The notes beneath the pieces were generated by a model. The model was not told the origin of the DNA and ran no database searches. It worked only from the letters and a program-made list of their open reading frames with translations. Positions 1-64,000 of a stretch of DNA of 64,000 bases are shown here, in pieces; within the stretch, counting starts at the first letter, position 1, and each line of letters opens with the position of its first letter. The stretch is from assembly GCA_022819855.1 (NCBI GenBank), contig JAJEGN010000012.1, positions 136,746 through 200,745 of the forward strand, written 5' to 3'. This DNA is from Gammaproteobacteria bacterium (lineage in GTDB: Bacteria > Pseudomonadota > Gammaproteobacteria > Steroidobacterales > Rariloculaceae). The position numbers were made by a program, and so were the translations under genes.

Positions 1-1137
1 ATCGCGCTCGCCTGGACCAGGACGGGGCTCGCGCGGCGATTCGCCTGGTGGATGCTGTCCAGGGCCGGAACCGACGCCAGGCGCGTCATCTACGTGTTCG
101 TGCTTGGCGCCGGCACCTTGTCGATGATCGTCTCCGACGTTCCTGCGGCCGCCATTTTCATGGCGATCGCGCTTGGCATATTCGCCAAGCTCGGCATCGA
201 GCCGGGTTCCCGCTTCGGCAAGGCGATCATGATCGGCATACCGATCGGTGCGCTCGTCGGCGGCGTCGGAACGCCGGCCGGCAGTTCGATCAACCTGCTG
301 GGGCTCGAGATCATCGTCCAGCAAGGCGGCGAACGCATTCCGTTCGTGAACTGGATGGCGATCGGCATCCCCATGGTCGCCATCCTGCTTCCGCTCACGG
401 CCTTCGTCATGGCAAGGCTCTTCCCGCCCGAGATCAAGACGATCGGCGTCATGGACGACATCAACGCCGAACGCGAACGCATGGGCCGGCTCAGTGCCCC
501 GGAACGCAAGCTCATCGTCATCATGAGCACGATGGTCGTGCTCTGGATCCTGAGCAGTTGGCCGACGCTGTTTCCGGAGGTCCTCAGACCGCTTTCCAAT
601 GTATTCCTGGTCGCCATCCTCGGTTCGGTAGCGATGTTCCTGCCCGGGATCGGGCTCTTCTCCTGGAAGGAAGCACAGGAAGCGACCGGCTGGGAGGTGC
701 TCATGCTCATCGGCGCCGTGACGGCGCTCGGCGTCGTATCGCGGGACAGCGGCCTGGCTCAATGGCTCGTCGATACCCTGCTGAGCGGGCTCGCCGATTG
801 GAACACGGTGGTGATCCTGCTCGTGATCAGCGCCTTCACCGTCGTCGTGCACCTCATGCTGCCGATCAACCCCGTGATCCCGGTGGTCATGATTCCGCCG
901 CTCATGCTGCTCGCCGAGGCGGCCGGCATCAATCCGGCGCTGTTCGCCCTTCCCGTGATATTCACCGCCTCGTGCGCCTTCCTGCTGCCACTCGACGCCG
1001 TACCGCTCGTCACCTTCGGCAAGGGCTACTACAAGATGTTCGACATGCTGCCGGCCGGCACGCTGATCAGCATCGCCTGGGTCATCGTGATGACGGTCAT
1101 GCTGCTCGTGATCGGGCCGTTCATCGGCTTGCTCTGA
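1..1137 (+). CDS. SLC13/DASS-family (divalent anion:Na+ symporter-like) permease, 5' truncated by window edge
   Basis: Frame open from base 1; multi-TM protein with GGVGTPAGSSINLLG and LMLPINPVIPVVMIPPLMLLAE segments typical of DASS permeases. Confidence 0.8.
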   Translation: MALAWTRTGLARRFAWWMLSRAGTDARRVIYVFVLGAGTLSMIVSDVPAAAIFMAIALGIFAKLGIEPGSRFGKAIMIGIPIGALVGGVGTPAGSSINLLGLEIIVQQGGERIPFVNWMAIGIPMVAILLPLTAFVMARLFPPEIKTIGVMDDINAERERMGRLSAPERKLIVIMSTMVVLWILSSWPTLFPEVLRPLSNVFLVAILGSVAMFLPGIGLFSWKEAQEATGWEVLMLIGAVTALGVVSRDSGLAQWLVDTLLSGLADWNTVVILLVISAFTVVVHLMLPINPVIPVVMIPPLMLLAEAAGINPALFALPVIFTASCAFLLPLDAVPLVTFGKGYYKMFDMLPAGTLISIAWVIVMTVMLLVIGPFIGLL

Positions 1138-1225
1138 GACGGGATTGCCACGGCAGCCATCGTTCGAACGCACCAACACCTCGGGACGTTGCAGCACTAC
1201 GCTCCGGGCGGGCCTGACATGAGCA

Positions 1226-2116
1226 TCAGCGCCGCGCACCGAGAAGTATGCCGGCAAATACGAGCCCGGCGCCGAGCAGGTGGTAGGCAAACAGGCGTTC
1301 TCCGAGGAAGATGAACGCGAACGCGACGCCGAAGACGGGAATCAGGTTGATGAAGATCGCCGTGCGATTCGCTCCCAGGGCGCGAATGGCGATCGTCCAG
1401 CAATAGATCGCGAGGACCGTCGGAAACACGGCCAGGTAGACGACGGCAAGCCCTACTTCGCCTGTCGCTTCCCACGATGGACCGACGACAGCCTCGATCA
1501 GGAACAGCGGAAGCAGCGTGATCGTGGCTGTAGCGGCAATCATGAACAGCAGCACGTCGCTGCCGGGCAATTGCCTGTTCCGGTGAAGGTGCACGGCGTA
1601 CAAGGCCCATGCAACGACCGCGAGCAACATGATGAGATCGCCGACGTTGATGTCGAGCGCCAACAGCGCCGCGAGGTCGGCACGGGAGACCATCGCAACA
1701 ATCCCTGCGAACGCCAGGGCTATGCCGGCAGCCTGGCGTGCATTGAGGCGTTCGGCCGCGATCGCCCATGCGACCGCCGCGGTAAGCGCAGGCTGGCTCG
1801 CGTTGACGAGCACGGCGTTCGTTGCTGTCGTGAAATAAACCGAAGACACCGACAGCGTACTGCCCGCGGTCATGAATACCCCGAGCGTTGCCAATGGGCG
1901 CCAGTTGCGGCGGAGGCTCTCCGCCTCCTGAGGAAGACGCCGCCACACGAAGGGCAACAGCACGATGAGCGCGACGAGCCACCGGGCGAACGACAGGGCG
2001 AGTGGCGGCACATCGGCGCTGACCGCACGCGCAACCACGGGCGGAGTGCCCCACATCGCAGGGGCAAGCATCGCAAATATGCAGGCCGTCCTATGGCCGA
2101 TCGTCGGCAACATCAA
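1226..2116 (-). CDS. DMT/EamA-family transporter
   Basis: About 10 TM segments, duplicated EamA-like halves, C-terminal GERLFAYHLLGAGLVFAGILLG. Confidence 0.85.
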   Translation of the reverse strand: MMLPTIGHRTACIFAMLAPAMWGTPPVVARAVSADVPPLALSFARWLVALIVLLPFVWRRLPQEAESLRRNWRPLATLGVFMTAGSTLSVSSVYFTTATNAVLVNASQPALTAAVAWAIAAERLNARQAAGIALAFAGIVAMVSRADLAALLALDINVGDLIMLLAVVAWALYAVHLHRNRQLPGSDVLLFMIAATATITLLPLFLIEAVVGPSWEATGEVGLAVVYLAVFPTVLAIYCWTIAIRALGANRTAIFINLIPVFGVAFAFIFLGERLFAYHLLGAGLVFAGILLGARR

Positions 2117-2253
2117 CTCCCCTGTCGTTCCGGTTCCGGTACGCCCGCCATTGCAAGCCAGGCTGTTTTCTGGCGGAGACGACCGGGGCGCAGATTAGCA
2201 TGGGCCGGCATGCCGTCACCGCCGGGGTTTCATCGTGGCTCGACGGCTGCAGC

Positions 2254-2302
2254 GTACTTTCTATTGTAAAGTACTTGACATCATCAAATTATTCGCTAGA
2301 GT
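2254..2302 (+). promoter_or_regulatory. Putative operator (21-bp inverted repeat GTACTTT-CTATTGT-AAAGTAC) abutting a TTGACA -35 and TAGAGT -10-like hexamer
   Basis: Perfect 7-bp arms at 2254-2260/2268-2274; TTGACA 2275-2280; 16-nt spacer; TAGAGT 2297-2302; ATG of next gene at 2312. Confidence 0.6.
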
Positions 2303-2311
2303 CCGACTGAC

Positions 2312-2929
2312 ATGCCGACTCAACCGAGCTCCAGGCCGCACTCCGACGACGCTCCGACCCCGATCGGATCCGGGGCTGCAAAGAACCTGCGCTACATTCG
2401 CGATACGATCGATGCCACGCGCACGTTCACGACCGTGCCGGGCAAGGGCTGCATGGTCATGGGCCTTGCCGGACTGACTGCCGCGGGCCTCGAGTCGGTC
2501 CCTGCCTTGTCCGACCTCTGGTTGCCGATCTGGCTCACCGCGGCCGTGGTCTCGTGCACGGCAGCATTGTTTTTCATGGAGCGCAAGGCGCGTACCCAGG
2601 GGCTGAGTCTGCGCCGGTCGGTGGCCTGGCGTTTCTTCCTGACGCTGATTCCGGCCTTCGTCGTGGGAGCCATCCTGACGGCCGCACTCCTTCAGATCGT
2701 CGGCCGCGAAGTGATCGCCGCCATCTGGTTGCTCATGTACGGTGTCGGGCTCGCGGCCTGCGGCACGTTTTCCATTCCGATTGTGCTGATCGCGGGCCTC
2801 GCGTTTATCGGGCTCGGTACGGTCACGCTCGCGGCCCCTGTGGCCTGGGCTCCCCCCCTGCTGGCGCTCGGTTTCGGGGGAATTCACCTGATCCTCGGCG
2901 CGATCATCGCGAGAGATCACGGTGGCTGA
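2312..2929 (+). CDS. Hypothetical multi-TM membrane protein
   Basis: 205 aa, several hydrophobic helices; precedes and overlaps wHTH gene. Confidence 0.7.
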   Translation: MPTQPSSRPHSDDAPTPIGSGAAKNLRYIRDTIDATRTFTTVPGKGCMVMGLAGLTAAGLESVPALSDLWLPIWLTAAVVSCTAALFFMERKARTQGLSLRRSVAWRFFLTLIPAFVVGAILTAALLQIVGREVIAAIWLLMYGVGLAACGTFSIPIVLIAGLAFIGLGTVTLAAPVAWAPPLLALGFGGIHLILGAIIARDHGG

Positions 2930-3314
2930 GTCCACCAGCCGGCCTCGACAGGCGGCGCGTGAGGCGGCAGCGCCCAGGAAGCGTTTGCGTGCCGTAGCCG
3001 GTTACTTCGCCGACCCCGATTCGAGCGACACCGGCAGATTGCTCAATGAACGCGTTCGGCTCGGGATCATGAGTGCACTGAGCGTCAGTCGCAGCATGAG
3101 CTTCCGCGAACTCAGGGATCTGCTCATGACGACCGACGGGAATCTGAGCAGGCATGCCCGAACACTCGAGGACGCAGGCTACGTGAACTGCAGGAAAAAA
3201 TTTTCCGGGCGCGTACCGCGCACCGAATACAGCCTCTCGGCGAAGGGCAAACGCGCGTTCGCGAGGCACCTGGATCACATGGAAGCGCTGATACAGGCGA
3301 CGCGGGGCGAATAG
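2922..3314 (+). CDS. Winged helix-turn-helix transcriptional regulator (MarR/ArsR-like, HTH_34-type)
   Basis: NERVRLGIMSALSVSRSMSFRELRDLLMTTDGNLSRHARTLEDAGYVNCRKKFSGRVPRTEYSLSAKGKRAF is a classic wHTH pattern; GTG start. Confidence 0.8.
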   Translation: MAESTSRPRQAAREAAAPRKRLRAVAGYFADPDSSDTGRLLNERVRLGIMSALSVSRSMSFRELRDLLMTTDGNLSRHARTLEDAGYVNCRKKFSGRVPRTEYSLSAKGKRAFARHLDHMEALIQATRGE

Positions 3315-3365
3315 TTCGCCGCACGCAGGCATGTACGCGGCAGCGACTCGACAGGAGACGGAAGA

Positions 3366-4112
3366 ATGCATGTGGCGATCATCATGGACGGCAACGGCCG
3401 CTGGGCCGAACAGCGCGGCCTGAAACGAACGGCGGGACACGAAGCCGGCGCTCGTGCCGTCAGAAGGATCGTCGAGGCAGCAGTTCGAGCCGAAATCGAC
3501 GTACTGACGCTATACGCCTTCTCGTCGGACAACTGGTCGAGGCCTGCCGATGAAGTCGACCGTGTCATGCGGCTGTTCCAGCGGTATCTGCAAAGCGAAG
3601 CCGCACGCTGTGTCGAGAATGGCGTACGTCTCAGCGTCATCGGCCGGCGCGACCGACTGTCCTCACGCCTGCTGCGCATCATGGAGCGGACCGAGCAGCT
3701 CACCTCCGGTGGCCGACGGCTCATGTTGCAACTCGCCGTGGACTATTCGGCACGCGATGCGATCCTGCGGGCAGCCCAGTCCCTGAGTCTGGACTTCAGC
3801 GAGACCGCCAACGGCGCGGACATGCAGCACGCAAGCTCAGGCCACTTTGCCGGCCGGATAGCCGCCGCGATTCATTCGCACGTTCATGAGTCGAGCGTCG
3901 ACCTGTTGATCCGCACGGGTGGAGAGCGGCGACTCAGCGACTTTCTGCTATGGGAATGCGCCTACGCGGAACTGGTCTTCGTCGAGCAGTATTGGCCGGA
4001 CTTCGATGAGCCGGCGTTTCACGCGGCCCTGGCCGAGTTCGAACGCCGCGACCGCCGTTTCGGCGGGCTCGCGGACAACCGGCCGGCGCGACTTGCCGGC
4101 GACGCGATCTGA
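3366..4112 (+). CDS. uppS: Isoprenyl transferase / cis-prenyltransferase (UppS-like)
   Basis: [24 protein letters not shown], and [26 protein letters not shown] motifs of cis-prenyltransferases. Confidence 0.9.
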
Positions 4113-4203
4113 AGTTCGCCGAACGCGCGTTCAAGCCCCGCCCCCGCTTGCGCGGAAGTTCCCCTGCGACGCCGCCAGGCGCCATGAAGTGCAACGCCTT
4201 CGC

Positions 4204-6951
4204 TCAGCGCGTGCTGGCGCCGAATGTCACCTGCCGCTCCAGCCGCTCATCGCCGCGTTCGAAGACGACCGTCCCCTGCTCTCCCGGCCTGACATCCTGG
4301 AGCACGTACATGAAGTCGTAGATGTCGCGCACTTCGCGGCCGGCAAGTTCGACGATGCGGTCGCCACGCTGCAACCCGGCCTGGTCGGCCGGGCCGCCGC
4401 CACGGACGCCGGCAATCAGCATCCCGGGGCGATCGTCGGGCGCGCCGACATAGTCGGGTATCGTGCCGAGCGACGCGCCGTAGCCGCGGACGTCCCCCTG
4501 GGGCGCCGGCGCCTCTGATGCCTTGTACGTGAGCCCGTCGGTGAGCGTCAGATCGAACGCAAGCCGAGCGACGACACTGGCGATGCGAACCCCGCCACCC
4601 GCATTGATGGATTCGACGTCGTCGGCAGGCCTGTGGTAGTCCTCGTGGGCTCCGGTGAAGAAGTGCAGCACGGGGACCCCGGCCGCGTAGAAAGGTGTCT
4701 GGTCGGACGGCCCGTAACCATCTCCGCCGAGCTGGCAGCCGATCGCAAGCGTATCGCAGATGGGCTCGACCAACGATTCCCACTCCTCGGCTGAATCGCT
4801 GCCCAGAACCGCTACGCGGTTATTCCTGAGTCGGCCGACCATGTCCATGTTGAGCATTGCCACGAGCCCGGCGGGCGCCGTGCCCGGTGGCGGCTCGCGC
4901 ACGAATTCCGTGGCACCGAGCAGCCCCACCTCCTCCGCCGCGAACGCCGCGAACACGACATCGCGGCCAAGCTCGTCGCGCCGCGCGGCCAGCACTCGCG
5001 CGGCTTCGAGCAAGGCGGCCGTTCCCGAAGCGTTGTCGTCGGCGCCGTTGTGCGGCTCTCGGGAATCCGGCGCCAGCGAACCCTGACCGCCGTAGCCGAG
5101 ATGATCGTAGTGCGCGCCGATGAGTACCGCTCCCGGAAGCCTGCGCGTGGCAGTGACTCGGCCGACGATGTTGTCGACCGCCTCGGTCCGCTCGACGAGC
5201 TCGGTTGACAGCCGTCCCTCAAGTTCTGCTGCGAGCGCCTGTTCCGCCCAGCGGCGACCGATCACGGCAACGGGAATGCCGGCGTCCCCGCTCGTGTCGA
5301 CGCGCAGTCGCGGGAACGGCGTTTCGGCGTCTTCTTCCCCGGAGACGGGCAGATCGGCCACGAGAAGCCCGACCGCACCGTGCTCTCGAGCCGTAAACGC
5401 CTTGTAACGCAGGTCGCCGAACCGGCGTTGCAGGACTTCATCCGCAAAAATCCCGTCTTCCGGCGTGTAGCGGCGCACGAGCACGATGCGCCCTTCGGCA
5501 TCGATCTCCGCATAGTCGTCGATCCCGTGTTCTTCGGAATCGATGCCCCAGCCGGCAAACACGATCGGTGCGGAAACGTCAGCATTCGCCGAGAAGCCCG
5601 GCACCATGAAGTCGCTGCCGCCGAGTTCCTCTCCCTCAATCGCCACGGTCGTTGCCGCGCCCTGCTCGACATCCACAACCACATCGAAACGTTGGCGATA
5701 GCCGCCATCGTCGCCGGCCGGTTCGAGTCCGATCGCCTCGAACTGCGCCTCGAGCCAGTCCGCCGCTTCGCCGAGTCCCGCGGTGCCTAGCCCGCGGCCT
5801 TCGCGCGCGTCATCGGCGAGCCACGCGATGTCGGTCAGGTAGCGGTCGGCCGGCGTCTGCGTGGTCGCCGCCGGCGCATCGAGCCAGCGAGCGATATACA
5901 CGTCAGTTTCGCCGGGCGCCGACTGGTTCCGGTTCGAGCCGAAGGCAAGCCACTGTCCGTCGGGAGAGAACATCGGGAAACCGTCGAAGCCTTCAGTGTA
6001 GGTAATGCGTTCCAGTTCCGTACCGTCAACATTGATTGCCCAAAGATCGAACTCCCTGCCGCTCGGATCCACATGGTTCGAAGAGAAAATGATGCGATCG
6101 CCGCTCGGGAAGAAGAAAGGCGCAAAATTGGCGCCGCCAAGATAGGTGACCTGGCGCTGCTCCGTGCCGTCAGCATTGGCGACCCAGAGTTCAAGTTCAC
6201 CGGGCCGAACCAGTCCGTCCTCGAGCAGCGCCTGGTAGTCGGCGAGCGCTTCGCCGGTCGGACGCGAGGCCCGCCAGACGATCATCGAGCAGTCAGGCGA
6301 AAAGAACGCACCGCCGTCGTAGCCCGGCGCATCGGTGAGCCTCCTGACGTTGCTGCCGTCGGCATCCATGCGGTAGAGCTCGAGGTCGCCGTCGCGGGTC
6401 GATGTGAACACGATCGAGCCGTCCCCGGAGCACACCGTCGCTTCGGCGTCGTAGCTTTCGGTGTCGGTCAGCGGCCTGAGATCGGAGCCGTCAGGCTCGG
6501 CGCTGTAGATCTGGTAGCTGTCGTAGATCGGCCAGACGTAACCGCGCGAACGATCGGGCGGCACCGGGCACTGCGCCGACGCGGCGTGAGTGGACGAAAA
6601 CACCACGCGCTCACCGTCGGCCGTGTAGTAACCGCAGGTCGTCCGACCGGTACCGGTCGAGAGAAGCGTGAGTGCCGACGGGTCGCTGATCGGCATGCTG
6701 AAGATCTGATCGCAGCCGTAGGGATCGCGTGTCGACTGAAAGATCAGCGAGGAACCGTCGGGAGACCAGTAGGCCTCGGCATTCTCCCCGCTGCCCGAGG
6801 TGAGCTGACGAACCTCGGCAAAATGGATTTCACGCTCGTCGTGCAGCGTGCCTTGAGCGTGCACCGTCGCGCCGCTCGCGAGAGTGAAAACTGCTGCGAT
6901 TGGCAGAATGACTGAAAGACGCATTTGATCGCTCCCCCGTCCGGTTGGCAT
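4204..6951 (-). CDS. Secreted M28-family metallopeptidase with N-terminal TolB/PD40 beta-propeller, PA-like insert and C-terminal PDZ domain
   Basis: Signal peptide; repeated xxxSPDGxxLxFxS blades; GAHYDHLGYGG, NGADDNASGTAALLEAAR, AEEVGLLGA motifs of M28; C-terminal GGGPADQAGLQRGDRIVELAGREV PDZ. Confidence 0.9.
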   Translation of the reverse strand: MPTGRGSDQMRLSVILPIAAVFTLASGATVHAQGTLHDEREIHFAEVRQLTSGSGENAEAYWSPDGSSLIFQSTRDPYGCDQIFSMPISDPSALTLLSTGTGRTTCGYYTADGERVVFSSTHAASAQCPVPPDRSRGYVWPIYDSYQIYSAEPDGSDLRPLTDTESYDAEATVCSGDGSIVFTSTRDGDLELYRMDADGSNVRRLTDAPGYDGGAFFSPDCSMIVWRASRPTGEALADYQALLEDGLVRPGELELWVANADGTEQRQVTYLGGANFAPFFFPSGDRIIFSSNHVDPSGREFDLWAINVDGTELERITYTEGFDGFPMFSPDGQWLAFGSNRNQSAPGETDVYIARWLDAPAATTQTPADRYLTDIAWLADDAREGRGLGTAGLGEAADWLEAQFEAIGLEPAGDDGGYRQRFDVVVDVEQGAATTVAIEGEELGGSDFMVPGFSANADVSAPIVFAGWGIDSEEHGIDDYAEIDAEGRIVLVRRYTPEDGIFADEVLQRRFGDLRYKAFTAREHGAVGLLVADLPVSGEEDAETPFPRLRVDTSGDAGIPVAVIGRRWAEQALAAELEGRLSTELVERTEAVDNIVGRVTATRRLPGAVLIGAHYDHLGYGGQGSLAPDSREPHNGADDNASGTAALLEAARVLAARRDELGRDVVFAAFAAEEVGLLGATEFVREPPPGTAPAGLVAMLNMDMVGRLRNNRVAVLGSDSAEEWESLVEPICDTLAIGCQLGGDGYGPSDQTPFYAAGVPVLHFFTGAHEDYHRPADDVESINAGGGVRIASVVARLAFDLTLTDGLTYKASEAPAPQGDVRGYGASLGTIPDYVGAPDDRPGMLIAGVRGGGPADQAGLQRGDRIVELAGREVRDIYDFMYVLQDVRPGEQGTVVFERGDERLERQVTFGASTR

Positions 6952-7053
6952 CTGCGGCGCGTTGACCCTTCACCGAGCGCCGCCGAGCGCTGCGTAAACC
7001 CGCGGCAACGCCTGTACGCCCGTTCCTGCCTTCCGTACTTTCAGTTCGGTCGG

Positions 7054-8586
7054 TTAACGACCCGGTTGGGTCGACGCTGGCACCGGCAGCCCCTGCTCGC
7101 GCATCAGTTCGCGAAGCACCGCCGCCGCGTCGGGATAACGCTTGAGCACGGCTGGCGTGTATTCGACGCCGTCAGCAGCCGTCACCGGCATCCAGCCCTT
7201 GCTGTTGACCGCATCGAGCTTCGCGCCGCGTTCGGCCAGAAACTCGATGACGGGAATCGCGCCGCCGCGGTAGACGGCGCCGTGCAGTGCCGTTTCGCCA
7301 TCGTCGTCGACGTGGTTGACGGCGCCGCCGCCCACCTCGTAGGCGAGTTTCACGGCGGCCAGAGCTTCCTCGTGCGTGCCGGGGTTCTCTCCCGGCGCCC
7401 AGATTCCCACACCGGCGGCCGCCATCAACGCGGTGACGCCGCGCTCGGTCGTGATCGCGGGATCGGCGCCCTGCTCCAGCAGGACGCGCATGAGCGGAAC
7501 GTCGGCGGCCTTCGCGGCCAGCAGGAAGGGCGTCGCGCCGATCCGATCGAGCTTGTTGCGGTTGCCGTCGATCGGCTCCTTCGTCTGCCTTGCGTTGACA
7601 TCGGCGTCATTTGAGACCAGCCGCCTGACAAGTTCCAGAGAGTCGAGATCGCCGGTTTCCGCAGGTCCGGGCAGATTGAATCCGCGGTTCCAGCGGCGCG
7701 ACCAGGCGATCTGGTGCAGTGCGGTCCAGCCCTGCTCCGCGGCATTGGGATCGGCGCCGTATTCGAGCAGCACGCCCGCGAGTTCCCAGTGGGCGTTGAT
7801 CGTTGCGAGCAGGAGCATGCTCGTGCCGTCGCGCATCGTCGCGTTCGCATCGGCGCCCGCATCGAGCAGCGCACGCAGCGAATCGATGGCCCCGCCTCGC
7901 ACGGCAAACACGAGCGGCGTGTACTCGCCGCCTGCCGAGCGCGCATTGATGTCCGCACCGCCTTCGAGCAGCGCCTTGACTGCGCCGGCGTTGTTCTCCG
8001 CAGCGGCCCACATGAGCGCGGTCTGCCCTTTCCAGCCTTCGGTCGCGTCAGCCTCCGCGCCGTGAGCCAGCAACAGTTCGATGGTGGCGACGTTGCCCGC
8101 GCGAGCGGCGGTCATGAGCGCAGTCTCGCCCGCGGGCAATGCCGTATTGGGATCCGCGCCGCCGTCAAGCAGCGCTTCGACGATTGCGGCGCTACCGTTT
8201 TCGCTCGCCAGATAAAGCGGCGTCACCCCATAGCGGTTGGCTGCGTCGACGCGAGCGTCCGCAGCTATGAGCGCGCGCGTGAGTTCCCGGTCGTTGCGGT
8301 GCACCGCCCAGTGCAATGCGCTCGTACCGTCGGGATCGGCCGCATTGGCGTTGGCCGTGCCGGCCAGAAGCCCCTGTACTTCGACCGTGTCACCGCGCTC
8401 GACGGCGGCAAGCAACGCGGCGTCGTCAGCCTCGGCAGATGCCGCGGCAGCGAGCGCCACGCAAAGCTGCAGCGCAAGGACGGGCGTGCAAGTCACGAAC
8501 GAACGGCGCCCGGGCCTGCGGCGAAGCCAGGCCCGGCGCAGCCCTGGGAACGGCCGGGGGAAAGGGATGGCGATCTCCGGCCTCAT
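7054..8586 (-). CDS. Ankyrin-repeat protein, probably exported
   Basis: Multiple ankyrin repeats (e.g. GETALMTAARAGNVATIELLLAHGAEADA); N-terminal hydrophobic signal; ATG at 8586 overlaps the stop of the upstream gene (ATGA). Confidence 0.9.
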   Translation of the reverse strand: MRPEIAIPFPRPFPGLRRAWLRRRPGRRSFVTCTPVLALQLCVALAAAASAEADDAALLAAVERGDTVEVQGLLAGTANANAADPDGTSALHWAVHRNDRELTRALIAADARVDAANRYGVTPLYLASENGSAAIVEALLDGGADPNTALPAGETALMTAARAGNVATIELLLAHGAEADATEGWKGQTALMWAAAENNAGAVKALLEGGADINARSAGGEYTPLVFAVRGGAIDSLRALLDAGADANATMRDGTSMLLLATINAHWELAGVLLEYGADPNAAEQGWTALHQIAWSRRWNRGFNLPGPAETGDLDSLELVRRLVSNDADVNARQTKEPIDGNRNKLDRIGATPFLLAAKAADVPLMRVLLEQGADPAITTERGVTALMAAAGVGIWAPGENPGTHEEALAAVKLAYEVGGGAVNHVDDDGETALHGAVYRGGAIPVIEFLAERGAKLDAVNSKGWMPVTAADGVEYTPAVLKRYPDAAAVLRELMREQGLPVPASTQPGR

Positions 8587-9932
8587 GCGAAGCCAAGCTT
8601 GCCGGTGCTGTCGCCGAGCTTGTCGGCCTCGACCCCGACATGGTCGAGCAGCCCGAGCAGCAGGTTGGTCATCGGCGTTTCCGGCGGAAAGACCGTATGC
8701 CGCCCGCTGCCCGGCCGACCCGGCCGGCCGCCGGCGAGCAGCAAGGGCAGATCGTAGTGCGCGTGGAGGTTGGGATTGCTCAACGACGCCCCGTACAGGA
8801 TCATCGAATGATCGAGCAGCGTGCCGTCGCCTTCCGGAGTCGTTGCGAGCTTGTCCAGGAACCAGGCGAAAAGCTCGGTCTGATAGGTATTGAGCCTCGC
8901 ATACTTCTCGAGCTGCTCGGGCCGGTCCTGGTGGTGCGACAGGCCGTGATGGCCCTCGGTAATGCCGATCTCGGGATACGTTCTGAAATTGAGTTCGCGG
9001 CCGAGCATGAACGTCGTGACACGCGTCATGTCGGCCTGAAACGCGAGCCACTGGAGCTCGTACATGAGCTTGACGTGCTCGTCGAAACGCTCGGGAACTC
9101 CTCGCGGCCGTTCGAGGGTCGGCATGCCCGTGTCGACACCGAGAGTTTCCACGCTTTGTATACGGCGCTCCACCTCGCGAATGGCATCGAGGTACTCGGC
9201 CAGTTGCGTGCTGTCGGCGGCGCCGACCACCCTGTTCAGCCGCGCGATATCCTCCGCGACGGAATCGAGAATGCTACCGTTCTCGCGTGCCTGGGCGAGC
9301 CGCTGGTCAGCCGTGCCGCCGTCTCCAAACAGGCGCTCGAAAACGATGCGCGGGTTGTTTTCGGTCGGCAACGGCGTCGTCGCCGATGCCCATGACAGCG
9401 TGTTCATGTAGATGCAGCTATAGCTGTTCTCGCATTGGCCGGCGAGAAAGTTCAGATCGATGCACAGTTCCAGTGACGGCAGCACGGTATCCTGGCCAAG
9501 CACCTGAGCCGCGATCTGGTCGGCCGAAATGCCGTTCTCGACATCGGCGCCTTCGGTGCGTTTGCAGTGCACGCCCGTGAGCCAGGAACTCGTCGCGCGA
9601 GTGTGATCGCCGTTCGCTCCATCGTCGAGCGCGTCGGCCTGGCGTTGCGCCAGCCCGCTCGTGATCGTGATCCTGTCCCGATACGCGGCGAGCGGCTCGA
9701 GAATCGGAGAAAACTCGAAGTTCTCGCCCTCGCCTGCGGGCGTCCAGTAATTGACGCCCGAGAAGTTCATCGCGACGCCGTTCGGCAGATACACGAAGCC
9801 GAGCCGCCTGGCCGTCGGCGCCTGGCTCTGGGCAAGAGCCGGCACCATGGCGTCGAGCAGGGGCAGGCCCACGGTCGCACCGATCCCGCGCAGGAACGTA
9901 CGCCTGGGCAATGCGCGTTTGGTGACGATCAT
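8583..9932 (-). CDS. DUF1552 domain-containing protein, Tat-exported
   Basis: RRTFLRGIGATVGLPLLDAM twin-arginine leader; family-typical body ending in the TxMxNLLLGLLDHVGV segment. Confidence 0.85.
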   Translation of the reverse strand: MIVTKRALPRRTFLRGIGATVGLPLLDAMVPALAQSQAPTARRLGFVYLPNGVAMNFSGVNYWTPAGEGENFEFSPILEPLAAYRDRITITSGLAQRQADALDDGANGDHTRATSSWLTGVHCKRTEGADVENGISADQIAAQVLGQDTVLPSLELCIDLNFLAGQCENSYSCIYMNTLSWASATTPLPTENNPRIVFERLFGDGGTADQRLAQARENGSILDSVAEDIARLNRVVGAADSTQLAEYLDAIREVERRIQSVETLGVDTGMPTLERPRGVPERFDEHVKLMYELQWLAFQADMTRVTTFMLGRELNFRTYPEIGITEGHHGLSHHQDRPEQLEKYARLNTYQTELFAWFLDKLATTPEGDGTLLDHSMILYGASLSNPNLHAHYDLPLLLAGGRPGRPGSGRHTVFPPETPMTNLLLGLLDHVGVEADKLGDSTGKLGFA

Positions 9933-12451
9933 GGCAACGACCTCCTCATCCGGAACGGCACACTTTGCACGATGCCGTTGACGTATGCGGAAAAGCGGTG
10001 ATCTTCCGCTGCGGCATCGCGGACTATAGCCCGTACCGCAGGCATATCGTAGTACTCCAGCCCCCGGCCGAGCCCGTAGGTCAGCATTTTCTCCGTCATC
10101 GTCATGACGAACTGATCGGAGGACTGCAGCGCCTCTCGCAGTCCCTCGAGACCGTCGAACGCGGTACCGTCGGGCAACGTGCCTGTCGCATCGACGCGTT
10201 CGCCGGACTCGCCGATGGTGCGCCAGCGCCCGATCGCATCGAAGTTCTCGAGCGAGAAGCCGAGCGGGTCCATGAGTTGGTGGCAGCTTGCGCACTCGGG
10301 ATCGGCGCGATGCAGGGCAAGGCGTTCGCGCATCGAGATGACCGAGCCCGCACCGTCCGTGGATGCAAGCTCGGGAACGTTCGGCAACGGCGGCGGCGCC
10401 GGCGTGCCGAGCAGGTTCTCGAGAATCCACTTGCCGCGCACGACCGGCGAGGTGCGGTCCGGGTAGGAGGTCACGGCCAGGATGCTGCCGTGGCCGAGCA
10501 GGCCCCGCCGCGGGTTGCCTTCCGGCAGCGTGACGCGCCGGAAGTGGCTCCCCTTGACTTCGGAAATGCCGTAGTGGCGCGCCACGCGTTCGTTGAGGAA
10601 GGTGTAGTCGGCGTTGAGCAGCTCGAGGGCGCTGCGGTCCTCGCGCACGACGCTGGCGAAGAAGAGCTCAGTCTCACGGCGCAGGCCCTCGCGCAGCGTA
10701 TCGTCGAAATCGGGGAACACGCTCTGGACGGGCACGGTCGCGTCGAGGTTGCGCAGGAACAGCCATTGACCGGCAAAGTTCTCGATGAAGGCGTCCGCGC
10801 GCGGATCGGCCAGCATGCGGCTGACCTGGCGTTCAAGTTCCACGGGTTCGCCGAGCCTGCGCTCCTCCGCGGCAAGAAGCAGTTCGTCGTCCGGCATACT
10901 GCTCCAGAGGAAGAACGACAGCCGCGACGCAAGATCAAAATCGCTGATGCGATACGGCGTGTCGGGCGCCACATCTTCAGGATCGCTCTGGATACGGAAC
11001 AGGAACTCCGGCGCCACGAGCAGACGTTTCAGGGCGAGCTGGATGCCCTCGTCGAAAGCGCCGGCGCTGCGGCCTTGCTCGAAGAATCCCAGCAGCGGCC
11101 CGATATCCGCGTCCGTGACGGGCCGCCGATAGGCTCTGCGCGCAAGCGTCTCGAGAATCGTTCTCGCGCAGGCCGCTTCCTCGGGCGCCGGCTGCGCGCC
11201 TTCCTGCGCGGGCGGTTCACAGACAAAGATGCGCTGCCGGCTCTGCAGTTCCTCACCCGAGCGCGCCGGACCGTACGGCCCGCTGATCTCGACGCTTCTG
11301 AGATAGGCGCCGGTCCGCGTTTCGGGAATGTTGACGCCCGACGGATAGGGCCGCAGAAACGGCAGCCGGGGCGTCTCATCCAGGGCTGCCGTCGTGCCGA
11401 GGAACGTTACCGTCACGTCGCGCCGGCCGGCACTGACAGGCACGCGGATCTGCCAGTTCTCATCGGCGCGGTTGCGGGCCTCGCGTTCGGCTCGGCTCAG
11501 TCTCGGTCCCGTGTTGATCTGGCTGATCGGCGGTTCCTCGGCCGGTTGCCCATCCGGTTGCCCGCCACCCTCAGACTCCGTCGCACTGTCGGCAACCGGC
11601 GGCGGTGGCTCCGGCCTCGGCACACCGTCGAGAGTGAACACCGTGAGCCGTTCGCCGTCGATACTCACTTCAAGATTCTGCGGCTCGTAGTAAAGAGGCA
11701 GGCTCTCGTTGAGATTGCGGGCGAGGTCGACGGCGATGACGTACTCCGCATCCATCGGGAACGTATAGCTGATCGACGTTCCGCCGCGTGTGCCGAACGG
11801 CAGTCCCGGCAGTCGGTCTTCCTGCGATCGATCGTCGGCGATGCGGAAATAGTCGATGTTCGGGAACGGCGGCAGCGTCCCGACCGCGAGCCGGCTCACC
11901 TTCTCGGCAGCCGCCAGGTAACGCTCGAGCAAGGTCGGCGAAATCTTGAGCACGCCCGCGATGTTGTCGAAGCCGTAGCTCGAGTCGTCGGCCGGGAGCA
12001 ATTCGGAGACGTCGACCTCGACATCGAGGAGATCGCGTATCGCGTTGCGATACTCGTTGCGGTTCAGCCGATGAAAGGGCTCCGTGCGGCCGGGGTGAGG
12101 CGCGGCGGCGATGGCTCGATCGAGATCCGTTTCGAGCCCCGCGACGAACTCGACGTAGGCTGCACCGTCGGGCCTCGGCTCGCCGGACGGCGGCATGACA
12201 CCCGCGCGCAGCTTGCGCACGACGCGTTCCCAAACTTCAGCGTCCGCAGCCACGTTGGCGTGGTCGCGCTGCTCGAGCGTCAGGTTGCCCGCGGCCTCGG
12301 CAAGGTTGTGGCAGTCGAGGCAGTAGCTTTCGACGAGCGCGCGCCTGGCGGTCGCCTGATCCGTGCGATCGCATGCCGACAGCACAGTGCCCGCAATCAG
12401 CAGAATCGCGGTGGTACGCCAGGGAAAATGCGCCATGAAATCATGCTTCAT
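9929..12451 (-). CDS. DUF1592/DUF1588/DUF1585-type (planctomycete-type cytochrome c) protein
   Basis: YCLDCH and CASCH haem-binding-like motifs; FHRLNRNEYRNAIRDLLDVEVD; LSFFLWSSMPDDELL; start at the internal Met MKHDFMAHF chosen before lipoprotein-like signal. Confidence 0.85.
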   Translation of the reverse strand: MKHDFMAHFPWRTTAILLIAGTVLSACDRTDQATARRALVESYCLDCHNLAEAAGNLTLEQRDHANVAADAEVWERVVRKLRAGVMPPSGEPRPDGAAYVEFVAGLETDLDRAIAAAPHPGRTEPFHRLNRNEYRNAIRDLLDVEVDVSELLPADDSSYGFDNIAGVLKISPTLLERYLAAAEKVSRLAVGTLPPFPNIDYFRIADDRSQEDRLPGLPFGTRGGTSISYTFPMDAEYVIAVDLARNLNESLPLYYEPQNLEVSIDGERLTVFTLDGVPRPEPPPPVADSATESEGGGQPDGQPAEEPPISQINTGPRLSRAEREARNRADENWQIRVPVSAGRRDVTVTFLGTTAALDETPRLPFLRPYPSGVNIPETRTGAYLRSVEISGPYGPARSGEELQSRQRIFVCEPPAQEGAQPAPEEAACARTILETLARRAYRRPVTDADIGPLLGFFEQGRSAGAFDEGIQLALKRLLVAPEFLFRIQSDPEDVAPDTPYRISDFDLASRLSFFLWSSMPDDELLLAAEERRLGEPVELERQVSRMLADPRADAFIENFAGQWLFLRNLDATVPVQSVFPDFDDTLREGLRRETELFFASVVREDRSALELLNADYTFLNERVARHYGISEVKGSHFRRVTLPEGNPRRGLLGHGSILAVTSYPDRTSPVVRGKWILENLLGTPAPPPLPNVPELASTDGAGSVISMRERLALHRADPECASCHQLMDPLGFSLENFDAIGRWRTIGESGERVDATGTLPDGTAFDGLEGLREALQSSDQFVMTMTEKMLTYGLGRGLEYYDMPAVRAIVRDAAAEDHRFSAYVNGIVQSVPFRMRRSLP

Positions 12452-12622
12452 GAGGGCCGCGATTATATCAAAGCGCAGCATATCGAAAGGCCGCAGCCGC
12501 ACCGGCCATTGCGCTGCCAGCGCGCGTCCCCTGCCCCCGCGCAGCCACGTTGTCACGTTTGTAAATCGGCGCTGGCGCGGGCAAGCTTGCGCCCCGCTAC
12601 AGGGCCGGATGCTTCATCCCGG

Positions 12623-13741
12623 ATGGATCCGATCGCACACAGCTTTACCGGAGCGGCGCTCGCCGCGTCCGGACTGCGCCGGGCAACGCCGCTCGCCACG
12701 GCGGCGCTGATACTCGGTGCGAATGGCCCCGACATCGACATCCTTGCCGCGTTCGGCCCGGACTTCTCGTCGGTCGCGCACCGGCGCGGCTGGACCCACG
12801 GCCTGCCGGCGATGGCCGTGTTTCCCTTTCTCCTGACGGGCCTGCTCCTCGCCTGGGACCGGTTCGCGAGGCGCCGGCTGACGCCCGACGGCGCGCCCAT
12901 ACGCGCGGGACCGCTGCTCGCTGTCGCCGCGCTTGGCGTCGCGAGTCATCCGGCCCTTGACTGGCTCAACAACTACGGCATGCGCTGGCTCATGCCGTTC
13001 GACGGTCGATGGTTCTACGGAGATGCGCTTTTCATCATCGATCCCTGGGTCTGGCTCGCGCTTGGCGGCTCGCTCTTTCTGATGCATTCGCGCCGCGTTT
13101 CGTCGCTTGCGGCCTGGTCCTGTTTCTGGCTGCTTGCGACGGTGCTCGTCTTCTTTACGACCGGCGTTCCGGAAGCTGCGCGATGGCTCTGGATCGCCGG
13201 GCTCGGCGCGTTGCTCGCAGCGCGGGCCGCGGGCTTCAGCGCTCCATTGCGGGAACGAGGCGTCGAGCAGCTTACGCGTGCCGCGCTGCTCCTGGTCGTC
13301 GGCTACATTGCAGCCGCGTCGCTCGCCAACATCCCGGCGCGCGCCGAGGTTCGCGCCGCGCTCTCCGCCCGCGGTCTGACGCCCGTCGAACGGATCATGA
13401 TCGGACCCGTACCCGCCAATCCCTTCGCCGGCGAGGTCGTCGCGCAAACGCCGGACGCCTACCATACGGGGCGCTGGAGCTGGTTTGCGCGACCGCGGTT
13501 CGAACCTGCCTCAGCGCCCATATCCAGACCGACACCGAACGAGCTGTCCGAAACGGCCGCAGGCGTTGCGGAAGTGCGCCGCTTCCTGGTCTGGGCGCGG
13601 TTTCCCTATTTCGAGATCGAGACGCTCGACACCGGCGGCCACATCGTTCGCTTTCGCGATGCGCGCTACATCGGTACGGACAGGCTCGGCAGTCCCGCGG
13701 TCCTGGTCGACGGCGACCATGAACCGCAGTACCTCGAGTGA
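12623..13741 (+). CDS. YdjM/DUF457-like membrane-bound metal-dependent hydrolase
   Basis: MDPIAHSFTGAALAASGL...GANGPDID...RRGWTHG...SHPALDWLNNYG His/Asp motifs plus TM helices; ORF track start (9965) is an artefact. Confidence 0.85.
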   Translation: MDPIAHSFTGAALAASGLRRATPLATAALILGANGPDIDILAAFGPDFSSVAHRRGWTHGLPAMAVFPFLLTGLLLAWDRFARRRLTPDGAPIRAGPLLAVAALGVASHPALDWLNNYGMRWLMPFDGRWFYGDALFIIDPWVWLALGGSLFLMHSRRVSSLAAWSCFWLLATVLVFFTTGVPEAARWLWIAGLGALLAARAAGFSAPLRERGVEQLTRAALLLVVGYIAAASLANIPARAEVRAALSARGLTPVERIMIGPVPANPFAGEVVAQTPDAYHTGRWSWFARPRFEPASAPISRPTPNELSETAAGVAEVRRFLVWARFPYFEIETLDTGGHIVRFRDARYIGTDRLGSPAVLVDGDHEPQYLE

Positions 13742-13800
13742 ACTCCGGGAGCCGGCGCGATGCCCGAGATATCCTTGTGTCGATGAGGAGAAAGGGGAAG

Positions 13801-13876
13801 TGGAGCGGGTGAACGGGTTTGAACCGTCGACCTGCACGTTGGCAACGTGCCGCTCTACCAACTGAGCTACACCCGC
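13801..13876 (-). tRNA. tRNA-Gly(GCC), CCA encoded
   Basis: Reverse complement GCGGGTG TA GCTC AGTTGGTA GAGC G GCACG TTGCCAA CGTGC AGGTC GACGG TTCAAAC CCGTT CACCCGC T CCA folds into a cloverleaf; anticodon GCC. Confidence 0.97.
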
Positions 13877-14022
13877 TGTTCCGAAGAATTCTAAACCACT
13901 GTTTACGGAGCGTATAGTCTCGACCGGCGTGTCTGCTTCGTTGCCCGGAAAGTGCCTGCTCCGCCCGTCGGGAAACCGGACGGCCTGCCATCCGTTTACC
14001 TCACCGCCGGCCACGATTACCG

Positions 14023-14062
14023 TTGTAACCATTCCGTAACATTTCAATGACACACTGTCATC
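14023..14062 (+). promoter_or_regulatory. Putative PhoB box array upstream of pstS
   Basis: Exact 11-nt periodicity: TTGTAAC-CATT-CCGTAAC-ATTT-CAATGAC-ACAC-TGTCATC; resembles CTGTCAT/CTGTAAC-N4 direct repeats. Confidence 0.65.
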
Positions 14063-14109
14063 CCGTCGTGGTTTCATTTCAGATCAGCCGCAGTCATCCG
14101 GGAGGAACG

Positions 14110-15162
14110 ATGAACAGGAGATTCGCCTGGTTCTCAGCGTGCGTGTGTTTCCTCGGCACGGTTAGCCTCATACAGCTCACGCAGGCACAAGCCGTCCGCG
14201 ACTACATCAGCATCGTCGGATCATCGACCGTGTACCCCTTCTCCACCGTGGTCGCGGAGCGGTTCGGGCGAACCACCGCGTTCAAGACGCCCAAGATCGA
14301 ATCCACGGGGTCGGGCGGCGGCTTCAAGCTGTTCTGCTCGGGAGTGGGTGTCCAGTCGCCGGATATCACCAACTCGTCACGGCGCGTAAGCCAGTCGGAG
14401 ATCGACGAGTGTGCACGCAACGGCGTACGCGAAGTCGTCGAAGTCAAGATTGGCTACGATGGCATCGTGCTGGCCAACGTCAAGGGCGCGCCCAGTTACG
14501 AATTGACTCGGGAACACATTTTCCTGGCGCTGGCGAAGAACGTCCCCGATTCCGGCGGCAACAGCCTGGTTCCGAATCCTTACCGAAGCTGGGCTGAAAT
14601 CGACCCGGCATTGCCCGACATGAGCATCGAAGTACTCGGTCCACCGCCGACCTCGGGAACCCGTGACGCTTTCGTCGAACTGGTCATGGAAGTCGGGTGC
14701 GAGGCGTTCCCGGCGATCGAGTCGCTTGCCGACGATGCCCGTACGGCAGCCTGTCACACCTTGCGTGAGGATGGCGCGTTCATCGAGGCGGGCGAGAACG
14801 ATAACCTCATCGTCCAGAAGCTCGAAGCCAACCCGACGGCATTGGGCATCTTCGGGTACAGCTTCCTCGATCAGAATCAGGACAAGGTCCAGGGCTCGTT
14901 CATCGACGGAGTGGCTCCGCTGTTCGAATCCATCGCGGACGGCAGCTACCCCGTGTCCCGCCCCCTCTACAGCTACGTCAAGACCACCCACGTGGGCGAG
15001 ATACCGGGAATCGAGGAGTTTCTCGCGGAATTGACCAGCGACGCAGCCTGGGGCGACTTCGGCTACCTCACTGACCGGGGTTTGATACCCCTTCCGGAAT
15101 CCGAGCGCCAGATGGTGCTCAATGCGGTGCAGGGTCTGGAGAACGTCAACCTGGCGCAGTGA
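14110..15162 (+). CDS. pstS: Phosphate ABC transporter substrate-binding protein
   Basis: Signal peptide; ISIVGSSTVYPFSTVVAERFG, STGSGGGFKLFCSGVG phosphate-binding motifs; followed by pstC/pstA. Confidence 0.93.
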   Translation: MNRRFAWFSACVCFLGTVSLIQLTQAQAVRDYISIVGSSTVYPFSTVVAERFGRTTAFKTPKIESTGSGGGFKLFCSGVGVQSPDITNSSRRVSQSEIDECARNGVREVVEVKIGYDGIVLANVKGAPSYELTREHIFLALAKNVPDSGGNSLVPNPYRSWAEIDPALPDMSIEVLGPPPTSGTRDAFVELVMEVGCEAFPAIESLADDARTAACHTLREDGAFIEAGENDNLIVQKLEANPTALGIFGYSFLDQNQDKVQGSFIDGVAPLFESIADGSYPVSRPLYSYVKTTHVGEIPGIEEFLAELTSDAAWGDFGYLTDRGLIPLPESERQMVLNAVQGLENVNLAQ

Positions 15163-15209
15163 TTGACGTCAGCGCGATCGCTGCCGCAGGGGGCTGCTAG
15201 AGCCGCGCC

Positions 15210-16583
15210 ATGCCATCCTCCACGGTACTGGCCGTACTCCTGGCCATGACCCTGTTGGCCTTCGTCCTTGGACGGCGGCGATCGCTGGCCCGCTCCGGGG
15301 CAAGGTTTCATTCGCTGCCGACCTATTACGGCAGCTACGTTGCCATCTGGTGCGCCTTTCCGGCTCTTGCCGTTTTCTGCCTTTGGCAACTGGCGGAACC
15401 CGGCTTTATCAGGTCTCAGGTCATTGCTTCCCTCCCGGCGGAAGTCCTTGCGCTGCCCGAGGCAGAACTCGGGCTGCTGTACAACGACATTCGCAATCTC
15501 GTCGAAGGCAATTTCGTTACGGCTGAACCGAGCGAAGAGGTCGTGGCAGCGGCGGCGCGCTATGAGTCGCTGAGTCGCATCAGCGATCTCGGTCTTGCGC
15601 TGACGGTACTGCTCCTCGGGACGGCGACCCTGGGTTGGGCCTTCAGACGCGTCAACCCCGCTTTTCGCGCCCGCAACCGGGTCGAAAAGACAATGCAGCG
15701 GCTGCTGATGGTGGCCTCGACGGTCGCGATCTTCACGACCATCGGCATTTTCTTCTCCGTCCTTTTCGAGGCCTTCCGGTTCTTCCAGCAAGTCTCGCCT
15801 CTGGAGTTCATGTTCGGCTTGAGCTGGAGTCCCCAAACCGCCATTCGTCCGGATCAGATCGGGTCGTCGGGCGCTTTCGGCGCCGTGCCGCTCTTTGCCG
15901 GAACGCTGCTGATTTCCGGTATCGCCATGGTCGTGGCGGTGCCGGTGGGGCTCATGTCGGCGATCTATCTCTCGGAGTATGCGAACCGCCGCGTGCGCGC
16001 CGTGGCCAAACCGATGCTCGAGGTGCTGGCGGGCATACCCACCGTCGTCTACGGCTACTTCGCCGCATTGACGGTCGGGCCGCTTCTGCGGCAGTTCGGC
16101 GAGGGCTTCGGGCTCGACGTTTCGTCGGAGAGCGCGCTCGGCGCGGGACTGGTCATGGGAATCATGATTATCCCCTTCGTTTCTTCGCTTTCCGACGATG
16201 TCATCAACGCTGTCCCGCAAGAGTTGCGGGACGGTTCATTCGGGCTGGGCGCAACCCGATCGGAGACCATTCGGAAGGTGGTCCTGCCGGCCGCGTTGCC
16301 GGGCATCGTGAGCAGCGTGCTATTGGCGGCATCCAGAGCGATCGGAGAGACGATGATCGTGGTCATGGCTGCGGGCCTCGCCGCGAATCTCACGGCCAAT
16401 CCGTTCGAGGCGGTCACGACCGTGACCGTGCAGATCGTGACGTTGCTCGTCGGCGATCAGGAATTCGACAGCGCCAAGACGCTTGCGGCGTTCGCCCTCG
16501 GGCTGTTGCTCTTTCTGACGACGCTGCTGCTGAACATCGTTGCGCTTGGAGTGGTTCGCCGCTATCGGGAACAGTATGAGTAA
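15210..16583 (+). CDS. pstC: Phosphate ABC transporter permease PstC (long form)
   Basis: GIPTVVYGYFA, RDGSFGLGATRSETIRKVVLPAALPGI EAA-loop; extended N-terminal TM/linker region. Confidence 0.93.
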   Translation: MPSSTVLAVLLAMTLLAFVLGRRRSLARSGARFHSLPTYYGSYVAIWCAFPALAVFCLWQLAEPGFIRSQVIASLPAEVLALPEAELGLLYNDIRNLVEGNFVTAEPSEEVVAAAARYESLSRISDLGLALTVLLLGTATLGWAFRRVNPAFRARNRVEKTMQRLLMVASTVAIFTTIGIFFSVLFEAFRFFQQVSPLEFMFGLSWSPQTAIRPDQIGSSGAFGAVPLFAGTLLISGIAMVVAVPVGLMSAIYLSEYANRRVRAVAKPMLEVLAGIPTVVYGYFAALTVGPLLRQFGEGFGLDVSSESALGAGLVMGIMIIPFVSSLSDDVINAVPQELRDGSFGLGATRSETIRKVVLPAALPGIVSSVLLAASRAIGETMIVVMAAGLAANLTANPFEAVTTVTVQIVTLLVGDQEFDSAKTLAAFALGLLLFLTTLLLNIVALGVVRRYREQYE

Positions 16584-17865
16584 CCGCCGGCAAAGCGTGA
16601 GAGATCGGGTGGCCCTCGGCATCGCCCGGCGGTATCGGCGCGAGCGTAACTTTCGCCTGCTGGGACTTGCTGCGGTCCTCGTGGGCCTGAGCTTCCTCGC
16701 ATTCTTCTTTCTCACGCTGATCGGGAATGGCTATACCGCATTCCTGCAGACGCACATTCGTCTGGATGTGGAACTGAGCGCGTCGCTCATCGATCCCGAC
16801 GGAGAACTTGATCCGCAGACCATCGGGCGAGCGAACTATCAGGGATTGATCCAGAACGCCCTGCGCGCGCGGTTTCCCGAGGTCGCGAGCCGCAACGAGC
16901 TCAGGGAACTCTTCGCGCTGGTCAGCCCGGGCGCCGCATTCGAGTTGAGAGACAGCGTCCTCGGCAACCCGGATCTGATCGGCGAGACGATGGACCTTTG
17001 GCTGGTCGCCGATGACGATGTCGACATGCTGATCAAGGGCCACATCGATCGCTCGGCCGAAGAGTCGCAAAGGCGCATCAGCGACCCGCAACTGGCCTGG
17101 ATCGAGGCGCTCGAAGCCGATGGACGCATCGAGCGCCAGTTCAACCACCGCTTCTTCACGGCCGGCGATTCGCGCGACCCGGAAATGTCCGGTATTCGCA
17201 GCGCCATCACGGGCTCCTTTCTGATGCTGCTGGTGACACTGGCCCTGTCCTTCCCGCTCGGGGTCGCGACGGCCATCTACCTGGAGGAGTTTGCGCCGAA
17301 GAACCGCTGGACGGATCTCATCGAAGTCAACATCAACAATCTTGCTGCGGTGCCATCGATCGTCTTCGGCTTGCTGGGGCTGGCACTGTTCATCAATCTT
17401 TTCGGCCTGCCTCGTTCGGCGCCGCTGGTCGGCGGTCTGGTTCTGACCCTGATGACACTGCCGGTCGTCATCATCGCCGGTCGGGCCGCGTTGATGTCGG
17501 TGCCGCCATCGATCCGGGAGGCGGCACTGGGTGTCGGCGCATCGAAGATGCAGATGATTCTTCACCATGTGATGCCGCTGGCCCTGCCGGGGATGCTGAC
17601 AGGCACGATTATCGGGATGGCAAGGGCGCTCGGCGAATCGGCGCCGCTGCTCATGATCGGGATGGTCGCCTTCATCGTCGACGTGCCCGAAAGCCCGCTG
17701 GACCCGGCGACGGCATTGCCCGTGCAGGTCTATCTGTGGGCGGACAGCCCGGAACGCGCCTTCGTGGAGCGTACGTCCGCGGCCATTCTGGTGCTCCTGG
17801 CGTTTCTGTTGGCAATGAATGCCGCCGCGATTCTGTTGCGAAAACGCTTTGAGAGAAATTGGTAG
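16576..17865 (+). CDS. pstA: Phosphate ABC transporter permease PstA with DUF3333-like insertion
   Basis: NINNLAAVPSIVFGLLGLALF, REAALGVGASKMQMILHHVMPLALPGMLTG; large periplasmic insert after TM1; overlaps pstC stop by 8 nt. Confidence 0.93.
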   Translation: MSNRRQSVRDRVALGIARRYRRERNFRLLGLAAVLVGLSFLAFFFLTLIGNGYTAFLQTHIRLDVELSASLIDPDGELDPQTIGRANYQGLIQNALRARFPEVASRNELRELFALVSPGAAFELRDSVLGNPDLIGETMDLWLVADDDVDMLIKGHIDRSAEESQRRISDPQLAWIEALEADGRIERQFNHRFFTAGDSRDPEMSGIRSAITGSFLMLLVTLALSFPLGVATAIYLEEFAPKNRWTDLIEVNINNLAAVPSIVFGLLGLALFINLFGLPRSAPLVGGLVLTLMTLPVVIIAGRAALMSVPPSIREAALGVGASKMQMILHHVMPLALPGMLTGTIIGMARALGESAPLLMIGMVAFIVDVPESPLDPATALPVQVYLWADSPERAFVERTSAAILVLLAFLLAMNAAAILLRKRFERNW

Positions 17866-17937
17866 CGGTTCTCGCAACGCACCCCGATCCACACCGCCGG
17901 CTATCAGCCAGGGCCTCGTAACCCAGGAGTACTCCCA

Positions 17938-19170
17938 ATGAGACTTGCCCGTTTGTCATTGGTCGCCGTTTGCATCCTGTGCATGCCGTTGTTGCACGCG
18001 CAGACCGAACCCCGGGAGGAGATTGCTCAACTCGAGGCTCGGATCGCGTTTCTCGAGGAACGTCTCGCGCGCATCGAGGCGGGAATGAACGGGGAGCCCG
18101 AAACGGAACAGGAGGCTCCGCTTGAGCGGGTAGTCGCCGTGCCGCCCCCCCGCGAAACGGCGCCGTCATGGACCGAAAACCTGACTCTCGACGGCGACCT
18201 GCGTTATCGGCACGAGACGATCAATGACGATACGGTTTCGGTCAGGCACCGGCATCGAATCAGGGCTCGAGCCAACGCGACCGCGATGGTCAATGACCGT
18301 ATGGAAGTGGGTTTTGGACTCTCCACCGGCGGCATCGCCAACGATAGCGGCAATCAGACGCTTGACGAGGGATTCTCCAGGAAGTCCATCGGAGTCGATC
18401 GCGCCTATTTTGACTGGAGCCTGTCGGAGAGTCTTCGTCTGGCGGGCGGCAAGATGTCAAACCCGTTTTTTCGGCCCGGGGGCTACCATTTGCTCTATGA
18501 CAACGACCTGCGGCCGGAGGGGCTGGCTCTCAGGGCGAGTCCCGGCGCCTTCTTCGCCAACGCGGCGGCGTTTTTCGTGGAGGAACGCGGCTCCGGCCCG
18601 GAGACGATGTGGTATGGGCTTCAGGCGGGTTACAGGGGTTCGATCGGGAATGGCGTCTCGTTGACGGCCGGCGCGAGCGTCCATGAACTCAGCCATGCGC
18701 AGGGCCGCCGACCCGTATTTACGCCCTCGAACGGTCAGGGCAATCAGCTCGACGCCAACGGCAACTATCTATACGGGTTCTCCCAGCTTGAAGTGTTCGG
18801 CCAACTCGGTTTCGATGTTGCCGGCGACCCGATGACCGTGTTCGTGGACTACGTGACCAACGACGAGGCAGCGGAATTCGGGGACGGTCTGGCTTTCGGA
18901 ATCGACTACCGCCGCGCCACCGACATGGGAACGTGGAACCTGGCGTACGTCTACCAGGACCTCGAGGCCAACGCGGTCGTGGGCGCGTTCACCGACTCGG
19001 ACTTCGCCGGGGGTACCAGTGACGGCAGCGGCCACACGGTACGCGCGGGATTTTCCTTCCCGGGCGGCTGGAGCCTGGCGCTCAGGTACATCATCGGCGA
19101 CCGCGGCGAGGCCGCGGGCAATCAGCGCGACTACAACAGGCTGCAGGCGGACATCAACTTCGACTATTGA
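17938..19170 (+). CDS. Putative outer-membrane porin
   Basis: Signal peptide, coiled-coil IAQLEARIAFLEERLARIEA, beta-rich body (DGDLRYRHETIND... SFPGGWSLALRYIIGDRG... LQADINFDY), aromatic C-terminus. Confidence 0.8.
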   Translation: MRLARLSLVAVCILCMPLLHAQTEPREEIAQLEARIAFLEERLARIEAGMNGEPETEQEAPLERVVAVPPPRETAPSWTENLTLDGDLRYRHETINDDTVSVRHRHRIRARANATAMVNDRMEVGFGLSTGGIANDSGNQTLDEGFSRKSIGVDRAYFDWSLSESLRLAGGKMSNPFFRPGGYHLLYDNDLRPEGLALRASPGAFFANAAAFFVEERGSGPETMWYGLQAGYRGSIGNGVSLTAGASVHELSHAQGRRPVFTPSNGQGNQLDANGNYLYGFSQLEVFGQLGFDVAGDPMTVFVDYVTNDEAAEFGDGLAFGIDYRRATDMGTWNLAYVYQDLEANAVVGAFTDSDFAGGTSDGSGHTVRAGFSFPGGWSLALRYIIGDRGEAAGNQRDYNRLQADINFDY

Positions 19171-19218
19171 GACAGCAAGCCGGCGGTCCCGCGGGCGATG
19201 CCGGGCGGAGGGGACGGG

Positions 19219-19779
19219 TCAGCCGCGCCTCAGCATCACCGGCCAGGCGGCGCGAAGATAGCCCAACATCGACCAGACGGTAATCGCTGCAGCAAGCAAC
19301 AGCAGAACCATCCCGATCGTGTAGGTCGGAAAGCCGAACAATGGCTGCTCGTAGAGCATCAGGGCGATGCCGACGATCTGCACGGTCGTCTTGCACTTGG
19401 CGATGAAGGACACGGCCACGTGGGCGCTCTCGCCGACCTGGGACATCCATTCCCGCAGCGCCGATACGGTGATTTCCCGGCCGATGATGATGGCCGAGAC
19501 GATCGCAAGATAGGGCTCGGGATCCGCCTGCACCAGCAGCACGAGCGCCGTAGCGACGACGAGCTTGTCGGCAACCGGGTCAAGGAAGGCGCCGAAGCTC
19601 GACGTCTGGCCGAGCTTGCGCGCCAGGTAGCCGTCGAGCCAGTCGGTCACTCCGGCGAGTGCAAAGAGCAGCCCCGCAGCCGGCCGCGCCCAGGGTACGG
19701 GCAGGTAGAACACGACGACGATCAACGGAATCGCGACGATCCTGATCCAGGTCAGGGTATTGGGCCAATTGAACTTCAT
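19219..19779 (-). CDS. pgsA: CDP-diacylglycerol-glycerol-3-phosphate 3-phosphatidyltransferase
   Basis: CDP-alcohol phosphotransferase motif DWLDGYLARKLGQTSSFGAFLDPVADK; adjacent to uvrC as in many gammaproteobacteria. Confidence 0.95.
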   Translation of the reverse strand: MKFNWPNTLTWIRIVAIPLIVVVFYLPVPWARPAAGLLFALAGVTDWLDGYLARKLGQTSSFGAFLDPVADKLVVATALVLLVQADPEPYLAIVSAIIIGREITVSALREWMSQVGESAHVAVSFIAKCKTTVQIVGIALMLYEQPLFGFPTYTIGMVLLLLAAAITVWSMLGYLRAAWPVMLRRG

Positions 19780-19855
19780 GTCCGATCGCGACCTTGAGCC
19801 TGCTGTCGGCGGCGGCAGCGGCGCCAGAGCGTCAGTGGATCGCGCCAGTTGATCC

Positions 19856-21691
19856 TCATGCCTGATCGCCGTGGAAGCGTTCGTAGATCGAGGTTGCCAG
19901 ACGCCGGGAAATGCCCTTGACGCGTGCGAGGTCATCGATGCCCGCGCGCGCCACGGCCTGCAGTCCGCCGAACTGGCGCAGGAGATCGCGGCGCCGCTTC
20001 GGCCCCAGACCCGCGATGTTTTCCAGCGGCGAGACCTTGCGCCGCTTCCGCCGTTGCGCCCGGTGTCCGGCGATCGCAAACCGATGCGCTTCGTCGCGGA
20101 TCTGCTGAATCAGGTGCAACGCCGGCGAGTCAGTCCGGATACCAAGCGGAGTGTTGCGTTCCGGCACATACAGGCGTTCGCGACCCGGTCTGCGGCCCTC
20201 CCCTTTCGCTACGCCGACGACGCGCAGCCCGTCCAACTGGAGTTCCTCGAGAACAACCAATGCCTGGGTCAACTGACCGCGACCGCCGTCGACGAATACG
20301 ACATCCGGAAGCGGCGCTTCGCCGGCCTTCACGCGAGCATATCGGCGCGAAAGCGCCTGCCTCAACGCAGCGTAATCGTCGCCTCCCGTCACGCTGTCGA
20401 TGTTGAAGCGTCGGTAGTCGGATTTCAACGGGCCGTCGGCGCCGAAAACGACGCAGGACGCCACGGTCGATTCGCCGCCCGTGTGACTGATATCGAAACA
20501 TTCCAGGCGCGTCGGTGGCGTATCAAGCTCGAGCAGTTGCGCGACAGCTTCCAGTTGCGCCTCGCGCGTCGCAGTCGACCTCCGCTTGAGTCCGGCGCCA
20601 TGCCGCGCGTTGGTCATCGCGATCTCGACCCAGCGTGCCCGGTCGCCGCGCAAGCGCCATCGGATCGCCACCTTGCGGCCGGCACGCTCACCGAGCATGG
20701 CGGCGAGCGTTTCGGCTTCGGGTACGGAACGGCTGACGAGTACCTCCTTCGGTGCTTCCCGTCCACCGTAGTATTGCAGCAGAAAGGCCCGGATGATCTC
20801 GTCCCCGGCCGCGTTTTTCGTGTGGCGCGGAAAGTAGTTGCGGCTGCCGAGCGACCTCCCGCCGCGAAAGAACATGACGGCGACGCAATGGACGCCGCCC
20901 TCGGCCGCAATTCCGACGACGTCGAAGTCGCCCCTGGTCCGCGACATGAGCTGGCTGGACTGGATGTGCTTGAGTTGCGCGAGCTGATCGCGGTATTGCG
21001 CAGCCCTTTCATAGCGCAGGCCGCTCGCGGCGTCTTCCATGCGTGCGACGAGCTTCTGCGTGACCGCGTCGCTGTCGCCCCTGAGGAACAGCATCGCGTG
21101 ATCGACGTCCCGCCGGTACTCCTCTTCGGAGATCAGGCCGACGCACGGCGCAGTGCACCGGTCGATCTGGTATTGCAGGCAGGGGCGGCTCCGATTGGAG
21201 AAATAGCTGTCCTCGCATTGCCTGACCTGAAACAGCTTCTGCAGTTGGTTCAGGGTCTCGCGAACTGAACCCGCGCTCGGATAAGGCCCGAAGAGCCGCC
21301 CCTTCTTCCGCGTCGTTCCGCGGTAGAACGAAAGCCGCGGATAATCGTGGTGCGTGCTGACGTGAATGTAGGGATAACTCTTGTCGTCCCTGAGCACGAC
21401 GTTGTAGCGCGGCTTGTGGCGCTTGATCAGGTTGTACTCGAGCATGAGCGCTTCGGCTTCCGTCCGCGTCACGGTGACCTCGACATCGGCCACGGCGCGG
21501 AGCATCGCGGTGGTCTTGGCATCGTGCGCCCGGCCCTGGAAGTAGCTCGATACCCGGCGCTTAAGGTCGCGCGCCTTGCCGACGTAGATGACCCGACCCT
21601 TTGAATCGAGCATGCAGTAGGCCCCCGGACGATGGGTCATGTGCCGCAGCAATTCGGCGGGGTCGAATGTCGCTGTTGTTTCGTTGTGCAT
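19856..21691 (-). CDS. uvrC: Excinuclease ABC subunit C
   Basis: GIY-YIG domain PGAYCMLDSKGRVIYVGKARDLKRRVSSYF, UvrC RNase-H-like core, C-terminal HhH. Confidence 0.97.
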   Translation of the reverse strand: MHNETTATFDPAELLRHMTHRPGAYCMLDSKGRVIYVGKARDLKRRVSSYFQGRAHDAKTTAMLRAVADVEVTVTRTEAEALMLEYNLIKRHKPRYNVVLRDDKSYPYIHVSTHHDYPRLSFYRGTTRKKGRLFGPYPSAGSVRETLNQLQKLFQVRQCEDSYFSNRSRPCLQYQIDRCTAPCVGLISEEEYRRDVDHAMLFLRGDSDAVTQKLVARMEDAASGLRYERAAQYRDQLAQLKHIQSSQLMSRTRGDFDVVGIAAEGGVHCVAVMFFRGGRSLGSRNYFPRHTKNAAGDEIIRAFLLQYYGGREAPKEVLVSRSVPEAETLAAMLGERAGRKVAIRWRLRGDRARWVEIAMTNARHGAGLKRRSTATREAQLEAVAQLLELDTPPTRLECFDISHTGGESTVASCVVFGADGPLKSDYRRFNIDSVTGGDDYAALRQALSRRYARVKAGEAPLPDVVFVDGGRGQLTQALVVLEELQLDGLRVVGVAKGEGRRPGRERLYVPERNTPLGIRTDSPALHLIQQIRDEAHRFAIAGHRAQRRKRRKVSPLENIAGLGPKRRRDLLRQFGGLQAVARAGIDDLARVKGISRRLATSIYERFHGDQA

Positions 21692-21830
21692 CTTCAGGCG
21701 GCGGGGGTTGCGCGGCTCGATCGAATCCTGGAAACGTGCCGCAATCCGCCGGCTGGACAGTCTAACGTGAGACGGCCTGACGGGTTGCATCCAGCACGCC
21801 GGGCGCGCAGCAGGCAGATAGCCCGAGCAG

Positions 21831-22481
21831 TCAGCTACCGCAGGCGAGCGACCGGGCGCGCGCTACCACGGCCAGGAACATTTCGGGCGTCAGGCGGCCC
21901 GTCTGTGTGTTGTAACGGCTGCAGTGATAGGAGTCGAGCAGGAACTGGCCGTTCGGCAGCGCGTGGATTTCGTCATGGCCGAACCCGTAGGCGCTCAATT
22001 TCAGACCATACGCCTTGAGCACGGCCCGGTGGGCAACGACGCCGAGCGCCAGGATCACGGCGCCCGGAGCGAGCGCGTCGAGTTCGGCCGCGAGGTAGAC
22101 GTTGCACATATCCGCCTCGCGGGTCTCCGGCTTGTTCTCCGGCGGCAGGCACTTCACGGCGTTGGTGATCCGGCAACCGGGCAGTCTCAGGCCATCGTCG
22201 GCAGAGTTGGATACGGGGCGCGTCGCAAGGCCGGCCTGGTGCAGCGCGCGGTACAGCGTTTCACCTGCCTTGTCGCCGGTGAACGGCCGTCCGGTCTTGT
22301 TGGCGCCATGCGCTCCGGGCGCGAGACCGACGACCAGCAGTCGGGCATCGGGATCGCCGAACGGCGCCACCGGAGCGTTGTGGTAGCCCGGATGGCGCGC
22401 GCGCATCCGGTTTCGATGCGCGACGAGCCGCGGGCAGCGTTGGCAGGCGGGATCGAAGCTCGCGGAAGCGGGCTCAGGCAT
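21831..22481 (-). CDS. Uracil-DNA glycosylase superfamily protein (UDGb / family 5-like)
   Basis: CQRCPRL...LLVVGLAPGAHGANKTGRPFTGDKAGETLY; CRITNAVKCLPPENKP; LDSYHCSRYNTQTGRLT. Confidence 0.88.
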   Translation of the reverse strand: MPEPASASFDPACQRCPRLVAHRNRMRARHPGYHNAPVAPFGDPDARLLVVGLAPGAHGANKTGRPFTGDKAGETLYRALHQAGLATRPVSNSADDGLRLPGCRITNAVKCLPPENKPETREADMCNVYLAAELDALAPGAVILALGVVAHRAVLKAYGLKLSAYGFGHDEIHALPNGQFLLDSYHCSRYNTQTGRLTPEMFLAVVARARSLACGS

Positions 22482-22549
22482 CGACGGCGAATCGAGTCAT
22501 GCTGCGGCAGTTCCGGACCGCGGACGGCTCCGGGCTCCGGCAAGTCGCC

Positions 22550-23908
22550 TCAGGCATCGACTCCGAGTCGGCCTGCGATGAGCATCGCGATTTCCATGGC
22601 CTGTTCATAGTTCAGCCGTGGATCGACCTGGGACTTGTAGGCGCGCGCGAGGTCCGACTCCTTCAACCCACGGGCGCCGCCGACGCACTCGGTGACATTC
22701 TCGCCCGTAAGCTCAAGGTGCACACCGCCCAGATAGCCGTCCTGCTCCTGGTGGATCCGGGCCGCCGCGCTGAGTTCCGCGAGGATGTTGTCGAAGCGCC
22801 GGGTCTTGTAGCCTTCTGCGGTCGTCTCGGTGTTGCCGTGCATGGGATCGCAGACCCAGAGCACACTGACACCTGTCGGGCGTACGGCCCGAATCATGCG
22901 CGGCAGGTGCTCGTCGACGTGCTTCGCACCGAAGCGCGTAATCAGCGTGAGACGGCCAGGCTCGTTGTCCGGGTTGAGTACCTGCACCAGGCTCTGAAGA
23001 TGCTCGTCGGACATCCCTGGGCCGATCTTCACGGCAATCGGATTCGCAAGACCGCGAAAATACTCGACGTGCGCTCCTGTCAGGTCGGCGGTCCGCATGC
23101 CGATCCACGGGAAGTGCGTCGTCAGGTTGTACCAGCGCCGGCGGTGCGGCAGCAAGCGCGTTTGGGCCTGCTCGTACGGCAGGTGCAGCCCCTCGTGGGA
23201 TGCGTAGAACTCCACGCGGCGCGTGCGGTGGATCGGCTCGCCCGTGATCGCCTCCAGGAAATCGAGCGATTTGGAAACGGACTTGACGAGCTCGTGGTAC
23301 TCCGCGGCGGTCGACGATTCGCGCACGAAATCCAGATCCCAGTTTTCCGGGTGATGCAAGTCCGCGAAACCGCCGTCGATCAGTGACCGTATGAAATTGA
23401 GCGTCAGCGCCGAACGCCCGTAGGCGCGCAGCATGATCTGGGGATCCGGTTCGCGATCGGCGGCCGTGAACCCGGTCCGGTTGATGAGGTCTCCCCGGTA
23501 GCTCGGCAGCGATTCCCCGTCCCGAGTCTCGTAATCGGCGCTGCGCGGCTTGGCGTACTGTCCGGCCATGCGGCCGACACGGATGATGGGCTTGCGCAGC
23601 CCCATGAGCATGACGAGCGACATCTGCAGCAGGATCTTGAGCTTCTGGACGATGTTGTCCGAGGTCACCTCTTCGAGATTCTCGGCGCAATCGCCGCCCT
23701 GCAACAGGAACGCCTCACCGCGCTGGGCGGCCGCGAGCTTCTCCTTGAGGGCCTCGACCTCCCAGCTCGTCACGAGCGGCGGCAACCTGCTGAGTTCGCC
23801 CACGACCGACTCGAACCGTTCCTGGTCCGGATAAGTCGGCTGCTGGGCGGCGTCGCGGGTCTGCCAACTCGCGGGATGCCAATCTGCTTGTACGCGTGCC
23901 TGAGCCAT
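22550..23908 (-). CDS. Class II 3-deoxy-7-phosphoheptulonate synthase (DAHP synthase)
   Basis: LLQGGDCAENLEE, GRMAGQYAKPRS, KIGPGMSDEHL, VLWVCDPMHGNT motifs of type II DAHPS. Confidence 0.95.
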   Translation of the reverse strand: MAQARVQADWHPASWQTRDAAQQPTYPDQERFESVVGELSRLPPLVTSWEVEALKEKLAAAQRGEAFLLQGGDCAENLEEVTSDNIVQKLKILLQMSLVMLMGLRKPIIRVGRMAGQYAKPRSADYETRDGESLPSYRGDLINRTGFTAADREPDPQIMLRAYGRSALTLNFIRSLIDGGFADLHHPENWDLDFVRESSTAAEYHELVKSVSKSLDFLEAITGEPIHRTRRVEFYASHEGLHLPYEQAQTRLLPHRRRWYNLTTHFPWIGMRTADLTGAHVEYFRGLANPIAVKIGPGMSDEHLQSLVQVLNPDNEPGRLTLITRFGAKHVDEHLPRMIRAVRPTGVSVLWVCDPMHGNTETTAEGYKTRRFDNILAELSAAARIHQEQDGYLGGVHLELTGENVTECVGGARGLKESDLARAYKSQVDPRLNYEQAMEIAMLIAGRLGVDA

Positions 23909-24011
23909 GGCGGGCACTATACAAACGGGTCCCCGACTGTGCAAAGCAGGCATGCGAGCCTGCGCCAAGCTCGATTCTGCGCGGGTACAGGGACATTAAC
24001 CGTTTGCTGTT

Positions 24012-25532
24012 ATGATTGATTTCGCCATGGCTCGCAGGAATCGGATGAAGCGCCAGATATCCGGGTTCGTCCTGCTGACCCTTGGCTGCGCCTGGCTTGC
24101 GGCCCAGGAGGAAGCGCCGGATCCGGGCCGCGAGGTCACTCTGCTTACCGTGCAGGACGCGATCGGTCCGGCGACGAGCGACTACATCATCAAGGGCATT
24201 GCCCACGCCGAAGAGCGCGGCTCGGAACTCGTTGTCATCGAACTGGACACGCCGGGCGGACTCGACACGGCGATGCGCGACATCATTCAGGCCATTCTGG
24301 GCTCGTCCGTGCCGGTCGCCACTTACGTCTACCCGCAGGGCGCACGGGCCGCGAGCGCCGGCACCTACATTCTCTACGCGAGCCACATCGCTGCGATGGC
24401 GCCCGCGACCAATACCGGCGCCGCAACCCCCGTGGCCATCGGCGGCAGTTCACCCATACCCCTGCCCGAAACGCCGGACGCAGCCGAAGACGCCGAGGAT
24501 ACGGAGGAAGCCGGGCAAAGCGACGAGGCAGCAGGCGATGGCGAGGTGCTCGCCGACGCAGAAGACGGCGATGGCGAAGCCGTGGGCGACGATGCGGACG
24601 ACGTCGAACCCGCACCGGCTACGGATACCTTTCCGCAGCCTGCGACAGCAACCGAACGCAAGGCTGTCAACGACGCGGTCGCCTATATCCTGAGCCTCGC
24701 CGAGCAACGCGGTCGCAACGCCGAATGGGCCGAACGCGCCGTTCGCGCGGGCGAAAGCATCAGCGCGCAGGCGGCACTGGAGAACAACGTCATCGACATC
24801 GTTGCCGAGGATCTCGCGGATCTGCTGGCACAGGTCGACGGCCGGATCGTTGACGTCGGCGGCGAGGATGTCGTGCTCGAGACGGAAGGCCTGATTACCG
24901 ACCCGTTCGAACCCGACTGGCGAACTCAACTGCTGGCGGTGATCACCAATCCGACCGTGGCCTATGGGCTCATGCTGATCGGCCTCTACGGTTTGCTGTT
25001 CGAGGGCTACAATCCGGGCGCGATCATTCCCGGCGTCGTCGGCGCGATTTCCCTGCTCCTGGCGCTCTTCGCGTTTCAGATTCTGCCTGTAAACTACGCC
25101 GGGCTCGCGCTCATGCTGCTCGGCCTGATCCTGATGATCGCCGAGTTCCTTGTGCCAAGCTTCGGGGCGCTGGGTATTGGAGGCATCGTGGCATTCGTGA
25201 TCGGATCGGTCATCCTAATCGACACCGACGTTCCGGGGTTTGCGGTCTCGACGCCGCTAATCGCAGCGATCGCGACAACCGGAGGCGCCGCCCTGCTCGG
25301 CATCATCTGGTTCGCGATGAAGTCGCGTGTGCGACCGGTCGTCAGCGGCGCCGAAGAGATGACGCTCATGACGGCTTCGGCGCTCGAGGACTTCGAGACG
25401 GACGGAGGCGTCTGGGTTCACGGCGAGCGCTGGCAGGCGCGCACGTCGGAGCCTGTCACGAAAGGCCAGCCGCTCCGGGTCACCCGGGTCGACGGCCTGC
25501 TGCTGTACGTGGAACCGGCCGATCAGAACTGA
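24012..25532 (+). CDS. NfeD-type membrane-bound ClpP-class serine protease with acidic insertion
   Basis: ELDTPGGLDTAMRDIIQAI, GARAASAGTYILYASHIAAMAP; C-terminal TM block and NfeD OB-fold (ALEDFETDGGVWVHGERWQARTSEPVTKGQPLRVTRVDGLLLYVEP). Confidence 0.93.
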   Translation: MIDFAMARRNRMKRQISGFVLLTLGCAWLAAQEEAPDPGREVTLLTVQDAIGPATSDYIIKGIAHAEERGSELVVIELDTPGGLDTAMRDIIQAILGSSVPVATYVYPQGARAASAGTYILYASHIAAMAPATNTGAATPVAIGGSSPIPLPETPDAAEDAEDTEEAGQSDEAAGDGEVLADAEDGDGEAVGDDADDVEPAPATDTFPQPATATERKAVNDAVAYILSLAEQRGRNAEWAERAVRAGESISAQAALENNVIDIVAEDLADLLAQVDGRIVDVGGEDVVLETEGLITDPFEPDWRTQLLAVITNPTVAYGLMLIGLYGLLFEGYNPGAIIPGVVGAISLLLALFAFQILPVNYAGLALMLLGLILMIAEFLVPSFGALGIGGIVAFVIGSVILIDTDVPGFAVSTPLIAAIATTGGAALLGIIWFAMKSRVRPVVSGAEEMTLMTASALEDFETDGGVWVHGERWQARTSEPVTKGQPLRVTRVDGLLLYVEPADQN

Positions 25533-25555
25533 AACCGTTGACTTGAGGAGCCGCA

Positions 25556-26320
25556 ATGTTCGGAATTGAACTGCCCCTGTTTGCCATCGTCGTCGTTGCG
25601 CTCTTCGTATTCAGCGCGATCAAGATTCTCAACGAGTACGAACGCGCGGTGATCTTTCTGCTCGGCCGCTTCTGGAAGGTCAAGGGGCCGGGTCTCATCA
25701 TCGTGATCCCCGGAATACAGCGCATGGTCCGCGTCGATCTCAGGACGATCGTCATGGACGTCCCGCAACAGGACGTGATCTCGCGCGACAACGTGTCGGT
25801 CAAGGTCAGCGCCGTCATCTACTTCCGTGTCATGGATCCCGAGAAATCCATCATCCAGGTCGAGAATCGCGTCGAGGCCACGAGCCAGCTCGCCCAGACG
25901 ACGCTGCGCTCGGTGCTCGGCCAGCACGAGCTCGACGACATGCTCGCCGAGCGCGAGAAGCTCAATGCCGACGTGCAGGCGATTCTCGACCAGGCAACCG
26001 AGACCTGGGGCATCAAGGTCACGAACGTCGAGATCAAGCATGTCGACCTCGACGAGAGCATGATCCGGGCAATCGCCGCACAGGCGGAAGCCGAGCGCGC
26101 CCGGCGCGCCAAGGTCATCCATGCCGAAGGCGAGTTCCAGGCTTCGCAGCGCCTGTCGGAAGCCGCCGGAGTCCTGGCGTCGCAACCCCAGGCCCTCCAG
26201 TTGCGTTATCTGCAAACGCTCACGGAAATCGCCAGCGAAAGGAACACCCAGACGATCGTGTTCCCGATGCCGCTCGATCTCATCAAGCCGATCTTCGAAC
26301 AGATCACGCAGAAAGAATAA
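25556..26320 (+). CDS. Slipin / SPFH-stomatin family protein
   Basis: [39 protein letters not shown]; downstream of nfeD as typical. Confidence 0.95.
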
Positions 26321-26482
26321 ATTATTTATCAGCATATTATAGTTATTACCTAACTTAATTTCTCACTTGAATCGCCTGACTGGCCCGAGCCCCATGCGGT
26401 TTCTGCCCGCTTCTCCGGGACGGCTGCAACGGTCCTCAATCGTTGCGCGAACAGCGACACTCCGGGATTCCTGGATCGGCGC

Positions 26483-27715
26483 ATGAACATACGAAACATC
26501 GGACAACGTATCGGGCCCGGTTTGCTGTATGCGGCCGCCGCAGTCGGCGTCTCGCATCTCGTGCAGTCGACGCGTGCAGGCGGGGACTACGGCTTCGCGA
26601 TGATCCCGATCATCATCGCGATTGCACTGATCAAGTACCCGGGCATCCGGTTCGGCAGTGACTATGCCGCCGCGACCGGCAGGACCCTGATCCACAGCTA
26701 CGCCGCCATCGGCGCCTGGGTCACCGCCATCTACGCGGCCATCATCCTGTTGACCATGGCGTTCGTGTCCGCGGCCATCGTACTCGTCGTCAACGGCCTG
26801 CTGCAGTCGGTGCTCGCCTTCACCGCGTCGGATTTCAGCATCGCGGCCGTGCTGCTCGGCCTGACGGGAGTGCTGCTCTTCAGCGGGAAATACCGCGCCC
26901 TTGAAGGCCTGAACAAGATTGTCGTGCCCGCGTTCACGCTCCTGATCGTCGTCACGACAGTCGTGCTCGCGGCACAGACCCAGTGGAACGCTGTCACTTT
27001 CGCGCTACCGGCCCTCAACGCCGTGCTGATCATGTACATCGTCCAGCTCGCGGGATGGCTGCTGACGCCCATGGACGGCTCGGTACTGCAATCACTCTGG
27101 ACGACGGCCAAGTCCGAACAGCTCGGCCGCAGGTTCCAGCCGGCGGAATCGCGTTTCGACTTCAACCTTGGATACTCCGTGAGCCTGGTGCTCGCGCTTT
27201 GCTTCCTCATCATGGGCGCCGGGGTGCTCTATGGATCGGGAATCGAAGTCCCCGCCGCCAGCGGAGCGTTTGCGACCCTGGTCATTGAGCTTTTCTCCGG
27301 CATCGTCGGCGACTGGTCGTTTCCGCTGATCGGACTGATGGCACTGCTCGTCATGTACTCGACGCTGCTGACCGTGCTCGACGGCTTCGCCCGCAATCTC
27401 TCGACGCTTGCCGACATCGCGATACCGGTCACGATCGAACGGCGTTACGAAATCTCCGTCGTGATCATCGTCGTGTCGGCCGTCGCCGTCATCGGCGCCT
27501 TCATGCGTTCGTTCACGGCCTTCATCGACTTCGCCGGTGCGCTGACCTTCCTGCTCGCTCCGCTTTACGCGGGACTCAACCACAGGGCGATGTTCAGTCC
27601 GGAAGTTCCGCAGGAGCACAGGCCCACGCCGGTGCTCAGGCTATGGAGCCTGTTCGGGATCGTCGTAATGAGCGTCGTCGCCCTGCTCTACATCTGGCTG
27701 CGCTGGCTGGCGTAA
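26483..27715 (+). CDS. Nramp-related (divalent metal transporter-like) permease, non-canonical
   Basis: About 11 TM; IGPGLLYAAAAVGVSHLVQSTRAGGDYG in TM1 position, QLAGWLLTPMDGSVLQSLWTTAK in TM6 position. Confidence 0.7.
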   Translation: MNIRNIGQRIGPGLLYAAAAVGVSHLVQSTRAGGDYGFAMIPIIIAIALIKYPGIRFGSDYAAATGRTLIHSYAAIGAWVTAIYAAIILLTMAFVSAAIVLVVNGLLQSVLAFTASDFSIAAVLLGLTGVLLFSGKYRALEGLNKIVVPAFTLLIVVTTVVLAAQTQWNAVTFALPALNAVLIMYIVQLAGWLLTPMDGSVLQSLWTTAKSEQLGRRFQPAESRFDFNLGYSVSLVLALCFLIMGAGVLYGSGIEVPAASGAFATLVIELFSGIVGDWSFPLIGLMALLVMYSTLLTVLDGFARNLSTLADIAIPVTIERRYEISVVIIVVSAVAVIGAFMRSFTAFIDFAGALTFLLAPLYAGLNHRAMFSPEVPQEHRPTPVLRLWSLFGIVVMSVVALLYIWLRWLA

Positions 27716-27952
27716 CGGCACAGGCATCTCGACACGCGAGCGATAGTTGCCGTAGTCGGCAACATCTGGCTGCGCCGGCTGGCTTGGCGGCACACGCAGC
27801 ACGGCATCCGCACCGTATTTCTGCTCCGCGGGAGCGTTCGCATGCAGGACCGTTCGTGCGCGGTCTTCATTCGGCGATGGCCTCTCCTTGCCACGCGCCG
27901 ATACAACGGGAAGCCTGCCGACCGGTTGCGCTATTTGGCGCTACTCGGCGCT

Positions 27953-28753
27953 CTACGGCTTTTCCCCGCGTTTCGCCGCCACCCAGAACCGGTCGAGCGC
28001 GTCGAGGTCGAACGCCTCCCAGTCGCCACCTGCTTCGCGTACACGATCCTCGACCTGAGCAAACCTGCGTTCGAAGCGCAGATTGGCCTGCCGCACGCAG
28101 CTTTCCGGATCGAGTTCGAGGTGTCGGCAAAGGTTTGCGACCGCAAGTAGCAGGTCCCCCACCTCTACAGCGGAAGCTTTGTGGTCATCGGCGGCGACGG
28201 CCTCGTCGAGTTCGCTGAGTTCTTCGCCGACCTTTGCGCGCACGCCCGCAAGTCCGGGCCAGTCGAATCCCACCCGGGCAGCGCGGCGCGTGAGCTTGAC
28301 GGCGCGCGTCAGTCCCGGAAGGCCGACCGGGACACCGTCAAGCACGCGCTCGTTGCCTGCCCCGGCCGCCCTCTCCTGCCGCTTGAGCGTCTCCCAGGCC
28401 TCGGTCTGCTCGCGGCTGCCCGCCACCGTATCGTCGCCGAACACATGCGGGTGGCGGCGAATCATCTTGCGGCAGATTCCGTCAACCACGGCGGCAAAGT
28501 TGAAAGCGCCGGCCTCCTCGGCCAATCGGGCGTGATAGACGACCTGCAGCAACAGGTCGCCGAGTTCGTCGCGCAACTCGTCGAGCGCCTCGCGTTCGAT
28601 CGCATCGGCAACCTCGTAGGCCTCCTCGATCGTGTACGGCGCGATGGTCTCGAACGTCTGCTCCAGGTCCCAGGGGCAGCCGCCGTCGAGGTTCCGGAGG
28701 GCCGCCATGACCTCGAGCAGACTCGCTATGGTGTGCCTATCCGATTGATCCAT
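27953..28753 (-). CDS. mazG: Nucleoside triphosphate pyrophosphohydrolase
   Basis: LRNLDGGCPWDLEQTFETIAPYTIEEAYEVADAIE, DELGDLLLQVVYHARLAEE; second MazG repeat GEELSELDEA. Confidence 0.96.
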   Translation of the reverse strand: MDQSDRHTIASLLEVMAALRNLDGGCPWDLEQTFETIAPYTIEEAYEVADAIEREALDELRDELGDLLLQVVYHARLAEEAGAFNFAAVVDGICRKMIRRHPHVFGDDTVAGSREQTEAWETLKRQERAAGAGNERVLDGVPVGLPGLTRAVKLTRRAARVGFDWPGLAGVRAKVGEELSELDEAVAADDHKASAVEVGDLLLAVANLCRHLELDPESCVRQANLRFERRFAQVEDRVREAGGDWEAFDLDALDRFWVAAKRGEKP

Positions 28754-29366
28754 CTTCACAAATCGTGTCCCTGAACGTGACCAGCATAGAGGCGGTCGCG
28801 CCCCAGATCCGGTGCCCACCATAGTTGAGTTCGTAGACCCTGAAGCGGCTGCCGAATCGTTGTCTGTAACTGACCTCGAAATTCGCGCCATCGAGCACGA
28901 AGGCCAGCGGCACCTCGAAAGTTTCGCTGACTTCGGACGGATCCGCCTGCGGCTGGAAGCTGCCTGGTATGAACCCGACCACGGGCGTCACGCTGAAGCC
29001 CGTGCCCGTCGCGTGCAGATCCAGGCACCCGGCCACCGCAACGTCGCGCGGATCCAGGCTAACCTCTTCCCAGGCCTCCCGTAACGCCGCGTCAACAGGG
29101 CTTTCGCCGGTATCCGCGAGCCGTCCTCCCGGAAAACTGATCTGCCCGGGATGATGGGTCAGGTGTGTCGCGCGCTCGGTAAAGAGAACCCGCAAACCGT
29201 CAGGCCGCTCGATCAGACCGAGCAGCACAGCAGCCTGCCGGGTCGATTGATCCATGAGCGCAAGCAGTTCGACCGAAACCTCGCCGACGACATTGGCGAG
29301 CATGCGTTCGCGCGATGTATCGAGCGGCTGCCGGCCGGCAAGACGCTGTTCGATCAGGGCGCGCAC
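28737..29366 (-). CDS. NUDIX CoA pyrophosphatase
   Basis: HHPGQISFPGGRLADTGESPVDAALREAWEEVSL = CoA-pyrophosphatase signature plus Nudix box. Confidence 0.93.
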   Translation of the reverse strand: MRALIEQRLAGRQPLDTSRERMLANVVGEVSVELLALMDQSTRQAAVLLGLIERPDGLRVLFTERATHLTHHPGQISFPGGRLADTGESPVDAALREAWEEVSLDPRDVAVAGCLDLHATGTGFSVTPVVGFIPGSFQPQADPSEVSETFEVPLAFVLDGANFEVSYRQRFGSRFRVYELNYGGHRIWGATASMLVTFRDTICEDGSIG

Positions 29367-29450
29367 GTGGACGCCGTCATTCCTCGATGCCGCTCCGCCT
29401 GAGACCGGGCGATGCCCACCGCACCATGTTTCGCTGCCTGGCCGAGCGCG

Positions 29451-30836
29451 TCATTCCTTGATGCCGCCCCGCGTCAGCCCGTCCGGATCGAGCAGCCTGT
29501 CGAGCTGTTCGTCGTCAAGATCCGTTTGCTCCGCCGCGACCTCCCGGATGGGCCTGCCTTCGGCGTACGCCTGTTTCGCGATGGCAGCGCCCTTCTCATA
29601 GCCGATGATCGGGTTCAGTGCGGTTACGAGGATCGGATTGCGCTCCAATGCGTCGGTCAGCCGATCCTCGTTGACAGTAAAGCCCTCGATCGCCGTGTCG
29701 GCGAGCGCGCGAGATGCATTCGCGAGCAGTTCGATGCTCTGCAGCAGCTTATGCGCGACGAGCGGCAACATCACGTTCAACTGGAAGTTGCCTGACTGGC
29801 CCGCGGTCGTGATTGCCGCGTCGTTGCCGATCACCTGGGCGGCAACCATGGCGCAGGCCTCGGGAATGACGGGATTGACCTTGCCGGGCATGATGCTGCT
29901 GCCGGGCTGCAGTGCGGGCAACGCGATCTCGCCGAGCCCGGCCAGCGGACCGCTGTTCATCCAGCGCAGATCGTTGGCGATCTTCATGAGGCTCACCGCG
30001 GTCGTCTTGAGTTGCCCCGAGAGTTCCACGGCCGTGTCCTGGCTGCCGAGCGCCTCGAAGTAGCTGTCGGCAGGCCGAAAGGCGATCCCCGTGCGCGATG
30101 CAAGCTCCGCCGCGAACCTTACGCCGAATTCCGGATGCGCGTTGATTCCCGTGCCGACCGCCGTGCCGCCCTGTGCGACCGCGGAGAGCCTTGGCAGCAC
30201 ATTCGCGACTCGATGGTAGTCGGCGCGAATCTGGGTGGCCCAGCCGCCGAGTTCCTGGTCGAAACGCACCGGCATCGCATCCATGAGGTGCGTACGGCCG
30301 GTCTTGACGACCTCGCGCAGCGCTTCGGCTTTCGACTCGATGATGTCGCCGAGGTGCTTGAGCGCCGGCAGCAGGCGCTCCGTGAGTTCGAGCGCGGCGC
30401 CGAGGTGAATCGCCGTCGGAATCACGTCATTGCTGCTCTGCGACATGTTGACGTGATCGTTCGGATGGACGGTGCGGCCGAGTGAGCGGGAGGCGAGCCG
30501 AGCGATCACCTCGTTGGCGTTCATGTTGGAGCTCGTGCCGGAACCGGTCTGGAACACGTCTACCGGAAAGTGTTCGAGGTGCCCGCCTTCGGCCACCTCG
30601 AGCGCCGCCCCCCGGATCGCCTCGGCGACATCGTCCGGCAACAGGCCAAGTTCCCTGTTGGTCCCGGCGGCCGCCCACTTGATGAGCCCGAGAGCACGGA
30701 TGAAGGTTCGTGGCATCGCCAGGCCACTGATTTTGAAGTTGTTCACGGCCCTTTGCGTCTGAGCGCCCCACAAGGCGTCGGCGGGCACTTCCAGTTCTCC
30801 CATGCTGTCGCGCTCGACGCGATGCTTGCCGGCCAT
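29451..30836 (-). CDS. fumC: Class II fumarate hydratase
   Basis: [41 protein letters not shown] signature. Confidence 0.97.
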
Positions 30837-30900
30837 TCGGTGCTCCTGAGCTGATCGAGCGTGTATGATGCGCACTCCGTTATCGCTTGTATAGCAGCCC

Positions 30901-32271
30901 GTGGACCCGACGACCCTGACCGCTCTCTCCCCGCTTGACGGACGGTATGCGGCCAAGGCCGGCCCACTGCGGGATTATCTGTCCGAATACGCCCTGATCC
31001 GCTATCGAACGCTCGTCGAGGTTCGCTGGCTGCAGCACGTGGCCGCCGAAGAAAGCATTGTCGAACTTGAGCCGCTCGGCCCTGAAGTCAATGACGCCTT
31101 GAATGCACTCGTCGACGGATTCGGTCACGACGATGCAAGCCGGGTCAAGACGCTCGAGGCGACGACCAACCATGACGTCAAGGCTGTCGAATATTTCCTG
31201 CGGGAGAAGCTGGGCGACCTCTCGTCCGTCAGGCAAAACGTCCCGGGTTTCATCCACTTCGCATGCACCTCCGAAGACATCAACAACGTGGCCTACGCGC
31301 TGATGCTGCGAGACGTGCGAGAACAGGCACTCCTGCCGGCCATCGAAACGCTGATCGCCGATTTGCGAACGCTTGCCCAGGCCTGCGCCGACGTTCCGAT
31401 GCTCGCCCGGACCCACGGTCAGGCCGCATCTCCGACAACGCTCGGCAAGGAGATTGCAAACTTCGCGAGCCGCTTCAGCGAACAGAACTCACGCTTTGCA
31501 AGCGCCCCGATATTCGCGAAATTCAACGGCGCGGTCGGCAACTTCAACGCCCATCTGGCCGCGTATCCCGAGACGGACTGGCAGGCCGTGAGCGAACGTT
31601 TCCTCGCTTCTCTCGAACTTGAAACCACGCGCTACACGACGCAGATCGAACCGCACGACTGGATAGCGGAATATTGCCAGTGCCTGATGCGCCTGAACAC
31701 CATCGCAATCGATCTCTGCCGCGACCTCTGGGGCTACGTCAGTCTCGACTACTTCCGGCAGCGAGTACTGGACCACGAAACAGGCTCCTCGACGATGCCG
31801 CACAAGGTCAATCCGATCGATCTCGAGAATGCCGAAGGCAATGCAGGGCTTGCCAACGCGGTGCTCGGATTCCTCGCGGAGAAGCTGCCGGTTTCGCGCT
31901 GGCAGCGCGATCTGACGGACTCCACGACACTAAGGAACCTCGGCGTCGGTCTTGGCCACAGTCTGCTCGCCGTCGAGTCGTGCCGGCGCGGAGCAGGCAA
32001 GCTCGATATCGACCGAACGGCCATCGCCAGGGATCTCGAGTCGGCCTGGGAAGTGCTCGCCGAGGCGGTCCAGACCGTCATGCGCCGCCACGGCGTGACC
32101 GACGCCTACGAACAACTCAAGCAACTGACGCGCGGCCGGCCCATGACGCGCGAGCTGCTGCACGAGTTCATCGATGCGGTCGACCTGCCGGAGGAAAGCC
32201 GCGCGAAGCTCAAGGCGTTGACGCCCTCCGACTACACCGGACTCGCCGCGGAGCTCGCGAAACGCGTCTGA
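30901..32271 (+). CDS. purB: Adenylosuccinate lyase
   Basis: LSPLDGRYA...; [20 protein letters not shown] signature; GTG start. Confidence 0.97.
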
Positions 32272-32462
32272 TTCCCGAAGCGCACTCGCAGCAACCGCCG
32301 ACGCGGTGACGCACTCGAGCACGGGGGTACGATATACGCGAAACCACCCGCCCTCCCAAGCATCAAGGGACATCGTCATTACCAAGTTCGACAGAGGGCA
32401 CCATCACTTTGGGCTGACATTGACCAGATTCGGGTGTTGAGAGCGCAGGCAGAACGGCTTAT

Positions 32463-32499
32463 GGTAGATAGCTTCGATTTGTTCTACCGTGGAAGCTAT
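32463..32499. promoter_or_regulatory. Interleaved inverted repeats at vapB start (GGTAGA/TCTACC interlocked with ATAGCTTC/GAAGCTAT)
   Basis: GGTAGA 32463-32468, ATAGCTTC 32468-32475, TCTACC 32483-32488, GAAGCTAT 32492-32499; A-B-A'-B' order overlapping the ATG. Confidence 0.6.
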
Positions 32500-32755
32500 G
32501 AGCCTCAACATCAAGAACGATGAGACCTGCAGACTCGCCAGCGATCTGGCGCAATTGACCGGCGAGACCATGACCGGCGCGATCACCGTGGCGCTGCGCG
32601 AGCGTCTGGCGCGCGAGCGCAGACGCCGCAGCAGGGAAGCCCGCGCCCGAGAATTGCGCGCCATCGCGGAGCGCTGCGCGAAACTTATGGGGCCGGGGCC
32701 ATCGGCTACCGAGCACGGCGACCTGCTCTATGACGATCAAGGGCTGCCCAGGTGA
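32498..32755 (+). CDS. VapB-type antitoxin (Rv0623-like)
   Basis: MSLNIKNDETCRLASDLAQLTGETMTGAITVALRERL; overlaps PIN-domain gene; alternative GTG start 32489. Confidence 0.88.
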   Translation: MSLNIKNDETCRLASDLAQLTGETMTGAITVALRERLARERRRRSREARARELRAIAERCAKLMGPGPSATEHGDLLYDDQGLPR

Positions 32756-33168
32756 TCGTCGACAGTTCCGCGCTTCTTGCGGTATTGAACAGGGAATCCG
32801 ATGCCGAACTCTTCCAAGATACGATTCTGACCGCATCGCCGTGCCGCATGTCGGTGGCCAACTTGCTGGAGGCATCGATCGTGGTCGAAGGTCGCGGCGG
32901 CGCCGAGGCAGGCCGAGAACTCGACGCATTTGTAAAGCACGCTGAAATCGAACCTGCACCCGTGACGACAGAGCATCTTGAGGCGGCGCGCCAAGCCTGG
33001 CGACGTTTCGGCAGGGGAAGGCATCCGGCCGCCCTGAACTTCGGCGATTGCTTTGCGTACGCACTCGCACGCGTCACCGGCGAACCGTTGTTGTACAAGG
33101 GCGGTGACTTCGCGCGCACCGATATCCCGGCGGCCCTGCCGTACTCACCCGACACTTCGACCACATGA
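32752..33168 (+). CDS. VapC-type PIN-domain toxin
   Basis: MIVDSSALLAVL, E residue in LEASIV, NFGDCFAYALA, LYKGGDFARTDI PIN motifs; GTGA overlap with antitoxin. Confidence 0.93.
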   Translation: MIVDSSALLAVLNRESDAELFQDTILTASPCRMSVANLLEASIVVEGRGGAEAGRELDAFVKHAEIEPAPVTTEHLEAARQAWRRFGRGRHPAALNFGDCFAYALARVTGEPLLYKGGDFARTDIPAALPYSPDTSTT

Positions 33169-33548
33169 CGATTGGCCGCCCCTTCCAGGGCAGCCTGTTC
33201 GCTGACGCTGCCGCGAAGCAGCGTGCCAACGAGGTCGCTGAGGGTTCGGCCCGCTACGAGCACGGCGAGACTGTCGTGGAATCGAAACGGTGGCTGCGAC
33301 CGCTCGACCGCCGCTCCGGCCGACGGGGCGAGGAGTCCGCACCGTCGACTCAGATGCTGCGTTATCTACGGCGCATAGACGACCTGACCACGGGCAAACT
33401 CCGCTGGGGCATTCTCACCAACGGTGCGCACTGGCGCCTGTACTATGCGGGCGCGCGATCTGGCCTTGCCGAGTACGCTTGTCGCTCGTGCCACAGGTTG
33501 ACCGCACGCCGCAACTGGCAGGATTTTCCTATAATTTCAGGGACATGA
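33165..33548 (+). pseudogene. N-terminal remnant of a large restriction-modification-type (Type IIG/Eco57I-like) protein
   Basis: VVESKRWLRPLDRRSGRRGEESAPSTQMLRYLRRIDDLTTGKLRWGILTNGAHWRLYYAGARS matches the N-terminal nuclease-like block of large RM proteins; terminates after about 125 aa at the mnmA start. Confidence 0.65.
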
Positions 33549-34714
33549 GCAGCAAGCCTTCAGTCGTTGTCGCGCTATCCGGCGGGGTCGACTCGGCCGT
33601 TGCGGCGTTACTGCTGCGCGACCGGGGCCACGAAGTGCAGTGCGTGCACATGACGAACTGGGAGGATGACGGCTACTGCAACGCGGCCCAGGACTTCCAG
33701 GACGCACGGCGGGTCTGCCGCGAGCTCGGTGTTCCGCTGCACCGCGTCAATTTCACGCGCGAATACGCCGAGCGAGTATTCGCACAGTTTCTCAAGGATC
33801 TCGAATGCGGGCTGACACCGAATCCCGATGTGCTGTGCAACCGCGAAATCAAGTTTGGCGTGCTTCGCAACTGGGCGCGGCGCCTCGGAGGCGAACTGCT
33901 CGCGACGGGCCACTATGCGCGCCTCGCCCGCAACGGCAGCGAGACGCAGCTCTTGAAGGCCCGCGACGCCAACAAGGACCAGACCTACTTCCTGCATGCC
34001 GTGGATGGCGCCGACTTTGGCGATGTCGTGTTTCCGCTCGGCGACCTTGTCAAGAACGAGGTTCGCGAGCTCGCACGGAAAGCGCGACTGCCCGTTGCGG
34101 ACAAGAAAGACAGCACAGGGATCTGCTTCGTCGGCGAGCGCCCTTTCAGCGCGTTCCTGAAGCGCTACCTGCCCGTGTCGCCGGGTCCCATAAGGACGCC
34201 GGACGGTGAGCAGCTCGGCGAACACGACGGTCTTGCGTTCTATACGCTGGGTCAGCGGCACGGCCTCGGAATCGGCGGCGTCAGGGGCCATGACGAAAAG
34301 CCCTGGTACGTGGCCGAGAAGCGGCGGGATTCCAATGAACTCATCGTGGTCCAGTACCACGATCACGCACGGCTGGCGCACGACTACGTCCACGCCGAGA
34401 GCGTGCACTGGGTCAATTCGGCGCCAGCGGCCCTGCAGTCCGGAGGCAAGCTGCGCTGCGCGGCGAAAACCCGCTATCGGCAAGCCGACCGGGCCTGCAC
34501 GGTATCGGACGCTGGCAACGGCCGGGTCGACGTCGAATTCGACGAGCCCGGACGCGCGATCACTCCGGGACAGTACATCGTGTTCTACGCCGGGGAACGG
34601 TGTTTGGGCGGCGCGACGATCACCGCCGCCGAGCGACTTCCCCGGCAGCGCCGCGACGCGATGGCGCTCGCGCGCGGCGCGAGCGACTCTCGGGCCGGGC
34701 GGCTCGCCACGTAA
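33545..34714 (+). CDS. mnmA: tRNA 2-thiouridine(34) synthase
   Basis: VVVALSGGVDSAVAALLL, GLTPNPDVLCNREIKFG, GHYARLARN, NKDQTYFLHA, DSTGICFVGER. Confidence 0.97.
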   Translation: MSSKPSVVVALSGGVDSAVAALLLRDRGHEVQCVHMTNWEDDGYCNAAQDFQDARRVCRELGVPLHRVNFTREYAERVFAQFLKDLECGLTPNPDVLCNREIKFGVLRNWARRLGGELLATGHYARLARNGSETQLLKARDANKDQTYFLHAVDGADFGDVVFPLGDLVKNEVRELARKARLPVADKKDSTGICFVGERPFSAFLKRYLPVSPGPIRTPDGEQLGEHDGLAFYTLGQRHGLGIGGVRGHDEKPWYVAEKRRDSNELIVVQYHDHARLAHDYVHAESVHWVNSAPAALQSGGKLRCAAKTRYRQADRACTVSDAGNGRVDVEFDEPGRAITPGQYIVFYAGERCLGGATITAAERLPRQRRDAMALARGASDSRAGRLAT

Positions 34715-34844
34715 CCCCGGGAGTGGGCGCCGCGATCGGCTGCGGCGCGGAGCTTCCGCCGCCGATGGCTTGCCCGCGGCCGATCGGGAAATCGGCGCCT
34801 TGCTATAATCGCGCCCCTTCCAGCGCGACCCCCGAGGCCCCTTC

Positions 34845-37499
<2,655 letters not shown>

Positions 37500-37571
37500 G
37501 TCACGCGAGGCGCCTGATCGATTCGCCATATCTCAGCGAGGATCGGGGTGCGGGTGCGGTAGCAGTAGGTC

Positions 37572-37681
37572 GGGGAGCCGCACTATCGGTCGCTTGAGAC
37601 ACGCGGTGAATACATCCCTGTACGCTCCGCGCGCGCATCCCTGCGCGCGAGGGTCTCAAGCGACCGATAGTGCGACTCCCC
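37572..37681. repeat. Compound hairpin element between convergent acnA and ald
   Basis: 29-nt arms 37572-37600 / 37653-37681 complementary with one mismatch; 52-nt apical region holds TACA-TCCC-TGTA (37611-37622) and GCGCGCA-TCCC-TGCGCGC (37631-37648). Confidence 0.9.
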
Positions 37682-37713
37682 TTGGGTTTGCGGCTGGCTG
37701 ACAGAACCCCTAC

Positions 37714-38817
37714 TTAGAGGTCCTCAAGTTCGCGAAAGCGCTCCATGAGGCCCAACGCCTCGGCGACGGGCCGGTAAGTCACTGCTCCTGAGCAGGTATT
37801 CACGCCCTTCGCGAACAACGGATCGTCCAGGACGGCGGCGGCGCCGCCGTCGGCGAGGCGTTCGATGTACGGCAGCGTCGTGGCGGTCAGGGACAGCGTC
37901 GAGGTACGCGGATAGGCGCCAGGCATGTTCGTCACGCAATAGTGCGTCACGCCATGTTTCGTGAACACCGGATCGGCGTGCGATGTCGGCCGCGATGTCT
38001 CCACGCAGCCGCCCTGATCGATGCTGACGTCGACGATCACGGAGCCTTCGGGCATTTGTTCGACCATCGCCTCGGAGACAACGTGCTGCGCCCGGGCGCC
38101 CTTGACGAGGGTTGCGCCGATCAGCATGTCGGCGCGCACGAGGCGCTCCTCCAGTTGACCCTTGTCCGAGACGACATATTCGATACCGGCGGCGATCCGT
38201 TCGACTTCCGCCGCGCGTTCCGCCCGCTGACCGAATACCGCGACGCGGGCACCCATCGCACCGGCCACCCTCGCCGCATGGCGGCCCACGATGCCGTCAC
38301 CGACAATGACGACTTCGCCGTGACCATGACCGAGAATCTCGGCCGGCAGCGTGCCGCGGCCGCCGTTGAACCGCGCCAGGTACCAGGCGCCGACGAGCGG
38401 CGCCATGCTGCCCGCCACGGCGCTCATCGGCGCGAGCAGCGGCAAGCGTCCCTGTTCGTCTTCAACCGTCTCGTAAGCCACGGCCATCGTTCGGCCTGCG
38501 AGCAGCGCAGCGGTGAGTCCGGGATCGACGCCCGCCAGGTGAAAATAGGTAAAGACGATCTGGCCGCCGAGATACCGGTACTCGGCCGGCTCAGGCTCCT
38601 TGACCTTGATCACCAGATCCTTGTCCCAAGCGGCGGCTGCGTCCGCGATCGTAGCGCCCGCGGCCACATAATCCGCATCCGAAAAGCCCGAACCCGAGCC
38701 CGCGTCAAGTTCGACAGTCACCTCATGACCCGCTTCGACGAGCGTCCGCACGCCGTCGGGCGTCATCGCAACGCGATTCTCGTTGTCCTTGATCTCCCTG
38801 GGTACGCCTACTCTCAT
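37714..38817 (-). CDS. ald: Alanine dehydrogenase
   Basis: MRVGVPREIKDNENRVAMTPDGV; GHGEVVIVGDGIVGRHAARVAGAMGARVAVFG; VDVSIDQGGCVETSRPTSHADP. Confidence 0.96.
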   Translation of the reverse strand: MRVGVPREIKDNENRVAMTPDGVRTLVEAGHEVTVELDAGSGSGFSDADYVAAGATIADAAAAWDKDLVIKVKEPEPAEYRYLGGQIVFTYFHLAGVDPGLTAALLAGRTMAVAYETVEDEQGRLPLLAPMSAVAGSMAPLVGAWYLARFNGGRGTLPAEILGHGHGEVVIVGDGIVGRHAARVAGAMGARVAVFGQRAERAAEVERIAAGIEYVVSDKGQLEERLVRADMLIGATLVKGARAQHVVSEAMVEQMPEGSVIVDVSIDQGGCVETSRPTSHADPVFTKHGVTHYCVTNMPGAYPRTSTLSLTATTLPYIERLADGGAAAVLDDPLFAKGVNTCSGAVTYRPVAEALGLMERFRELEDL

Positions 38818-38941
38818 CGCAGTCTCCATCACGTCGCTACGCGTCATCCCTGAACGCAATGCCCTCAATCTACATAAAACCCGAACCCTGCGGGTATCAT
38901 CCGCGTTCCGAATCGGACGCATTCGTTTACGAAGGCGACAC

Positions 38942-39274
38942 ATGGCCCTTCACCCCGCCGACCAGGCCCATCTGAAGCTCGTCGAGCAGTGTGACGGCAT
39001 CGGCGAATTGCAATGGCGGGGCCACGTATTCCCGCAGATTCGCTATCGCATCCGCCGCTTCCAGGGCATGGCGCCGAGCGGGCTCCCGGTTCCCGGCCTG
39101 CACCGCATCGAAGGCTCGGTCGACATCGCCGCGGTTCCGGAAGCCGCCCGGCTGACCGGGCGCGAACTCAAGCTCAGGCTCGAGGACGGGCGGAGCCTCA
39201 CCGTTTCGATTGCGTCGGGCGATGGACGAATCCTGACCGAGGGTCATGGTCCGGGCCGTTGCGGGTGTTGCTGA
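38942..39274 (+). CDS. Hypothetical protein, 111 aa with Cys-rich C-terminus (GRCGCC)
   Basis: Complete ORF directly upstream of and overlapping tatD frame; no family recognised. Confidence 0.6.
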   Translation: MALHPADQAHLKLVEQCDGIGELQWRGHVFPQIRYRIRRFQGMAPSGLPVPGLHRIEGSVDIAAVPEAARLTGRELKLRLEDGRSLTVSIASGDGRILTEGHGPGRCGCC

Positions 39275-39314
39275 AGTCGTGCCCGGCCTCGTCGACGTGA
39301 CCCCCGCCACTGCC

Positions 39315-40157
39315 ATGAAGAGCCAGTCCCTCGCTGGTGGCGCCGTTGCGCCCGACCTCATCGACATCGGCGTCAATCTGACTCATGACAGCTTCGACCA
39401 CGACCGTGGCGCCGTCATGCAACGCGCCGCAGCCGCCGGCGTCACCCGGATGATCGTGACCGGAACGTCCGTGACGACCAGCGTTCAGGCGTTGTCGCTG
39501 CCGGAACCGGAACCGGGCCGGCTCTACGCGACGGCCGGCATCCACCCGCATCACGCGAACGAGTTCGACGAACACAGCATCGATGCGCTGCGCGCGTTGC
39601 TGGACGACCCGCGCGGCGTCGCGGTCGGCGAGTGCGGGCTCGACTTCTTTCGCGACTTCTCGCCGCGCGACATGCAGGAACGTGCGTTCGCGGCGCAACT
39701 GGAGCTCGCAGCCGTGACCGGCCTGCCCGTCTTCCTGCACCAGCGGGACGCCCATGCCATATTCATCGCGATGCTGCGGCAGGTCCGCGACCGGCTCAGC
39801 GGTGGAGTCGCCCATTGTTTTACGGGCGGTCCCGAGGAGCTTCGCGACTGTCTCGACATGGACCTGTATATCGGCGTGACGGGCTGGGTGTGCGACGAAC
39901 GCCGCGGCGGCCCGTTGCGCGCCGCCTTGCCCGATATCCCGCTGGATCGGCTCCTGCTCGAGACCGATGCGCCCTACCTGCTGCCTCGCGATCTCAAGCC
40001 CCGTCCGAAAACGCGGCGCAATGAACCCTGCCATCTCGCGCATGTGCTTGCCCGTGTCGCAGCCGAAATGGGCCAGCCTCCCGAGACCGTCGCCGAAGCG
40101 GCGACATCGAATACGGAAAGGCTGTTCGGTCTGCCACCGCTCGGCAGCCTTGCCTGA
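39315..40157 (+). CDS. tatD: TatD-family deoxyribonuclease
   Basis: LIDIGVNLTHDSFDHDR, ATAGIHPHHA, GECGLDFFRDFSPRDMQERAF, ETDAPYLLPR. Confidence 0.94.
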   Translation: MKSQSLAGGAVAPDLIDIGVNLTHDSFDHDRGAVMQRAAAAGVTRMIVTGTSVTTSVQALSLPEPEPGRLYATAGIHPHHANEFDEHSIDALRALLDDPRGVAVGECGLDFFRDFSPRDMQERAFAAQLELAAVTGLPVFLHQRDAHAIFIAMLRQVRDRLSGGVAHCFTGGPEELRDCLDMDLYIGVTGWVCDERRGGPLRAALPDIPLDRLLLETDAPYLLPRDLKPRPKTRRNEPCHLAHVLARVAAEMGQPPETVAEAATSNTERLFGLPPLGSLA

Positions 40158-40199
40158 GTCTCTCGAGCCACCGGATTCGGGCGTCGGTTCAGACCTGCC

Positions 40200-40778
40200 T
40201 CAGAGCCGCCTCCCGGATGGCTTTTCGGCTGGTGCGGCGGCTGCACGCGCGCATTCCCAATGCGGCCAGTAGGCTTCGGTCAAACGCTCCGTATCGCGCG
40301 GCTCAAGCTTCCCGTAGCGCTCGAGAAGTTCATCGGGCAACAGGACCTCGGCAGGACGATCCTTGCCGAATTCGGCCGCGGCGAACAACACGTGTCCAGC
40401 GACCGGCACGCCAGGCACCAGTTGCCTGACGGCCGCTACGCGATCGCGCAAGGCCGGCAGGGGATTGCGGAAACTGAAACGCCTCTGTCTGCCCCTCACG
40501 GTCCACTCGTCGATCCGCTCGCCCGCGAACACGATGCCGGCGAACTCCTTGACTTCCATGACGACGATGCCCCTGACAGTCAGCAACAGGTACTCGACAT
40601 GGATCTGGCCATCCAGATCGTCCGGGACCACCACATCATGCACTTGATCGATGGCCACGCTATCGAGCAGTTCCACGAGCTTGAGTGGGCGTTTCCGACG
40701 CAGGAACACGATAACGGCAGCCAGCGCCACGATTGCGACGAGACCTGCTGCCAAACCGATCCAGATTGAATAAATCAC
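40200..40778 (-). CDS. Membrane-anchored NERD-domain protein
   Basis: N-terminal TM, then DQVHDVVVPDDLDGQIHVEYLLLTVRGIVVMEVKEFAGIVFAGERIDEWTV NERD pattern. Confidence 0.82.
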   Translation of the reverse strand: MIYSIWIGLAAGLVAIVALAAVIVFLRRKRPLKLVELLDSVAIDQVHDVVVPDDLDGQIHVEYLLLTVRGIVVMEVKEFAGIVFAGERIDEWTVRGRQRRFSFRNPLPALRDRVAAVRQLVPGVPVAGHVLFAAAEFGKDRPAEVLLPDELLERYGKLEPRDTERLTEAYWPHWECARAAAAPAEKPSGRRL

Positions 40779-40832
40779 ATTAGTTTTATGTGGTTAATTA
40801 TTGATAATTATTTACTTTTCAACATCAAACCA

Positions 40833-42155
40833 TCATTCAAACTCGGCATTCCACCGATCGAGTTCCACGGCCAGGGCATCGACCTCAGCTCGCACCGTAA
40901 CGTGCTCGGCGGACAGTGCAAGCAACGCCTGCAGCGAATCGGGGACCGGCACGGCGTGACCCGTTAGCGATTCCGTGATCGACTCGAACTTGGCGGGATG
41001 TGCGGTGGCGCAAACGATCCAGGGCCGTCCCGCGCGCTGGGCTTGCGCAAGCTGATCGTAGACCCGGAACCCCGTCGCCGTATGAGGGCACCAGACCCGG
41101 CCGAAGCGCTCGTCGTCCTGTCTGATCTGGGCACGTATCGCGTCGTCGTCAACGGGATAGGCCTGCACGGTGGCCCGCAACTCTCCGAAGTCAGGCAGCA
41201 TGTCGAACAGGCGTTCCATATTGCTCGGATCGCCGACGTCCATGGCCGAGGCCAGCGTTCGTACACTCGGGCGCGGCCGCCATTTCCCGGTCGCAAGATA
41301 TTCCGGGATCGTGAGGTTGCTGTTGATGGCGAACACGATCTCGCGGATCGGCATGCCCATCGCACGGGCCCAGACGCAGGCCAGGCCGTTGCCGAGATTG
41401 CCCGTCGGCACGATGTACCCGGCCGCCATGCCCGCTTCGCGCCAGTGCCACAGGCTGCTCGCCGCGTGGTAGGCGACCTGCGGCAGCAGGCGGCCCAGAT
41501 TGATGCTGTTGGCGGAACTGAACCGGTGCCGGCGGCTCAGGACGGGATCCCTAAACGCTGCCTTGGCGAGCGCCTGGCAGTCGTCGAAACTGCCCTCGAC
41601 CTCGAACGAGCGGACATTACCGCCCCAGCACGTCAGTTGATGCTGCTGACGCGCCGACACCTGACCTTTGGGAAACAGCACACCGACACGCAGCCGCGAG
41701 CGGCCGTGGAAGGCCGCGGCCACCGCCCCGCCGGTATCGCCGGATGTGGCCACGAGTATGGTGACTGGCCGCCCGTCATCGTCCAACAACGGCAGCGAAC
41801 GTTCCATGACTGCCGCGAGAAAACGCGCGCCGACATCCTTGAAGGCGGCTGTCGGTCCGTGAAAGAGTTCGAGCACGGCAAGTGGATCCGGACGGGCCTG
41901 AAGACGCGTCAGCGGTACGGCGAAGTCGAGCGCATCGTCGCATATGTCGCGAAGCTCCGGTTCCAGCGGCGAACCCGAGAAAAACGGCAGCAGAAGCTCG
42001 GCGGCGATCTCCGGCAACGTGTCGCCGCGGATCGACTCGGGGTCGAAATGCGGTATCTCGACCGGCACGAAGAGACCGCCGTCTGCGGCGAGTCCCTGCA
42101 TGACAGCCGTGATCAGATCCGTTTCGCGGCGACTTCGTGTGCTGCGGTAATCCAT
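40833..42155 (-). CDS. thrC: Threonine synthase
   Basis: LFHGPTAAFKDVGARFLA PLP-lysine region, VATSGDTGGAVAAAF, VPTGNLGNGLA. Confidence 0.96.
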   Translation of the reverse strand: MDYRSTRSRRETDLITAVMQGLAADGGLFVPVEIPHFDPESIRGDTLPEIAAELLLPFFSGSPLEPELRDICDDALDFAVPLTRLQARPDPLAVLELFHGPTAAFKDVGARFLAAVMERSLPLLDDDGRPVTILVATSGDTGGAVAAAFHGRSRLRVGVLFPKGQVSARQQHQLTCWGGNVRSFEVEGSFDDCQALAKAAFRDPVLSRRHRFSSANSINLGRLLPQVAYHAASSLWHWREAGMAAGYIVPTGNLGNGLACVWARAMGMPIREIVFAINSNLTIPEYLATGKWRPRPSVRTLASAMDVGDPSNMERLFDMLPDFGELRATVQAYPVDDDAIRAQIRQDDERFGRVWCPHTATGFRVYDQLAQAQRAGRPWIVCATAHPAKFESITESLTGHAVPVPDSLQALLALSAEHVTVRAEVDALAVELDRWNAEFE

Positions 42156-42167
42156 TGCACGGGAGCC

Positions 42168-44639
42168 CTAGTCGTCGCTGCCGCTCAGCATGCTGCAAAG
42201 CCGCAACAGGTCCGCGAAGATCCCCGCGGCCGTAACGTCCGGCCCCGCACCCGGACCGCGCACGATCAACGGATTCTCACTGTAGCGGCGCGTCGCGAAC
42301 CGCACGATGTTGTCCGTGAGACTGATGTTCGCGAACGGGTGGTCGGCATCGAAACTTTGCAGGCGGACGCTCGCCTTCGCCTGGCTGACGTTCACGTCGG
42401 CGACGTAGCGCAGCACCTGCCCATTGCCCCCGGCCTCCTCCACCCGTGCGGCCATCGGCGCGTCGAAGTCCGCCAGTCGGTCGAGGAACTCATCTACAGA
42501 AGCGCCGGCGAGTGCTGAGGGCACCAGGCTCTCGACCTCGATGTCGGCCAACTCGAGATCGAGGCCGGACTCGCGCGCCAGGATCACCGCCTTGCGGGCG
42601 ACATCCATGCCTGACAGATCGTCGCGCGGATCGGGCTCGGTGTAGCCCCGAGCCCGGGCATCGCGGACGATCTCGGAGAACGCCCGGCTGCCGTCGAAGA
42701 CGTTGAAGAGATAGGCCAGCGTCCCGGAAAAGATTCCACTGATGCTGTGAATGTCGTCGCCGGTCTCGACGAGATCCTTGAGCGTGTTGATCACGGGCAG
42801 TCCGGCGCCGACGGTCGCCTCGTAGAGAAAGTGGGTGTTCGCATCGCGGTTGCGCCGCTCGAGTTGCGTGTAGTACGCCATCGGGCCGCTGTGCGCGCGC
42901 TTGTTGGGCGTGATGACGTGGATTCCGCGCGCAAGCCACTCGGCGTAGCGGTCGGCGATCTCCTGGCTCGCGGTGCAGTCGATGAGTACGGCATGGGGCA
43001 GATAGTCCGCGTGCACGTGTTCGACGAAACCGTCGATGTCCATCGACTCCCCGTTCTCCAAAGCGCCCCGCCAGTCGTCGAGACCGACCCTGGACTGATC
43101 CAGGCACATGCGCCTGGAACCGCCGACCGCGCGAACGCGCAGATCCAGATCGAACTGTTCGCGCAGACTGCCGCCGGCGGCCGCGAGCTGGTCGAGCAAC
43201 GCACTGCCCACCGCGCCCGGTCCGATCAGTCCGATCGAGACGGTTTTCGCCGACAGGTAGAAGTTGCTGTGCACGGCTCGCAGCGCGCGCGTCAGGTCCT
43301 TCGAAGCGATCACGGCGGAGATGTTGCGCTCGGAGGCGCCCTGCGCGATCGCGCGAACGTTGATGCCCGCGCCGCCCAGCGTGCGGAAGAAGCGGCCGGC
43401 ACTGCCCGGCAGTCCGGCCATGCCATCGCCTACCACGGCGAGAATCGCGCAGTCCGGCGTCATCTGGATGCGCTGCACGATCCCCTGACCGAGTTCGACG
43501 GCAAACGCGCGCTCGACGACGCGCCTGACGGTTTCGGTCGCGTCCTCGGCGACCGCGAAGCAGATCGAGTGCTCGGAACTGCCCTGCGAGATCAGCATGA
43601 CCGATACACCGACGTCCCGTAGCGCACCGAACAGACGGTCGGCCGTGCCGGGTACGCCGATCAGCCCCGCGCCTTCGAGATTCACGAGCGCGACACCATC
43701 AATGCCGCTCACGCCCTTGACGACCTCTTCGCGCGGCGTCGATGCGGACGAAATCGTGGTTCCCGGACGTCCGGAATCGAAGGTATTTCGAATCCGGATC
43801 GGTATCGCGTCTGCAACCGCGGGCGCCATGGTCAGCGGATGCAGAACCTTGGCCCCGAAATAGGCCAGTTCCATGGCCTCGCTATATGAGATTTCGTCGA
43901 TCACCGTGGCCTCGGGAACCTTGCGCGGATCGCCGCTCATGACCCCGTCGACATCGGTCCAGATATTGATTTCGCTCGCGCCGAGGAGCGCAGCGAAGAT
44001 CGACGCCGAGTAGTCGCTGCCGTTGCGCCCGAGCGTTGTCGGCAAGCCGTCCTTGCTCGATGCGATGTAGCCGGTCACGACCGCGATCCCGGCGAAGTCC
44101 GTAGGGATGACCTCACCGCACCTGGCACGCGTCGCGTCCCAGTCGACGACGGGCCCCATCTCGCCGCGCTCGGTCACGAGCACATCGCGGGCGTTGACGA
44201 ACCGGACCTCGCGGGCGTCCTGACTGCTTCTGAGGACTTCCGTCATCAGGCGCGCCGACCAAAGCTCCCCGAACCCCGACACGAGGTCGCGGCTGCGGTG
44301 CGACGCCGAGCGGACGAGCGACAGGGCCTTGAGCACATGCTGGATGTCGCCGAGGTCGCGTTCGACGTCGTCACACAGGGCCGCAGCGTGCTCGGTGGAC
44401 AGCAGTTCCCCGGACACAGCCGCATAGCGCGCACGCAGCGCGTCGAGGGAGTCTGTCAGGCCCTCGTCCGACACCGCCTTGCCGATGAGTCCGAGAAGCT
44501 GGTCCGTGACGCCCCCCATCGCCGATACGACCACGGCGACGTTGGCAGCGCAAGGCGCGCCGGCGATTTTGGCGACACGGCGATAACACTCCGCGTCGGC
44601 AAGGCTCGTGCCGCCGAATTTGTGGACGATCCACGCCAT
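42168..44639 (-). CDS. thrA: Bifunctional aspartokinase / homoserine dehydrogenase
   Basis: KFGGTSLADAECYRRVA, NGSDYSASIFAALLGA, ACT repeats, GLIGPGAVGSALLDQL, ANKR-like TPNKRAHSGP, DPRDDLSGMDVARKAVILARE. Confidence 0.97.
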   Translation of the reverse strand: MAWIVHKFGGTSLADAECYRRVAKIAGAPCAANVAVVVSAMGGVTDQLLGLIGKAVSDEGLTDSLDALRARYAAVSGELLSTEHAAALCDDVERDLGDIQHVLKALSLVRSASHRSRDLVSGFGELWSARLMTEVLRSSQDAREVRFVNARDVLVTERGEMGPVVDWDATRARCGEVIPTDFAGIAVVTGYIASSKDGLPTTLGRNGSDYSASIFAALLGASEINIWTDVDGVMSGDPRKVPEATVIDEISYSEAMELAYFGAKVLHPLTMAPAVADAIPIRIRNTFDSGRPGTTISSASTPREEVVKGVSGIDGVALVNLEGAGLIGVPGTADRLFGALRDVGVSVMLISQGSSEHSICFAVAEDATETVRRVVERAFAVELGQGIVQRIQMTPDCAILAVVGDGMAGLPGSAGRFFRTLGGAGINVRAIAQGASERNISAVIASKDLTRALRAVHSNFYLSAKTVSIGLIGPGAVGSALLDQLAAAGGSLREQFDLDLRVRAVGGSRRMCLDQSRVGLDDWRGALENGESMDIDGFVEHVHADYLPHAVLIDCTASQEIADRYAEWLARGIHVITPNKRAHSGPMAYYTQLERRNRDANTHFLYEATVGAGLPVINTLKDLVETGDDIHSISGIFSGTLAYLFNVFDGSRAFSEIVRDARARGYTEPDPRDDLSGMDVARKAVILARESGLDLELADIEVESLVPSALAGASVDEFLDRLADFDAPMAARVEEAGGNGQVLRYVADVNVSQAKASVRLQSFDADHPFANISLTDNIVRFATRRYSENPLIVRGPGAGPDVTAAGIFADLLRLCSMLSGSDD

Positions 44640-44809
44640 TGGATATCCCGTTTACGTTGGCCGGGCCGCTGCCGGCCCTGTGCACCGCCATTGCGGCGGA
44701 CGCGAGCATACCAGAATCAGGGGGTCAATCAGACCGGCAGCCCGCCGCGAAATCGCGCGCCGAACCGGAAAAACGAGGTGCTTTGCCGGTAGCTGCCGGA
44801 TGTGTGCCG

Positions 44810-45505
44810 TCAGCCCGCAGACGCCGTTGCGTTCGCGATTTCCCCGCGCATCGCCGAGATCGTTGCGGCGTAGTCGTCGGTCCCGAAGATTGCCGTGCCG
44901 GCCACGAAGGTATCGGCGCCCGCGCTCGCGATTCGACCAATATTGTCGACCTTGACCCCGCCGTCGACTTCAAGGCGGATGTCCCGCCCCGACCCGGCGA
45001 TGATTTCGCGCGCCGCGGCGAGCTTCCCGATCGTCGACTCGATGAACTTCTGACCTCCGAAGCCCGGGTTCACGGACATCAGCAACACGAGATCGACCTT
45101 GTCGGTCAGGTGATCGAGCCAGCTCAGCGGCGTTGCGGGATTGAAGACGAGACCGGCCTTGCAGCCCGAATCCCTGATGAGCTGGAGTGTCCGGTCGACG
45201 TGGTCGCTGGCCTCGGGGTGAAAGCTGATGTAGCTCGCGCCCGCACGCGCGAACTCCGGCACGATGCTGTCAACGGGCTTGACCATCAGGTGGACGTCGA
45301 TGGGCGCCTCGATCTCCCTGGCGCGCAGGTGCTCGTGCAACCTCTCGCAGACGGGCGGGCCGATGGTCAGCGCCGGCACGTAGTGGTTGTCCATCACGTC
45401 GAAATGGATGAGGTCGGCGCCGCCCGCGGCCACGGCTTCGACTTCCTCGCCGAGCCGGGCGAAGTCCGCGGCGAGTATTGAAGGTGCGATCCAGAATTCG
45501 TTCAT
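44810..45505 (-). CDS. rpe: Ribulose-phosphate 3-epimerase
   Basis: [60 protein letters not shown]. Confidence 0.97.
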
Positions 45506-45664
45506 GCGGACGATTATTCCACGATCCGCCAGCTCGCTCATCCCGTGTCCCGCGCACCGACGAACGAGATCTCCTCACAAGGTAAACTTGGATCGGTGCG
45601 TGTACGCCACTAACATGCTACGTAACACCGCCCGCAAGCAGCGAAGGATTGTTTCCGCACCGCA

Positions 45665-47857
45665 ATGTTTCTGCACTCCAGAACGAAGGATCGACCCGTA
45701 CACCTTGGCTTGTTCGGACTGGAGGCCCTTTCCCATGACCCGGCCGCCGCTGCGGTCGAGTCGGCGCGGCCGCAGGTCGCCGCGCCGCCCGCCCAGGACG
45801 CAGACGACAAGCTGAGCACGGTTGCACGGCAATATCTCGAAATCTTCGCCGGCAGCATCGACGGCGACGCGGCTGCCGCACGGGCGCCCGTACCTGACGA
45901 TCTCGCCCGGCGCGCCGCGGACGTCAAGGGTCTCGCCTACTTTCTCGATGCCGCCCATGTCGGCATCTGCGCCGTGCCGGCCGAGGCGTGGCTTGCAGGT
46001 GCCGAGAGCTTCGAGCATCCCAACGCGATCGTCCTGCTGATAGAGCACGGCAGGCTCCCCGAGGCATCCAACCTCGCGCATGACTGGACGGCTCCTGCCC
46101 GTCGGGGAGTCGGGGACATGCGCGCGGCGGAGATCGCGGTGGTCGTCGCCGGACACATTCGCCACATGGGTTTCAACGCGCGCTGTCATTTCGCGGGCCA
46201 CAGCGGCGTCGAGCTGGAGCGCCTTGCGGTCCTCTCCGGCGTCGCGTTGCGCACGGCCGACGGAACGGTCAGTCCGTTCCTCGGTTCCGGCTACTCGCTC
46301 TCCGTCGTAACGACGGAATACGAGCTCGAACACGACATGCCGCTTGCCGCCGACGCCGAGCGGCAGGCGCGAGGCCTGCGCCATTGGTGGGGGGTGAACG
46401 GCGCACAGTCGGGCCGGGAACGCAACCGGCGCGCCCGGCGGCCGAGCCACCTGAGCCACTACCCGATGGAACAGGTACGCCGGGTCGACCGCCCGACTAC
46501 CCTGATCATCGACGACGAAGTGCCGCGCGTGCCGAAGCGCGCCGCGTTCTTCGAACGGGCGCTGCAAGGGGATCTCGGCGCCAAGGCACAGCGCGAACGC
46601 GGCAACTTTTCCTTCAAGCATCCGACCTCGCAGAGCCTGCTGACGACAATCCGCTCGCTCGTGCCGTTCCAGGACGGCCCGGTCGGTGAGACGGATGTCA
46701 GCCGATACGGCGACCCTGAAGCCAACGCGGCGGCCATCAAGTCGCTGTCCTACTTCCTGGGCTCCGACCTGACCGGAATCTGCGAGATACCGCGCTACGC
46801 CTGGTTCTCCCACAAGGAGGACGGCAAGCCGCTGAAGATGTACCACCGCTACGCGGTCGTCATGCTCATCGACCAGGGCTTCGACACGATGGAAGGCGCA
46901 AGCGGCGACGACTGGATTTCCGGTACGCAGTCGATGCGCGGCTATCTGCGCGGCGCGGAGATCGCGGGCGTCATGGCCGCACACCTCAGGAGCCTGGGCT
47001 TCCCGGCGCGCTCGCAGACGAATGCCGACAGCGACGTACTGCACATCCCGCTGATCCTCTGGGCGGGGCTCGGCGAGCTCAGCCGAATCGGCGAACTCGT
47101 GCTCAACCCGTTCGTCGGACCGCGCTTCAAGTCGGTCGTGCTGACGACGGACATGCCGCTTGCGGTCGACAAGCCGATCGACTTCGGACTTCAGTACTTC
47201 TGCAACAACTGCCTGAAGTGCGCGCGCGAGTGCCCCTGCGATGCGATCTCCTGGGGCAACAGCGTGATGTTCAACGGCTACGAGATGTGGAAGCTCGACG
47301 TCGAACGCTGCACCCGGTACCGGCTCACCAACTCGCGCGGCGCGGCCTGCGGCCGCTGCATGAAGACCTGTCCGCTCAACAAGGTCGTCGACGCCGACGG
47401 CCCGATCGTCACGCGCATCGCGAGCTGGCTCGGCATCCATGCGTTCTGGCTGAAGCCGCTCATGGTGCCGTTCGCCGCGTGGCTCGACGATTTCATCGGC
47501 AACGGCAAACGCAACCTGGCCAAGAAATGGTGGTTCGACCACGAGATCGTCAACGGCGTCACCGTCACGCCGCGCGCGACCAACCAGCGCGACATCGACC
47601 CGTCCCGCAACATCGATCCGGCAACGCAGAAGATCGCCTACTACCACGCAGACGCGATGCCGGCGCCCGACTCGCCGGGGCCCGTCAAGGTCGACCGCAA
47701 GACTGCGCTAACCTCGCGAGACGTCGTCGAGACGCCCGACCAGGCGCGGGCACGCGTCGCACGCGGCGAGCCGCGCCCGGCGCACTACGTGCCCGTACCG
47801 CCGATCGGCGCAGACGACGCCGAATCGCAGCGCGTAGAGAGCCCCTACGCGAAATAG
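45665..47857 (+). CDS. Reductive dehalogenase-like protein with duplicated RdhA-type domain and two [4Fe-4S] motifs
   Basis: CNNCLKCARECPCDAISW and CGRCMKTCPLNK ferredoxin motifs; two homologous blocks at aa 87-230 and 368-512 (VKGLAYFLDAAHVGICAVPAEAW / IKSLSYFLGSDLTGICEIPRYAW). Confidence 0.85.
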   Translation: MFLHSRTKDRPVHLGLFGLEALSHDPAAAAVESARPQVAAPPAQDADDKLSTVARQYLEIFAGSIDGDAAAARAPVPDDLARRAADVKGLAYFLDAAHVGICAVPAEAWLAGAESFEHPNAIVLLIEHGRLPEASNLAHDWTAPARRGVGDMRAAEIAVVVAGHIRHMGFNARCHFAGHSGVELERLAVLSGVALRTADGTVSPFLGSGYSLSVVTTEYELEHDMPLAADAERQARGLRHWWGVNGAQSGRERNRRARRPSHLSHYPMEQVRRVDRPTTLIIDDEVPRVPKRAAFFERALQGDLGAKAQRERGNFSFKHPTSQSLLTTIRSLVPFQDGPVGETDVSRYGDPEANAAAIKSLSYFLGSDLTGICEIPRYAWFSHKEDGKPLKMYHRYAVVMLIDQGFDTMEGASGDDWISGTQSMRGYLRGAEIAGVMAAHLRSLGFPARSQTNADSDVLHIPLILWAGLGELSRIGELVLNPFVGPRFKSVVLTTDMPLAVDKPIDFGLQYFCNNCLKCARECPCDAISWGNSVMFNGYEMWKLDVERCTRYRLTNSRGAACGRCMKTCPLNKVVDADGPIVTRIASWLGIHAFWLKPLMVPFAAWLDDFIGNGKRNLAKKWWFDHEIVNGVTVTPRATNQRDIDPSRNIDPATQKIAYYHADAMPAPDSPGPVKVDRKTALTSRDVVETPDQARARVARGEPRPAHYVPVPPIGADDAESQRVESPYAK

Positions 47858-47982
47858 CCCTGCTTGATTCAGGCGCTCGACCGGCCTGTCACGACATCCA
47901 CAAGCGTCCGGCAAGGACTACTTGACGCCTGCCGCGTCTGCCGCACTGCTGCGCGCACGCCGTCTCGCAATGCCGCTACAGC

Positions 47983-48975
47983 TCAATCGTCACAGCGATT
48001 GACTTCGACGGAAACATGGACGATTCCGGCATCGGCCGGGATCAGGTTCCTGTAGTAGTCGGGCGGTTTGGGATCGTGCGTGACGACCGAGACGATCGCC
48101 GAATAGATGTCCGGACCCACGGCCCAGACGTGAAGATCGGCTATGCGGTTGTCATCGGCGGACTCGATGCTCCCGCGCACGGCGTCGGATACCTCTTGCG
48201 GCGCCGCCCCGTCCAGCAGGATCGCGCTCGTCGAGCGCAGCAGGCCGATCGACCAGCGCGCGACGAGAATCGCGCCGACGATGCCCATGGCGGGATCCAT
48301 CCAGACGAAGCCGAAGTATTTCGCGCTGAGCAGCGCGAAGATCGCGAGCAGCGACGTCAATGCGTCGGCGAGTACATGCAGATAGGCCGACACGAGATTG
48401 TGATCCCGGGCATGATGGTGGTGATGCCCATGGCCGTGCTGGTGGGCATGACCGTGGTGATGCGCATGTCCGTGGCCGTGCGCCCTGTGACCGCCCTCCT
48501 CTTCCAGGTCCGCAGGCTTCTTCTGCTCGAGAATCAACACCGAGACGCCGTTGACGATCAGGCCGAGCACGGCGACGAGAATCGCCTGATTGAAGGCGAT
48601 CGGCACCGGCGCGATGAAGCGCCCGATGCTCTCCATCGCCATGGCGAGCGCGAAGCCCGCGAGCAGCACGGCGCCCGTGAACCCGCCGAGCACGTTGACC
48701 TTGCCCGTGCCGAAGCTGAAGCGTGCGTCGTGCGCGTGCCGCCGCGCATAGATGTATGCGAACGCGTTGATGCTGAGCGCCGCGGCGTGCGACGCCATGT
48801 GCAGGCCGTCGGCGAGCAGCGCCATGGACCCGTAGACGACACCGGCGATGATCTCGACGACCATCATCGTTCCGGTGATGGCGATGACGATCAGGGTCTT
48901 CGTCTCGCCGGGCCTTCTGAGATCCTGTCCGAAGGTATGGGGGTGCTGCCAACGCTGCAGTTGCTTCTCGTGCAT
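47983..48975 (-). CDS. dmeF: CDF-family metal efflux transporter (DmeF-like) with His-rich loop
   Basis: ITGTMMVVEIIAGVVYGSMALLADGLHMASHAAAL; HGHGHAHHHGHAHQHGHGHHHHHARDH loop; RSTSAILLDGA. Confidence 0.9.
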   Translation of the reverse strand: MHEKQLQRWQHPHTFGQDLRRPGETKTLIVIAITGTMMVVEIIAGVVYGSMALLADGLHMASHAAALSINAFAYIYARRHAHDARFSFGTGKVNVLGGFTGAVLLAGFALAMAMESIGRFIAPVPIAFNQAILVAVLGLIVNGVSVLILEQKKPADLEEEGGHRAHGHGHAHHHGHAHQHGHGHHHHHARDHNLVSAYLHVLADALTSLLAIFALLSAKYFGFVWMDPAMGIVGAILVARWSIGLLRSTSAILLDGAAPQEVSDAVRGSIESADDNRIADLHVWAVGPDIYSAIVSVVTHDPKPPDYYRNLIPADAGIVHVSVEVNRCDD

Positions 48976-49144
48976 GGGTTCCAGAACGACCGTCCGCTGC
49001 CGGAATCATAAAGCAGACTCACGCGGTCTACACCGGGGGCACACTCGCCTGCGGGTTTCTTTCGCGATAAACCCGTGCCAAACTCCACGCCGCATGGCGG
49101 CGGTCGTCCGGACCGACGCCACGAAGGAACGACGAGGGAAAGAC

Positions 49145-49612
49145 ATGGCTATCGACACGGAGCAGGTCATCGACCAGCTCAACAAGATTCTCGAATACGA
49201 ACTTGCGGGCGTCGTCCGGTACACGCACTACGCGATGATGATCTTCGGCTACAACCGGATACCCATCGTCGCGCTCTTTCAGCAGGAGGCGCAGGAATCC
49301 CTGGGACATGCGCAGCAGGCGGGCGAAATGATCACCCGGCTCGGCGGCCATCCGTCACTTGGCATCGGCCCGCTGTTGGAAACGTACCAGCACGAAGTGC
49401 GTCCGATCCTGGAGGAAACGCTCGAAGCCGAGCACGCCGCGCTCAAGCTCTACTACGAACTGCTCGCGATGGTCGAAGGCAAGCACGTACCGCTCGAGGA
49501 ATACGCGCGCAACCTCATCCTCACGGAAGAGTCGCACATCGACGAAATCGACAAGATGTTGCGTAACCCTGGCGACGTCGGCGTCAGCGAGGCTGCGCGC
49601 GCACTCAGCTAG
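49145..49612 (+). CDS. Bacterioferritin-like ferritin-superfamily protein
   Basis: LNKILEYELAGVVRYTHYAMM, EAQESLGHAQQAGEMITRLGGHPSL; four-helix ferritin pattern with EExxH. Confidence 0.88.
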   Translation: MAIDTEQVIDQLNKILEYELAGVVRYTHYAMMIFGYNRIPIVALFQQEAQESLGHAQQAGEMITRLGGHPSLGIGPLLETYQHEVRPILEETLEAEHAALKLYYELLAMVEGKHVPLEEYARNLILTEESHIDEIDKMLRNPGDVGVSEAARALS

Positions 49613-49639
49613 ACAAACTATCGAATTTGGGAGAATGAA

Positions 49640-50425
49640 ATGGATCTGGGACTGAAAGGAAAAAACGCAGCGATTACGGGCGCGAGCCAGGGCATAGGCT
49701 ACGCGATCGCAAACGCACTTGCTCAGGAAGGCTGCAACGTCGCGCTCGCGGCGCGCGGCGAGGACCGTCTGAACCAGGCGGTCGCCGACATGCAGGCGCA
49801 TGGCGTGACGGCCGTCGGCATCGTCGCCGACCTTGCGAACGAGGACGGCTGCAAGGCGTTCGCTGAAGGCGCTGCCGAACAGCTTGGCGGGCTCGACATC
49901 CTCGTCAACAACGTCGGCGGCATGATTCCGGGCACGCTCGACGGCCTGACTCCGGAAGTCTGGGAGCGCGTTCTCAACGTCAACCTCATGGCGGCCGTCT
50001 ACATGACCAAGCACGCCTTGCCGCATCTGCGCAACGGAAACGCGCCGCGGATCCTGAACGTGTCCGGAGTCTCGGGCACGCAGCTACTGCCGGGCGCACT
50101 GACGACGACGATTCCCAATGCCGGAATCATAGGGTTCTCGAAGGTCATGGCCGGCGAACTCGGCCCCGCAGGCATTACCGTCAACAACATCTGTCCGGGC
50201 CTGACGGCCACGGAGTCGTGGGGGCCGCGCGCCGAAGCCATGGCCAAGGTCCGCGGCGTGACGGCCGACGACGTTCGCGCGGCGATCGCAGGCCAGACGC
50301 TGCTCGGCCGCTGGGCCGATCCCGAGGAGATCGGGAATGTCGCGGCCTTCCTCGTCTCGGAGAAGGCCAGCTATATGACGGGGACGACGGTCGAGGTGTG
50401 CGGCGGATTCACACGCTACATCTGA
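49640..50425 (+). CDS. SDR-family oxidoreductase
   Basis: AAITGASQGIGYAIANALAQEG, NNVGGMIPG, catalytic region and NNICPG. Confidence 0.93.
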   Translation: MDLGLKGKNAAITGASQGIGYAIANALAQEGCNVALAARGEDRLNQAVADMQAHGVTAVGIVADLANEDGCKAFAEGAAEQLGGLDILVNNVGGMIPGTLDGLTPEVWERVLNVNLMAAVYMTKHALPHLRNGNAPRILNVSGVSGTQLLPGALTTTIPNAGIIGFSKVMAGELGPAGITVNNICPGLTATESWGPRAEAMAKVRGVTADDVRAAIAGQTLLGRWADPEEIGNVAAFLVSEKASYMTGTTVEVCGGFTRYI

Positions 50426-50627
50426 CGCGCGTCCGCACGACGGTTCCGAGATAGTCGAAAGCCATACAAGACAACAGCAGGTGAAAAACCTGCGACGGTG
50501 AGTTGACGCTTTCGGCGCCTGCGAGTCGCGCTACCCGGTCCAGCGCCACAGTCTGCCGCCAGGTTCGGTTCCGCCGCCGGGATCCTCCGAGTTGTCGCAC
50601 AATCGGGGCAGCGCAGGTCGCAACCGG

Positions 50628-52064
50628 CTACCACCAGTCCGCGCGCTCGCGCACGGCCGCCTGTGCGCGCTGTGCATCGTCGATGACCTCATCGACATCG
50701 ATGTCGGTCAGCACACCGTCGCGCTTGAGTATCCTGCCGTCGATCATCACGGTATCGATGTTCGCGGGCTGGGCGGCCTCGACGAGCATGTGTGCAGGCT
50801 CGGTGAATACGCCAAGGTTAAGCGCGCGCGTGTCGACCATGATCAGGTCCGCTCGCTTGCCCGGCGTCAGCGAGCCGATGTTGTCCTCGAGCCCCATCGA
50901 ACGCGCGCCCTCGATCGTCGCAAGCTCGAGGACGCGGCGGGCCGGAAGCCTGAATTCGTCCTGCGTGCGCGAGTTTTCGACGTTCTGGATCGCCTTCATG
51001 ATCGCAAACATGTCGGCGTTCCCCGTCAGGGTCGGGGTATCCACGGACAGGCCGACGGGGATGCCGGCATCGAGGAAGTCGCCGGTGATCGGGAAGCCGA
51101 AGCCGATTCGCAACTCGGTCCAGGGCGACAGGCTCACAGACGCGCCGCGCCGCGCGAGCGCCTCGATCTCCTCCGGGCTCGTCCAGATCGCGTGGATGAC
51201 CTGCACGTGCGGCCCGAGCATGCCGGCATCCTCGATCGCCTGGATGCCGCCGCGGCTGGTGGGGAAGTTGTTGACGTGCACGGACACGGGCAAATCGAGT
51301 TCGCGGGCCGCCACATAGTCCTGCCGGGACGCTTCGGTGCCCGCCCCGCGCCAGGCCAGACCGAGCGTCAACAGGCCATCGTTGGAGTAGTCGTTCCAGT
51401 TCACCGCGAGGCGCGCGACATCGGCCATGTCGAGCGGTGAATCGTTCGACGCGCCGGTCGGCGATCCGTAAGCGAAACGTGCGCGGATGCCCGTATCGGT
51501 CAACGCCCGAAGATCGGCTTCGGCGTACTCGGGATCACGCACGTTGTGGCACCAGTCGTGCACGAAGGTGATGCCGGAATGGATGGCCTCGGCGGCCGAC
51601 AATCGCGTACTCGCGTACATGTCTTCGGCCACGTAATGCGCCCCGATGCCGCGCGAGGTCGGAAAATACCCGTGCTCGGGCACGTCGCCCGCCATGCTGC
51701 GCAGCATCGTCGTCCACATGTGCCAGTGCGTCTCGACGAGGCCCGGCAGGACGAGCATCCCGCCGGCATCGATCACGGTGGCGTCGGGAGCGTCGATCGA
51801 CGCGCCGACCGCGGCGATCTGCCCGTCCCTGACGTGGACATCGGCATCGGACAGATCGCCGAGCGCCGGGTCCATCGTGAGCACGTAGCCGCCCCGGATC
51901 AGGTATTCGTTGCTTGCCGGCATGACGCCGCCCCCGTTGTCGCTGTCCTGCGCGCTTGCGAGCCGCCAGCCGCCAGCGCCAAGTGCGCCGATGGCCACGG
52001 CGCCACCCATGAAATCACGCCTTCCGATCGATCCGCCGCTGCCGTGCCTTGTCATGTTCGCCAC
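50628..52064 (-). CDS. Amidohydrolase-family protein with Tat signal
   Basis: RRDFMGGAVAIGALGAGGW leader; VLPGLVETHWHMW, LTPGKRADLIMVD. Confidence 0.9.
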   Translation of the reverse strand: MANMTRHGSGGSIGRRDFMGGAVAIGALGAGGWRLASAQDSDNGGGVMPASNEYLIRGGYVLTMDPALGDLSDADVHVRDGQIAAVGASIDAPDATVIDAGGMLVLPGLVETHWHMWTTMLRSMAGDVPEHGYFPTSRGIGAHYVAEDMYASTRLSAAEAIHSGITFVHDWCHNVRDPEYAEADLRALTDTGIRARFAYGSPTGASNDSPLDMADVARLAVNWNDYSNDGLLTLGLAWRGAGTEASRQDYVAARELDLPVSVHVNNFPTSRGGIQAIEDAGMLGPHVQVIHAIWTSPEEIEALARRGASVSLSPWTELRIGFGFPITGDFLDAGIPVGLSVDTPTLTGNADMFAIMKAIQNVENSRTQDEFRLPARRVLELATIEGARSMGLEDNIGSLTPGKRADLIMVDTRALNLGVFTEPAHMLVEAAQPANIDTVMIDGRILKRDGVLTDIDVDEVIDDAQRAQAAVRERADWW

Positions 52065-52234
52065 CGTTGCTCCCAGATTCTCCCATCACCGACGGCCGGC
52101 CCCGCAGGTACGCGATCGCCATGCCGCCAGATTCGCGGGCCGGTTTCGGGTCTCCCCTGGCCTGGTGGCGGATGCCTGTCGCGTGCGCGCGGCCCGCAAT
52201 CTGCCGCCGCGCGGTCGCGGGCATATACGCCACG

Positions 52235-53743
52235 TCAGACGAGCATGCAGACCGATTGCAGTTCCGTATACATCTCGATCCCCTGGCGCCCGTGCTCGCG
52301 GCCGAATCCCGATTGCTTGAATCCACCGAAAGGCATGTTGGGATCGACGAAACTGTGGCAGTTGACCCAGACCGTGCCGGCCTTGATCTTCGGGACGAGC
52401 CGATGCACGGCACTGAGGTCGTTCGACCAGATGCTTGCGCTCAGGCCATAGGGCGTTGCATTTGCGAGCGCTGCAACCTCGTCGAGTTCGTCGAACGGCT
52501 GCGCGACGAGCACGGGACCGAAAATCTCTTCCTGCACAACGCGCATATTCGCATTCACGTTGGCAAGTACGGTCGGTTTGACGTAGCAGCCCGGGTGCTC
52601 GAGCGTCTCCCCGCCCGTGACGACTTCCGCGCCTTCCTCGCGCCCGGAGTCGATATAGCCCATGACCCGCTCCTGCTGCTCGGGTGAGACGAGCGGACCC
52701 ATCTCGGTGTCGGGGTCGAGACCGGGTCCGAGCCTGATCGCATCCGCCGCGGCGCTGACACCCTCGACGACCTGCTCGTAGATCTTTCTATGCGCATAAA
52801 GGCGTGAACCCGCCGCGCAAACCTGACCGGAGTTGAAAAAGATCGCCTGTGCCGCCCCGCCGATGACCGTTTCGACATCGGCATCCGGCAGGACGATGAC
52901 CGGCGACTTGCCGCCGAGTTCGAGCGATACGCGCTTGAGCGTGTTCGTCGCGGACTTGTTGATGATCTTGCCGACTTCGCCGGAACCGGTGAACGCAACC
53001 TTGTCGACGCCCGGATGGCTGACGAGCGCAGCGCCCGCCGTCTCGCCGTAGCCCGTGAGGATGTTCACGACGCCCGGCGGGAATCCGGCTTCCATGATCA
53101 GCTCGCCCAGCCGAAGCGCGGTCAGCGGCGTCTGCTCGGCCGGCTTGAGGATGGAGGTACAGCCGACGGCGAGCGCCGGACCGAGCTTCCAGGCCGCCAT
53201 CACCAACGGAAAGTTCCAGGGAATGATCTGCGCGACGACGCCTGCCGGGCGGCGCCGCGTCGAGGTCTCGAATCTGGCTCCCGGTGGTCCGCCGACCGAG
53301 ATGTCGAACGTCGAACCTTCGATCTTGGTCGCCCAGCCGGCCATGTAGCGGAAATACTCGCGCGTTGCGGGGATGTCGACGACGCTCGCAATGAACCTGG
53401 TCTTGCCGTTGTCGATGCTTTCCAGTTCACAAAGCTCCTCGGCGTGCTGCTCGATGAGATCGCCGAGGCGCCAGATCAGCGCCTGACGCTCGGCAGGCCG
53501 CATGCGCGGCCAGGGCCCCTGCTCGAATGCTTCTCGCGCGGCCGCGACGGCGCGGTCGACATCGGCCTGGTCGGCATCGGCGATCGTCGATATGGTGTCG
53601 CCGGTCGCCGGATCGACGACCGGGATCGTCCTGCCCGACTCCGACTGGACCCATTCACCCCCGATAAACAGGCGTGCTGGTCGGTCAAGAAACGAAACTG
53701 CGCCGACGGACGGCGCGGGTTGTGCTGCGATGGCGACGCTCAT
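52235..53743 (-). CDS. NAD(P)-dependent aldehyde dehydrogenase
   Basis: IIPWNFPLVMAAWKLGPALAVGCTSILKPAEQTP, LELGGKSPVIV, FFNSGQVCAAGSR. Confidence 0.96.
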   Translation of the reverse strand: MSVAIAAQPAPSVGAVSFLDRPARLFIGGEWVQSESGRTIPVVDPATGDTISTIADADQADVDRAVAAAREAFEQGPWPRMRPAERQALIWRLGDLIEQHAEELCELESIDNGKTRFIASVVDIPATREYFRYMAGWATKIEGSTFDISVGGPPGARFETSTRRRPAGVVAQIIPWNFPLVMAAWKLGPALAVGCTSILKPAEQTPLTALRLGELIMEAGFPPGVVNILTGYGETAGAALVSHPGVDKVAFTGSGEVGKIINKSATNTLKRVSLELGGKSPVIVLPDADVETVIGGAAQAIFFNSGQVCAAGSRLYAHRKIYEQVVEGVSAAADAIRLGPGLDPDTEMGPLVSPEQQERVMGYIDSGREEGAEVVTGGETLEHPGCYVKPTVLANVNANMRVVQEEIFGPVLVAQPFDELDEVAALANATPYGLSASIWSNDLSAVHRLVPKIKAGTVWVNCHSFVDPNMPFGGFKQSGFGREHGRQGIEMYTELQSVCMLV

Positions 53744-53896
53744 AGTTCCCTCTCGATGGTCTTGTGGTCTTGCAGGTGCAGGCGACCCGCAACTCGCCGG
53801 CTCACCACGGCGGCGAACGATCGGCGGGTCGCCAACGCCCGACTCGAACAGCGCGAGTGTAGAACCCGCATGAAGCGCCGACAAGGGACGGCAAAC

Positions 53897-54772
53897 TCAG
53901 CCGAGCTTGAGCAGCGTCTTGGCGTTCTCCTTGAGGATCAGCGGTCGGACCTCGTCGCGGATGTCGATCTTCGCGAAGTCCGCAAGCCAGCGGTCCGGCG
54001 TGATCAGCGGATAGTCCGTGCCGAACAGGATCTTGTGCCTGAGTTGCCTGTTCGCGTAGTGGACGAGTTGCGGCGGAAAGTACTTCGGAGACCAGCCCGA
54101 GAGATCGATGTAGACCTGCGGCTTGTGCAGGCAGATCGACAGGGCCTCGTCCTGCCAGGGCCAGGAAGGATGCGCGAGGATGATCGGCATGTCCGGAAAG
54201 TCGACGGCCACGTCGTCGACGTCCATGGGGTTACCGTACTTGAGCCGGATTCCGCCGCCGCCCGGCATGCCGGTGCCCATACCGGAATGCCCCGTGTGGA
54301 AGAGCGCCGGCAGGCCGGCTTCGGCGATCACCTCGTAGAGCGGATAGGCGCTCGGGTCGTTCGCGTGGTACTCCTGGTACTGCGGATGAAACTTGAATCC
54401 GCGGATGCCGAAATCGTCAATGAGCCGGCGCGCTTCCCTGATCCCCTCCCTGCCCCGGGCCGGATCGATGCTCGCGAACGGGATCATGATGTCGCTGTTC
54501 TCGTGGGCGAGTTCGGCGACCTCCTCGTTCGGCACGGGCCGATCGCCGCGCGCACGCTCGCCGTCGACCGGGAAGATCACGCAGGCGATCTTCCGTTCCC
54601 GATAGTGGGCCGCGATCTCCGGGATCGTCGGCCGCGCGTGGTCGTGCCGGAAGTACTTCTTCGCGGCTTCCTGGAAAGCGGTCAACGGTTGCGGGTCGCG
54701 CGAGGACACCTCCGCGTGCGTGTGCACGTCGATCGCGACGAGAGAGTCGATATCCATCTTGGGGCGATCCAT
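53897..54772 (-). CDS. Amidohydrolase_2 family (ACMSD-like TIM barrel) protein
   Basis: IDVHTHAE, GIRGFKFHPQYQEYHAND, ILAHPSWPWQDEAL, KILFGTDYPLITPDRW. Confidence 0.92.
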   Translation of the reverse strand: MDRPKMDIDSLVAIDVHTHAEVSSRDPQPLTAFQEAAKKYFRHDHARPTIPEIAAHYRERKIACVIFPVDGERARGDRPVPNEEVAELAHENSDIMIPFASIDPARGREGIREARRLIDDFGIRGFKFHPQYQEYHANDPSAYPLYEVIAEAGLPALFHTGHSGMGTGMPGGGGIRLKYGNPMDVDDVAVDFPDMPIILAHPSWPWQDEALSICLHKPQVYIDLSGWSPKYFPPQLVHYANRQLRHKILFGTDYPLITPDRWLADFAKIDIRDEVRPLILKENAKTLLKLG

Positions 54773-54844
54773 CGTGCCGGTTTTGCTGTGGCTCGGTTCG
54801 CGGCTTCAGATGGCCGGGGGACAGTACGCCTGGCGACAGCGCGC

Positions 54845-55522
54845 TCAGGCCAGGATGCCCTGAACCCTGTCTCTGGCTTCGTCGGCCTTGCGCAGCATCT
54901 CCTCGAGATCGGTCGGCACCGGGACGTCCTGGCCGCGCTTCACGGCGGGCCGTTCCGCGATGGCGTCGAGCCAGCGCTCGAGGTGGCCGAGGCCGTCGAT
55001 TTCGACCCCTGCCCACTTGTAGCCGCGAACCCAGGACCAGTTCGCAATGTCGGCGATCGAGTAGTCGCCGGCGAGATACTCGTTATCGGCGAGCCGCGTG
55101 TCGAGCACTTCGAGCAGCCGCCTGACCTCGCGCTGATAGCGCTCGATGGCGTACGGAATCCGCTCCGGCGCGTAGCGATAGAACACGTTCGCCTGCCCCA
55201 TCATCGGCCCGATGCCGCCCATCTGGAACATGAGCCACTGGATGACGAGCGACCGCCCCCTGACGTCCGTCGGCAGCAGTCGGCCCGCCTGCTCTGCCAG
55301 GTAGATCATGATCGCGCCCGACTCGAACACCGCGAAATCGCCGTTGTCGTGATCGACGATCACCGGAATGCGACCGTTCGGATTAAGTTCGAGGAACCAC
55401 GGTTCCTTCTGCTGCAGCTTGTCCATTTCGATATGGCGCACGCTGTACTCGATCCCGAGCTCCTCGAGCGTGATGGAAGCCTTCCAGCCGTTGGGCGTGG
55501 GGGAAGTGAACAACTCGATCAT
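54845..55522 (-). CDS. Glutathione S-transferase family protein (YfcG/YghU-like)
   Basis: [55 protein letters not shown]. Confidence 0.95.
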
Positions 55523-55709
55523 CGACGACTCCGTTCGCTCGGTTTCGAGCGCTCATGACTACAGGGGTGGGCGCGTATTCTAGCAGCCCGTGGAGACAGC
55601 CCCGCGCCGCAATTGAACGCAGCGATACGGTGGGCACAAGGCGCTGAACGGATCCGGTTTTCGCTTGAGATGGCGACCGGGCCAGGCGCGCATCGTCTTA
55701 CGCAATGAA

Positions 55710-56198
55710 TCAGAAGAACAGCATCAGCAACACGATCGCGGCCAGACCTCCGAGGAGAAACGCGCCGACACTGACGACGCCGAGCAGCGTTGCGAAATCC
55801 GCGAGCCGGAAGCCCTGTTCATCCACGACGAACAGCACTTCGGACCGATCGATCTCCCCGTCGACGAATTGCTTGAGCCCATTCTCCGCGCCATGCGCCT
55901 CCTTCACGGCGATCATGGCAACCAGCACGGTCGTGAGCGCGGACGCGAGAATACCGATTGCGAAAAGAGCCAATACAAGCAGAGCGTACCAGTGATAGCC
56001 GGCATCCTGGCCGGCAGGAGTCGCACTGATGAACCCGACGATCAGCGCCGCGCCGCCGGCGTTGCCGAACAACAGCATCCGGGCCGACTGATCGATGAGA
56101 CGGAACATCACGCCGCGCCGGCGGGCGACGACCTTGTACAGTTCCCGCAACCACTCTTCGGCGGTTTCTTCCCGGGAAAACTCGTCTACCTTCTTCAA
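55710..56198 (-). CDS. Small multi-TM membrane protein, unknown function
   Basis: 162 aa; about 4 hydrophobic segments; 3 bp after the preceding gene in the operon. Confidence 0.75.
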   Translation of the reverse strand: MKKVDEFSREETAEEWLRELYKVVARRRGVMFRLIDQSARMLLFGNAGGAALIVGFISATPAGQDAGYHWYALLVLALFAIGILASALTTVLVAMIAVKEAHGAENGLKQFVDGEIDRSEVLFVVDEQGFRLADFATLLGVVSVGAFLLGGLAAIVLLMLFF

Positions 56199-56201
56199 CG
56201 G

Positions 56202-57353
56202 TCACTCTTCCGCAGTCGAAGCGTAGACCCCGAAATCGATGAGCCGAATGAAACCCGTGCCGGCGCTCGATCCCGGTTCGAACGCAAGTTCCCAGTCGTC
56301 GATCAATACCGGTTCCGCGGAACGCGCCGTCGCAACGAAGGCCTCGCGAGTCCAGTCCCCGTCGATGCGTTCGAGCACGGATATCACGAAGCGGCCCAGA
56401 ATGTATCCTTCGAGAGCGACTTCATGGGCTCGCCGCCCTTCCAGCGCATCTTCCGGCAGCATCGCCATCGCACTCCGGAAACTCCTGACCACCTCCAGTT
56501 CAAGATTGTCCACGCTCGGCATGACCTCGGTCATGATGATCCGCTCGCTCGGTTCGTCGATCTCCTGGACCAGTTCATACGACGGCGCGAACGAGAGGCT
56601 CGCCATGGTGTAGGTATGTCCGAGCGAATTCGCCAGGTTGATGATCTCGGCTCCCGCGGCATACGAACCGACGATCAGGATGGCTTCCAGATCCGCCTTT
56701 TCGAGCGAGAACAAGGACGTGTGCACGGCGTGCGAGTTCCGCGTGTAGGCCGATTTCGCGAGTATCGGCATCTCGTGACGGTCGAGAACGGTCTTGTAGT
56801 TGGCGAGCACGGTGCGGCCGAAGGCATCGTCCTGGTAGATGATCCCGAACCGCGTCATGCCAAGTTCGAGCATGTGATCGACCAGTAATTCTATTTCCTG
56901 CAGGTAGCCCGTCCGCAGGTTGAGCACTTCCGGGAACCGTTCGGCGTCGCGCACGAAGTCCGCGCCGGTGAAGGGCCCCACGAAAGGAATCTGTGCGGTG
57001 CGCAGTATCGGCGCGATTCGCCGGGCGGTCGGCGTGCCGACCGCGCCGATGACGGCGAAAACCTCGTTGCCGGCAACGAAGCGCTCGGCGTTGGCCGCCG
57101 CGAGATCGGGCTCGTAGCCGTCATCGAGGCTCAGCAGCTCCAGCGACCTGCCGGCCACGCCGCCTTCGGCATTGCGCTCTTCGAAAGCGGCCAGGAGGCC
57201 CGCCCGGTACTGGATGCCGAGGTTCCGGTTCGGACCGGTGAACACCGCACTTTGGCCGAAAACGACCCGATCGTCTTCCACTCCGGGGTCGGCTCCCCAG
57301 GCGAACGCCGAGGCGGCAACAAGCGCGAGCAGGACCATCCCCCTTCTCATCAT
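56202..57353 (-). CDS. LivK-type ABC transporter substrate-binding protein (orphan)
   Basis: Signal peptide; DDRVVFGQSAVFTGPNRNLGIQYRAGLLAAFEERNAEGGVAGRSLELLSLDDGYEPDLAAANAERFV periplasmic-binding-protein pattern. Confidence 0.9.
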   Translation of the reverse strand: MMRRGMVLLALVAASAFAWGADPGVEDDRVVFGQSAVFTGPNRNLGIQYRAGLLAAFEERNAEGGVAGRSLELLSLDDGYEPDLAAANAERFVAGNEVFAVIGAVGTPTARRIAPILRTAQIPFVGPFTGADFVRDAERFPEVLNLRTGYLQEIELLVDHMLELGMTRFGIIYQDDAFGRTVLANYKTVLDRHEMPILAKSAYTRNSHAVHTSLFSLEKADLEAILIVGSYAAGAEIINLANSLGHTYTMASLSFAPSYELVQEIDEPSERIIMTEVMPSVDNLELEVVRSFRSAMAMLPEDALEGRRAHEVALEGYILGRFVISVLERIDGDWTREAFVATARSAEPVLIDDWELAFEPGSSAGTGFIRLIDFGVYASTAEE

Positions 57354-57362
57354 GGCTCTCTC

Positions 57363-58769
57363 CTACTCGGCCGCCGGAGCGGCGGGCGCTTCGGCCGCGC
57401 CCGGTTCCGGCGGCGGCGTATCGGCTTCGGGCGGCGACGCAGGCATCGCCGATTGTGGCTGAGTGACCGGCGCCTCACCGCTCGCCTCCGCTGCGAGCGT
57501 GTCGACCATCGGCTGCACGACCTGCTGTTGCGCGGCGATGGCGCCGGACGGCTCCACCTCCACATGGGAGAAGATCGACGGTGTTTCGAATATCAACGAC
57601 CGCGGCCGGCCGGCCAACAGGTCGTCACGCTCGGTGACCCGTGAATGGAAGGCGGCCTGCGACAGGAGCCGGTCGGCGATCTCCGTTTCTCCGTGGCGTG
57701 GCGCGGTCTCCGGCGCCGTGAAGGCGGTCAGCGGCCTCGTCGGGGCGCCCGGCGACGCCGGAGCCGCCGCCAGAACGCTCATCGGCGGAACGCCGACGGC
57801 GCCGTCGATCATGTTGACGTCGATGACGGAGTCGGTCGCCGGATTGACGGCGGCGAGGCTCGCTTCGCTGAAAATCGTGCGCATGCGCTGCCAGTACCGG
57901 GTGATGGCCACCTGTTCCGGCTCCAGGCGATACTCCGCAAGGAGCGCGAGGAAGGCCTCGGCGTTGCTCCCGGCCTGCGCCACGCGCTCGTGCGCCTTGG
58001 CCTGGGCCTCCCGAACCACCGCTTCCGCCTGGCCGCGGGATCGGGCGAGCATTCGCTCCGACCTGAGGTTGGCGTTGCTGATGGCCTCGTTGCGCTCGGA
58101 TATCGCGTCGGTGACGTCGCGAAAGGCCGCGCGCGTTTCGTCGATGGGGCGCACATCGACGATGTTGAGCGCCACGAGTTCCACGCCGATATCGCGCTCC
58201 TCGAGCAGCTCGACCACTTCCTCAAACAGGTGATCCTGAATGATGTTGCGGTTCAGACTCACGATCAGATCGATGAAGTTCTGCCCGAGGTCGCTGACGA
58301 TTTCCTCCCGCAGCAACTGGGTCAGGACGACGACGGGATCGGGCGTCGCGAAGAGGAAGTTGCGCAGGTTGTCGATGCGGTACTGAACGGCGACGCTCAC
58401 TTCGAGCAGATTGAGATCCCCCGACAGGACCGTGAACACTTCCTGCCCGTTCCGGCGGCTGGACACCATATGCTCGGCGATGCGGTGCACGGGGCGAACC
58501 CAGGCCCGCTCGATCAGCGGAATGCGATAACGCAGCCCCGGGCCGATGTTCTCCTGAACCACTTGGCCGAACCGCGTGCGCAAGGCCTCCTCTTCCTTCT
58601 TGACCACGTAGAAGCCGCTGAGCGCCAGCCCCACGACCGCGAGCGCCACGGCGGCCCAGGCGATGCGCAGCCGGTGGGCTGCCGCATAGTCGAAAATGGC
58701 GTAAATCGCCCGCGTGCTGGGCGGCAGGTCCTGCTGCCCGTCGTCGTGCCGTTCAGCCGCTTCACTCAT
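57363..58769 (-). CDS. SPFH-domain, HflK-like protein with Pro/Ala-rich C-terminal tail
   Basis: VKKEEEALRTRFGQVVQENIGPGLRYRIPLIERA; NIVDVRPIDETRAAFRDVTDAISERNEAISNAN. Confidence 0.88.
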   Translation of the reverse strand: MSEAAERHDDGQQDLPPSTRAIYAIFDYAAAHRLRIAWAAVALAVVGLALSGFYVVKKEEEALRTRFGQVVQENIGPGLRYRIPLIERAWVRPVHRIAEHMVSSRRNGQEVFTVLSGDLNLLEVSVAVQYRIDNLRNFLFATPDPVVVLTQLLREEIVSDLGQNFIDLIVSLNRNIIQDHLFEEVVELLEERDIGVELVALNIVDVRPIDETRAAFRDVTDAISERNEAISNANLRSERMLARSRGQAEAVVREAQAKAHERVAQAGSNAEAFLALLAEYRLEPEQVAITRYWQRMRTIFSEASLAAVNPATDSVIDVNMIDGAVGVPPMSVLAAAPASPGAPTRPLTAFTAPETAPRHGETEIADRLLSQAAFHSRVTERDDLLAGRPRSLIFETPSIFSHVEVEPSGAIAAQQQVVQPMVDTLAAEASGEAPVTQPQSAMPASPPEADTPPPEPGAAEAPAAPAAE

Positions 58770-59676
58770 CGGCGAATTGTCCGCTTGGCTCAAGCTCCGG
58801 TATCGTCGTGCTGTCGAGATACCGGAACAGTTCATTGTCCGCGGGCAGCATGAGCGTGGTCTTGCTGTCGATGATCAGGTCATAGCTGTCGAGCGCGCGG
58901 ATAAACGTGTAGAAGTCGGGGTCCTCGCGATAGGCCTCTCCGAGCAGCGCCATCGCCTCGGCTTCGGCCTCGCCGAGAATCGTCGTGGCTTCGGCATGGG
59001 CGTCAGCCATGATCCGGTCATGCTCCTCGATGGCCAGCGCCTCGATGCGGATGGCCGCTTCCTCGCCTTCGCTGCGGTACCGGGTGGCGATGCGCGCCCG
59101 CTCGGAGATCATGCGCTGAATCACGCTCGGCCGATTCTCGACCGGCAGCGTGTACTCGACGATGCCGGCACGCAGCAGTTGGATGCCGTAGTTGTCGCGG
59201 GCGATCGGAGCGATTCGCGCGAGGATCTCCCTGCTCGCCTCATCCATGTCCTCGTGCTCGATCCCGAGGCTGATGAAGGCTTCCTGGCTCCTGTTGCTGA
59301 TGACCACGCCGAACGACGACAGGTACAGGTCCTGGAGCTTGGCCAGCGCGCTCTCGTCCGTGCGAATCGCTTCGACGTATCTGATCGGATCGACCACCTG
59401 CCACATCAGGTAGCCGTCCACCCTGACGCTCTTCTGGTCCTCGGTGATCAGTTCGTGGGGCAGGTTCCCCATCGTCTGCACCCGGTAATCCACCTTGTAG
59501 ATCACCGAGATCGGCCGCGGCCACTTCAGATGAAAACCGGGCTCCCGTTCCGGCGGAGAAATCCGGCCAAAGTGCGTCAGCACGCCGCGCTGGGTTTCGT
59601 TGATGATGTAAAAGCTGTCCCAGGCCAGCCAGCCGACCGCAACGGCAACAACCGCGATGATGAATTTTCTCTTCAT
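58762..59676 (-). CDS. SPFH-domain, HflC-like protein
   Basis: FYIINETQRGVLTHFGRISPPEREPGFHLKWPRPISVIYKVDYRVQTM; C-terminal YREDPDFYTFIRALDSYDLIIDSKTTLMLPADNELFRYL typical of HflC. Confidence 0.93.
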   Translation of the reverse strand: MKRKFIIAVVAVAVGWLAWDSFYIINETQRGVLTHFGRISPPEREPGFHLKWPRPISVIYKVDYRVQTMGNLPHELITEDQKSVRVDGYLMWQVVDPIRYVEAIRTDESALAKLQDLYLSSFGVVISNRSQEAFISLGIEHEDMDEASREILARIAPIARDNYGIQLLRAGIVEYTLPVENRPSVIQRMISERARIATRYRSEGEEAAIRIEALAIEEHDRIMADAHAEATTILGEAEAEAMALLGEAYREDPDFYTFIRALDSYDLIIDSKTTLMLPADNELFRYLDSTTIPELEPSGQFADE

Positions 59677-59679
59677 GGA

Positions 59680-62034
59680 CTATTCTCCATGGCCGTTAGC
59701 CGCGTCAGCGTTGCCCGCCGATGTCCTGTTCTGCCATAACGCCACTTTATCGAGGCTGTCTTCGTTCGGCACGATGATCTTCGCGTTGCCCGACAGTGCG
59801 CTTTCAAGTTTCTCTCGCCACAACATCGTTCTCAGCACATCGGGCGCCGTACGCACCGTCGCGGAAATGGTCGTCAGCGCGTCGGATTGCGCGCCGGCGG
59901 CGATCTCCCTGGCGTAGGCATCGCCTTGCGCCTGGCGCACCTCGTAAAAGGCGTTGCCATGGGCCTGCGGCACCAGTCGGCCCATGAAGCTCTGCGCGTT
60001 GACGATGACCCGTTCCCGGTCCTCCTGGGCGCTCGAGACATCGCGGAAGGCGGCCACCGTTTCTGCCGCGGGACGGATGTTCCGGAGGCTCACCTTGACG
60101 ATATCGACCGCCTGGAGCACCTCTTCGTGCACGGTATCCGCGTCCGGAGGTTCGCTGTGTCCACCGTACGGGAATCCCTCGGCAATGTAGTCTTCGAGCG
60201 CCGCTCTCTGCGTCACGAGCAGCTCCTCGAGCCTGCGGGCGCCGACGAACTGGCGCAGCCGATCCAGCACGACGCCTCGCAGAACCGCCTCGGCGTCGTT
60301 GGTCTGGTAGTGGTACAGGTAGGGGTCGCTGACCCGGAACTGCACATCGAGACCGATCAGCGCAACGTTGAGGTCGCCGGATACGAATTCGCTGTTCACC
60401 GCGGTTCGGAAGGACTTGACTTCACGCACCGGCCACAAGTCGGCCTGCACGATGGGCGGCGGGCCGAGCCAGTAGAGCCCGGGCGGCAGATCCCGCCACA
60501 CGACCCTGCCGAACACCCGACCGTAGCCGACGGACTGCGGCGGCACGACGGTGAACCCGCTCAGGATGACGACGACCAGGATCGCGGTGTACAGCATCCT
60601 GCCCATCGGCGTCGCCGGGGAGACTGCGCCGGCCAGCGGGCGGCCGCGGGTCAGGCGGTTCCAGGCGCGCCGCCAGGGCCGGGTCAAGGGACCGACGTTG
60701 CTGACGAGTTCCTGGTAGCCGCTCTTGAGCGCTCCGGCCCGGAACCGCCAGATGATGAGCGCCAGCAGGCCGAGCGCGCCGCCGTATTGCAGCGCCAGGA
60801 TGGCCGGCGACTCGGAGGCGCCGAGATTGACGGCGATCGAGATGCCGCTCAACAGCAGCAGCGAGTCGACGAGGATACCGAGCACGACGGTGACCGCAAT
60901 GACCGAACCGACGTACACCGAAGCGAACCTCGTGCCGAACTGGGCCAGCATGATCGCTATGGTTCCGGTGTTGGTGGCAGGACCCGTCATCAGGAAGATC
61001 AGCGCCGCTCCCGGGCTGAACCCCTTCGCCACGAGCGCCGCGGCGATCGGCGTACTGGCGGAGGCGCAAATGTAAAGCGGTATCCCGACCAGCACCATCA
61101 CCGGGTAGGAGATCCAGCGCGCATACTCGTTGGCCATCATCTCGCTGGGAATGGCGAGATAGAGCACGCCGCCGAGCGCGATGCCGACCAGGAGCGCGAA
61201 AAGAATGTCGTCGGCGATCTCGACGAAGCCGTAGCGCAGGACATGCCGCACCACGGACCTGAGATCGGGTTCCGATCCGCCCGCGGAATCGGGTTCGGCG
61301 TCACGTGAAGCCGCTGCCGCCTTTCGTTCGGTGTAATAGAAATCGGGCCTGAGCCAGGTGGCGGCCTTCCAGCGGCCAAGCGCGGCGGCGCAGCGCCTGA
61401 ACCAGTTGGCGGTCATCTGCTTCAGTTGAGAGAAGCTGACGTAACAGTCCTCGGAACCCGGAAACAGGTTTTTGTGGCTGTGGTCATGGTCATGGTCATG
61501 GCCGTGGTGATGGTGATGGTCATGGCCGTGCTCATGACCATGATCGTGGCCGTTGTCCGCGACCTGGGCGGCGCTGTCATCGCGGCCGTCGCGAATCATT
61601 CCGATACAGAAAATGCCAGCAAAGACAGCCGTGATGAAGCTGATGACGGGCCTGACTATGGCCACGATCGGGCCGAAGAAGGCGTTCGTGACCAGAATGG
61701 AGTCTGCGCCGGTCTCAGGAGCCGTGATCAGGAACGACATGCACGACGACCGCGAGGCGCCCTTCCTGCGCATTTCCGCGACCACCGGCACCACCGAGCA
61801 ACTGCAAAGCGGGATCGGCACACCAACCGCCGCCGCGGTGGTCACCGACTTGAGGCTTTCGTGTCTGAGCCAGCGCAGGACCGCCTGCCGGGAGATGAAC
61901 ACGTGGATGAGCCCGGAGAGAAACAGGCCGAGCAGCAGCATCGGCGCCAGCAGCAGGAACGACTGCCACAGGAAATCGAAAAATGCGACCGCGGCCTCGA
62001 GCAGGCGGTTTGTCAGCGTCGTCCCCCCCGTCAT
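59680..62034 (-). CDS. Fusion protein: PF03773-type permease (SO_0444/Cu-Zn efflux-like) with His-rich loop plus C-terminal SPFH/HflK-like domain
   Basis: GVPIPLCSCSVVPVVAEMRRKGAS, MTGPATNTGTI permease motifs; GHDHGHEHGHDHHHHHGHDHDHDHSH; C-terminal VVPPQSVGYGRVFGRVVWRDLPPGLYWLGPPPI...NIRPAAETVAAFRDVSSAQEDRERVIVNAQSF. Confidence 0.9.
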   Translation of the reverse strand: MTGGTTLTNRLLEAAVAFFDFLWQSFLLLAPMLLLGLFLSGLIHVFISRQAVLRWLRHESLKSVTTAAAVGVPIPLCSCSVVPVVAEMRRKGASRSSCMSFLITAPETGADSILVTNAFFGPIVAIVRPVISFITAVFAGIFCIGMIRDGRDDSAAQVADNGHDHGHEHGHDHHHHHGHDHDHDHSHKNLFPGSEDCYVSFSQLKQMTANWFRRCAAALGRWKAATWLRPDFYYTERKAAAASRDAEPDSAGGSEPDLRSVVRHVLRYGFVEIADDILFALLVGIALGGVLYLAIPSEMMANEYARWISYPVMVLVGIPLYICASASTPIAAALVAKGFSPGAALIFLMTGPATNTGTIAIMLAQFGTRFASVYVGSVIAVTVVLGILVDSLLLLSGISIAVNLGASESPAILALQYGGALGLLALIIWRFRAGALKSGYQELVSNVGPLTRPWRRAWNRLTRGRPLAGAVSPATPMGRMLYTAILVVVILSGFTVVPPQSVGYGRVFGRVVWRDLPPGLYWLGPPPIVQADLWPVREVKSFRTAVNSEFVSGDLNVALIGLDVQFRVSDPYLYHYQTNDAEAVLRGVVLDRLRQFVGARRLEELLVTQRAALEDYIAEGFPYGGHSEPPDADTVHEEVLQAVDIVKVSLRNIRPAAETVAAFRDVSSAQEDRERVIVNAQSFMGRLVPQAHGNAFYEVRQAQGDAYAREIAAGAQSDALTTISATVRTAPDVLRTMLWREKLESALSGNAKIIVPNEDSLDKVALWQNRTSAGNADAANGHGE

Positions 62035-62198
62035 CGGCCTGTCACTTCATGCTTGTTGTTCATTGGACCTGTCGCGAAAGTCACGGCCAAGCGGTTCATG
62101 CCCGAGTGTATGCCAAACATCGCGAATGTTACAAAGCGCGACCCCAACGGACGACAGCGGCGCGTGCAGTGGAGCCCTGCTCCGCCCGATGCTGGCGG

Positions 62199-63140
62199 TC
62201 ATGGCGCGGAAACTGTGCCGTTGCTGCCTTTCAGACAACGGGCCAGGTTGTCGGCATTGGCTTGCATCATCACGAAATAGCTGTTGGCGGCCACCGAATC
62301 TTCGGCGCCGATCGGGTCGAAGGTCGCACGCCTCAGCGAGCCTTCGGACCCCAACGTCTCGACCAGGGCCGACGTGAATTGAGGCTCGGTGACGTAGCAC
62401 ACGACGCCAGCGGCACGCATTCGCTGCCTCAACGCGCGCACGCTGCCGGCCCCGGGCTGCCGGTCGGGATCGAGCGTGATCGCGCCGACCGCATGCACAC
62501 CGAACGCGCTTTCGAAATAGTGCATCGAGTCGTGCATTGCGACGAACGGGACGCTGCCGGCGCCCGCAAGCTGCGCTTCGATGCCGGCGGTCAAGGAGTC
62601 GATTCTTGCAAGCGTCGCCGCACCGTTCGCGGCGTAGATGGCGCTCCGCTCGGGATCGACCTCAGCGAGCGCCCGCGCGATCGCGCCGACCATCGCCTTC
62701 GCGTTTCCGGGCTCGAGCCAGATATGCGGGTCGGGGGCCGCGCCATCGTCCTCGTGATCGTGCCCGCTGTCCCAGAGGTTGCTCCTGCGCGCCGGATGCA
62801 GATCCAGCCCGCCCGCCTCGAGCAGCGTCACGACGCGTGCGTCCGCGCTCAGGTTGCGTATCGGACCGGCCATGAAGGTTTCAAGGGCCTCACCGACCCA
62901 GAGCACGACATCGGCGCGCGCGAGCGATCGCGCCTCCGAGGGTCGCATCTGGTAGACATGCGGCGAGCCGTAACCGCTGACGATCAGGGCGGGAGTGCCG
63001 ACATCGCCCATTACGCCGGAGGCCAGGGAGTGGATCGGCCGGATACTGGCCACCACATTCGGCGGATCGGCCGCGAATGCGGCAAGGCCGGGAGCCGCGG
63101 CCAACAGCGCCAGGGCAACCGTTCGTTGCGGCCCGTTCAT
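62199..63140 (-). CDS. znuA: Zinc ABC transporter substrate-binding protein
   Basis: VVASIRPIHSLASGVMG, HVYQMRPSEARSLARADVVLWVG, His/Asp-rich loop GHDHEDDGAAPDPHIWLEPGNA. Confidence 0.92.
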   Translation of the reverse strand: MNGPQRTVALALLAAAPGLAAFAADPPNVVASIRPIHSLASGVMGDVGTPALIVSGYGSPHVYQMRPSEARSLARADVVLWVGEALETFMAGPIRNLSADARVVTLLEAGGLDLHPARRSNLWDSGHDHEDDGAAPDPHIWLEPGNAKAMVGAIARALAEVDPERSAIYAANGAATLARIDSLTAGIEAQLAGAGSVPFVAMHDSMHYFESAFGVHAVGAITLDPDRQPGAGSVRALRQRMRAAGVVCYVTEPQFTSALVETLGSEGSLRRATFDPIGAEDSVAANSYFVMMQANADNLARCLKGSNGTVSAP

Positions 63141-63318
63141 CAGTAAAATATTCTCGCAAAAATGGAGGCCAGGCCCATGCTAGCAGCCCGGCGCGGGAAC
63201 TTCCAACGCCATGCCGCCGGTGCCGGCGATGGTCCTCGCGGATGCTGACAGGCTTGCCGCAACCGTGGACGTAACCGCATCCCGTCTGCCAATATCGGGC
63301 ATCGGCCACGGCGTTTGA

Positions 63319-64000
63319 ATGGACACGAGACCTGCAGCCAGCGAACCGGCGCAACCACCACCCGTGCACGGCGACGGACTGTTGCGCGGTAAGGGAGTCT
63401 GCCTGGCCTATAACGGCCGCACCATCCTCGACAATGTCGATATCGGTGTAGCCGGCGGCGAGGTCGTAACCATCGTCGGGCTGAACGGCTGCGGAAAGTC
63501 CACGCTCGTACGCGCGCTGCTCGGTCTCACACGAATCGATGCAGGGACCGTCTGGCATCGCCCGGGACTCAGGATCGGCTATACGCCGCAGCGCATGAAG
63601 ATGGATCCGATCATGCCGATGACCGTGGCGCGTTACCTGACACTCGGCGGACGCCACGATATCGGCACGCTGTCCCGGGCGCTCGGCGAGGTGGAACTCG
63701 ACGGTGCGCTGGACGCGCAGATGTCGGAGCTGTCGGGCGGCGAGTTCAACCGCATTGCGCTGGCTCGCGCCCTGCTGCGCGATCCGGACATCCTGGTTCT
63801 CGACGAGCCGCTGAGCAGCGTGGACTTCGCGGGTCAGGTCAAGCTCTACGAACTGATAGAGACGATTCGCGAGCGGCGCGGCTGCGGCGTCCTGATGGTT
63901 TCCCACGATCTGCACCTGGTCATGTCGACGACGGATACCGTGGTGTGCCTGAACCATCACGTATGCTGTTCCGGACGACCCACTCAAGTGCTGAACCACC
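63319..64000 (+). CDS. znuC: Zinc ABC transporter ATP-binding protein, truncated by window end (absent from supplied ORF track)
   Basis: Translated by eye: MDTRPAASEPAQPPPVHGDGLLRGKGVCLAYNGRTILDNVDI...GLNGCGKSTL (Walker A), LSGGEFNRIALARALLRDPDILVLDEP (signature/Walker B), SHDLHLVM. Confidence 0.92.
   Translation, partial: MDTRPAASEPAQPPPVHGDGLLRGKGVCLAYNGRTILDNVDIGVAGGEVVTIVGLNGCGKSTLVRALLGLTRIDAGTVWHRPGLRIGYTPQRMKMDPIMPMTVARYLTLGGRHDIGTLSRALGEVELDGALDAQMSELSGGEFNRIALARALLRDPDILVLDEPLSSVDFAGQVKLYELIETIRERRGCGVLMVSHDLHLVMSTTDTVVCLNHHVCCSGRPTQVLNH

Follow-up and report, generated by a model that had tools for sequence, protein, structure and literature searches.

A five-gene operon in the window (the whole 64-kb stretch of DNA analysed here) may encode a dedicated metal-export microdomain, in which an HflK/HflC-type periplasmic dome carries a metal exporter built into one of its subunits, a reading to which we give an even chance. 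The first gene, F, joins a Cu/Zn permease to an HflK-like SPFH protein in a single ORF, and is followed by genes for an HflC-like protein (C), an HflK-like protein (K), a periplasmic binding protein (SBP) and a small membrane protein (TM). Each of these protein families is known save that of the last protein, and our analysis suggests that the fusion and the five-gene unit are new.

Organization of the operon

The five minus-strand ORFs occupy positions 55710-62034 of the window in the order F-C-K-SBP-TM, with junctions of +3, -8, +9 and +3 bp. Both the ORFs and these spacings had been put forward in an earlier, sequence-only reading of this DNA and were recovered exactly; the positions that it gave for znuA and for the divergent znuC also agree with ours (Table 1). 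The start of K was set at 58769, the start common to its homologues, the longest ORF extending to 58835. Chance can be excluded as the source of this arrangement because the fusion and the gene order recur in 33 other loci.

Table 1. Features of the operon and its neighbours in the window
Feature	Coordinates	Strand	Evidence
F, SO_0444-type Cu/Zn permease fused to HflK-like SPFH protein, 784 aa	59680..62034	-	Pfam and NCBIfam matches; same fusion at 29 other loci
Permease half of F, residues 1-428; CSC motif, C197, C323	60750..62034	-	NF033936, 327.9 bits (cut-off 300); motif kept in 27 stand-alone relatives
His/Asp-rich loop of F, residues ~162-187	61474..61551	-	Sequence; several His invariant in F, missing from stand-alone relatives
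HflK-like half of F: TM helix 480-498, SPFH domain, coiled coil	59680..60612	-	Residues 475-746 versus HflK chain 83-347, E 1.4e-26
C, HflC-like SPFH protein, 304 aa	58762..59676	-	TIGR01932 above cut-off; HflC chain, E 7.3e-42
K, HflK-like SPFH protein, 468 aa, 8-bp overlap with C	57363..58769	-	TIGR01933, 143.7 bits; HflK chain, E 1.6e-40
SBP, LivK-type periplasmic binding protein	56202..57353	-	PF13458, E 2.3e-41; nearest solved chain 4kv7
Small membrane protein (TM), 162 aa, three helices, no known family	55710..56198	-	AF2 pLDDT 84.6; conserved in 28 loci
znuA, neighbour, 164 bp upstream of F	62199..63140	-	PF01297, E 6.8e-61
znuC, divergent neighbour, extends beyond window end; then znuB, czcCBA	63319..64000	+	

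The lead gene joins a metal permease to an HflK-like protein

The fusion of a permease, with its CSC motif and His/Asp loop, to an HflK-like domain had been read from the letters and is borne out by a Pfam search, in which PF03773 spans residues 25-389 and PF01145 residues 508-681 of the same ORF. The permease part lies above the NCBIfam cut-off of the SO_0444 Cu/Zn efflux equivalog model, to which F is closer than to other PF03773 models, and the SPFH part reaches 118.6 bits against the HflK model TIGR01933 (cut-off 159.4); all 30 F proteins match both models. The CSC motif is found at residues 77-79, and C197, C323 and TGPxTN are also kept. Moreover, PxPxCSC and TGPxTN are invariant in an alignment of 14 F and 27 stand-alone permeases, relative to which the F permeases form a clade of their own. 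SO_0444 was identified as a Zn/Cu efflux protein from mutant fitness under Zn and Cu stress and from complementation (PMC3219624), and a homologue is induced by Cd and Cu in Nitratiruptor (PMC10092412).

Alignment of a profile of the 30 F proteins to the HflK chain (Table 1) indicates that F has retained the HflK TM helix and that the cytoplasmic N-terminus of HflK is exchanged for the permease; the dome-forming region of HflK is also kept. The linker ahead of this helix contains 10 K/R and 1 D/E, and the junction is therefore expected on the cytoplasmic side, a sidedness read from linker charge only. The AF2 model of F is poor (pLDDT 55.5) and was used for helix order only, which would place the His/Asp loop, with low confidence, in the cytoplasm on the same side as the linker. 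In a Foldseek search with this model, HflK/HflC ranked first and stomatin bound to aquaporin-1 was also returned.

C and K are distinct from the housekeeping HflKC

The assignment of the second and third genes as HflC-like and HflK-like was upheld: C scores 160.3 bits against the HflC model TIGR01932, above its cut-off of 134.4, and K falls just below the cut-off of the HflK model TIGR01933 (159.4). Profile alignments to the solved HflK and HflC chains, together with hydropathy, reveal in both the N-terminal TM helix followed by the SPFH domain and the coiled coil. When placed in a tree together with housekeeping homologues, F, K and C each form one clade (SH-aLRT 100, 99 and 99, respectively); C groups with HflC, whereas F and K are sisters (SH-aLRT 91) on the HflK side of what is a quick tree with long inner branches. 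This topology suggests that F probably originated from a duplicated K-like gene that was joined to the permease.

The source genome, a draft in 22 contigs, has nine Band_7 matches. These include hflX-hflK-hflC-purA at L044 (contig C16) and a further hflKC pair at L045 (contig C4), as well as two stomatin-like genes on C20 (L046 and L047), each adjoining an apparent NfeD gene; the genes at these four loci were named from ORF starts and order, and their SPFH family from the Band_7 matches. The operon as the sole hflKC of the genome is rejected by the C16 locus and the C4 pair. The separate housekeeping locus, for which a search had been advised, and the separate clades of F, K and C support the earlier claim that the system is distinct from the housekeeping HflKC.

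The binding protein and the small membrane protein

SBP matches Peripla_BP_6, and no LivH, LivM, LivG or LivF gene lies beside it among the five genes or the listed neighbours, as had been noted before. The last protein, previously described as a 4-TM protein, has instead three hydrophobic stretches and three long predicted helices. It has no Pfam or NCBIfam match and no significant PDB match in a fold search, and would thus constitute a membrane protein family without any known relative.

The five genes recur together across phyla

Among 59 relatives searched, two genomes encode full-length fusions, at 80% and 63% identity; one belongs to the same family, the other to a different family of the same order. 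The small membrane protein occurs in 5 of 398 genomes of the order, and all five carriers have the five genes in order. The permease half, looked for in 387 genomes of the class, is otherwise found only as a stand-alone protein, its ORFs being almost all ~340-430 aa long. With the SPFH half as query, a scan of species genomes in GTDB yielded 33 further loci, a lower bound since it relied on two short peptide patterns; four of them are relatives already known within the order. Absence of the gene set from other genomes had been named as one finding that would speak against the proposal; F-C-K-SBP-TM is present in the same order and on the same strand at every locus not truncated by a contig end. 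Of the 33 loci, 29 encode F in a single uninterrupted frame; the rest are cut by contig ends (L104 and L105) or have interrupted frames (L100 and L116).

The carriers are metagenome-assembled genomes (MAGs) labelled Gammaproteobacteria, Rhodobacteraceae, Latescibacterota, Gemmatimonadota, Nitrospinota, Acidobacteriota (Terriglobia, Bryobacterales) and Opitutia, with no isolate genome among them. Three loci lie on chromosome-level contigs (L093, 4.3 Mb; L098, 3.1 Mb; L101, 5.1 Mb) and a fourth (L110) on a 2.9-Mb contig, so binning error is unlikely at these loci. Where a contig is short, its taxon label could be mistaken; L100 is similar to L099 and L106.

The spread is patchy: besides the order, carriers make up 1 of 399 genomes in a phylum-wide sample and 6 of 17 in the phylum of the L110 host. 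The five proteins diverge in step: their pairwise distances over 25 loci, among which F is at least 52% identical, correlate at r = 0.84-0.96, a correlation that partly reflects shared host descent. The gene tree intermixes phyla, for which joint transfer of the five genes would be the simplest reading. No plasmid record covers 80% of the fusion, the two plasmid loci inspected are unrelated, and no viral contig carrying the fusion was found. This cross-phylum spread, like the probable sponge niche and the czcCBA/ZIP linkage described below, is drawn from other genomes and flanks, beyond the window.

Metal transporter genes adjoin the operon

In the window genome, znuA stands before F, and the divergent side carries znuC, znuB and czcC-czcB-czcA. 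At L097 and L098, the operon is immediately preceded by czcCBA, on the same strand, and immediately followed by a ZIP gene. Overall, ZnuABC, CusA/CzcA, ZIP or a P1B ATPase is nearby in 29 of the 32 loci with usable flanks (L105 and L112 were left out, their flanks being too short), which substantiates the proposed link to metals; the three without such a transporter are L090, which has another RND type, L115 and L118. Whole-genome counts in six genomes gave 0-3 CusA/CzcA and 0-2 ZIP genes per genome; all but one of the six have one or more of these genes within ~10 kb of the operon. The L118 host has zero ZIP and zero CusA/CzcA genes, indicating that these genes are not obligatory for the operon. 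A crude pattern search for a Zur box did no better than chance, and no Zur-like site stood out.

Proposed function and alternatives

HflK and HflC alternate in a 24-subunit cage enclosing FtsH (PMC12048511), and stomatin encapsulates aquaporin-1 and urea transporter-B (PMC12407830). By analogy, F, C and K would assemble together into a dome of the HflK/HflC type, on the periplasmic side of the inner membrane and with F in an HflK position, so that the membrane patch at or beneath the dome would hold several exporters. The cytoplasmic His-rich loop would gather Zn or Cu, the CSC-motif permease would move the metal into the periplasm at the dome, and SBP and, in many genomes, a CusA/CzcA-type pump would take it over there, while the adjoining ZIP or ZnuABC genes would balance uptake. 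A role in metal homeostasis is likely and co-assembly of F, C and K into one dome is probable; export rather than import seems to us a somewhat better than even proposition, and hand-off of metal to Czc or SBP is a tentative suggestion. We favour a dedicated metal-export dome because all 30 F proteins match both the SO_0444 and HflK models, the HflK helix is kept and C and K match the cage chains, and because the gene order is fixed, the protein distances are correlated and metal neighbours are found at 29 of 32 loci despite the few CusA/CzcA and ZIP genes in each of the six genomes counted. The interpretation given in the sequence-only reading, an SPFH cage scaffolding a metal permease and a periplasmic sensor, is thus supported in part, as a conserved, metal-linked system; its single cage of three SPFH proteins, SBP as a sensor and metal homeostasis in preference to, say, protease control are putative. 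A more specific form, in which the covalent transporter-in-cage makes of the dome a private periplasmic compartment, filled with metal and emptied by an RND pump or the binding protein, and in which the five-gene unit has spread between phyla among sponge-associated bacteria, is conceivable, though we hold it doubtful. Some observations do not fit: an export device would lead one to expect neither ZnuABC, which is an uptake system, nor an SBP from an amino-acid-binding family; L115 and L118 have no metal neighbour, and no Zur-like site emerged.

A specialised FtsH adaptor is a less likely explanation. Here, the F/C/K dome would enclose FtsH, and the permease would sense metal or recruit metal transporters and so control their degradation. 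C and K are indeed near the FtsH modulators HflC and HflK by sequence, HflKC can promote as well as slow the degradation of membrane proteins by FtsH (PMC12048511), and F keeps an Arg in the region of reported FtsH contact, a weak residue comparison with uncertain numbering. However, K has no such Arg in 14 of 14 sequences, none of the operon flanks examined contains ftsH, and the transport motifs of the permease are fully conserved, beyond the needs of a mere recruiter.

Alternatively, the unit could serve metal uptake or scavenging, partnering ZnuABC or ZIP for zinc, with SBP capturing a periplasmic metal chelate. In the window, in its nearest relative and in five Nitrospinota-type loci, the operon begins with znuA, and in most others a ZIP gene comes next. 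We nevertheless consider uptake unlikely, as the permease exceeds the cut-off of an efflux family, efflux RND genes adjoin the operon in many loci and SBP has no ABC partner in the operon.

The PF03773 family also contains organoarsenical exporters, and SBP is of the LivK type, both of which are in line with a non-metal substrate (an organic thiol, an arsenical or an amino-acid conjugate) carried by the permease and recognised by an amino-acid-type SBP; the closeness of F to SO_0444 relative to other PF03773 models, its His-rich loop and the metal genes at 29 of 32 loci make this improbable. Finally, the possibility that F is an assembly artefact, raised by the sequence-only reading and by the draft state of the source genome, is negligible and was rejected, as the same fusion is found in 30 loci of independent assemblies, as one open frame in 29 further species genomes and on contigs of 3.1, 4.3 and 5.1 Mb.

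Habitat and significance

The carriers likely occupy a sponge or reef-holobiont niche. The 'jk18x..bins' names follow the naming of Ircinia sponge MAGs (PMC9531527), the 'p16x' names fit the same series, and 'RHO' and 'APA' are consistent with the Rhopaloeides odorabile and Aplysina aerophoba of PMC8163846; this assignment covers 20 of the 33 loci and is by name only. We further take 'Plut' to stand, perhaps, for the coral Porites lutea.

The claim that the system is undescribed agrees with our search of the open-access literature, in which no description of the fusion, the five-gene unit or the last protein was found; subscription journals could hold one. Neither 'permease' nor 'fused' appears in a survey of SPFH proteins in prokaryotes from 2009 (PMC2636767).

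Most of the evidence on how bacterial SPFH domes act on the membrane that they enclose concerns FtsH. With a defined transporter welded to a dome subunit across phyla, the cargo is known in advance, making it directly testable in bacteria whether an SPFH dome houses and controls a transporter, in parallel to the stomatin-aquaporin structures. The five-gene unit suggests metal export from a private membrane compartment and, further, the passing of metal handling as a trait from one apparently sponge-associated bacterium to another.

Comparison with known systems

Compared with HflK/HflC (SPFH3 class, FtsH modulators), C and K align over the TM helix, the SPFH domain and the coiled coil, and the second half of F is HflK-like. 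However, the operon encodes two HflK-type proteins, one of them fused to a permease, and one HflC-type protein, which lacks the long insert of Escherichia coli HflC; it adds a binding protein and a new membrane protein, and the housekeeping hflKC is separate. With the SO_0444 family (PF03773, NF033936), F shares a score above the cut-off, CSC, C197, C323 and TGPxTN, but differs from the stand-alone members of ~340-430 aa by its His-rich loop, its SPFH cage subunit and its own clade. Among NfeD-SPFH operons of the stomatin/flotillin type (e.g. QmcA-YbbJ), a bacterial SPFH protein likewise has a dedicated membrane partner in the operon; in the five-gene operon, by contrast, the SPFH proteins are of the HflK/C type and the partner is a fused transporter, and Pfam matches at the loci compared reveal no NfeD among the five genes. 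The stomatin domes around aquaporin-1 or urea transporter-B in human erythrocytes also combine an SPFH dome with a transporter (PMC12407830), as the putative dome of the operon would; there, the dome is cytoplasmic, of the stomatin family, and its transporter is unfused, whereas in F the link is covalent and of the HflK type.

Variation of the fusion gene and its junction among operon loci

The fusion protein F, in which an SO_0444-type Cu/Zn permease is joined to an HflK-like SPFH protein, carries an additional C-terminal tail of ∼130 residues with abundant Lys, Gly and His at five loci from Nitrospinota and related MAGs (L102, L103, L107, L108 and L109). The spacing between F and the HflC-like gene C reaches 160–320 bp in L088, L091, L094 and L119, whereas the junctions are tight at other loci. 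Finally, frame breaks interrupt F in L100 and L116, and C is also broken in L116; these broken frames are either sequencing errors or decayed copies.

Neighbouring metal genes and HflK/HflC relatives

A membrane protein recurs beside czcCBA in the neighbourhood of the operon at four loci, and searches of Pfam and NCBIfam with the L086 and L043 copies gave no match. At L110, the ZIP gene is directly followed by a metal ATPase gene. The genome of the window also contains a second hflK/hflC-like pair, separate from the hflX-purA locus.

Coordinates of the additional features
Feature	Locus	Position	Remark
czcCBA-adjacent membrane protein	L086	5345-6796	
czcCBA-adjacent membrane protein	L043	14946-15914	
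czcCBA-adjacent membrane protein	L084	18046-19008	
czcCBA-adjacent membrane protein	L098	2067-3029	
Heavy-metal P1B ATPase, HMA domain	L110	15948-18176	directly after ZIP gene
Second hflK/hflC-like pair	L045	7752-9763	contig C4, window's genome

In the alignment column that holds R193 of E. coli HflK, F (window 59680-60612) retains an Arg, which the HflK-like protein K (57363-58769) lacks. This column lies near a reported FtsH contact, which is numbered Arg191 in the source paper; the two numberings disagree.
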